Source: Pseudanabaena mucicola FACHB-723 (GTDB lineage Bacteria > Cyanobacteriota > Cyanobacteriia > Pseudanabaenales > Pseudanabaenaceae). From it: a DNA stretch of 33,272 nt. Below, one piece after another: positions 1 to 33,272 of the stretch. Numbering within the stretch: position 1 is the first letter of the stretch; each line of letters starts with the position of its first letter. The notes beneath the pieces were generated by a model. The model saw nothing but the letters and a program-made list of their open reading frames with translations. It had not been told where the DNA came from and made no database searches. The stretch covers positions 1 through 33,272 of the forward strand of contig NZ_JACJQB010000039.1 of NCBI RefSeq assembly GCF_014696385.1, read 5' to 3'. The translations under genes and the position numbers were made by a program.

Positions 1-25
1 AAGTGGCTCAATTAGTCTCACAGTA

Positions 26-75
26 ATTAGTTCGGATATGGTGATTCTTAGAATCTTCCCATTAGTTCGGATATG
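26..75. repeat. 15-bp direct repeat pair around a small palindrome
   Basis: ATTAGTTCGGATATG occurs at 26-40 and again at 61-75, a 35-bp period. Between the two copies lies the palindrome GATTCTTAGAATC (43-55). The pair lies just outside the terminator of the SPOR-like gene. It could be an operator for a gene beyond the window edge or a remnant of an element. No function can be assigned. Confidence 0.6.
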
Positions 76-104
76 TGTAAATAATTCTGCATGGCTACTT
101 ATAT

Positions 105-130
105 AAAAAAAGGGCTTACGCCCTTTTTTT
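105..130. terminator. Rho-independent terminator of the SPOR-like gene
   Basis: An 11-bp stem (AAAAAAAGGGC / GCCCTTTTTTT) with a TTAC loop starts 3 bases past the stop codon of the minus-strand gene ending at 134. The A and T tracts on both sides would let it work in either direction. Confidence 0.85.
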
Positions 131-133
131 ATC

Positions 134-964
134 CTAGAAAAATGCCACACGGCTATCAAAACCTTGACGACGAATTGTTAAATTTAGGGTTTCTGCACTA
201 TTGCGATCGGGATAGCCTTGCACCTCGATATAGGTACCACGATGAGAAGACCGCATTTGGGCAGTGGGCGCAATCATTTGCACTCTTTGCAATTCGGCAA
301 TGGAGTTGGTAGGAATAATCACGAAGTAACGAAATGGTGTTCCCACAGGATTATTTTGGGCGGTAACCGATGGCATGGATTGTGGCATTGCCTGAATTGG
401 AATCGGTTGGCTTTGAGGCGGAAGGGCTTGAGGAGAACGCACAATTTCAATGGAATTATTTGGAAAATCAGAATTAGGTACACCCGGAAGCGCTTCATTT
501 ACCCTTGTGTTGGGAATGGGAACAGAATCGACAGGAATAGGTGCAACCGAAATAGACTGATTTGGTAGTGAACTGACTGGCTGTGATGGGAAGGTTGCAA
601 ATTTGCCTTGGACGGTTTTAATTTGAGGATTTAACCCCGCCTGACTAAATTGATCGACTCGTCGTTGAGCAAGATTTAAATTATTAAAGCGTCCTAACTG
701 CACCACCTGTTCGCCTGTATCTAGACGACTGACAAAGGCATCTGGAGCAATGGCTTTAGCTTGTTGGATGTTTGCTACATTTGGTAAATAGACAAGATAT
801 TGACTACTGGTGTTGGTAGGAGCCGCTGTGGGGAAGGAATCATTGGGGAATGACTGTGCGGATGTAGGCGCGCTAAAGCTAATTAGAAGAGAGGTGCTAG
901 TGCCTAAAAGGGAGCCTAGCCCAAGGGCAAAACTACGAAGATGTGTATGTGTGTGGAGTCTCAT
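134..964 (-). CDS. secreted protein with two SPOR-like repeats
   Basis: The product is 276 residues. A signal peptide is visible: a basic, His-rich start, then a hydrophobic stretch (about 14-32), then a likely cleavage site at TSA-QS near residue 36. The mature part has two related modules of about 60 residues, near 55-120 and 213-276. Each has a Y(L/F)V(Y/I)(L/I)P strand, an 'IAP' turn and a long helix followed by a strand, as in SPOR/sporulation-related repeats. They are joined by a Pro/Ser/Gln-rich linker. SPOR-type domains bind septal peptidoglycan in other bacteria, so an envelope role is plausible but inferred. I chose the ATG at 964 because the signal peptide follows at once; the frame stays open upstream to 1102 with unlikely sequence. 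Two 19-bp direct repeats lie 60-100 bp upstream. A terminator follows the stop. Confidence 0.72.
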   Translation of the reverse strand: MRLHTHTHLRSFALGLGSLLGTSTSLLISFSAPTSAQSFPNDSFPTAAPTNTSSQYLVYLPNVANIQQAKAIAPDAFVSRLDTGEQVVQLGRFNNLNLAQRRVDQFSQAGLNPQIKTVQGKFATFPSQPVSSLPNQSISVAPIPVDSVPIPNTRVNEALPGVPNSDFPNNSIEIVRSPQALPPQSQPIPIQAMPQSMPSVTAQNNPVGTPFRYFVIIPTNSIAELQRVQMIAPTAQMRSSHRGTYIEVQGYPDRNSAETLNLTIRRQGFDSRVAFF

Positions 965-1021
965 ATGCTTGCCAGCCAAAGGTGCGAAAAAACGAAATTG
1001 GGCGCGATTGTACCATACTCT

Positions 1022-1073
1022 ACAAAGACTTACATCATCCCATTTAGTTTCCAGACAAAGACTTACATAATCC
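1022..1073. promoter_or_regulatory. tandem 19-bp direct repeats, candidate operator
   Basis: ACAAAGACTTACATCATCC (1022-1040) recurs at 1055-1073 with one mismatch, a period of 33 bp or about three helical turns. They lie upstream of the SPOR-like gene, whose start is at 964 on the minus strand. The spacing fits a pair of protein sites on one DNA face. No known regulator is recognised. Confidence 0.5.
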
Positions 1074-1137
1074 GATGAACAGTAAGTATACTCCCTTCCC
1101 ACCGAAGAAATAGACCTATAAACCCAAGAAATAACCC

Positions 1138-1180
1138 AAGAAATAGAGGTGCGCGGCTTCGCCGCGCGCCTCTATTTCTT
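1138..1180. repeat. 20-bp hairpin, TTC loop, in a divergent gap
   Basis: The arms at 1138-1157 and 1161-1180 pair along 20 bp with one G-T pair. The inner part is GC-rich (GCGCGGC-TTC-GCCGCGC). It begins with AAGAAATAGAGG, and an extra CCCAAGAAAT lies just upstream. No gene ends here, so it is not an ordinary terminator. Confidence 0.8.
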
Positions 1181-1225
1181 GACTGAGAAAAGATTATCTA
1201 CAGCCAGCTATGTTGAGACAAACCC

Positions 1226-1287
1226 AAAACCCAAGAGGCGGCGCTTCGCACCGCCTCTTGGGTTTTCAGAAAGCGCAAAGCGCTGTA
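1226..1287. repeat. palindromic repeat family, hairpin plus conserved arm
   Basis: A 16-bp perfect stem (1226-1241 / 1251-1266) is followed by the conserved arm ending in GCGCAAAGCGCTGTA (1273-1287). The arm sequence from the GGTTTT at the stem end matches the arms at 10500-10604 and 13507-13611 at nearly every position. The left side (CTATGTTGAGAC) resembles the opposite arm of those copies. Confidence 0.75.
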
Positions 1288-1334
1288 GCAAGAAAACCGA
1301 TTGCTATAAACACCTCGCGCTGTATATTCTGTAT

Positions 1335-2138
1335 ATGCTTATGTCACCCGAAGCTCGTCAATTCCATATGAATGTTAGTCAATCTACCGATCTAAGTGAT
1401 CACCAAATTTCTCGGCAGTTAATCCTCAATGCGAGTGAGGTGGTGGCAGGATATACAGAGGGCGTAAATATTCTCCAAGGAGCAAATTTAGCTGTTTATG
1501 AGGGGGAATTGGTAACTGTGATTGGCTCTAATGGTGCGGGTAAATCCACATTTGCCAAGGCTATTTTTGGATTAGTGCCAGTGCGTTCGGGCAGTATCTC
1601 CTTTGGCGATCGCAATTTAGTTGGTTTGAAACCAGAGCAAATCGTCAGGCTTGGTATTAGTTATGTACCGCAGATTGCCAATGTATTTCCGTCGCTGAGT
1701 ATTTCTGACAATCTTGATATGGGGGGCTACACCAGCCGAGGCAATATCAAAGCGCTCAAGGACAAAATTTATAACACTTTTCCTGTATTGGCTAAACGTC
1801 GTAACCAGAGGGCAGGAACTCTATCGGGCGGGGAGCGCCAGATGCTAGCCATGGGACGAGCGATGATGCTAGAGCCTAAATTATTGATTTTAGATGAGCC
1901 TTCCGCAGCGCTATCCCCAATTTTGGTGCAGGATATTTTCAACCTAATTCAAACTATTAATCAATCGGGAACATCGGTGATTTTAGTGGAGCAGAATGCG
2001 CGTAAAGCTCTTGCGATCGCAGATCGTGGTTATGTGATGCATTTGGGCAAAGATGAGTTTACTGGCAAGGGTTCTGATTTATTGAATGATCCTGAAGTTG
2101 CCGAGTTGTATTTGGGCGTTGGCAATTTTGGTAAGTAA
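1335..2138 (+). CDS. LivF/NatE-type ABC transporter ATPase, amino acid uptake
   Basis: The product is 267 residues from the ATG at 1335; ATGs at 1341 and 1368 are alternatives. It is an ABC ATPase of the branched-chain/neutral amino acid (HAAT) family. It has Walker A GSNGAGKST, the signature LSGGERQ, Walker B LLILDEPSAALSP and the switch His position occupied within ILVEQNARKAL. The Q-loop context SYVPQIANVFPSLSISDNL and the C-terminal DPEVAELYLG are typical of LivF. It would energise import with LivG, two permeases and a binding protein. None of those is adjacent, which is common for the scattered nat genes of cyanobacteria. The start is uncertain because the frame is open through the upstream hairpins to 1149; those residues are very basic and look like translated repeat. 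Confidence 0.85.
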   Translation: MLMSPEARQFHMNVSQSTDLSDHQISRQLILNASEVVAGYTEGVNILQGANLAVYEGELVTVIGSNGAGKSTFAKAIFGLVPVRSGSISFGDRNLVGLKPEQIVRLGISYVPQIANVFPSLSISDNLDMGGYTSRGNIKALKDKIYNTFPVLAKRRNQRAGTLSGGERQMLAMGRAMMLEPKLLILDEPSAALSPILVQDIFNLIQTINQSGTSVILVEQNARKALAIADRGYVMHLGKDEFTGKGSDLLNDPEVAELYLGVGNFGK

Positions 2139-2223
2139 GCCCTGATATGAGATCTGGAATACATTGCGATCGCGTGGCTAATCGATACACTATGAAACTA
2201 AGGCTTTTTTATAGAGGGATTCC

Positions 2224-3741
2224 ATGGCAGTCGGAGAGGTAAAGCTTTCGTTTGAGGAACTAACAAAAGCACAGATATACTTGCAAAAATTAGGGCTATA
2301 CGATGGTGAAGTAGATGGCATCTATGGCAAGTTATCGGAAACTGCCTTTGTCCAGTTTGCCAATGCCCTCAGCATCGACACGATTTTAGATGCTACTTCA
2401 CGCTCGCTTACCAATGAACTATTGCAGAGTCCTGCGGTAGTCAGACATTTGCTCAAAATTATTGGCGATGGCGATCGCTTATTTCCCAAATTTACCAATG
2501 CTCAGCGTATTTTTGTAAATATGGGGCAAGTAGACTCTAACTATCTAGGGTTTCTGGATCGTGGCATCAATGGCTGTATTGCAGGTTCTAAGAAAGATTT
2601 GCCCAACCGTAGTTTTGCGCCATCACCATTGTTAAGTCATATCCCAGCCTATGCCGATCGCCTTGCCAGTTTGCCTGACGGTGTGAATGTTGTCTCCTAT
2701 GGTGAAGTTGCGATGTTGGCGGGTACACAAATTCGTGTGCGCTTTCGTCCCTATCCTGCCCTCGGCGAAGTCCCTCACATTGAAACTATTGGTTTAGAGT
2801 TTCTCCATAGCAGCATCCAAGAGGCTTGTATTTGTATTGGCAGTATGGTCAATGGACAAATGCGATCGCGTTGGATTGGTCGCAATCCTCTCCGTAATGT
2901 CCAGTTTTGGAGTTCCACCAAAATTTTGCCACTGCTCTATACGATTTGTACTGCTAATCAGGTGCAACCAAATCAAGCGATATCAAACTGTGTGATTGCT
3001 GAGTTTCAAGGCAAAAAAACACCGCGTACCTTTGGGGAAATGGCGCAGCGCATTTGTGCCTATGATGAGTCTAATGGACTTACATCCAATGGATTGTCGG
3101 CAATGTTTAAACAATTTACGACACCCCTAGCTTTACAGGATTGGCTCAAAAAAATTACAGGTAACCAAAGTCTTTCATTTCAAGGTCGCTATGGTGAAAC
3201 TCCCTATATTGAGCAGCCAGTTTTGCGCGACCCCACTGGTAAAAATGTGATCACTGGGACAAAGGAGTTGCATCGTGGTGACAACTTAGTTTCCGCCTAT
3301 GACTTGACGCGGATGGTTTCTCAGATTGCATGGCATCGCCATCTTGCCCCCACTAACCGCTTACCTGCGGCGCAGTGGCATAGTTTAAATGCTTTGATTG
3401 GTGCAATGGCGCAAGATACAGCCCGCTATGTGGAAGCGGCGATCGTGGCTTTGGGGTTGTCTTATTTCATTAGTGAGCCTGTAGTGATCTCGAAAATGGG
3501 ATTTGGTTATAGTGATCAGCGTAAGCGCACCGAACTGACCTACACCGCTTGTGTACAGTTTATTGATCGCCTTGCTAAGTCCCATGATTTGCCAGTACCA
3601 AAATTGCGATCGCTAAATATGACCTTACGCGCCGCCATCGATCTTCAAGATCCTGTCCGTGAAGCCCTTGAAATTGATGCCCGAATGGCTGCCACAGTTA
3701 CCGAAATTTTGCGTAGGATTGTAACAGAAGAGCTAATCTAG
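2224..3741 (+). CDS. peptidoglycan-binding domain plus SxxK serine-hydrolase-like protein
   Basis: The product is 505 residues and starts at ATG 2224. Residues 8-50 form a typical PG_binding_1 repeat (QIYLQKLGLYDGEVDGIYG, then SETAFVQF), which usually binds cell-wall peptidoglycan. The central and C-terminal parts are not a family I can name with certainty. The motif SSTK (230-233) within a helix-like stretch (FWSSTKILPLLY) resembles the SxxK active site of beta-lactamase/transpeptidase-fold enzymes, but I see no clear SxN or KTG box in order. I see no signal peptide, which is odd for a wall-binding protein. It is the first gene of a compact run ending with dapB, which makes a diaminopimelate precursor, so a cell-wall link is plausible. 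The function is not established. Confidence 0.7.
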   Translation: MAVGEVKLSFEELTKAQIYLQKLGLYDGEVDGIYGKLSETAFVQFANALSIDTILDATSRSLTNELLQSPAVVRHLLKIIGDGDRLFPKFTNAQRIFVNMGQVDSNYLGFLDRGINGCIAGSKKDLPNRSFAPSPLLSHIPAYADRLASLPDGVNVVSYGEVAMLAGTQIRVRFRPYPALGEVPHIETIGLEFLHSSIQEACICIGSMVNGQMRSRWIGRNPLRNVQFWSSTKILPLLYTICTANQVQPNQAISNCVIAEFQGKKTPRTFGEMAQRICAYDESNGLTSNGLSAMFKQFTTPLALQDWLKKITGNQSLSFQGRYGETPYIEQPVLRDPTGKNVITGTKELHRGDNLVSAYDLTRMVSQIAWHRHLAPTNRLPAAQWHSLNALIGAMAQDTARYVEAAIVALGLSYFISEPVVISKMGFGYSDQRKRTELTYTACVQFIDRLAKSHDLPVPKLRSLNMTLRAAIDLQDPVREALEIDARMAATVTEILRRIVTEELI

Positions 3742-3784
3742 AAATCTGTGAAAGTTGTCTGCCCAAGTGGCACTGGAACACATA

Positions 3785-4570
3785 ATGCAAAAACAACGCA
3801 CTTTATCGACTGTCGGTCTATGGTGGCGATGGGTACTAGCAACGCTAGTTGGTGCTGTGATTGGCAATATATTTGGCATTGCTGCTTGTCTGGCGGGTAT
3901 TTATTACTTCAGCAATCTGCTAATGGCTACCCATCTTTGTGAAACAGGCTTTGGTCATCTCACCTGCGTCACCGCGACTGGTATTGTCAGTGGGGCAATT
4001 TTTGTGAGTGCATTCGTTGGGTTGATGCAATATCTAGTTTTGCGCGGATTACTAAATTCCCCTGCGATTTGGATTTTAGTCAGCATATTTGGCTGGACTT
4101 GGATTGGGTTTGCTGCCACTAGCCTCGCCTACACACCCCAATTTGGATTTGTGATGAATCCTGATGGTTCCTTTGCTGAGAGCAATTTCTTCGATCGCAT
4201 TCCCCTATTACTGATTAATTCTCTCTGGTTAGTTTTGGCAGGAATATTTTTAGGGATTTTGCAATGGCTGATTTTGTGTAAACATCCCCAAGTTCGCAAG
4301 AGCCGTGCATTTCTCTGGGCAGCCGTTAATATTGTCCTGACTGCGTTTATGGCGATCGCCATTATTGCTATTTTTCGAGGACAGGGTAGCTTATACGGGA
4401 TACTGCTATTCTTTTTGGGGTTTACATGTGTCTATGCCACAATTAGCGGCGCGATGCTGGTCAAAATACGTCTACATCGCCTAGCAAAACTACATGCAGA
4501 TGTTGAGCTGACTGCACCGAGTCTCAAAAATCCTATTGCTGATCCCACTGAAGATGTTTCCTTTAAATAG
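3785..4570 (+). CDS. multi-pass integral membrane protein, unknown function
   Basis: The product is 261 residues from ATG 3785. TTG 3755 and the frame upstream are possible but overlap less well with the expected N-terminus. Hydrophobic segments suggest five or six membrane spans, roughly at residues 15-40, 60-85, 95-112, 145-165, 180-200 and 205-225. The N-terminal segment GLWWRWVLATLVGAVIGNIF is followed by a Cys-containing loop (CETGFGHLTCVT). The tail is short and charged. I recognise no catalytic motif. It sits 44 bases after the SxxK protein and 7 bases before the alpha/beta hydrolase, so it is probably co-transcribed with them. Confidence 0.7.
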   Translation: MQKQRTLSTVGLWWRWVLATLVGAVIGNIFGIAACLAGIYYFSNLLMATHLCETGFGHLTCVTATGIVSGAIFVSAFVGLMQYLVLRGLLNSPAIWILVSIFGWTWIGFAATSLAYTPQFGFVMNPDGSFAESNFFDRIPLLLINSLWLVLAGIFLGILQWLILCKHPQVRKSRAFLWAAVNIVLTAFMAIAIIAIFRGQGSLYGILLFFLGFTCVYATISGAMLVKIRLHRLAKLHADVELTAPSLKNPIADPTEDVSFK

Positions 4571-4577
4571 ATAATTC

Positions 4578-5483
4578 ATGTCGAATTTACCTCCTGAAGT
4601 TTCCTCTCTGCGATCGCAACTTACCGAAGCCACATCGATCGCCATGGTTGACAAGATTGAATATTGTCTAGTTTCAACTTCATTTACCACAGAAGTAATT
4701 TTGACTAGCTATGTTTGTGATGGTCTGCACCATGCCCACAACTCCCCAATTTTACTGCTCCATGGATTTGATAGCTCTTTGCTGGAGTTTCGTCGCCTAT
4801 TGCCGCAACTAGCTGCCACCCATCCCACTTGGGCAATGGACTTATTTGGCTTCGGTTTAACTGAGCGTTTTCCAAATGCCCAGATTAGTCCTGAGGCGAT
4901 CAAAGAACATCTTTACTATTTCTGGAAAACTGTGATCGCAAAGCCAATTATTCTTGTCGGTGCATCCATGGGCGGCGCAGCCGCCATTGACTTTGCTCTC
5001 ACCTATCCCGATGTAGTCGAAAAATTAATTTTGATTGGCAGTGCGGGAATGCGGCAAGGCACTGTGGCAGGCAAATTTTTGATTTCGCCGTTAGATCGCA
5101 TGGCAACTAATTTTTTACGCAGCCCCAAAGTGCGCCGAGAGGTGAGCCTCAAAGCCTATGCCGATTCTAGCTTTGTCACTAGTGATGCTGAGGTCTGTGC
5201 ATCCCTGCATCTAGCCATGCCCCGATGGAGTGAGTCCTTGATTTCATTTACTAAAAGTGGTGGCTATGGCTCCTTTGCTCAGCAATTACGCTATTTAAAA
5301 CAAGATACGCTCATTCTCTGGGGCAATTGCGATCGCATTCTCGGCACAAAAGACGCTGCCAAGTTTCAAGCCACCATTCCCCGTAATACACTCGTTTGGA
5401 TTGAAAATAGTGGTCATGTTCCCCATCTCGAACGTCCGACTATTACTGCCAAAGAAATCATTAAATTCCTTCATAAATCCTAG
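4578..5483 (+). CDS. alpha/beta-fold hydrolase
   Basis: The product is 301 residues, normal for the family. It has the oxyanion motif LLLHGFDSS (60-68), the nucleophile elbow VGASMGG with Ser130, a likely acid at Asp252 in LWGNCDRI, and the catalytic His280 in ENSGHVPHLERP. The WAMDLFGFGLTER motif is typical of epoxide hydrolase or haloperoxidase-like members. The substrate cannot be told from sequence. It begins 7 bases after the membrane protein and ends 9 bases before dapB, so the genes probably share one transcript. Confidence 0.88.
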   Translation: MSNLPPEVSSLRSQLTEATSIAMVDKIEYCLVSTSFTTEVILTSYVCDGLHHAHNSPILLLHGFDSSLLEFRRLLPQLAATHPTWAMDLFGFGLTERFPNAQISPEAIKEHLYYFWKTVIAKPIILVGASMGGAAAIDFALTYPDVVEKLILIGSAGMRQGTVAGKFLISPLDRMATNFLRSPKVRREVSLKAYADSSFVTSDAEVCASLHLAMPRWSESLISFTKSGGYGSFAQQLRYLKQDTLILWGNCDRILGTKDAAKFQATIPRNTLVWIENSGHVPHLERPTITAKEIIKFLHKS

Positions 5484-5492
5484 AATTCAGCT

Positions 5493-6329
5493 ATGACCAA
5501 CTCCAATCTCTCCGCCGCCACCCAAATTCCTGTAGTTGTCTCTGGGGCAACTGGAAAAATGGGACGTGAAATCATTAAAACCATTGCCCAAGCCCCAGAC
5601 ATGCAATTGGTAGGCGCAATCGGTCGTCAACACCTCGGCGAAGATATTGGCGAGGTTGTCGGCATTGGTGAACTAGAAATTCCTGTTACCAACAATCTGG
5701 AAGTTGTCCTTGCCCAAGCAGCGCAAGAATCCCAATTACCCGTAATGATTGATGTCACCCACCCCAGCATCATCTATGAAAACATTCGCGCTGCGATCGC
5801 CTATGGTGTGCGTCCTGTCGTTGGCACAACGGGCTTAACTGAGCAACAAATTGCAGAACTCACTGTATTTGCCGACAAAGCTAGTACAGGCTGCATCATT
5901 GCCCCCAACTTCTCCGTCGGTGTAATTTTGATGCAACAAGCCGCGATCGCCGCCGCCAAATATTTCCAGCATGTCGAAATCATCGAGCTACACCATAACC
6001 AAAAAGCTGATGCCCCTAGTGGCACTGCTATCAAAACTGCTCAAATGCTCTCAGAGCTAGGTCAGACTTTTAATCCGCCAAGTGTTGATGAAAAAGAACA
6101 TCTCTCGGGGGCAAGAGGTGCAACCTACGGCGAAAATATCCGCATTCATAGTTTGCGTGTTCCGGGCGTAGTGGCTCGCCAAGAGGTGATTTTTGGGGCG
6201 ATGGGTGAAACTCTGAAGATTGAACATAATGCTAGCGATCGGACTTGTTATATGGCGGGAGTGCTTCTTTGTGTGCGTAAGGTGCTTGCACTCAAATCAT
6301 TAGTTTATGGTCTAGAAAAATTGCTATAA
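5493..6329 (+). CDS. dapB: 4-hydroxy-tetrahydrodipicolinate reductase
   Basis: The product is 278 residues. It catalyses the NAD(P)H-dependent reduction step of the diaminopimelate/lysine pathway in the cytoplasm. The N-terminal Rossmann motif is [12 protein letters not shown] (15-26). The substrate site shows [15 protein letters not shown], with the His pair at 167-168, Lys171 and SGT at 176-178, and the family signature is complete. The start at ATG 5493 gives a short pre-Rossmann extension. The last codons (TTG CTA TAA) coincide with TTGCTATA, an octamer that recurs in intergenic DNA of this window. A 20-bp hairpin terminator follows 7 bases after the stop. Confidence 0.97.
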
Positions 6330-6335
6330 CAAAGC

Positions 6336-6376
6336 AAAAGCAGGAGTGAATCGCGCCGCGATTCACTCCTGCTTTT
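6336..6376. terminator. 20-bp perfect hairpin after dapB
   Basis: The arms AAAAGCAGGAGTGAATCGCG and its exact complement flank a single base, so the real loop must be a few bases larger. The hairpin ends in TTTT and is probably the terminator of the dapB run. TTGCTATA lies on both sides (6321-6328 and 6397-6404). Confidence 0.8.
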
Positions 6377-6428
6377 ATGTTCTAAGCCAATTGTCATTGC
6401 TATAAATCAGACTGCAAAAATACGCCAA

Positions 6429-6463
6429 AAAGAAAGGCGATCGCAATGCGATCGCCTTTCTTT
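6429..6463 (-). terminator. terminator of tRNA-Glu copy 1, built from two HIP1 octamers
   Basis: The 16-bp stem is AAAGAAAGGCGATCGC-type with loop AAT, at 6429-6444 and 6448-6463. Each arm contains a full GCGATCGC. It lies 13 bases past the 3' end of the minus-strand tRNA at 6476. Confidence 0.75.
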
Positions 6464-6475
6464 CTGGGTAAAGAA

Positions 6476-6548
6476 TACCCCCAGGGGAATTCGAATCCCC
6501 GTCGCCTCCGTGAAAGGGAGGTGTCCTAGGCCTCTAGACGATGGGGGC
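6476..6548 (-). tRNA. tRNA-Glu (UUC), copy 1
   Basis: The 73-nt cloverleaf on the minus strand starts GCCCCCATCGTCTAGAGG and has the anticodon loop CTTTCAC (UUC) and the T-loop TTCGAAT. The acceptor stem GCCCCCA/TGGGGGT carries discriminator A. CCA is not encoded. Cyanobacteria use glutamyl-tRNA-Glu for tetrapyrrole synthesis as well as translation. It is identical to copy 2 at 6705-6777. Confidence 0.97.
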
Positions 6549-6577
6549 GTGTTCTTGACCTTTATTAATATACACAA

Positions 6578-6642
6578 TGACGTGCAAAAAGAATTAAAAA
6601 ATTTACTCATAGAGCAAATTTTTTAATTCTTTTTGCACGTCA
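6578..6642. repeat. 27-bp perfect stem with 11-nt loop between the two tRNA-Glu genes
   Basis: The arms at 6578-6604 and 6616-6642 are exact complements (beginning TGACGTGCAAAAAGAATT). The loop is ACTCATAGAGC. It lies upstream of tRNA copy 1 and beyond the terminator of copy 2, and it is AT-rich without the GC-rich tip seen elsewhere. Confidence 0.9.
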
Positions 6643-6656
6643 AATAAAATACGCCA

Positions 6657-6695
6657 AAAAAGAAAGACGATCGCATTGCGATCGCCTTTCTTTTT
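6657..6695 (-). terminator. terminator of tRNA-Glu copy 2
   Basis: The stem is 18 bp with one mismatch and loop ATT. It corresponds to the copy 1 terminator, but one arm now has ACGATCGC instead of GCGATCGC, so one HIP1 site is lost. Confidence 0.7.
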
Positions 6696-6704
6696 GGTAA
6701 AGAA

Positions 6705-6777
6705 TACCCCCAGGGGAATTCGAATCCCCGTCGCCTCCGTGAAAGGGAGGTGTCCTAGGCCTCTAGACGATGGGGGC
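6705..6777 (-). tRNA. tRNA-Glu (UUC), copy 2
   Basis: The sequence is identical to copy 1 over all 73 nt. The duplicated unit also covers the terminator side and about 28 bp of upstream promoter DNA (through TATTAATATACACA). The offset between copies is 229 bp. Confidence 0.97.
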
Positions 6778-6845
6778 GTGTTCTTGACCTTTATTAATAT
6801 ACACAGCTATTTGCAAAAACGTCAACACCTAGAGCAAACTTTTTA

Positions 6846-7277
6846 TTACTTAATTGTCGGACGAATGCCATAGGTGCGAAAACGCCAATAATCTTGCAAA
6901 ATTTGAGCGTGATCGAAACATAACTGATTGGGGCTTTGCCAAGCAGAAAAGATCCCCACCGATTTAGCGTCATCATCGGCTTTTGGCTCACCCACTGCTT
7001 CCGCCATATACACAGCACTAATCGTATGCTGACGGTCATCTCGGCTCGGATCAGAGTAAATTCCCAATAAATCGATTAATTCCACTTTTAAGCCTGTTTC
7101 TTCTAAAGCCTCACGCCGTGCTGCATCTTCTAAGCATTCACCATAATCAACAAATCCACCAACAATCGCCCAGCCATGGGGTGGATTCATGCGCTCAATG
7201 AGGACTATTGGTTGATCAGGACGGTCGCGGAGGGCAATAATGATATCAACGGTAGGAACGGGATTTCGGTATGTCAT
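6846..7277 (-). CDS. Nudix hydrolase
   Basis: The product is 143 residues, typical for a single-domain Nudix enzyme. These hydrolyse nucleoside diphosphates linked to another group, using Mg2+ bound by the Nudix box. The box is complete at 41-63: G41, E47, R55, E56, E59, E60 and G62. It is preceded by [13 protein letters not shown], which resembles ADP-ribose or 8-oxo-dGTP type members. The exact substrate cannot be told. It reads away from the response regulator at 7519, and the gap between them carries a repeat hairpin. Confidence 0.92.
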
Positions 7278-7319
7278 TTAAAAGTATTAAGTTATAGCTG
7301 TAGCCATTTATGTTAGGAC

Positions 7320-7366
7320 AAAACCCAAAAAAGAGAGTTGCGACGCAATTCTCTTTTTTGGGTTTT
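7320..7366. repeat. 23-bp hairpin in a divergent gap
   Basis: The arms at 7320-7342 and 7344-7366 pair with one G-T, beginning AAAACCCAAAAAAGAGA. The left flank (TTTATGTTAGGACAAA) resembles the flank of the repeat at 1226-1287 (CTATGTTGAGACAAA). It lies between the starts of the Nudix gene and the response regulator, so it is not a terminator of either. Confidence 0.75.
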
Positions 7367-7518
7367 AACTTACTTGACTGCTATACATTCACGCTTTTAT
7401 AAATTGCTATTGTTTTTGCGGAGTAAGGGCAACCTTATGATGAACTATAGGGTCTAGCCGCCATTTTCCTGACTCTAGAGGGTAATTACAGCTACAAAAT
7501 CCAGCGTGTCACTAAGCT

Positions 7519-8364
7519 ATGATGCAAACTCATAATCCGAGAGCTATAGGCATTTCTCGTCAGGAGAGTATTTCTTTGATTCCGATCAGTATAGAAATTG
7601 TAGAAGGTAATCCGAATCTTGCCTCTCTCTTGGGTTGGCATTTACAGCAGATTGGCTATTCGGTATTTCAGGCAGTTAGTTGTCAGCAAGCAAAGTTGGT
7701 ATTTCAAAAGCAGCAGCCCAGTTTGGTGATTTTAAGTACCGATCTGCCCGATGGAGACGGCATTGAGCTATGTCGGTGGCTGCACAAACAGCGCAGTTCA
7801 TTAGTGTTTGTAATTTCGTCGCGTACTAATGAATCGGACATTGTGGAGGGCTTGAAAGCAGGAGCTGATGATTATTTGACTAAGCCCTTTGGAATGCAAG
7901 AATTTTTAGCAAGGGTGGAAGCCTTGACCCGCAGACTCCGTACATCTGCACCCCCTGCTTGCTTAGATTATGGTGTACTAAAAATTGATCTGGTGCAGCG
8001 ACAGGTTAGGCTCAAGGGCAATGCGATCGATTTAACGCCTCAAGAATTTAGCTTGCTTTACGTTCTTGCCCAGTCTGAGGGGATGGCACTCAGTCGTGCT
8101 GAGCTATTACAAAGAGCTTGGCCAGACGAAATTAATAATCCACGTACTGTCGATACGCATGTATTGTCGCTACGCAAGAAACTAGAGGTTGACCCTCAGC
8201 AGCCGAACCTAATTCAAACGGTGCGAAATATTGGCTACCGTTTTAATCCTGAAGCTTTAATGCGATCGCCTTTGCGTTCTAACTCAGCCAACTCTAATCA
8301 CGCTAATAGCGATCGCACTCCGCAATTTACTGCGCCACCGAGCCGATCTTTTGCCAAATACTAA
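7519..8364 (+). CDS. OmpR-family response regulator with altered receiver
   Basis: The product is 281 residues. It has an N-terminal receiver (about 23-140), an OmpR/PhoB winged-helix DNA-binding domain (about 150-245) and a Ser/Asn-rich tail. The receiver keeps Lys122 (TKPF) and Ser100. The usual acidic pair is EG (29-30), and the phospho-acceptor position in VILSTDLPDGDG is Ser73 rather than Asp; the nearest Asp is 75. The DNA-binding part is intact (LTPQEFSLLYVLA, RTVDTHVLSLRKKLE, IQTVRNIGYRF). It therefore probably binds DNA as a transcription factor without normal Asp phosphorylation. No histidine kinase is adjacent. ATG 7519 and the next ATG at 7522 are both possible starts. Confidence 0.9.
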   Translation: MMQTHNPRAIGISRQESISLIPISIEIVEGNPNLASLLGWHLQQIGYSVFQAVSCQQAKLVFQKQQPSLVILSTDLPDGDGIELCRWLHKQRSSLVFVISSRTNESDIVEGLKAGADDYLTKPFGMQEFLARVEALTRRLRTSAPPACLDYGVLKIDLVQRQVRLKGNAIDLTPQEFSLLYVLAQSEGMALSRAELLQRAWPDEINNPRTVDTHVLSLRKKLEVDPQQPNLIQTVRNIGYRFNPEALMRSPLRSNSANSNHANSDRTPQFTAPPSRSFAKY

Positions 8365-8393
8365 AAAAGTTGCCCCATCGGGGCAACTTTTTT
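8363..8393. terminator. terminator after the response regulator
   Basis: The 14-bp stem AAAAAAGTTGCCCC / GGGGCAACTTTTTT with loop ATC overlaps the TAA stop (8362-8364). Its symmetry suggests it may also serve the convergent SpoIID-like gene. Confidence 0.9.
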
Positions 8394-8396
8394 AGA

Positions 8397-8457
8397 TGTA
8401 GCTCGTTGAGTCTTTGTGTAGTACGAGCAATTTTTTAAGAAAGCGCAAAGCGCTGTA
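8397..8457. repeat. palindromic repeat copy lacking its stem
   Basis: The left arm (GTTGAGTCTTTGTGTAGTAC, 8404-8423) and right arm (AAGCGCAAAGCGCTGTA, 8441-8457) match those of the 105-bp copies, but the central hairpin is missing. The total is 61 bp. It ends two bases from the stop codon of the SpoIID-like gene. Confidence 0.65.
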
Positions 8458-8458
8458 A

Positions 8459-10060
8459 CTATTGATAATGCTCAGGACGCAGTTTTTGTAACTGCGCGTT
8501 GGTGTAATAGAAATTGAGAATGCGATCATACGACCAACCCTTCCGTGCCAAATTGTAAGAGCCTGTCTGACTCATGCCCACACCATGTCCCAATCCGCCA
8601 CCAATAAAGGCATATCCACTTAAAACTTTATCTTGGTAAATTGGTTCTAGCTTGAAGAAGGTGCTGTCAGGTGGATCAAAGGCATCGATAATTTCATCTT
8701 TTTTGACAATGATTTTGCCAGTGTCAGTGGTGACTTCTAGCTCTAATACACGCCCAGAGCCAGCACGTTTTGATACTTGCATTTGTTTAATCGCATTAAA
8801 GTTAGTGGTCGTGTCGCCAGAGAATCGCAAAAACTTTTTCAAAGAAGTTTGTAATTCATTCAATGTGCCGACTCTGCGCCAACGTAGGTTTTTCCAGCCG
8901 TCTTCATTAAATCCATCTTTACGGTCTAGAAATGCCTTGAGGTTCTGATCATCAGCTATATTTGCCGATCGCAAATTGTCGGGACGATTGGCGAGATCTA
9001 AGACTGATTGTAAATAGGGGCGCGGTGTGCCATCCCAAATATCGTTATAGTTGGCGGTGATGCCGCCTGTGGTTGAGGAATACAGCGCATCAATGGCACG
9101 ATTGTTATAGGTCAACACTAAGCCTCTGGTATCGGCAATTGCGCGATCGGCAACTTCGGTGGTGTCTTCTAAACCTCGATAAACCTGACATTGGGTGTCG
9201 GCACAAAGTTCATAATTATCGATCTTAAAGCGGTGCAAACTTGCTAACACATAGGTACGTGCTAGGACTGCCTGCGCTTGTACTGCGGCATAGGGAGCGT
9301 TGTAGCCAATTTCATGGGGGACAACACCACGCACATAGGTTTCGAGGGGGACATTGTTAACGAGGGTAAAGCTCTGATGGGCGTTGGGTTGCAGTTTGAG
9401 CGTACCTGCATAGAGACGGTTATTGATTTCGGCTTTATTTTCTCGCTGGTAGCTAACTTCTACAATTCCCGAACTACTACTAATGTCGATGCGATCGCGA
9501 TTGTAGCGAAACTCACCCACAATCAATGAAGGAATTGGCTTTTGGGGTAAGACACGTCGATCAAGCTGTACGGTCAAATTACCTTGCGATCGCAATATAT
9601 AGAAAGTCAAATAGCGCAGCAACATCGATTCATAGGCATCCCGCTTTGCCCAGACCTGCCAACGTCTTGGTTGAGCAATTTCGGTGGGAATGCCCTTTTC
9701 ATTCCAGTGAAAGGCACTCGCCGCCGCATTCTCAAAGCTACGATGATTACTCAGCACAATTTTTTCTTCGAGAATTGGCTGTGGCAAAGTCTGGGGTGAA
9801 ATCTCGATAACGACGCGATCGCTAGTTACCGTTTGTGTAGTTGTCCCGTCTGCCGAGGGAAAAGAAAGGGTAAGTCTGCCACCCGAGGGCGCTTTGAGCG
9901 TGAGCCGATCCTGCGGTCTTTCCCCAAAGCGTTGGACAATCCCAATTTTTAAAATCGGGTTGGAATCCGTTTGAGCTTGAACAAATTCAACTGTCGTCAG
10001 TGTGAATGAGCAAACTGTCACAATTAAAGTTTGACGAATAATACTGAAAGTTTTTAGCAT
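8459..10060 (-). CDS. secreted SpoIID/LytB-domain protein
   Basis: The product is 533 residues. A signal peptide (residues 1-29, ending VQA-QT) sends it across the membrane. The N-terminal third is a beta-rich region. From about 240 it has the SpoIID core: VPLETYVRGVVPHEIG, AVQAQAVLARTYVLAS, the Cys-containing CADTQCQVYRG, then ALYSSTTGG. The C-terminal signature is GGGLGHGVGMSQTGSYNLA, and then YDRILNFYYTNAQL. In spore formers SpoIID is a peptidoglycan lytic transglycosylase. Cyanobacterial relatives are thought to remodel the wall, which is inference here. Start ATG 10060 is upstream of a clear signal peptide. A stem-less repeat copy abuts the 3' end. Confidence 0.92.
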   Translation of the reverse strand: MLKTFSIIRQTLIVTVCSFTLTTVEFVQAQTDSNPILKIGIVQRFGERPQDRLTLKAPSGGRLTLSFPSADGTTTQTVTSDRVVIEISPQTLPQPILEEKIVLSNHRSFENAAASAFHWNEKGIPTEIAQPRRWQVWAKRDAYESMLLRYLTFYILRSQGNLTVQLDRRVLPQKPIPSLIVGEFRYNRDRIDISSSSGIVEVSYQRENKAEINNRLYAGTLKLQPNAHQSFTLVNNVPLETYVRGVVPHEIGYNAPYAAVQAQAVLARTYVLASLHRFKIDNYELCADTQCQVYRGLEDTTEVADRAIADTRGLVLTYNNRAIDALYSSTTGGITANYNDIWDGTPRPYLQSVLDLANRPDNLRSANIADDQNLKAFLDRKDGFNEDGWKNLRWRRVGTLNELQTSLKKFLRFSGDTTTNFNAIKQMQVSKRAGSGRVLELEVTTDTGKIIVKKDEIIDAFDPPDSTFFKLEPIYQDKVLSGYAFIGGGLGHGVGMSQTGSYNLARKGWSYDRILNFYYTNAQLQKLRPEHYQ

Positions 10061-10111
10061 GTCAAGCTCATGGCTTCAAAGACTCAGACATTCTACACCT
10101 ACTCTAAGTAG

Positions 10112-10450
10112 CTAGGTCTGGTTTTCAATTTCTGGAGAAAATATTTCGTCAACTAAGCCAAAGACGTACTCGTGCATCCATGAACCTCCTTCAGCCGCTA
10201 CCAACTCATCACTGCTCTGCTCTTTGGCAAATGCCAAGAATGGAACAACAGGCTTGCCATCTAATTCCATAATGCGACTTCCATCAATAATTGTGGCGAT
10301 CGAAAAGGCAATTTCTGCTGTTGAATCGTACAGATTCTTTTTGTCCACAACACCCGCTATTTGAAGTCCTTCTTTAATAGAGATCATGATTTCTTCGAGA
10401 ATTTTAAGCTGTAGTTCATCAAAACGATATGGATTTAGCTCTATTTTCAT
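10112..10450 (-). CDS. hypothetical protein, 112 residues
   Basis: I do not recognise this family. The protein is soluble and acidic, with a predicted alternation of helix (residues 10-30 and 40-58) and a final acidic tail (FSPEIENQT). It has no signal peptide, cysteine motif or obvious active site. Its start ATG 10450 faces rluD at 10718 across a gap holding a full repeat copy. It ends about 50 bases downstream of the SpoIID-like gene start, in the same direction. Composition and codon use look like its neighbours, so I take it as real. Confidence 0.55.
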   Translation of the reverse strand: MKIELNPYRFDELQLKILEEIMISIKEGLQIAGVVDKKNLYDSTAEIAFSIATIIDGSRIMELDGKPVVPFLAFAKEQSSDELVAAEGGSWMHEYVFGLVDEIFSPEIENQT

Positions 10451-10499
10451 GATACTTACTAGTCTGCCTATAATTTCTTTGATGTAAACAACACTTACT

Positions 10500-10604
10500 T
10501 ACAACCTATTGAGACTGTGAGTAGTACAGAAATATTTTTAAAAGTGTTGCGAAGCAACACTTTTAAAAATATTTCTGGGTTTTAAGTCAACGCAAAGCGC
10601 TGTA
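10500..10604 (+). repeat. full 105-bp palindromic repeat, copy F
   Basis: Arms TACAACCTATTGAGACTG and AACGCAAAGCGCTGTA enclose a 24-bp perfect stem (10527-10550 / 10554-10577) with loop GAA. The stem runs CAGAAATATTTTTAAAAG to the tip GTGTTGC. It lies between two divergent genes. The copy at 13507-13611 is its opposite-strand partner with the same length and about 85 percent identity by eye. Confidence 0.9.
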
Positions 10605-10650
10605 ATACGGTTTCTAAATTTTGCCTTATGGCAAAAAAGCTTTGCTTAGG

Positions 10651-10680
10651 ATATAAAACCAGAAGGTGAGTGGCAGCGCG
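10651..10680 (+). repeat. half copy of a palindromic repeat
   Basis: ATAAAACCAGAAGGTGAG followed by TGGCAGCGC resembles the left arm of the hairpin at 23031-23079 (ATAAACCAGAAGATGAGTAG then CGGCGC). The complementary right arm is absent. It lies 38 bases upstream of the rluD start. Confidence 0.5.
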
Positions 10681-10717
10681 GACACCCCTCGACTGCTGGG
10701 GTATACAATTAAATGCT

Positions 10718-11680
10718 ATGACTTTAGAACCTCCTATCCAAAATAATACTAATCTGATTGAAGTTGCCGCAGATTTGCCTCAACCTGAACGGATTGATCG
10801 CTTTTTGGCACAGCATCTCACCGATCTATCGCGATCGCGAATCCAAATATTAATTGATGAAGGGTATGTCACTGTTAATGATGTTCTTTGTCATAACAAA
10901 AAGGATTTAATCAAAGCAGGCGATCGCATCCAATTAATTACTCCAGCATCAACAACGCTTGATTTAGTCGCTCAAGAGATTCCCTTAGATGTTCTTTACG
11001 AAGATGAGCATTTGATTGTCATTAATAAACCTGCGGGATTAGTCGTCCATCCTGCGGCAGGACATAGCGATGGCACTTTAGTCAATGCACTCTTAGCCCA
11101 TTGCAAGGAACTATCGGGGATAAATGGAACTCAACGTCCGGGCATAGTGCATCGTTTAGATAAAGATACTAGTGGCGTGATGGTAGTCGCCAAAAACGAT
11201 CGCGCTCATCAAGATTTACAAGCGCAAATTCAAGCAAAAACAGCCCGAAGGGAATATCTAGGAATTGTGCGTGGAGTTCCTAAAACTCAATTAGGGAGTG
11301 AATCGGGAGTCATTGATGCGGCGATTGCTAGACATGCTCGCGATCGCAAAAAAATGGCAGTCATGGAAAATGGACGCAGAGCCGTTACGCATTGGCAAAT
11401 TCACGAGCGACTAGGAAACTATACGCTGGTGAAATTTGATTTGGAAACGGGGCGCACCCATCAAATCCGTGTCCATGCCGCGCATATGGGTTGGGCGATA
11501 GCTGGTGATCCTGTATATGGACATCCCAACAAGGAAGTTTCGCAATATTTGTCAGGTCAAGCTCTCCACGCATGGCGGCTCACCTTTACCCATCCAGTTT
11601 CAGGTGAATTAATTGAAAATACTGCCCCTATTCCTGAAGGCTTTGAAAAGCTATTAGCATTTTTACGCCGCCGAGTATAG
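10718..11680 (+). CDS. rluD: 23S rRNA pseudouridine synthase, RluA/RluD family
   Basis: The product is 320 residues from ATG 10718. It converts specific uridines of large-subunit rRNA to pseudouridine. An S4 RNA-binding domain covers about 24-80 (RIDRFLAQHL, RSRIQILIDEGYVTVND). The catalytic domain has INKPAGLVVHP, the signature GIVHRLDKDTSG with catalytic Asp148, and RTHQIRVHAAHMG. RluD is the nearest match by size and S4 domain, but RluC/RluA paralogs are close. The frame is open up to GTG 10670, which lies in a half repeat with AGAAGG before it; I prefer ATG 10718. TATACAAT at 10702-10709 is a possible -10 box. Confidence 0.9.
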   Translation: MTLEPPIQNNTNLIEVAADLPQPERIDRFLAQHLTDLSRSRIQILIDEGYVTVNDVLCHNKKDLIKAGDRIQLITPASTTLDLVAQEIPLDVLYEDEHLIVINKPAGLVVHPAAGHSDGTLVNALLAHCKELSGINGTQRPGIVHRLDKDTSGVMVVAKNDRAHQDLQAQIQAKTARREYLGIVRGVPKTQLGSESGVIDAAIARHARDRKKMAVMENGRRAVTHWQIHERLGNYTLVKFDLETGRTHQIRVHAAHMGWAIAGDPVYGHPNKEVSQYLSGQALHAWRLTFTHPVSGELIENTAPIPEGFEKLLAFLRRRV

Positions 11681-11690
11681 GGTGGCGTGC

Positions 11691-11705
11691 AAAGTGTCAC
11701 ACTTT
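11691..11705. terminator. short palindrome between convergent rluD and rsmI
   Basis: AAAGTGTCACACTTT is symmetric around one base. It is AT-flanked and lies in the 29-base gap between two convergent stops. It is a weak candidate terminator. Confidence 0.35.
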
Positions 11706-11709
11706 CTGT

Positions 11710-12546
11710 TCATAAAGTGAGGGCTAGTTGATAAATTTGACGACGGGGCAAATCAGCAAGTTCGGCAAGTTGACGACTAGCATCCGATCGCGATATGCCA
11801 GCATCAATCAAATTTTGCAACTCCCGTAAAATCACATCATCTGTCCACACAGGCTTGTCACTGGGTGCTGCACCTTCTAAAACTAGGCTAAATTCACCCT
11901 TCGGTGCGTGAATTGCAAAATGTGCGATCGCAGATTCTATTGATCCTCGCCAAAACTCCTCATGCAGTTTTGTTAATTCTCTTGCGATCGCAATTTGCCG
12001 ATCACCACCCAAAAACTCTGCCAAATCCTCAAGAGTTTTCAATAAACGATGGGGCGCTTCATAGAGAATCATCGTGCGCGTTTCGCATCTTAACACTTCT
12101 AAACGTTCGCGACGTTCCTTTTTATCAACTGGCAGAAATCCATCAAAACCAAAATGCTGTGTGGCAAAACCCGAAGCCGTCAAAGCCGCAATCCCTGCGG
12201 TAACAACAGGAATCGGTACAATTCTGACACCCGCAGCAATACATCCTTGCACCAGTTCTACCCCAGGGTCAGAAATAGCAGGCATCCCTGCATCGGTCAC
12301 TAATGCGATCGAGATGCCTTGCTGCATTTTTTCCACCAGTTCAGGTACACGCTTATGGGCATTATGCTCGTGATAACTAGTTTGCGGAGTATCAATGCCA
12401 AAGTGGTGCAGCAGTTTCCCTGTATGCCGAGTATCCTCAGCCGCAATTAAATCAACTTGCTTTAGCGTCGCGATCGCTCGAAAGGTCATGTCCTCCAAAT
12501 TACCAATTGGAGTTCCCACCAAGTACAGAATTCCCGGATCATCCAT
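11710..12546 (-). CDS. rsmI: 16S rRNA 2'-O-ribose C1402 methyltransferase
   Basis: The product is 278 residues and belongs to the tetrapyrrole-methylase-fold SAM enzymes. RsmI methylates the ribose of C1402 in the 16S decoding centre. Visible signatures are YLVGTPIGNLEDMTFRA at the N-terminus, LIAAEDTRHTGKLL, SYHEHNAHKR and VTDAGMPAISDPG. The C-terminal half has ILYEAPHRL and REL(T)KLHEE. It follows the phasin-like gene after 3 bases on the same strand, so they are co-transcribed. Confidence 0.96.
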   Translation of the reverse strand: MDDPGILYLVGTPIGNLEDMTFRAIATLKQVDLIAAEDTRHTGKLLHHFGIDTPQTSYHEHNAHKRVPELVEKMQQGISIALVTDAGMPAISDPGVELVQGCIAAGVRIVPIPVVTAGIAALTASGFATQHFGFDGFLPVDKKERRERLEVLRCETRTMILYEAPHRLLKTLEDLAEFLGGDRQIAIARELTKLHEEFWRGSIESAIAHFAIHAPKGEFSLVLEGAAPSDKPVWTDDVILRELQNLIDAGISRSDASRQLAELADLPRRQIYQLALTL

Positions 12547-12549
12547 GAA

Positions 12550-12873
12550 TTAGCGCCATTGTTTATTTTCTAATTCACGAAGCTGACGCTCTAGGCGATC
12601 AATTCTTCCGCGTAACTCATCCATTTCATTTTGACGAGGTACACCCAAGTCTTGCATGACATTACGAATTTGGCGCTGAATTAAAGTCTCCAAATTTCCC
12701 TGCTCTGACTTGAGACGATCGGCAATATCATTGAAAATTTCTGAAGCTTGCTCAGGATCGATCTTGCCATCCTTAACCCAATCCTCACTGGCTTCTTTAA
12801 TCTTCTCTAGCACAATCGAAGTTGTGCCAACACCAAGCATGAGTAACTGCTTGAGCAAATTATTGCTATCCAT
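12550..12873 (-). CDS. phasin-like/coiled-coil small protein
   Basis: The product is 107 residues. The N-terminal part (LLKQLLMLGVGTTSIVLEKIKEAS) is amphipathic and the C-terminal half (about 75-105) is a short coiled coil (MDELRGRIDRLERQLRELEN). This matches the small PHA-granule-associated/PhaF-like phasins and related cyanobacterial proteins. A role at polymer granules is one possibility, but no phaC or phaE is near, so the function is uncertain. It reads directly into rsmI with a 3-base gap, so the two genes form an operon. Confidence 0.7.
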   Translation of the reverse strand: MDSNNLLKQLLMLGVGTTSIVLEKIKEASEDWVKDGKIDPEQASEIFNDIADRLKSEQGNLETLIQRQIRNVMQDLGVPRQNEMDELRGRIDRLERQLRELENKQWR

Positions 12874-12967
12874 AAATGTACGCGATCCTCAAAGCCGATC
12901 TATCAATCCATCATACTATGCTCTTTTCATAGTCTAAGGAATAGGGTGAATAACTTACGCTTAGCGA

Positions 12968-12975
12968 TTGCTATA
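12968..12975. repeat. isolated TTGCTATA motif
   Basis: This octamer also occurs at 1301, 6321, 6397, 18263, 23090 and (reverse complement) 33067, mostly next to hairpins. Here it stands alone in the gap before the cyclophilin gene. Confidence 0.4.
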
Positions 12976-13022
12976 CTTTAAGCTGATTAAAACTTTAGAA
13001 AAAATTTCAGGTAAGTTTATTT

Positions 13023-13505
13023 ATGATCCGTGCTGTAATCGAAACCGCTAAAGGAACTATGCGTGCTGAGTTGGATGACCAACACGCACCTATCACCGTC
13101 AAGAATTTTGTAGACCTCGCTAAGCACGGTTTTTATGACGGGCTGACCTTTCACCGAGTTGAGCCAGGCTTTGTGATCCAAGGTGGCGATCCCCTTGGCA
13201 ATGGTACTGGTGGCTCTGGCGATCGCATCAAGTTAGAAATTTGGGCAGAGGGAGACACCGCCGCAACCGTCGGCAATGTTTTGACTGGTGGCAAAAAGCC
13301 AATCATCAAACACAACAAAGCAGGTGTATTTTCCATGGCACGCACCAATGATCCCAACAGTGCCACAAGTCAGTTTTTTGTAACTCTTGGCGATGCATCT
13401 TTCCTCGATGGTCAATATGCAGCTTTTGGCTACACTGAGGACACAGAAGTAGCTCAAGCTATCCGTCGCGGCGACAAGATCCTCTCTATTAAAATCGAAG
13501 ATTAA
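13023..13505 (+). CDS. cyclophilin-type peptidyl-prolyl cis-trans isomerase
   Basis: The product is 160 residues, a single cyclophilin domain without signal peptide, so it is probably cytoplasmic. It speeds proline isomerisation during folding. Motifs are NFVDLAKHGFYDGLTFHRVEPGFVIQGGDP, FSMARTNDPNSATSQFFV and FLDGQYAAFGY. The Trp of cyclosporin-sensitive enzymes is replaced (AAFGY region), as in most bacterial members. A full repeat copy begins 2 bases after its stop. Confidence 0.93.
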   Translation: MIRAVIETAKGTMRAELDDQHAPITVKNFVDLAKHGFYDGLTFHRVEPGFVIQGGDPLGNGTGGSGDRIKLEIWAEGDTAATVGNVLTGGKKPIIKHNKAGVFSMARTNDPNSATSQFFVTLGDASFLDGQYAAFGYTEDTEVAQAIRRGDKILSIKIED

Positions 13506-13506
13506 A

Positions 13507-13611
13507 TACAGCGCTTTGCGCTTTATTAAAACCCAGAAATATTTTTAAAAGCGGCGCGAAGCGCCGCTTTTAAAAATATTTCTGTACTACTCAAAGCCTC
13601 AATAGGCTGTA
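13507..13611 (-). repeat. full 105-bp palindromic repeat, copy G (inverted)
   Basis: The element runs TACAGCGCTTTGCGC, AAAACCCAG, stem, CTGTACTACTC, CAATAGGCTGTA. The stem is 24 bp (13534-13557 / 13561-13584) with loop GAA on the + strand. Relative to copy F the tip is GCGGCGC instead of GTGTTGC, with exact compensating changes on the other arm. Confidence 0.9.
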
Positions 13612-13625
13612 TTGATTTAAAATCC

Positions 13626-13668
13626 AAAAAACATGCAAGCCCTGCTCAGCAGGACTTGCATGTTTTTT
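13626..13668. terminator. bidirectional terminator between cyclophilin and hmpF-like gene
   Basis: The 21-bp stem (AAAAAACATGCAAG.../...CTTGCATGTTTTTT) has one C-A mismatch and a one-base centre. It is A/T-tracted on both sides. It lies 2 bases from the minus-strand stop at 13671. Confidence 0.88.
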
Positions 13669-13670
13669 AT

Positions 13671-15335
13671 TTAGCTAGCCGCAGCAACTAATTGATGAAT
13701 TGCCGTTTTTAATTCGATAATTACTTGGGATGAATCATTAGTATCAGATACATTTCCTAAATCTTGAAGTGATTCCTCTAGTTGAGGACGCAAAGTATCC
13801 ACAATGTCCTGTACGGGACGTAAAAGTTTCTCCTGTGCGCCGATTTGCCCTAACAACTCAGCCACAGTTCTAATTTGAGCTTGTTGTCGCGCTTCCGCCG
13901 CAATAATTTCTTGCTCCTGCTGCAAATGCTCTTGAGTTTGTCGCTCGAGAACTTCTTGCTGTTGTTGCGTATAGCCTCTGACCGCTTCAATTTGTGATTC
14001 CATCTTTCGCAGTTCTTCTTCCTGACGGGTCTTATGCTTTTTAACTTGCGATAACAGAGGTAATAAACTTTGAATGGGGCTTGACTCCACCACAATCCCT
14101 CGACGACGATCGAGAATTGCTTTTTGTTGGTTTAAAACCGAAAGTCGTTCCTGCATACTGCGTCTGCCTCCAGAGACGCTTTCTTCAAGTAACTTATATT
14201 CTTCCTCTTTAAACTCCTTATCACTTTCTAACTCAATGCGCTCAAATTGATTTGCCTTGTCTATTTGACTTTGCAGATCAGCAATTTCCCCTTCTAAGAT
14301 CGCTAACTCATCTTCTTGAGCACTGGAGTAGTTTACTAACTTGTCAAAATCTGCCTGTAGATTTGCAATCGTTTGCTCTAGTTCTTCAATAGACATTGAC
14401 TGCAAACGACTTTCCTCTTCAGCACTGAGTCCCTCTACACCAACAGTCCCGCCAAATGACTCGATCACACTTGCTGTTTGCTCATACAGATCTGTTTGGG
14501 CATCAAGTTGAATCCTTGACATTGCCATATTATTTTCTTGAAGTTTAAGAATACCTCGTTGTGCTTTTAGCTCGGCTTGGGCATCAGCTAGCGCTATTTG
14601 ATTTTGTTGCCATTGAGCTTTACGAGCATTGAGGTCTTCTGTTAATTCATCAAGCAGTTTTTGCTGTCTTGCAGCCTCTTCTTTTAATTTATCGAGATCC
14701 TGCCAAAATCCTGTTAGGACTTCTTGACGCTGATTGAGCAGATCAAGATTGCTATGGATACGGGTTCGTAATGACTCTGGACTTGTAAAATCACTCGATA
14801 AACGTCCAACTAGCACTTTGAGTTGCTCAGTTTGATCCGAGGTTAAAGCTGTCGCACTACTGTCAAATTGTGATTTCTGTAACTCAATACTGTGTCGTAA
14901 TTGTTCTAGTTCCGCCCGTTCATGTTCAAATTTACTTTCTAACTCTTCAATTTGTTGTAATTCTCTTTCTACTTCCTGCTCACGACGATGTAACTCTTGC
15001 GCCTGAAAGTTTAAGGATTGTTTCCACTGCTCAACTTCTTCTTCAGCAGATTTATACTTTTCTTGCGATCGCGAAAATACTTGCAGGATATTGACAATTT
15101 TTTTAGACGCATCCTGAATACTCTGAACCTGATTATTACCGACAACTTCGGCTACAACCATCTGCCCATCTTTAAAGTCTTTTGCCTGACTTGAATCTTG
15201 AACCGACAGAACTTGTTCATTAGTAATGGGCAGCCAAATATTTTCACCCGTATTACGCGCTAATAGGCGGACGGACGCATTACCACCTAATCCAAAAGCT
15301 GCTTGAGTTTTTTGAAGTTCTGCTAAATACTGCAC
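13671..15335 (-). CDS. hmpF: HmpF-like pilus motility coiled-coil protein
   Basis: The product is 554 residues and starts at GTG 15335, with GGGAG about ten bases before it. An N-terminal globular segment (about 1-75: YLAELQKTQAAF, VRLLARNTGENIW) leads into a long coiled coil from about 80 to 480, rich in Glu, Gln and Leu heptads. The last 60 residues form a small segment (LRPVQDIVDTLRPQLEES). This layout and N-terminus match HmpF, a filamentous-cyanobacterial protein required for type IV pilus-driven gliding and phototaxis. The name is a family match from memory. If it is right, the organism is probably motile. There are no pil or hmp neighbours. A hairpin terminator follows the stop. Confidence 0.72.
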   Translation of the reverse strand: MQYLAELQKTQAAFGLGGNASVRLLARNTGENIWLPITNEQVLSVQDSSQAKDFKDGQMVVAEVVGNNQVQSIQDASKKIVNILQVFSRSQEKYKSAEEEVEQWKQSLNFQAQELHRREQEVERELQQIEELESKFEHERAELEQLRHSIELQKSQFDSSATALTSDQTEQLKVLVGRLSSDFTSPESLRTRIHSNLDLLNQRQEVLTGFWQDLDKLKEEAARQQKLLDELTEDLNARKAQWQQNQIALADAQAELKAQRGILKLQENNMAMSRIQLDAQTDLYEQTASVIESFGGTVGVEGLSAEEESRLQSMSIEELEQTIANLQADFDKLVNYSSAQEDELAILEGEIADLQSQIDKANQFERIELESDKEFKEEEYKLLEESVSGGRRSMQERLSVLNQQKAILDRRRGIVVESSPIQSLLPLLSQVKKHKTRQEEELRKMESQIEAVRGYTQQQQEVLERQTQEHLQQEQEIIAAEARQQAQIRTVAELLGQIGAQEKLLRPVQDIVDTLRPQLEESLQDLGNVSDTNDSSQVIIELKTAIHQLVAAAS

Positions 15336-15665
15336 GCTAAATATACTCCCATTTTGCTGATGCTAACTTTCAGATTGACATGACAAAAGAGCAAAACTCG
15401 TCATTAAAAATACAAAAATAGCTGATGTATTCAGTTTTATACTACCTAATTACATGAGTATTTTCACAATCTGGCTTTTGATATTTTTGCGATCGCTGTC
15501 AATATCTTAGACTACCGCGATCGGAAATTTTTAGCGATTTATAATGTAAGCCGATCAACTTTGAGACTCCTGTTGGGGATAGGTTTTAAGCATGTAAGGA
15601 GCAATAAATAGCATCCTGAAAATATATAATTAGAGACCTGATTAGTTTAGTGCAGTTGACTAAAG
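15336..15665. other. intergenic region with no gene seen
   Basis: This 330-base gap lies between the hmpF-like start (15335, minus) and the permease stop (15666, minus). It should hold the hmpF promoter on the minus strand. A + strand TATAAT at 15540-15545 has no obvious gene downstream. I see no hairpin of the repeat family here, unlike most gaps of similar size. Confidence 0.6.
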
Positions 15666-16697
15666 CTACTGCCTAATATTTTTAGGATCAAAGGCATCTC
15701 TTAGACTATCTCCTAAGAGATTAAATGATAGCACTGTCAAAACAATTGCCAATGCGGGAACCCACACTAACCAAGGCTGCAAAATTAAAATTGAAGCATT
15801 AGTGGATATGGACAGCATATTACCCCAAGATGGATCGGGTGGCTGAATACCAAGTCCGACAAGGCTCAACACCGCTTCTACAACAATAAATCTCGGAATA
15901 TCTAAAGTTGCGGAAATGATGATGAAGGTAATTGTTTGAGGAAGTACGTGATGAATAATAATTCTGAGGGGACTTGCGCCTGAAGCACGGGCTGCCATGA
16001 TAAAGGGTTGCTCCTTAATCGACAGGACTTGTCCACGAATAATTCTAGCTAGTCCAGCCCATGACACAAAGGAAATAATGGCAATGATTAATGCAAACCG
16101 TTGAGTATTGCTGATTTGCGGGGGCAAGATTGCTGCTAGTGCGACTAATAGGTAGATAGAAGGGACTGACATCAGGATTTCTACAAAGCGCATTAGCACG
16201 ACATCTAGCCAACCGCCAATGTAGCCCGAAATGCCACCGACTAGACAACCAACCGTATAGGAAATGGTCGTGCCGATGAATCCAATCAAAAGGCTAATGC
16301 GTCCCCCATATAGCAATCTTGTTAGCTGATCCCGACCTTGTTCATCAGTTCCGAGCAGGTTTAGCTGTGCGGTTGGGATACTAGTGCTAAACAAATGTCC
16401 ATTATGGAAAAGTAGGATTTTTGATGGTTGACTGTAGTCAATGATTAAGGCTCGATCGCCTGTCTCTAGATCAACCTTGCCTTGAGTGGTGGGATAGACA
16501 TGAGCGCCAATAAACTGACCTTGACGATCGTGCCAATGAATTTGAGTGGGTGGCAATAAAGCCCCATTTTTTGCTGATTCATTAATCCCGTAGGGAGTTA
16601 TAAAGTTAGCAAATATTGCCATTGCATAAAAGATAGTTAGGATGGCAATCCCTATCCATGCCAAGGGATTCGCTCGTAGTCTTTTCCACCAAGTCAT
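15666..16697 (-). CDS. DppC/OppC-type ABC transporter permease
   Basis: The product is 343 residues. It is an inner-membrane permease with six predicted spans; the first (about 14-35) is followed by a periplasmic loop of about 90 residues, as in DppC/OppC. The EAA-like loop shows AARASGASPLRIIIHHVLP. LGTDEQGRDQLTRLLYGGR is the usual N-terminal-domain signature. The C-terminus has QPPDPSWGNML, typical for dipeptide/oligopeptide permeases. A partner permease, ATPases and binding protein are not adjacent. The start codon ATG overlaps the TAA of the 60-residue upstream gene (TAATG), so translation is probably coupled. Confidence 0.9.
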   Translation of the reverse strand: MTWWKRLRANPLAWIGIAILTIFYAMAIFANFITPYGINESAKNGALLPPTQIHWHDRQGQFIGAHVYPTTQGKVDLETGDRALIIDYSQPSKILLFHNGHLFSTSIPTAQLNLLGTDEQGRDQLTRLLYGGRISLLIGFIGTTISYTVGCLVGGISGYIGGWLDVVLMRFVEILMSVPSIYLLVALAAILPPQISNTQRFALIIAIISFVSWAGLARIIRGQVLSIKEQPFIMAARASGASPLRIIIHHVLPQTITFIIISATLDIPRFIVVEAVLSLVGLGIQPPDPSWGNMLSISTNASILILQPWLVWVPALAIVLTVLSFNLLGDSLRDAFDPKNIRQ

Positions 16698-16879
16698 TAG
16701 GAACCTTTCAGTGCTTTGAAGAAGTTTTTGCGGTAGTTGCCATTAGCGACAAACAGGACTGGCCAAAGCAAGGCTAGACCAATGCGGTTAGCTTCAAAGT
16801 TGGTGTTACGAAAACCTTGCAAAAATTTCACTACGCCAAAGATATAGGCGGCTAGTAATAAAAATCCAATTATTTGCAT
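16697..16879 (-). CDS. small membrane protein, 60 residues
   Basis: The product has a hydrophobic start (FLLLAAYIFGVVKFLQGF) and a second hydrophobic stretch (IGLALLWPVLFVANGNY), then a basic tail. Two short membrane spans with a cytoplasmic basic end are likely. The stop overlaps the permease start by one base. I do not recognise the family. The coupling suggests a partner or stabiliser of the permease, which is inference. Confidence 0.65.
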   Translation of the reverse strand: MQIIGFLLLAAYIFGVVKFLQGFRNTNFEANRIGLALLWPVLFVANGNYRKNFFKALKGS

Positions 16880-16980
16880 ATTTCCATTTCCGTTTACTAG
16901 TTATCCAATTTAACATCAAAAAGTCAGGGCAGAGATAATCACAGAACGATACACTCTCCCTTTAGTCTCATCTAGATAGG

Positions 16981-17730
16981 TTAGATTTTAGCGCAATCAA
17001 AAATTCCTGCCCAGTTCTCCCATGCTTGCTCCCCAAGTTTTTGCCCGTTCTTCCAGATAGCCTGTTGTGTTTCATCTTGGGCGATATTCATGTCGGTTAT
17101 TTCACCCCAGTATGCTGCTGCGATCGCAGTTGATTGAGTAATGACCTGCACGCGATTTTCCTGAGGATGTTTTTGAGTGCGTTCAACAATTAACCGCCAA
17201 CTGTGGGGGGTAGTCAAAAAATAATACAAACTGCTGGCGATCGCATCGGATAATCCACCCTCTAGTCGATGAGCCGTGATCATACTTTCACCTTGGCTCA
17301 CTAATCTTTGCGAGTTTTGGATTTGGCTGAGGCATTGACTTTGGGATTGGGGATCATGTCCCAGCGCAATTCTATTGCCAAAGTCATTACAAATTTGATT
17401 GATAAATAATTGTGGTTGTAATTGTTCGCGGCAGGCTAGAGCGATCGCATATGCCAATACTAATTCTTGAATGTCGATATTGCTGTGGGATTCTAGCTCT
17501 AGTAAACGTGATCGCACTTCCCATAAATCTTGATGCCAATATGCTCCCACTGCGATCGCAATAATCGTTGTTTCTAGTTTGTCTTCTAATTCGAGATCAT
17601 CAAGAGAGTCTTTAATCACGAGGGAGGTCAGGAATTTTAAGCGATCTCTAAAACTGTGAGGAGTAGTCAGGGCAAGACTTAACCAAATAGCGCGAAAACG
17701 GCTCTTGAGAGATTTCTGTCTGGATAACAT
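16981..17730 (-). CDS. ADP-ribosylglycohydrolase-like protein, probably inactive
   Basis: The product is 249 residues. The alpha-helical C-terminal part fits the DraG/ARH fold: EGGLSDAIASSLYYFLTTP, then VITQSTAIAAAYWGEI. Active DraG enzymes hydrolyse ADP-ribose from protein using two Mg2+ held by GDALG- and DTD-type motifs. Neither is present here; the expected GGDTDT position reads TQSTAIA. It could be a pseudoenzyme or a remnant used for a different task. It begins about 70 bases after the GIY-YIG gene ends and is on the same strand. The DraG assignment is moderately confident; catalytic loss is inferred. Confidence 0.6.
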   Translation of the reverse strand: MLSRQKSLKSRFRAIWLSLALTTPHSFRDRLKFLTSLVIKDSLDDLELEDKLETTIIAIAVGAYWHQDLWEVRSRLLELESHSNIDIQELVLAYAIALACREQLQPQLFINQICNDFGNRIALGHDPQSQSQCLSQIQNSQRLVSQGESMITAHRLEGGLSDAIASSLYYFLTTPHSWRLIVERTQKHPQENRVQVITQSTAIAAAYWGEITDMNIAQDETQQAIWKNGQKLGEQAWENWAGIFDCAKI

Positions 17731-17799
17731 AGGCTTGGTAGATGGTTATGGTCAGTATAAAACCCAATCGTCAAGGCAACCCTTGGCGAAGCTAAAAAA

Positions 17800-18207
17800 C
17801 TACTGCAAAACCAAGTAAAGGGTTACTGCGATCGCAAATAATAAAACCAACAGATAAATAATCACGCGCCCCCAAACAGCAATGAATAAACCCGTCAAAT
17901 CCCAAAAACTTGCTCTAGCTGAACCGTTCCACACAGGACGAAATCTAAAAATCTGAGATTTTTCATAGCCATGGATCTGATGTGGAGCTAAAACTTGATA
18001 ATGCAGTCTACCAAACGGATGTAAAAGCTTGAACTGCTCATAACGATGATGGGTACTTTTCCAACGGTTGCGAAGATTTTTGGCTTTGCCAATATAAAGA
18101 ACAATCCATAGGGCTGTGATGTAATACACTCCAGCATTCTGGGGCAATTCCTTTAACTTAGTGACAGGTTTAGACGGTAGCCAGAAAATACGAAGCCAAT
18201 CAGACAT
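17800..18207 (-). CDS. GIY-YIG nuclease-domain protein with C-terminal membrane anchor
   Basis: The product is 135 residues. The N-terminal GIY-YIG domain shows GVYY (26-29), LYIG (37-40), catalytic Arg46 in NLRNRW, Glu82 in the metal-site position (YEKSQI) and PVWN (91-94). The first four features match the active family. Residues about 111-133 (VIIYLLVLLFAIAVTLYLVL) are a strongly predicted transmembrane helix. A membrane-tethered GIY-YIG protein is not the usual UvrC or homing-endonuclease arrangement. Substrate and partner are unknown. It precedes the DraG-like gene on the same strand. Confidence 0.78.
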   Translation of the reverse strand: MSDWLRIFWLPSKPVTKLKELPQNAGVYYITALWIVLYIGKAKNLRNRWKSTHHRYEQFKLLHPFGRLHYQVLAPHQIHGYEKSQIFRFRPVWNGSARASFWDLTGLFIAVWGRVIIYLLVLLFAIAVTLYLVLQ

Positions 18208-18337
18208 AGGTAATTTACTATCCTTATTTGGTCATTCCCAGAGATTTTGTTACTTTTGATCGCTTGCTATAAAACTTAGGATATAAGTAGATTGTTTTGC
18301 TTGAGTTATCTGAATTATTTAGTTAGGTTTTGCATAT

Positions 18338-18472
18338 ATGTCAGACTTTAATCGCGGCATCATGAAGTTTGAAAATGCGGATAGCCCTTTGTCCATCGTG
18401 CTGTCCAGCATTGTCGTTTTGAGTTTGATCGGATTTCTCCTCTGGTGGGGATTCCAGACAGCTTACGTCTAG
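18338..18472 (+). CDS. small single-span membrane protein, 44 residues
   Basis: ATG 18338 to TAG 18472 gives 44 residues: MSDFNRGIMKFENADSPL, a hydrophobic helix with Trp at its end (SIVVLSLIGFLLWWGF), then QTAYV. The hydrophilic N-terminus, single span and tiny C-terminus resemble low-mass subunits of photosystem or NDH-1 complexes, but I cannot assign one. A hairpin terminator follows at 18500-18536, which supports a real transcript. A possible Shine-Dalgarno (TTAGG) lies upstream. No neighbour shares an evident function. Confidence 0.7.
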   Translation: MSDFNRGIMKFENADSPLSIVLSSIVVLSLIGFLLWWGFQTAYV

Positions 18473-18499
18473 TTCTTTGACCGAAATTGAATGTACACC

Positions 18500-18536
18500 A
18501 AAACGAGAGGTAGCGAGTCGCGCTGCCTCTCGTTTT
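18500..18536 (+). terminator. terminator after the 44-residue protein
   Basis: The 16-bp stem is AAAACGAGAGGTAGCG against CGCTGCCTCTCGTTTT with one G-T pair and loop AGTCG. The T tract follows directly. Confidence 0.8.
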
Positions 18537-18576
18537 TGCGTTAAGCTAAAGCAAGTTTTTTATAAATTACTGCACA

Positions 18577-19065
18577 ATGACCGTTACCACTTCTCAAAAT
18601 GAACAGCTTGGGGCTGCAATTGGCGCAATTCCCAGTGGCTTGTTTATTGTTACCTCTCAGCAAAATGGCAAAACTGCAACGATGTTAGCGTCATGGGTGC
18701 AACAAGCAGGCTTTGAGCCACCATCTGTAACGATCATCGTTGGCAAAAGTAGACCAATTGAGTCTTTTTTGACAGTAGGTAGCCCTGTTGTGATCAATAT
18801 TCTTGCTAAGGGTGATGGTAAGAGTATTGGTCATTTTGCTAAGGGTTTTGCTCCTGATGTCGATCCCTTGGATGGCGTGGAAACTGCAATTGCCCCCAGT
18901 GGTCAACCCTATTTGACGGATGCGATCGCCTATCTTGATGCCACAGTAGCAGGCAGCCTTGATGCTGGCGACCATACGGTAATTTTGGCAAACCTAAATG
19001 CTGGTGAACGACTCCATGAAGGAGATTCTGCTATTCACACTCGTAAAAACGGCTTCAAATATTAA
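18577..19065 (+). CDS. flavin reductase-like FMN-binding split-barrel protein
   Basis: The product is 162 residues. The family binds FMN and reduces flavin with NAD(P)H, or forms the C-terminal flavin reductase module of cyanobacterial flavodiiron proteins; this is a free-standing version. Motifs are IPSGLFIVTSQQNGK, TMLASWVQQAGFEPPSV, GSPVVINIL and AGDHTVILANL. No signal peptide or metal motif is visible. The TAA stop at 19063 is the first base pair region of a 29-bp hairpin. Substrate is not known. Confidence 0.85.
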   Translation: MTVTTSQNEQLGAAIGAIPSGLFIVTSQQNGKTATMLASWVQQAGFEPPSVTIIVGKSRPIESFLTVGSPVVINILAKGDGKSIGHFAKGFAPDVDPLDGVETAIAPSGQPYLTDAIAYLDATVAGSLDAGDHTVILANLNAGERLHEGDSAIHTRKNGFKY

Positions 19066-19124
19066 TTTCTAAAATCTTTTTTAACTACTGCGTTTGCGGT
19101 AGTTAAAAAAGATTTTAGAAATTA
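19063..19124. repeat. 29-bp hairpin overlapping the flavin reductase stop
   Basis: The arms TAATTTCTAAAATC... (19063-19091) and its complement (19096-19124) pair with one G-T; the loop is GTTT. The hairpin starts at the stop codon. It probably terminates the transcript, but it is much longer than needed. Confidence 0.8.
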
Positions 19125-19151
19125 GTTGACATTGATCGCAATGTTTGGCAT

Positions 19152-19171
19152 ATTAATAAAGCGCAAAACGC
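19152..19171. repeat. partial arm of the palindromic repeat
   Basis: ATTAATAAAGCGCAAAACGC matches the right arm of the 105-bp element (AATAAAGCGCAAAGCGC) with one substitution. The rest of the element is not seen. Confidence 0.4.
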
Positions 19172-19209
19172 AAAGGCAAAAATTAACTAAGCCCAAGCAA
19201 AGTGCAAAT

Positions 19210-19281
19210 GCGGGTGTGGCTCAGTGGTAGAGCATCTCCTTGCCAAGGAGAATGTCGTGGGTTCGAATCCCATCACCCGCT
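19210..19281 (+). tRNA. tRNA-Gly (GCC)
   Basis: The cloverleaf has the acceptor stem GCGGGTG/CACCCGC, discriminator T, D-arm GCTCAGTGGTAGAGC, anticodon loop TTGCCAA (GCC) and T-loop TTCGAAT. CCA is not encoded. It lies between the flavin reductase and tldD, and a hairpin terminator follows. Confidence 0.97.
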
Positions 19282-19290
19282 TATTAATTG

Positions 19291-19329
19291 ATAAAGTAAA
19301 AGGGACGATTTGTGTCCCTTTTACTTTAT
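19291..19329 (+). terminator. hairpin after tRNA-Gly
   Basis: The 16-bp stem ATAAAGTAAAAGGGAC / GTCCCTTTTACTTTAT has loop GATTTGT. It ends 11 bases before the tldD ATG at 19341. Confidence 0.8.
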
Positions 19330-19340
19330 GGATTTTACCG

Positions 19341-20783
19341 ATGCAATTTGATTTAAAAGCCACCTTATCTCATATTGATTTACCCTCGGCTGAATGGATC
19401 GGATTACGTGAAGTTTACGAAATTAATACAACCCGATATGTTCGCGATCGCAAACCACAAACCAATGGTCGTAGTCAATCCCATGGTGTGATGATCGAAG
19501 TATTAGCCGATGGACAATTTGGCTATGCGAGTACCAATCACCTCGATCTGGAAAATATTCAAATTACTGCCCAAAAAGCATATCAACAGGCAAAAACAGC
19601 CGCACAGTGGGGATTGCATCGTTTTAGCACGGCTCAACGCCCCAAGGCGATCGGGCAGTATTTCTCTCCATTTCTTAAGCCTGCGGACGCGCTTACGCCC
19701 AAAGAGATCAATGATCTGCTGATCGAAATCTGCGACACTCTCAAGGTGTCTGATAAAATCGTGAAAACTAGTGCCTATGCGGTGATCACTGAAGTTGAAA
19801 GTAAATTTATCAGCAGTAACGGTTCTGATATCTATCAAAAATTTTTAACGATCTCAACTGACTATGCCGCCACTGCCCAAGAAGGTGCAGTAATTCAACG
19901 ACGTGGTGATAACGGTCAACTGGCTCGTTGTAATCAAGTTGGGTTAGAAGTTTTTGATCGCGAATCAATTTTAGAAAGGGCAAAAGTAATCGGTGAACAA
20001 GTCGTTGAATTACTGACTGCCCCTGAATGTCCAACAGACACTACTTCATTAGTGCTTGCCCCAGATCAAATGCTGTTGCAAATCCATGAGAGTATCGGGC
20101 ATCCCCTAGAAATTGATCGTATCCTCGGTGATGAACGTAACTATGCAGGCGGCAGCTTTGTCAAACTAGAAGATTTTGGCAAGATGCAATATGGCTCATC
20201 ATTAATGAATGTTTCCTTTGATCCGACCATGGATGGTGAATTTGCCAGCTATGGCTTTGATGATGCAGGTATTCCCGCTACCAAGGAATATTTGATCAAA
20301 GATGGAAAACTATTGCGTGGTTTAGGAAGCTCAGAAAGTCAATTGCGATCTGGGCTTGATGGTGTCGCTAACTCTAGAGCCACCTCATGGAATCGTCCTG
20401 CCATTGATCGTATGGCAAATATTAACCTTGAGTCAGGAGAACATTCATTTAAAGAGATGATTGCCGATGTCGAACGTGGCGTATACATGGAATCAAATCG
20501 TTCATGGTCAATTGATGACTATCGCAATAAATTTCAATTTGGTTGTGAATATGCCAAACTGATCGAGAATGGTGAATTAACAAAAACTGTCCGCAACCCT
20601 AACTATCGCGGCATTACCAATCAGTTTTGGAATAGTCTTTCTAAAATAGGCGATCGCCATACCGTCGAAGCCTATGGTTCCCCCTTCTGCGGCAAAGGTG
20701 AGCCAAACCAAGTCATTCGGGTTGGTCATGCCTCACCTGTTTGTCTATTTGAAAATATCGAAGTCTTTGGTGGCGCTATCTAA
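19341..20783 (+). CDS. tldD: TldD/PmbA-family metalloprotease
   Basis: The product is 480 residues, the usual TldD length. TldD and TldE (PmbA) form a zinc-dependent protease that acts on modified peptides and CcdA-like substrates in other bacteria. The HExxxH metal motif is HESIGH (249-254), followed by PLEIDRILGDERNYAGG. The C-terminal half shows GFDDAGIPATKEYLIKDG and RNPNYRGITNQFWNSL, both typical. I chose ATG 19341; the frame is open back into the tRNA-Gly gene, which must be noncoding. The TldE partner is not in the window. A hairpin separates it from the convergent 51-residue gene. Confidence 0.93.
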   Translation: MQFDLKATLSHIDLPSAEWIGLREVYEINTTRYVRDRKPQTNGRSQSHGVMIEVLADGQFGYASTNHLDLENIQITAQKAYQQAKTAAQWGLHRFSTAQRPKAIGQYFSPFLKPADALTPKEINDLLIEICDTLKVSDKIVKTSAYAVITEVESKFISSNGSDIYQKFLTISTDYAATAQEGAVIQRRGDNGQLARCNQVGLEVFDRESILERAKVIGEQVVELLTAPECPTDTTSLVLAPDQMLLQIHESIGHPLEIDRILGDERNYAGGSFVKLEDFGKMQYGSSLMNVSFDPTMDGEFASYGFDDAGIPATKEYLIKDGKLLRGLGSSESQLRSGLDGVANSRATSWNRPAIDRMANINLESGEHSFKEMIADVERGVYMESNRSWSIDDYRNKFQFGCEYAKLIENGELTKTVRNPNYRGITNQFWNSLSKIGDRHTVEAYGSPFCGKGEPNQVIRVGHASPVCLFENIEVFGGAI

Positions 20784-20795
20784 AAAAGAAGAGCT

Positions 20796-20828
20796 AAAAA
20801 AGAAGGACGCAAAGCGTCCTTCTTTTTT
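20796..20828. terminator. terminator after tldD
   Basis: The 15-bp stem AAAAAAGAAGGACGC / GCGTCCTTCTTTTTT with loop AAA. It overlaps the last base of the convergent 51-residue gene stop (20828-20830), so it probably serves both. Confidence 0.85.
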
Positions 20829-20983
20829 TAATTTAAGCCTAGTTGCTTCATTTCTTGTTCAAGGATATTGACTAAGCCAGTGTCATTGTTATTCCGAGCA
20901 ACTTCCATACGGCGCTTAATTGAGGCGGCTAAGTTAGCCTTGTGGTTGGCGGCGGCTTCTGCCTTCTTTTGCATAATAGTCAT
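20828..20983 (-). CDS. small basic protein, 51 residues
   Basis: The frame from ATG 20983 to TAA 20828 encodes MTIMQKKAEAAANHKANL, then AASIKRRMEVARNNNDTG, then LVNILEQEMKQLGLN. It is basic, helical and has no cysteine or membrane segment. An in-frame GTG sits just before the ATG. The body looks conserved-protein-like (a regular helix with charged faces), but I do not recognise the family. It is transcribed toward tldD, and the shared terminator supports a real gene. Confidence 0.6.
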   Translation of the reverse strand: MTIMQKKAEAAANHKANLAASIKRRMEVARNNNDTGLVNILEQEMKQLGLN

Positions 20984-21107
20984 CACTAATATCCCTTAAA
21001 TTACATATTGTTTATATATCAGTACCATAACATATTCTTATTTGAATGGTAGTATATGTTACTAATTTTTTGTTAAATAAATGTAAAGAAGAGCTATTTT
21101 TATTCCC

Positions 21108-21138
21108 AAAAAAAGCGGCGCATCGTGCCGCTTTTTTT
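21108..21138 (-). terminator. terminator of the GH57 gene
   Basis: A 12-bp stem (AAAAAAAGCGGC / GCCGCTTTTTTT) with a short inner extension and loop ATC lies 6 bases past the GH57 stop on the minus strand. Confidence 0.85.
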
Positions 21139-21143
21139 TGGAT

Positions 21144-22742
21144 CTAACTTGCCGTTAAGGGGCGATAGGTTCTGTAGTTGATGTCTGGGAATATATTGTC
21201 CATATACTCAATCTTTTCCAGCCAACCAGCATCAATCTTTTCAGCTTCAATGTCTTCAAACAGCTTTTCCAATCGCATTAAATGCGATCGCGTCCGCCGA
21301 ATCGCGTAGGGAACCATTGTCCCAGTTCGCATAATGAAAGCCCAATCAGAAGACTGCGCTAACAGCAACTCACGGGCAGCCTGATTGAGTGCGCGCCATT
21401 CCAATTCATCTGCAGGTTCACGATAGGACAAATGAATCATCCTTTCTGCGCCCTTATGTAAATGTTGATATACCCAAGCATTGGTTTCATTGAGCCAATA
21501 CTCATGGAAGCCCTTATAGCCCCAGCTTGATTGAGCAGGGCGGGATACCTGTTGAGTTGGGTTATGACGGAGATAATCAGCAAGGTGTGTCATCTCATAG
21601 GTGGTTTGATCGTAATAGGACTTACGAATCAAGAAATCAATAAACCAAGGACCTTCATACCACCAATGCCCAAATAGCTCGGCATCATAGGGCGAAACCA
21701 CCAATGGTGGGCGACCCATCATGTTATGCAGATAGCCAACTTGGCTTTCTCGATTTTGCATGAAGTTTGTCGCATGTTCCGCCGCTTTTTCCTTCGCCCA
21801 GTAAGGATCATAAAGCTGTTTGGCATCGAGACCAAAATCATTGCCAGTAATGCGATGATACTTCACACCCGTATTTTTGCGCTGACCGTTGGGCATGATG
21901 AAAGGCTTGATGTACTCATAATCAGCTTCCCAACCTAAATCCTTATAAAATTCGCGATAGACAGGATTTCCGGGATAACCAACTTTGGATGACCAAACTT
22001 GCTGCGAAGACTCGTGATCACGAGCAAAGGCGGCTACTCCTGTTTCTGTGAATACAGGGGCATAGGTTCCAAAACGGGGACGGGGCTGACCATACAAAAT
22101 GCCATGACCATCGGTTAGGAAGTAACGCAGACCGACATCGGCCAACAAGCGCTCTAGTCCATCGTAATACGCACATTCTGGCAACCAAATGCCATTGGGA
22201 GCGCGTCCAAATTCTTGGGTGTAATGTTCTACTGCGACTTCTAGCTGTGCCCAAACTGCTTCTGGATACATCTTCATCAGGGGCAAATACCCGTGAGTTG
22301 CCCCACAGGTAATAATTTCTAGATTGTTGGTATCTTGAAATTGCTTAAATGCCGTTATGAGGTCGCCGCCATATCGTTCCCAAATTTCACGCGTTTCCGC
22401 ATATTCTTTGACATAGTATTCTGCCAAATACTTGACATGACCGTTATGCTCATTATGAATAACTTCTAGTTCAACCAGTTGTTGCAGTAGAGCAAGGTGC
22501 TTGTCATAGCGTTCTTGCAATAATGGATCGCGTAACATGGATACCAAAGGCGGTGTCATGCTCATGGTTATCTTGAAGTCAATGCCATCTCTCCTGAGTC
22601 CCTCGTAGACTTTGATTAGGGGGATGTAAGTCTCGGTAATTGCCTCATATAACCATTCTTCTTCAAGAACATAGTCGCTTTCAGGGTGACGGACGAAAGG
22701 CAAGTGAGCGTGTAAGACTAGCGCCAGATATCCAATGCTCAT
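21144..22742 (-). CDS. GH57 1,4-alpha-glucan branching enzyme
   Basis: The product is 532 residues. Family GH57 branching enzymes (DUF1957 type) form alpha-1,6 branches in glycogen. The N-terminal motif LVLHAHLPFVRHP, the nucleophile Glu189 in IWLPECAYYDG, and the acid Asp353 in VVSPYDAELFGHWW fit the archaeal-type enzyme positions. Residues LTDGHGILYGQPRPRFG and the C-terminal RKSYYDQTTYEMT stretch are typical. The start ATG 22742 gives MSIGYLALVLHAHLPF, as expected for the family, with a purine-rich leader (AGGAAAAGAAG). It probably acts in glycogen synthesis together with a GH13-type GlgB elsewhere. Confidence 0.92.
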   Translation of the reverse strand: MSIGYLALVLHAHLPFVRHPESDYVLEEEWLYEAITETYIPLIKVYEGLRRDGIDFKITMSMTPPLVSMLRDPLLQERYDKHLALLQQLVELEVIHNEHNGHVKYLAEYYVKEYAETREIWERYGGDLITAFKQFQDTNNLEIITCGATHGYLPLMKMYPEAVWAQLEVAVEHYTQEFGRAPNGIWLPECAYYDGLERLLADVGLRYFLTDGHGILYGQPRPRFGTYAPVFTETGVAAFARDHESSQQVWSSKVGYPGNPVYREFYKDLGWEADYEYIKPFIMPNGQRKNTGVKYHRITGNDFGLDAKQLYDPYWAKEKAAEHATNFMQNRESQVGYLHNMMGRPPLVVSPYDAELFGHWWYEGPWFIDFLIRKSYYDQTTYEMTHLADYLRHNPTQQVSRPAQSSWGYKGFHEYWLNETNAWVYQHLHKGAERMIHLSYREPADELEWRALNQAARELLLAQSSDWAFIMRTGTMVPYAIRRTRSHLMRLEKLFEDIEAEKIDAGWLEKIEYMDNIFPDINYRTYRPLTAS

Positions 22743-22984
22743 AGATCTTCTTTTCCTAAAAAGTCTTTAAATTAGCTGAGATTGCTAAAGATAGTGCCAA
22801 AGGTGATTACTAAATGTGATTCCCTATTCTTAAGGCATTTTTAAAGTAATTTTAAGCTATTGGTGTAACCAATTTGACACTACTAATACTTGCGATCGCA
22901 AAGCCGTATTTATACTCATAATCCCAATTCGCGAAAGTGTGCCAATACTTTTGTTAATTAAAAACTAAACCCAGTGATGGTTTT

Positions 22985-23019
22985 AAAAACACAAAATGGC
23001 TATGCCATTTTGTGTTTTT
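22985..23019. repeat. 16-bp hairpin, TAT loop
   Basis: AAAAACACAAAATGGC / GCCATTTTGTGTTTTT with loop TAT. It lies in a divergent gap, so it is not a terminator of a known gene. Confidence 0.8.
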
Positions 23020-23035
23020 ATGTAACTTTTATAAA

Positions 23036-23079
23036 CCAGAAGATGAGTAGCGGCGCTCCGCGCCGCTACTCATCTTCTG
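23036..23079. repeat. perfect 20-bp hairpin related to the palindromic family
   Basis: The stem starts CAGAAGATGAGTAGCGGCGC with loop TCC; the exact complement follows. The flanks ATAAAC on the left and TGGTTTTGCTTTGCTATA on the right resemble family arms (AAAACC, GCAAAGC, TATAGCAA). A half of this element is at 10651-10680. Confidence 0.8.
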
Positions 23080-23129
23080 TGGTTTTGCTTTGCTATATAA
23101 TTAAGTTTGTTTTAAAGATCAATAAAAAC

Positions 23130-23579
23130 GTGACGCATACCTTTTTAGTGCAACCTGGTAAATGGACTCTTGAAGGAAACTGGATCGAGGGGGATTCCAT
23201 GCCAATTAGAGTGAAAGGTAAAACTTTAGTAGGTTGGTCAAGGGATAATTATTGGTTCACAATGGTTACAAAATTGACATTTCCTGATAGCGATCGCAGT
23301 GAATTAACCACAGCCTACAAGGGGCGTATAGACTCCGATGAGCGTCGTTTTACGTTTATGGTTGATGATAGTTTCTTGGGCAAGGTGGAAGGGGAAGGTA
23401 TAATTGGAGCTGATTCTATTACGCAACGCTATTGGGTAATGGGAGACAAAAAGGTAAGAACAGGCTTTCAGACTCTGTATCGGCGAGAGCCCAATATTTA
23501 CTATCTAGTCAGTGGCATTGTGGCAGGACAAAATCTAGAAAGTACCATGGAAGCATGTTTAACCCGCCATCAGGAATAG
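23130..23579 (+). CDS. conserved-looking small protein, 149 residues
   Basis: I chose GTG 23130 (product MTHTFLVQPGKWTLEGNWIE...). The open frame continues upstream to 22974, but that part is translated hairpin. The protein is beta-rich: a strand (FLVQPGKWTLEGNWI), another with KGKTLVGW, and repeated pairs ending in RYWVMGDKKVRTGFQTLYRR. It has no signal peptide and no membrane segment. The layout suggests a small beta-barrel such as a lipocalin-like fold, but I cannot name the family. A bidirectional terminator follows. Confidence 0.6.
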   Translation: MTHTFLVQPGKWTLEGNWIEGDSMPIRVKGKTLVGWSRDNYWFTMVTKLTFPDSDRSELTTAYKGRIDSDERRFTFMVDDSFLGKVEGEGIIGADSITQRYWVMGDKKVRTGFQTLYRREPNIYYLVSGIVAGQNLESTMEACLTRHQE

Positions 23580-23582
23580 CAG

Positions 23583-23622
23583 TCCATAAAAAAGCACCCA
23601 TCATCGGGTGCTTTTTTATGGA
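23583..23622. terminator. bidirectional terminator
   Basis: A 17-bp stem (TCCATAAAAAAGCACCC / GGGTGCTTTTTTATGGA) with loop ATCATC lies between the small protein stop (23579, +) and the Ctp protease stop (23631, -). Confidence 0.9.
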
Positions 23623-23630
23623 CCAATAAC

Positions 23631-24896
23631 TTAGCGACTGCTAGCTCTTTTCAGTTCGCTAGAAAGAACATCGATGGCAGTGGCAAACTGTGGGTCGGCA
23701 TCTGTCCCAACCAGATCACGGTTTTTGCTGAGTCTGTCAATATCAGCTTTGCTCAACTCGACAATGCGATCAGGTACAATGCCGAGGTGATTGATATCAC
23801 GACCGCTAGGAGTATAGTATTTGGCGATGGTAACTGCCATACCTGAGCGATCGCTCAAGGAATGTACAGATTGGACTAGTCCTTTACCAAAGGTCTTTGT
23901 CCCCACAATGGTTGCTCTCTTGTTGTCTTGGAGTGCGCCTGACAAAATTTCGCTAGCACTAGCTGAGCCACCATCTACTAATACAACCAATGGTTTATTG
24001 GTTAAAGCTTGGCGGTTAGCAATCAATCTCTCACTTTCGCCTTTACGATCAATAGTCGATACAATCGGTGCATTGTCTAGCCACATCCGTGCAATTTCCG
24101 CACTGGAATATAGCAAACCACCGGGGTTAGAACGCAAATCCATCACAAAACCAACTGCGCCTTTATTGACATGATCTTGGATTGCCTTACGCATATCGTT
24201 AGAAGCATTGGCATTGAATTGGCGCAGGCTGATATAGCTAACCTTACCGATATTAGTGTCGCGGAGTTCGGCTTTGACAGGATGAATTTCAATTTTTGCT
24301 CTGGCTAGCTCTACTTCAAATTGACGATCGCCGCGCTTAATACCTAACTTGACCTTGGTTCCAGCGGGCCCACGGATGAGTGCAACCGCTTGATTAATAT
24401 CCATTCCCTCTGTGGATTTACCTGCAATCGTCGTAATTACATCCTTGGTTAAAACCCCAGCTTTTGCGGCTGGAGAGTCTTCAATTGGGGCAACAACTGT
24501 CAATTGCTTAGTTTGATCATCCATGCCCAATTGGATGCCTACCCCTGTCAGTTCACCTGAAGTGTCAATCTGCATACTCTTAAACTGTTCTGGATCCATA
24601 AAACGAGTGTATGGATCATCAAGCAGTTTCAACATTTCTCGGACTGAGCGGTATGCCTCGGCTTTGGATGAGTAGTCACGATTTTCAACATATTGTCTTC
24701 TGACTTGTCGCCAGTCAACTTTATTAAACGAGCCATCAACATACTCGCGATTAATAAGCTGCCAAGCTTCGTCTACGATTTCTTTGGGGCTATCCCGAAA
24801 TGCGGCGATGCTAGGGTTTGCTAGCTGAAAACCAACAACTGCCACAGCCGCAGCTAATGCTGCTGTTGTACCAAGTACAAGTCCGCCTTTTGCCAT
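23631..24896 (-). CDS. S41 carboxyl-terminal processing protease, CtpA/B/C type
   Basis: The product is 421 residues. A signal peptide or membrane anchor (residues 1-32, hydrophobic LVLGTTAALAAAVAVVGF) directs it to the thylakoid lumen or periplasm. The PDZ domain covers about 115-200 (GVGIQLGM, IEDSPAAKAGVL). The catalytic dyad is Ser313 (GGSASASEILSG) and Lys338 (TKTFGKGLVQ). CtpA in cyanobacteria removes the C-terminal tail of the D1 photosystem II protein; CtpB and CtpC are paralogs, and I cannot assign which this is. AGGAAG lies 7 bases before the ATG. The upstream gap to amt holds HIP1 sites. Confidence 0.92.
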   Translation of the reverse strand: MAKGGLVLGTTAALAAAVAVVGFQLANPSIAAFRDSPKEIVDEAWQLINREYVDGSFNKVDWRQVRRQYVENRDYSSKAEAYRSVREMLKLLDDPYTRFMDPEQFKSMQIDTSGELTGVGIQLGMDDQTKQLTVVAPIEDSPAAKAGVLTKDVITTIAGKSTEGMDINQAVALIRGPAGTKVKLGIKRGDRQFEVELARAKIEIHPVKAELRDTNIGKVSYISLRQFNANASNDMRKAIQDHVNKGAVGFVMDLRSNPGGLLYSSAEIARMWLDNAPIVSTIDRKGESERLIANRQALTNKPLVVLVDGGSASASEILSGALQDNKRATIVGTKTFGKGLVQSVHSLSDRSGMAVTIAKYYTPSGRDINHLGIVPDRIVELSKADIDRLSKNRDLVGTDADPQFATAIDVLSSELKRASSR

Positions 24897-25273
24897 GTCA
24901 ACTTCCTGAAAGGTGATGTGTAGTGAGGAACGCGATATTTCTATAAGTACACCAACTCTAGCACAGGAGTTTTTAAGCGGGTGATCAAATTGACGAAAGA
25001 ATTAAATTATCACTCTAATGGGCTATGGGCTGCGATCGCAAAAATTTCCATTGATTCAACAAAGGAGGACATAAGCAAAACTTGCATTGCCCTAGCTACA
25101 GAAATTTGCGATCGCAAGATTTCTATACATATTTTGCTTGGAAATGATGATTGCTTATCCATTTTGTATAAACCTACACAAAAAGCATGTACCTGAGTCT
25201 GATGTTATGGAAATTACTAAATCTGTAAGATTAATTCGCACAAGCGTTTTACTTCATTGAGGAGAATTCTAAG
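24897..25273. other. intergenic region upstream of amt
   Basis: 377 bases. A short + strand frame (GTG 24981 to 25196, 71 residues) has AGGAG in front but shows no family signature, and I do not accept it as a gene. TGCGATCGCAAAAATTTC (25031-25048) and GAAATTTGCGATCGCA (25101-25116) form an imperfect inverted repeat around two HIP1 sites. GTTATGGAAATTAC (25204-25217) resembles a weak NtcA site. A GAGGAG ribosome site lies at 25258-25263. Confidence 0.6.
25204..25217 (+). promoter_or_regulatory. weak NtcA-like site upstream of amt
   Basis: GTTATGGAAATTAC fits GTN10AC, with the left half GTT instead of GTA. NtcA activates ammonium transporters in cyanobacteria. No -10 box sits at the usual distance for a class II site, so this is a candidate only. 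Confidence 0.25.
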
Positions 25274-26776
25274 GTGTTGGTTTATAAGTCAAATCAAAAG
25301 AGGAGACTCAAGAGTTCAGTAAACTGGACTGCTTGTATTCCGCTTGCGGCAATTATTGGTGTCTTCTGGGTATATGCAGCTACTGCTCAAGAACCTGCTG
25401 CGCCCCCCGCAGATCCAACTGCGGAAATGAAGGCAGCTATCGATGGACTCAAAGTTGGTCTCGATACTCTTTGGGTTGCGATCGCAGCTTTTCTAGTATT
25501 CTTCATGAACGCTGGTTTCGCATTGGTTGAATCTGGATTCTGCCGTCGTAAAAATACAGTCAACATTCTGACCAAAAACCTAATCGTATTTGCGATCGCC
25601 ACAATTGCTTACTGGCTATTAGGCTTTGGCTTCATGTTTGGTGATGACGGAGGCAACAACTTTATTGGTTTACAAGGTTTCTTCCTTGGCGGTGAAGATA
25701 ATAGCCCTGCTACTGGTGATGCTTACAAGGGTATCTTCGGCTCGCTCAACTGGACTGGTGTTCCGCTCGAAGCTAAGTTTTTATTCCAGTTAGTGTTCTC
25801 GGCGACTGCTGCCACCATCGTTTCAGGTGCTGTGGCTGAGCGCATTAAGTTTATGGCATTTATGCTGTTTAGCTTCATTCTTGTGGCTATTTCCTATCCC
25901 ATCACTGGACATTGGATTTGGGGTGGTGGCTGGTTAGCCGACATGGGCTTCTGGGACTTTGCTGGCTCAACTGTAGTCCACTCCGTTGGTGGTTGGGGTG
26001 CTTTAGTAGGTGCATCAATTCTCGGCGCTCGTGCTGGCCGCTACGGCGAAGATGGCAAAACCCGCGCTATCCCCGGTCACAGCATGAGCCTCGCGACCTT
26101 GGGTTGTTTGATTCTATGGTTAGGTTGGTTTGGGTTTAACCCTGGCTCTACGATGGCAGTTGGCGATGGTCGTTTACTCGCCCACATTGCTTTGACTACC
26201 AATACGGCTGCTTGTACTGGCGCACTTGCGGCAACTATTGCTGCTTGGCTTTATCTAGGCAAGCCTGACCTATCCATGATCGTCAATGGTGTATTGGCTG
26301 GACTGGTTGGTGTAACCGCAAGTTGCGCTTGGGTAACCTTACCTAGTGCTGCCATCATTGGTGCAGTTGCTGGAACCATCGTGGTATTCGCCGTTGGTTT
26401 CTTCGACAAGCTCAAGATTGATGACCCTGTGGGCGCAACTTCAGTCCACCTTGTCTGCGGTATTTGGGGAACCTTAGCAGTTGGTCTATTTGCTGTTGGC
26501 CCTGATGCTCTAATAGGTAATGGTTACAAACTTCAAGGTGGTGTAGGGCCTGCTGCTGGTCTATTCTTTGGTGGTGGCTTTACCCAGCTATGGCATCAGT
26601 TAATTGGTATTGCAGCTGTTGGCGGTTTTACCGTTGCTTTTAGCTTTATTGGTTGGTATGTCATTGCCTTGATCACAGGTGGTATTCGCGTTGAACCTGA
26701 AGAGGAATTCAAGGGTCTGGATATTGGTGAGCATGGTATGGAAGCATACTCTGGCTTTGTAAAGGAAAGCGAATAG
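25274..26776 (+). CDS. amt: Amt/MEP/Rh-family ammonium transporter
   Basis: The product is 500 residues with a GTG start and GAGGAG about 10 bases upstream. A cleavable N-terminal signal (IPLAAIIGVFWVYAATAQE) precedes an acidic/proline segment and about eleven membrane spans. Pore residues appear in TVVHSVGGWGALVG (first pore His) and SVHLVCGIWGTLAVG (second pore His). Conserved sections AFALVESGFCRRKN-like and FGFNPGSTMA match the family. It imports ammonium across the plasma membrane. The final segment (EPEEEFKGLDIGEHGMEAY) is the cytoplasmic tail. A weak NtcA-like site is upstream. A terminator follows at 26789. Confidence 0.95.
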   Translation: MLVYKSNQKRRLKSSVNWTACIPLAAIIGVFWVYAATAQEPAAPPADPTAEMKAAIDGLKVGLDTLWVAIAAFLVFFMNAGFALVESGFCRRKNTVNILTKNLIVFAIATIAYWLLGFGFMFGDDGGNNFIGLQGFFLGGEDNSPATGDAYKGIFGSLNWTGVPLEAKFLFQLVFSATAATIVSGAVAERIKFMAFMLFSFILVAISYPITGHWIWGGGWLADMGFWDFAGSTVVHSVGGWGALVGASILGARAGRYGEDGKTRAIPGHSMSLATLGCLILWLGWFGFNPGSTMAVGDGRLLAHIALTTNTAACTGALAATIAAWLYLGKPDLSMIVNGVLAGLVGVTASCAWVTLPSAAIIGAVAGTIVVFAVGFFDKLKIDDPVGATSVHLVCGIWGTLAVGLFAVGPDALIGNGYKLQGGVGPAAGLFFGGGFTQLWHQLIGIAAVGGFTVAFSFIGWYVIALITGGIRVEPEEEFKGLDIGEHGMEAYSGFVKESE

Positions 26777-26788
26777 TTTTTCTAAATA

Positions 26789-26827
26789 CAAGAGAAAAGG
26801 CGGCACAATGTGCCGCCTTTTCTCTTG
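26789..26827 (+). terminator. terminator after amt
   Basis: A 17-bp perfect stem (CAAGAGAAAAGGCGGCA / TGCCGCCTTTTCTCTTG) with an inner CAATG tip. Confidence 0.85.
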
Positions 26828-26887
26828 CTAATGCTTTTTCGTTTTCTTTTTGTAAAGTTCATCTTAATTCCGATGGGTTTATGGGGG

Positions 26888-26893
26888 TATAAT
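26888..26893 (+). promoter_or_regulatory. -10 box candidate for sir
   Basis: A consensus TATAAT lies 45 bases before the sir ATG. A clear -35 hexamer is not visible at 17 bases; TTAATT at 26864 is a weak match. Confidence 0.4.
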
Positions 26894-26937
26894 TGTGGGG
26901 CAAAGAAGTTACCAGTATAAATTCCGATAGTTGAACC

Positions 26938-28854
26938 ATGACAAACACTTTGATCAACCCTGTAAAAGTATCGAAGGTTGAAGTCCTTAAGCAAAAAAGT
27001 AACTTTTTGCGAGGTCCCATTGACACCGAGCTAAACGACGGCAATCCTTTTTTTAGTCAGGATGGTCTCCAAATCCTGAAGTTTCATGGTTCCTATCAGC
27101 AAAAGTATCGTGACTTAGACAAAGCGAAAAACAAAGGTGAAGAAGCGCAATACACAATGATGTTGCGTACCCGTAGCCCCGGTGGTGTGATTCCTTGGCA
27201 GTTGTATTTAGCGCTTGATAAATTGTGCGATAAGTACGGGAATCACACCTTACGTGCGACTACTCGCCAAGGTTTTCAGATTCATGGCATCCTCAAAGAG
27301 AATCTGAAGACGGTGATTGCAGATATCACTAGAAACATGGGATCGACAGTGGGGGCATGTGGCGACATTAATCGTAACGTTATGGCTCCTGCTGTACCAT
27401 TTAAAAACAAGCCTGAATATGCCTATGCTCGTGAATATGCGGTCAAAATCGCTGATTTCCTAGCGCCACAGGCAGGTGCTTACTACGACATTTGGCTAGA
27501 CGGAGAGGTGGCTGTCACGTCTTCGGAAGATCGCGAGGTAGTAGAGGCACGTAACCGTCAAGGCAAGGGATCGGCGAAAACGAATATTAGTGATGTTGAG
27601 CCAATCTACGGCACACAATATTTGCCCCGTAAATTTAAAATTGCGATCGCAGTGGCAGGGGATAATTCCGTTGATCTGTATACCAATGATTTGGCGTTGG
27701 TGGTAATTACCGATGCTCAGAATCAATTAGAGGGATTTAATGTCTATGTTGGCGGTGGTTTAGGTCGCGCCCACAATAACGATGCCACCATCGTCAGAAT
27801 GGCAGACTGTATCGGATTTGTACCTGTTGCCGAAATCTATGACGCGATCAAGGCAATTGTTGCAGTCCAACGGGATTACGGCGATCGTCACAATCGCCGC
27901 CATTCGCGCTTTAAGCATATTCTGCATGAATGGGGTGTAGATAAATTTATGCAAGTTTTGCGCGAATACTACCCCACCCCATTAGCGCCCGCTAGAGAAT
28001 TGCCTGCTTTTAAATATCAAGATTACTTGGGCTGGCACGAACAGGGCGATGGCAAATATTTTGTTGGTGTTTCCATTGAGAACGGTCGAGTTAGCGATCG
28101 CAAAGATCTCCAACTCAAAACGGCTCTTCGTGAAATTAGCGAGACATTTCATCATGACTTTGTCCTAACGCCTAATCACAACCTGTTGATTACGGAAGTT
28201 GCCGCCGATGAAAAAGATGCCATTCAGAAAATTCTCGATCGTTGCGGTGTACTTGCCCCAGACAAAATTGACAGCCTCGTGCGTTATTCGATGGCTTGCC
28301 CTGCTTTCCCCACCTGTGGTCTAGCGATCGCTGAGTCAGAAAGAATTTTACCCAGCATCTTAGCGAGAATTCGTAAACTCTTGGTCAGATTGGGCTTGCA
28401 AGATGAAACCTTTATCACCCGTATGACGGGATGTCCCAATGGTTGCGCCCGTCCCTACATGGCAGAACTCGCGTTTGTCGGTAGTGCTGCCGATGAGTAC
28501 CAAATTTGGTTGGGTGGTAGCTTTGACTCGACGCGATTGGCACAGCCCTATGTGCAGCGTTTGCATGTTGACAATCTCGAAAAAGGTCTAGAACCTTTAT
28601 TTGTCTATTTCCGTAATGAGAGACAAGCGAGCGAGAGTTTTGGTGATTTTTGCGATCGCAAAGGTATTGAAGACTTGCGTCAATTTGCCGAAACCTATGT
28701 GCCAGAGGAAAACCCTAAGGGCAAGCGCAAGGATGTGCGGCATCGGGTTACGCTTTCGGGTAAATCCTATGAGCTCTTGAAGAAGGCTGTAGATGCACAG
28801 GGTGCTTCGATGAAAGACATTGTGGAGTTGGCTTTGGAGAAGTATTTGGGCTAG
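26938..28854 (+). CDS. sir: ferredoxin-sulfite reductase
   Basis: The product is 638 residues, matching cyanobacterial ferredoxin-sulfite reductase rather than the shorter nitrite reductase (about 510). It reduces sulfite to sulfide with six electrons from ferredoxin, using siroheme and a 4Fe-4S cluster. The cluster Cys are in CPAFPTCGLA and GCPNGCARPY. The siroheme-side motif is RATTRQGFQIHG, and ACGDINRNVMAP follows. A C-terminal extension (RHRVTLSGKSYELLKKAVDA) resembles a small DNA-binding-like or ribbon-helix module; in cyanobacterial and plastid Sir such tails exist. A perfect 26-bp hairpin follows 6 bases after the stop. NirA cannot be fully excluded but length and tail favour Sir. Confidence 0.88.
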   Translation: MTNTLINPVKVSKVEVLKQKSNFLRGPIDTELNDGNPFFSQDGLQILKFHGSYQQKYRDLDKAKNKGEEAQYTMMLRTRSPGGVIPWQLYLALDKLCDKYGNHTLRATTRQGFQIHGILKENLKTVIADITRNMGSTVGACGDINRNVMAPAVPFKNKPEYAYAREYAVKIADFLAPQAGAYYDIWLDGEVAVTSSEDREVVEARNRQGKGSAKTNISDVEPIYGTQYLPRKFKIAIAVAGDNSVDLYTNDLALVVITDAQNQLEGFNVYVGGGLGRAHNNDATIVRMADCIGFVPVAEIYDAIKAIVAVQRDYGDRHNRRHSRFKHILHEWGVDKFMQVLREYYPTPLAPARELPAFKYQDYLGWHEQGDGKYFVGVSIENGRVSDRKDLQLKTALREISETFHHDFVLTPNHNLLITEVAADEKDAIQKILDRCGVLAPDKIDSLVRYSMACPAFPTCGLAIAESERILPSILARIRKLLVRLGLQDETFITRMTGCPNGCARPYMAELAFVGSAADEYQIWLGGSFDSTRLAQPYVQRLHVDNLEKGLEPLFVYFRNERQASESFGDFCDRKGIEDLRQFAETYVPEENPKGKRKDVRHRVTLSGKSYELLKKAVDAQGASMKDIVELALEKYLG

Positions 28855-28859
28855 TCATT

Positions 28860-28914
28860 CCAAAAACAAAAAGGGGTGGCAGCGCAAAGCGCTGCCACCC
28901 CTTTTTGTTTTTGG
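28860..28914. repeat. 26-bp perfect hairpin after sir
   Basis: The arms (28860-28885 / 28889-28914) are exact complements with an AAA loop; the tip is GGCAGCGC-AAA-GCGCTGCC. It should terminate sir. The tip resembles the GCGCAAAGCGC arm of the palindromic family. Confidence 0.88.
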
Positions 28915-28956
28915 AGTTATGGCATAATAGCGATACCGCGACTCACTGCTGAAGTT

Positions 28957-30582
28957 TTGAACCAATCCTATTTTCAGTCCGAATATTTACTCTTTGACCA
29001 TGCTACTCCTGACCATGATGCGGTAAATATTGTTTTTGCCTTCCCAAATACTTACACCGTGGGGATCACTAGTTTAGGATATCAAGGGGTTTGGGCAAAT
29101 TTAGCCATGCGATCGCAAATAAATGTAAGCCGTTGGTTTACCGATGCCCACGAAGACTTACCGCGCCAGATCGAAATATTAGGATTCTCGTTTTCGTGGG
29201 AACTAGATTATGTCAACATTTTGGCAGCATTAAAGAAATTTGACATTCCCATTGATAGTTGCGATCGCCGTGATGAACATCCCCTTGTATTCGGTGGTGG
29301 TCCAGTTCTCACTGCCAATCCCGAACCATTCGCGGCATGGTTTGATATTATTCTGCTCGGTGATGGGGAAGAATTAATTGGGAACTTTCTGCAAGCTTAC
29401 CAAGAGGTGCGCCACGCTAGTCGTGATGAAAAATTGCGCCATTTAGCGAAACTTGAGGGGATTTACATTCCGCAACTATACGCAGTGAGCTATGAATCGG
29501 ATGATGGGGCGATCATTTCGATTCAACCGATCGATGTTGATATTCCCGCAATCATCCATAAACAAACCTACAAAGGCAATGTCCTCTCAGCATCTACAGT
29601 CGTCACCGCTAAAGCTGCATGGGAAAGCATTTTTATGGTGGAAGTGGTGCGAAGTTGTCCAGAGATGTGCCGCTTCTGTCTAGCCAGCTATCTCACACTC
29701 CCATTTCGGACTGCCAGTTTAGAATCGAGCTTAATTCCTGCGATCGCCAAGGGTTTAGAAGTCACTAAGCGCTTGGGTTTACTTGGTGCATCAATTACCC
29801 AACATCCAGAGTTTGATACATTGCTAGATTATCTCGCTCAGCCACAATTTGATGATGTCCGCCTCAGTCTTGCCTCTGTTCGCACTAATACACTCACTGA
29901 AAAATTAGCGCGAATTCTCGCCACCCGTGATAGTCGTTCCGTCACGATTGCCATTGAAAGCGGTTCTGAGCGGTTACGCGAGATTATCAATAAGAAATTG
30001 CACAATGACGAAATTCGGCAAGCGGCAATCAATGCTCAAGCGGGGGGATTAAAATCCCTCAAGCTTTACGGTATGGCAGGTGTACCCATGGAGAATGATG
30101 ACGATATCGAACAAACAATCGATATGTTGATATCCCTGCGGAAGCTAGCACCAAAATTAAAGATTACTTTTGGTTGCAGTACCTTTGTGCCTAAGTCCCA
30201 TACTCCTTGGCAATGGCAAGGAGTCGGTACCTCAGCCGAGAAGAAAATGCAACACTTTCGTAAAAAGCTATTACCCAAGGGCATTGATTTTCGTCCTGAA
30301 AGTTACAAAGATTCAATTGTGCAAGCCCTGATTTCTAGAGGTGATCGACGCTTGACGAAACTGTTGCGGCTAGCCTGTAGCTATAGCGATGGTGATGTTC
30401 CGAGCGACGGCTCTTATAAACGTGCCTTTAAGGAATTGAAGGGACAATTACCCCCCCTTGCTTGGTATGTCCATGAAAATTGGGATGTGCAGCAAGTTTT
30501 ACCTTGGCATCATTTGCGTAGTGCTTTGCCTATCGAAACCCTAATCAAACATCGAGAGACTTCCTTTGCTACGCAACACTAA
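28957..30582 (+). CDS. B12-binding-domain radical SAM protein, unknown substrate
   Basis: From TTG 28957 the product is 541 residues. An N-terminal region with AFPNTYTVGITSLGYQGVW resembles the cobalamin-binding-type domain of these proteins, and GFSFSWELDYVNI and FGGGPVLTANPEPFA are typical. The radical SAM 4Fe-4S motif is CPEMCRFC (C-x3-C-x2-C). SIAIESGSERLREIINK follows. These enzymes use S-adenosylmethionine radicals; some also bind B12. No substrate is predicted. The start is uncertain: there is no ATG near, the frame is open back to GTG 28876 inside the sir hairpin, and TTG 28957 gives the best N-terminus. CATAAT at 28923-28928 could be the -10 box, giving a short leader. Confidence 0.82.
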   Translation: MNQSYFQSEYLLFDHATPDHDAVNIVFAFPNTYTVGITSLGYQGVWANLAMRSQINVSRWFTDAHEDLPRQIEILGFSFSWELDYVNILAALKKFDIPIDSCDRRDEHPLVFGGGPVLTANPEPFAAWFDIILLGDGEELIGNFLQAYQEVRHASRDEKLRHLAKLEGIYIPQLYAVSYESDDGAIISIQPIDVDIPAIIHKQTYKGNVLSASTVVTAKAAWESIFMVEVVRSCPEMCRFCLASYLTLPFRTASLESSLIPAIAKGLEVTKRLGLLGASITQHPEFDTLLDYLAQPQFDDVRLSLASVRTNTLTEKLARILATRDSRSVTIAIESGSERLREIINKKLHNDEIRQAAINAQAGGLKSLKLYGMAGVPMENDDDIEQTIDMLISLRKLAPKLKITFGCSTFVPKSHTPWQWQGVGTSAEKKMQHFRKKLLPKGIDFRPESYKDSIVQALISRGDRRLTKLLRLACSYSDGDVPSDGSYKRAFKELKGQLPPLAWYVHENWDVQQVLPWHHLRSALPIETLIKHRETSFATQH

Positions 30583-30598
30583 AGCCTCGAAAGGCTTT
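30581..30598 (+). terminator. short hairpin after the radical SAM gene
   Basis: AAAGCCT-CGAA-AGGCTTT overlaps the end of the stop codon. The following T-rich stretch makes it a probable terminator. Confidence 0.55.
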
Positions 30599-30670
30599 CT
30601 TTTGAAATCGCCCTCTTCTCGGACAATTTCAAAAGTGTCTCTGGATTTTAATTCAGCGCTTTGTGCTGAA
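30599..30670. repeat. degenerate palindromic repeat
   Basis: CTTTTGAAAT and ATTTCAAAAG (30599-30608 / 30626-30635) form an outer stem whose inner 17 bases no longer pair. CTGGATTTTAATTCAGCGC, just downstream, resembles the family arm CTGGGTTTTAATAAAGCGC. Confidence 0.5.
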
Positions 30671-30711
30671 ATTATGTAAATCAATCAAAAAATAAGCTTA
30701 TAGGTGCAAAA

Positions 30712-32127
30712 TTGACCATTATTATTGCAGGTGAACGGAGTGGAGTCGGCAAAACTACCGTAACTTTGGCGCTACTAGCAGCGATGAAATTGCGATCGCA
30801 AAGGGTGCAATCCTTTAAGGTTGGCCCCGACTATATCGATCCCATGTTTCATTCTTACATTACGCAGCTTCCTTGCCGTAATCTTGATCCTGTTCTCACT
30901 TCTGAAACCTATGTACAGGAATGTTTTGCTAAGCACAGTCAAAAGGCTAAATATTCCCTAATTGAAGGAGTAATGGGTCTATTTGATGGTGCAACTGGTC
31001 ATGACGATATGGCAAGCACTGCCCATATTGCTCGACTTCTCAATTCACCAGTGGTCTTAATTCTTAACTGTGCTAGCACTTCGCGATCGATTGCGGCAAT
31101 CGCCCATGGCTATCGCACCTTCGATCCCCGTATTCACATTGCAGGCGTTGTCCTGAATCGTGTGGGTAGCGATCGTCACTTAGAACTGTTAACCCAAGCC
31201 CTTGAGCCATTAAACTTACCAATTTTAGGTGTCCTCCGCCGCCAAGGTGCCATTGCCATACCCGATCGCCATTTAGGACTTGTCCCCACCGCAGAAATGT
31301 CTGATCTTGATGCAATCATTAATCGCTTAGCACATTTAGGAGAAACTTGCTTTGATTGGGAACAGTTATTGCCATTAATGGAAAGCCCTCACACCCCAGC
31401 CCCCTCTCCCGCAGGAGAAGGGGAGAAGATTTTGCCAACCTCTCCCTTAAGAAGAGGCGCTGGCGGAGAGAGCAAAATTCGGATCGCAATTGCCCAAGAT
31501 CGCGCCTTTAGTTTTTACTATGCGGACAACCTAGACCTATTTCAAAATATGGGCGCGGAATTAGTGCCTTGGAGTCCTATTTGCGATCGCAGTTTACCTG
31601 ACAACACTCATGGACTATATTTCGGTGGTGGATTTCCTGAAGTATTTGCCGCCGAACTTGCCGAAAATAAAACTGCTCGTAAGTCAGTGCATGATGCGAT
31701 TATCTCAGGAATCCCCACCTACGCCGAATGTGGCGGCTTAATGTACCTTTGCGATCGCATCATCGACTTTGAAGATCGATATTTTCCGATGGTGAATATA
31801 TTTCCAACTGTCGCAAAAATGGGTAAGCGCCTCACCCTCGGATATCGCAAAGCGATCGCATTGAAAGACAGCCCACTAGTTTCTAAAGGTGACTTAGTAT
31901 GGGGGCACGAATTTCATCGTTCTTTCCTAACGCAACCAAGTGAGCAACCACTCTTTTCCCTCCAAGGCTATGACTCCCATTTGAAATACCCTCATGAAGG
32001 ATGGCAAAAACATCAAGTTCACGCTTCCTATACCCATCTTCACTTCGGAGCGCAAATAAATCTCTTGCAGAAATTTTTAGTAAACTGTGCAAAAGAGAGG
32101 ATAAGCATACTTGCTCAGCAGCTTTAA
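30712..32127 (+). CDS. cobB: cobyrinate a,c-diamide synthase
   Basis: The product is 471 residues with TTG as start (no ATG or GTG fits the N-terminus). It amidates two side chains of the corrin ring using glutamine and ATP, during cobalamin synthesis. The N-terminal ATPase starts MTIIIAGERSGVGKTTVTLA, with P-loop GERSGVGKTT, then FKVGPDYIDP and EGVMGLFDG. The glutamine amidotransferase half has LYFGGGFPEVFA and the catalytic Cys340 in AECGGLMY, and later GHEFHRS. The two domains are joined by residues about 225-255, a Pro/Gly/Ser-rich stretch encoded by an inserted repeat. Its stop shares TTAA with the stop of the convergent permease gene. Confidence 0.93.
   Translation: MTIIIAGERSGVGKTTVTLALLAAMKLRSQRVQSFKVGPDYIDPMFHSYITQLPCRNLDPVLTSETYVQECFAKHSQKAKYSLIEGVMGLFDGATGHDDMASTAHIARLLNSPVVLILNCASTSRSIAAIAHGYRTFDPRIHIAGVVLNRVGSDRHLELLTQALEPLNLPILGVLRRQGAIAIPDRHLGLVPTAEMSDLDAIINRLAHLGETCFDWEQLLPLMESPHTPAPSPAGEGEKILPTSPLRRGAGGESKIRIAIAQDRAFSFYYADNLDLFQNMGAELVPWSPICDRSLPDNTHGLYFGGGFPEVFAAELAENKTARKSVHDAIISGIPTYAECGGLMYLCDRIIDFEDRYFPMVNIFPTVAKMGKRLTLGYRKAIALKDSPLVSKGDLVWGHEFHRSFLTQPSEQPLFSLQGYDSHLKYPHEGWQKHQVHASYTHLHFGAQINLLQKFLVNCAKERISILAQQL
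31384..31476. repeat. GC-rich palindromic repeat inserted in frame in cobB
   Basis: The segment encodes residues about 225-255 and contains CCCCTCTCCCGCAGGAGAAG and, further on, CTCTCCCTTAAGAAGAGG and GCGGAGAG. It looks like the common cyanobacterial intergenic repeat of the type CCCTCTCCCGCGGGAGAGGG. It keeps the reading frame and contains no stop. Confidence 0.7.
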
Positions 32128-33017
32128 ATTACATCTGCAAATGTCCGCTCCATTCTCCGAAAATACCAAATTCCGCTCCAAAGTAATACAAATACTAATC
32201 CAACTGAAAGCAAAAAGCCTGGCATATAGACATTTGCATTACCACCAAGAATTGCCCAACGAAATCCGTCAATTACGCCAACCATTGGATTAATAGAATA
32301 TAGCAAACGCCATTGTTCAGGAACAATGTTGCTGCTAAACCCAACTGGAGAAATATATAGTCCAAATTGGATTATAAAAGGTACAACAAATCTAAAATCT
32401 CGATATTGCACAGTCAAAGCAGCCAACCACAAACCCGCACCCATCGAAGCCGCTGATGCGATTAGAATAAAAAATGGCAATGTCAAAATCCGCCAATCAG
32501 GGACAAAGTTATACCAAGCCATCAATCCTAAAAGAATCATCCCTGAGATTAAGAAATCAACAAAACTGACAATTACTGCACTAGTTGGCACAATAAGTCG
32601 AGGAAAGTACACTTTAGAAATTAAATTAGCATTCCCAATCAAACTATTGCTGCACTCACCCAAAGCATTGGCAAAAAATTGCCAAGGTAACATACCTGCA
32701 AAAACTAGAATTGGATAGGGAACTCCTTGAGAAGGCAACTTAGCAATATTTCCAAACACCACAGTAAATACGACCATGGTTAGAAAGGGTCTAATTAATG
32801 CCCAAGCAATCCCGATCGCAGTCTGCTTATAACGAACTAAAATGTCACGCCAAGCCAAGAAATAAAATAATTCACGATATCGCCACAGATCTTTCCAATA
32901 TTGGCGCTCAGTCCGTCCCGCCTCAATTATTAATTCTGAAGTAAAGCCTGTAAGTTTATCATTCATTTCGAGTCTATCTTCTATTCTATGCTTAGGATTG
33001 AAAAATTTAGCTTTCAT
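32124..33017 (-). CDS. ABC-2 type export permease, polysaccharide/O-antigen family
   Basis: The product is 297 residues (ATG 33017; ATG 32966 is an alternative). It has an N-terminal cytoplasmic part with YWKDLWRYRELFYFLAWRDI, then RYKQTAIGIAWALIRPFLTM and six membrane spans. FVDFLISGMILLGLMAWYNF and the terminal pattern (LFVLLWSGIWYFRRMERTFADVI) match the Wzm/KpsM-type exporters that move polysaccharide or glycolipid across the inner membrane with an ATPase partner. No ATPase is adjacent. The stop TAA (32124-32126) is within the TTAA shared with cobB. Confidence 0.9.
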   Translation of the reverse strand: MKAKFFNPKHRIEDRLEMNDKLTGFTSELIIEAGRTERQYWKDLWRYRELFYFLAWRDILVRYKQTAIGIAWALIRPFLTMVVFTVVFGNIAKLPSQGVPYPILVFAGMLPWQFFANALGECSNSLIGNANLISKVYFPRLIVPTSAVIVSFVDFLISGMILLGLMAWYNFVPDWRILTLPFFILIASAASMGAGLWLAALTVQYRDFRFVVPFIIQFGLYISPVGFSSNIVPEQWRLLYSINPMVGVIDGFRWAILGGNANVYMPGFLLSVGLVFVLLWSGIWYFRRMERTFADVI

Positions 33018-33066
33018 ATGGTAAAAGCCAAAAAAGTTACATGTATATCTGAATTACATTTGACTA

Positions 33067-33074
33067 TATAGCAA
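33067..33074. repeat. TATAGCAA motif
   Basis: This is the reverse complement of TTGCTATA. It is isolated in the leader of the export permease gene. Confidence 0.35.
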
Positions 33075-33272
33075 TCGCAAATCATTTGTAAATTTTTAGA
33101 TCGTTTAAGGAGCAATATAATAATTGTTAGGTGATTTGTAGACGTGTACCGACCCTAGACTTTTAAAAAGGTAGGACTTACGCAAGAATCATAGGGATAG
33201 AAGGATGTTTAAGTTGAGATCTTAAATAATCAGATAAAAGCGCATATTTAAGTTTGTAGATAGAGTTACCCA

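Follow-up and report, generated by a model that had tools for sequence, protein, structure and literature searches.

Yeast, E. coli, and chloroplasts already provide examples of the mechanism that we propose below. In yeast, template switching homogenizes the arms of inverted repeats and inverts the spacer between them (PMC8604942), and the same article points to earlier work suggesting repeated template switching between short inverted-repeat arms in proteobacteria. Our hairpins resemble the yeast case, as presented there, in having a spacer inverted between conserved arms, arms longer than 9 bp, homogenization, and reversibility. Template-switch mutations that maintain RNA hairpins, with bacterial rRNA examples included, likewise invert loops and produce compensated changes at one stroke, so that selection in two steps is not required (PMC8794818). 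Quasipalindrome correction in E. coli is comparable in that a template switch perfects imperfect inverted repeats (PMC7202029), and the small inversions of chloroplast hairpins are 5–50-bp segments that flip-flop between 11–24-bp inverted repeats (PMC12928735). REPINs are similar as intergenic hairpins with compensatory changes on either side (PMC3116915). A limited literature search found no report of near-equilibrium hairpin flipping across a bacterial genome. Here, we describe a 105-bp palindromic element in a 33,272-nucleotide contig of Pseudanabaena (the window). We consider it likely that it is an IS630-type MITE whose hairpin flips and homogenizes its arms by copying, and not by selection on RNA.

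Results

The window contains an inverted repeat (I1) with two 105-nt halves at 10,500–10,604 and 13,507–13,611 that are 85% complementary, in agreement with the original prediction of two inverted 105-bp copies about 85% alike. Copy A (13,507–13,611, plus strand, including the terminal TA on both sides) starts 1 nt past a cyclophilin stop codon, and copy B (10,500–10,604, minus strand) is flanked by two divergent ORFs. The center of each copy is a hairpin (13,534–13,584, plus strand, in copy A; 10,527–10,577, minus strand, in copy B) with a 24-nt, 100% complementary stem (13,534–13,557/13,561–13,584 and 10,527–10,550/10,554–10,577) and a 3-nt loop (13,558–13,560 and 10,551–10,553). As had been claimed, the three differences between the stem tips are each compensated on the other arm, and the loop reads GAA on the plus strand in both copies despite their inverted flanks. 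DNA folding z-scores are −8.84 and −10.50, and 0 of 200 shuffles were as stable for either. Two mini-hairpins with 5-bp stems are located in the left and right arms of copy A (AGCGC-TTT-GCGCT at 13,510–13,522 and AGCCT-CAAT-AGGCT at 13,595–13,608, both plus strand), neither of which covaries in the family.

The arms recur within the window, with left-arm matches at 1,259–1,287 and 8,433–8,457. These matches lie in two related minus-strand elements, whose ends were placed by eye: one (1,199–1,287) has the same left arm and ends and another palindrome in its center, and the other (8,397–8,457) consists of arms only, without the central hairpin. A diverged partial match to model positions 3–70 (26.7 bits) is found at 30,599–30,668 on the minus strand. 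The window also harbors a tandem tRNA-Glu duplication with a non-family hairpin at 6,425–6,468 and its duplicate at 6,654–6,697, the loop being inverted between the two (AAT versus ATT).

The genome search asked for in the original prediction returned 70 BLAST pieces at E ≤ 10, some of which are the self-complementary half of another piece, and the family is thus not confined to the two copies. The genome of the window (G000) contains at least 14 full-length copies (query 1–105) and 7 more places covering at least 75 nt, both numbers being lower bounds obtained from 40 of 172 first-look candidates. Family matches are present in 26 of 26 genomes of the genus Pseudanabaena and in 0 of 12 from sister genera, and the phages and viral contigs searched contained no match. 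At the two sites of the window, a full-length copy was found in 0 of 24 relatives. ORFs of at least 100 amino acids are overlapped by 6 of 123 element sites, compared with 1854 of 2460 random positions. The gene neighbors of 106 copies are arranged (+,+) in 35 cases, (−,−) in 28, divergently in 32, and convergently in 11; as copies are not concentrated at convergent gene ends, a terminator role was rejected. The 105-bp palindromes are a dispersed, intergenic family of a small mobile DNA element in Pseudanabaena.

We compared loop orientation at orthologous hairpins, counting nested hairpins once. Between G006 and G007, two genomes that are 99.5% identical, spacers were exactly inverted between conserved arms, and among perfect hairpins with a stem of at least 15 bp and a loop of 3–5 nt this was the case at 26 of 55 orthologous sites. 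Inversion depends on stem length and on a short loop: with loops of 3–5 nt, inverted sites numbered 0/19 for stems of 8–11 bp, 5/17 for 12–14 bp, 4/12 for 15–17 bp, 12/22 for 18–20 bp, and 10/21 for 21 bp or more (22/43 from 18 bp upward), and with loops of 13–40 nt only 2/181. Of the 18 orthologous family copies with a stem starting in CAGAAATATTTT, 8 were inverted, and in three of these (L139:3216, L151:10018, and L152:9581) the inverted block included a mismatched tip. The suggestion that the tip is not tied to its flanks was thus the right clue, as inversion of the tip occurs in place. The same picture emerges from two further genome pairs. For G022/G015, 4 hairpins with stems of at least 15 bp were inverted and 1 was the same, with 1 tie, against 0 inverted, 18 the same, and 2 ties at 8–11 bp; for G005/G018, the counts were 11 inverted and 6 the same, against 1 inverted, 17 the same, and 1 tie. 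For pairs among G022, G025, G015, and G007, the comparison was centered on one anchor gene and yielded a long alignment (88 kb) for G022/G015 alone; the other five pairs, each of which offered 2 to 6 hairpins with a stem of at least 10 bp, were not counted. In the family, the two loop orientations are about equally frequent (TTC/GAA 28/25, TCC/GGA 14/10, AAA/TTT 8/6), and the loop of the left mini-hairpin is TTT in 98 of 104 family sequences. In the small control sample of E. coli K-12 versus BL21, 96 kb contained 2 hairpins with stems of at least 12 bp, both in the same orientation. Such stems, with loops of 3–12 nt, number 114 in 267 kb of G006. Missing SbcCD was rejected as the reason for so many hairpins, as all 37 genomes examined from the order have an SbcD-like match, which exceeds the family cut-off in 36.

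The arms, too, change together. Across the three genome pairs, 30 stem pairs had changed on both sides in place where independent mutation predicts ∼0.8; the individual counts were 3 (G006/G007), 11, and 16 (G005/G018) against 0.013, 0.32, and 0.42 expected. These paired changes are not independent events, since one switch can give several; their count was unchanged once overlapping hairpins were removed, and hairpins with indels (2/114, 6/16, and 11/29) were left out. Transversions make up 12 of the 27 compensated pairs in the two wider genome pairs. The 3 pairs in G006/G007 come from two hairpins, both with inverted loops, and 8 of the 16 in G005/G018 are in hairpins without loop inversion. 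Single-sided changes (24, of which 12 are in G006/G007) stand beside the 30 compensated ones, and arm correction is therefore not instant. Within the family, 2355 of 2496 central-stem cells are paired, far above the highest of 500 column shuffles (1972), and the covariation that had been proposed is thus borne out.

Together, paired arm changes and loops inverted in place bear out the earlier idea that the paired structure is copied. A long DNA hairpin forms the center of the element. Once inserted, it would often be re-copied from the opposite strand, as would the other long perfect hairpins of these genomes, and this re-copying would invert the loop along with any mismatched tip and would overwrite arm differences, so that both arms change together. 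The arms are thus probably kept alike by copying rather than by selection on RNA, and it is hairpin copying that would account for covarying tips and for a loop orientation unlinked to the flanks. We infer that a polymerase does the copying, switching templates from one arm to the other during replication. What is observed are the outcomes, inversions and paired changes, and similar footprints would also be expected from cruciform processing or from short-homology recombination.

It is possible, but in our view unlikely, that the inversions are real but that an invertase, reciprocal recombination, or the processing of cruciforms, and not polymerase template switching, produces them. Whole mismatched tips inverted as a block in the three family copies would fit such an origin, and small chloroplast inversions between 11–24-bp repeats have been ascribed to homologous recombination (PMC12928735). 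Simple reciprocal exchange, however, does not homogenize arms, yet paired changes occur, and 3-nt loops would offer little room for synapsis. Judged by eye, the flipping stems are of unrelated sequence, with no specific invertase site apparent and no common recombination site of the kind that a site-specific inverton would have.

Selection on an RNA (or DNA) hairpin, in which successive compensatory point mutations restore pairing, appears improbable as the main cause, although the central stem contains 283 double-changed cells and paired in-place changes are seen in all three genome pairs. Such selection does not predict loop inversion, nor paired changes already present at 0.5% divergence, and the 5-bp mini-hairpins do not covary. 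Deviation from consensus per base is higher in the stem (0.144) than in the unpaired arms (0.093). No wobble preference is apparent among central-stem mismatches (45 G·T versus 52 A·C), a weak argument as these were counted in element orientation, not in orientation to transcription. Rfam covariance models run against the window at the gathering score matched three tRNAs only and not the element, on which basis a structured RNA was rejected.

We regard it as highly improbable that the loop inversions are assembly artifacts. G006, with its 160 contigs, was assembled from a metagenome, and short-read graphs can confuse hairpin arms. Stems of 12–17 bp, which are shorter than usual k-mer sizes, flip as well (9/29), however, and flips are seen again when G022 is compared with G015, both of them contiguous (1 contig and 8 contigs, respectively). 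In addition, loop orientations are balanced over 104 family sequences from many genomes, and inverted loops are found even within one tandem duplication inside the window.

With its length of 105 bp, its many dispersed copies, and no transposase of its own, the element has the appearance of a MITE derived from an IS630-type insertion sequence. In relatives, an insertion sequence of this type has a left end that the right arm of copy A (13,583–13,611, minus strand) matches at 25/29 positions (in L293), and the left arm has only TACAGC in common with the IS end. This putative partner is 1,032 bp long in relatives, carries the matching end, and has IS630-type ORFs with HTH_Tnp_IS630 and DDE_3 domains; in G015, its left end and its right end were each found 12 times. 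Of 140 sites tested, two gave a readable empty site, each carrying a single TA, whereas copies are bordered by TA on either side; the flanks of the second are weakly aligned (41/55 and 45/55 positions). The non-autonomous MITE-type element would thus have inserted at TA dinucleotides, and an IS630-family transposase recognizing TACAGCCTATTGAGG..GAGTAGTACA ends would most likely mobilize it in trans. In G000, a search for an insertion sequence with these ends found none, all 6 matches being element ends, and present mobilization there is therefore doubtful. Comparing G006 with G007 revealed no 105-bp copy that had clearly been inserted recently. A REP/REPIN moved by a RAYT (Y1 HUH) transposase is a very remote prospect and was rejected, since, although the element is palindromic, intergenic, and multi-copy with GTAG near its hairpin, this GTAG is part of the IS630-like terminal repeat, some bases off the stem, the ends are TACAGC..GCTGTA, and TA on both sides of copies with one TA at empty sites is the target expected for a DDE transposase. 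The original prediction thus stands in part: the mobile palindromic element is supported by its copy number, intergenic setting, TA empty sites, and IS630-like end, and so is copying, but not the REP-like or structured RNA readings.

Discussion

Covariation of stems is the standard proof of RNA structure. In this bacterial genus, strong covariation accompanies in-place loop inversion, the mark of copying, and screens for structured RNAs in such genomes could call many such hairpins functional. On a symmetric two-state model, and starting from the lower confidence bound of the G006/G007 inversion counts and from the divergence of these genomes, our own arithmetic indicates that flips per hairpin would exceed substitutions per site by at least ∼100-fold. 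More broadly, and here we see the case as evenly poised, fast and sequence-independent hairpin copying may hold every long palindrome in Pseudanabaena close to perfection while randomizing the orientation of its loop, and is probably rapid enough for both orientations to coexist among the chromosome copies of a single culture. If so, palindromes in this genus would be self-repairing, a mobile element would keep its palindromic structure without selection, and covariation in such genomes would be no evidence for RNA function. The persistence of perfect palindromes, an old question, becomes directly testable, as each hairpin loop is a built-in recorder of every event; extrapolating from G006, we expect well over a thousand recorders per genome.

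The yeast data reported in PMC8604942 comprise 10 inversion events in coding genes, whereas 26 of 55 hairpins here (stem of at least 15 bp, loop of 3–5 nt) differ in orientation between genomes 0.5% apart. For RNA hairpins, PMC8794818 gives few loop inversions (69 in rRNA data), and here they are near saturation. The E. coli work in PMC7202029 is a reporter assay of correction, and we observe loop inversion in genomes; the chloroplast inversions (PMC12928735) concern an organelle, whereas ours occur, together with paired arm changes, in a free-living bacterium. REPINs as described in PMC3116915 have REP-doublet ends and a RAYT partner; our element is found at TA sites, and one of its ends is IS630-like. 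Small dispersed cyanobacterial repeats (Elhai 2008) and the Nezha MITE (Zhou 2008), both as cited in PMC3733652, are by description likewise small and dispersed. With MITEs of the IS630/Tc1-mariner type, the element shares its short, non-coding, and intergenic nature, the TA target, and one end common with an IS630-type insertion sequence of the genus, but its terminal inverted repeat is only 6 bp (TACAGC), its bulk is a 51-bp hairpin, and at 1,199–1,287 a different hairpin is located between similar arms.

Distribution of the element

The original prediction described two palindromic repeats with covarying stem tips, and both are present just as described in the window, which is the entire contig C33 (33,272 bp) of the 3.96-Mb draft genome. 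Copy A (13507-13611, forward strand) follows a cyclophilin gene, starting 1 base past its stop codon, and copy B (10500-10604, reverse strand) has a 112-aa ORF on one side and, on the other, a pseudouridine synthase gene in divergent orientation. In the draft genome, the match spans query positions 1-105 in at least 14 places and 75 nt or longer in at least 7 others; with 40 of 172 candidates scored, both counts are lower bounds. Matches were found in 26 of 26 genomes of the genus (E ≤ 0.001 in one search, E ≤ 1e-8 in another). Seven sister genera, represented by 12 genomes of which some are only 74-85% complete, gave none. A 20-nt piece of the right arm has exact matches in 85 stretches of the GTDB genome collection, whose record titles name Pseudanabaena, Phormidium tenue FACHB-1050, Oscillatoriales cyanobacterium CG2_30_44_21 and an uncultured cyanobacterium. 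Five Pseudanabaena plasmid records contain the element; it was absent from the phage records searched, and viral contigs gave no exact 20-mer match.

Among the sequences examined, near full-length copies occupy 140 distinct sites, and 107 of these copies measure exactly 105 nt. They lie between genes: of the 123 sites that could be assessed, 6 overlap an ORF of at least 100 aa, compared with 1854 of 2460 random positions. A full-length copy at the copy A or copy B site was found in none of the 24 relatives in which the neighboring gene was located, only part of these sites being truly orthologous because the sequence upstream of the synthase gene differs by eye in many relatives. Diverged partial matches lie beside the cyclophilin gene in G020 and beside the synthase gene in G013, an arm fragment is present in G002, and several other relatives show weak matches to the hairpin part. 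In stretch L060 of G020, a diverged relative of the element lies within a few bases of the position of copy A, just past the cyclophilin stop codon, and represents either an independent insertion or a rebuilt old copy.

Insertion at TA and a likely IS630-type partner

Intact copies start with TACAGC and end with GCTGTA. The joined flanks of the 140 sites were compared with all the Pseudanabaena sequence examined, and empty sites were identified under our criterion for two of them, a clear one (L040:1501 versus L211, L144 and L116) and one with weaker flanks (L123:9762 versus genome G022). Both empty sites contain a single TA, and occupied sites have a TA on each side. A TA target site is indicative of the IS630/Tc1-mariner group. 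We searched for a partner among DDE_3 transposases first and then among TA-flanked inverted repeats. In G022, a 1,032-bp element (L293:999-2030) has ORFs matching HTH_Tnp_IS630 and DDE_3, and its left end matches the right arm of our element at 25 of 29 positions. A degenerate IS-end pattern (≤2 mismatches) recovered 12 left and 12 right IS ends at matching distances in G015; its six hits in the FACHB-723 genome are all element ends, and no IS partner was found there. The partner is thus present in relatives but was not found in FACHB-723. The left arm has only the terminal TACAGC in common with the IS, and membership among IS630-derived MITEs is therefore likely but not complete. Many FACHB-723 contigs (C3, C17, C21, C23 and others) begin within the same DDE_3 (IS630-type) transposase, and collapsed IS copies therefore break the assembly.

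At 1199-1287, the window contains the left arm and ends of the family but an entirely different central palindrome (AAAACCCAAGAGGCGG...), and arms and central hairpin may therefore combine as modules. Family arms without the central hairpin are found at 8397-8457, and further long near-perfect hairpins of unrelated sequence at 6578-6642, 7320-7366, 19063-19124 and 28859-28915.

Inversion of hairpin loops

We compared 267 kb of orthologous sequence, 99.5% identical, between the relatives G006 and G007, in which nearly all element copies compared are common to both. Of 18 orthologous copies whose stem starts with CAGAAATATTTT, 8 carry a hairpin that is reverse-complemented relative to the one in the other genome, and in 3 of these 8 a mismatched tip has been inverted as a whole block. 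Loop inversion is general among hairpins, beyond element copies. Counting informative, non-overlapping perfect hairpins located on the G006 side, we found, for loops of 3-5 nt, inversion in 0/15 at stems of 8-9 bp, 0/4 at 10-11, 5/17 at 12-14, 4/12 at 15-17, 12/22 at 18-20 and 10/21 (one more unclear) at 21 or above. Loops of 6-12 nt were inverted in 0 of 64 hairpins with stems shorter than 18 bp and in 6 of 17 (one unclear) with stems of at least 18 bp; for loops of 13-40 nt the count was 2 of 181, with 4 unclear. For stems of at least 15 bp and loops of 3-5 nt, 26 of 55 are inverted (95% interval 0.34-0.61), the value that fully randomized orientation would give. Long hairpins are densely spaced in G006: its 267 kb hold 114 with stem ≥12 and loop 3-12, compared with 2 in the 96 kb surveyed from E. 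coli K-12.

Two further pairs were scored for loops of 3-12 nt, with orientation taken as the nearer match. In G022/G015 (88 kb, 93%), stems of at least 15 bp gave 4 inverted, 1 same and 1 tie (5 excluded for indels), stems of 12-14 gave 3 inverted, 1 same and 1 indel, and stems of 8-11 gave 0 inverted, 18 same, 2 ties and 2 indels. The corresponding classes in G005/G018 (82 kb, 92%) gave 11 inverted, 6 same and 10 indels; 0 inverted, 1 same and 1 indel; and 1 inverted, 17 same, 1 tie and 2 indels. Within the window, a tandem duplicated tRNA-Glu (ttc) at 6425-6819 carries the same hairpin in each copy, with mutually inverted loops AAT and ATT.

Elsewhere in G006/G007, a 711-bp stretch with a weak family match (L134:13135-13847) is replaced by 217 bp of other sequence (L117:14183-14401) in which a different hairpin lies. 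The 3.1-kb L042 (G020:C184) is ~99% identical to G006/G007, far closer than usual between these genomes, reflecting either contamination or recent transfer.

Paired changes in hairpin arms

In stems of at least 12 bp, we counted pairs changed on both sides at the same site and still complementary. These counts, which are of pairs and not events, were 3 for G006/G007, 11 for G022/G015 and 16 for G005/G018, versus 0.013, 0.32 and 0.42 expected under independent change. Single-sided changes numbered 12, 3 and 9, respectively, and one G005/G018 pair changed on both sides without pairing. Two hairpins, each with its loop inverted, contain the three G006/G007 pairs. Of the 27 compensated changes in G022/G015 and G005/G018 together, 12 are transversions in both arms, a type of change that lacks a G.U intermediate.

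Across 104 distinct 105-nt family sequences, 2355 of 2496 central stem cells are paired (500 shuffles: mean 1939, maximum 1972), and 283 cells are double-changed. In the two 5-bp arm mini-hairpins, pairing stays at the shuffled level (453 and 463 of 520 versus shuffle means of 453.0 and 462.4), and the left one has the loop TTT in 98 of 104 sequences. Central loops occur as reverse-complement pairs of comparable frequency (TTC/GAA 28/25, TCC/GGA 14/10, AAA/TTT 8/6). Departure from consensus per base is higher in the central stem (0.144) than at unpaired arm positions (0.093), and G.T (45) and A.C (52) mismatches are about equal.

Mechanism and comparison with known systems

Hairpins of unrelated sequence invert where stems are long and loops short, and their two arms vary together; this combination matches the signature reported when a polymerase switches templates between the arms of an inverted repeat. 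Template switching is the most likely cause of both the inversions and the paired changes. The main rival is a cruciform or recombination route. Loop inversions are not predicted by selection on an RNA hairpin. Assembly error is unlikely, as the shorter flipping stems lie below the length that confuses assemblers and flips also occur between contiguous assemblies.

MITE-type elements and template-switch inversion are each already known. In searches of the open-licence PMC literature, we found neither this family, which may be in print elsewhere, nor a bacterial genome with long hairpins at or near orientation equilibrium. Published accounts of other systems describe 5-50-bp flip-flop inversions between 11-24-bp repeats in chloroplasts, ascribed to recombination (PMC12928735), and quasipalindrome correction via template switching in E. 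coli (PMC7202029), which is part of the footprint matched by the Pseudanabaena hairpins. In RNA genes, template switching likewise gives compensated changes and loop inversions, although the inversions are rare there (PMC8794818). In yeast, template switching homogenizes inverted-repeat arms and inverts the spacer; the same source cites earlier work suggesting that short inverted repeats of proteobacteria commonly undergo such switching (PMC8604942).
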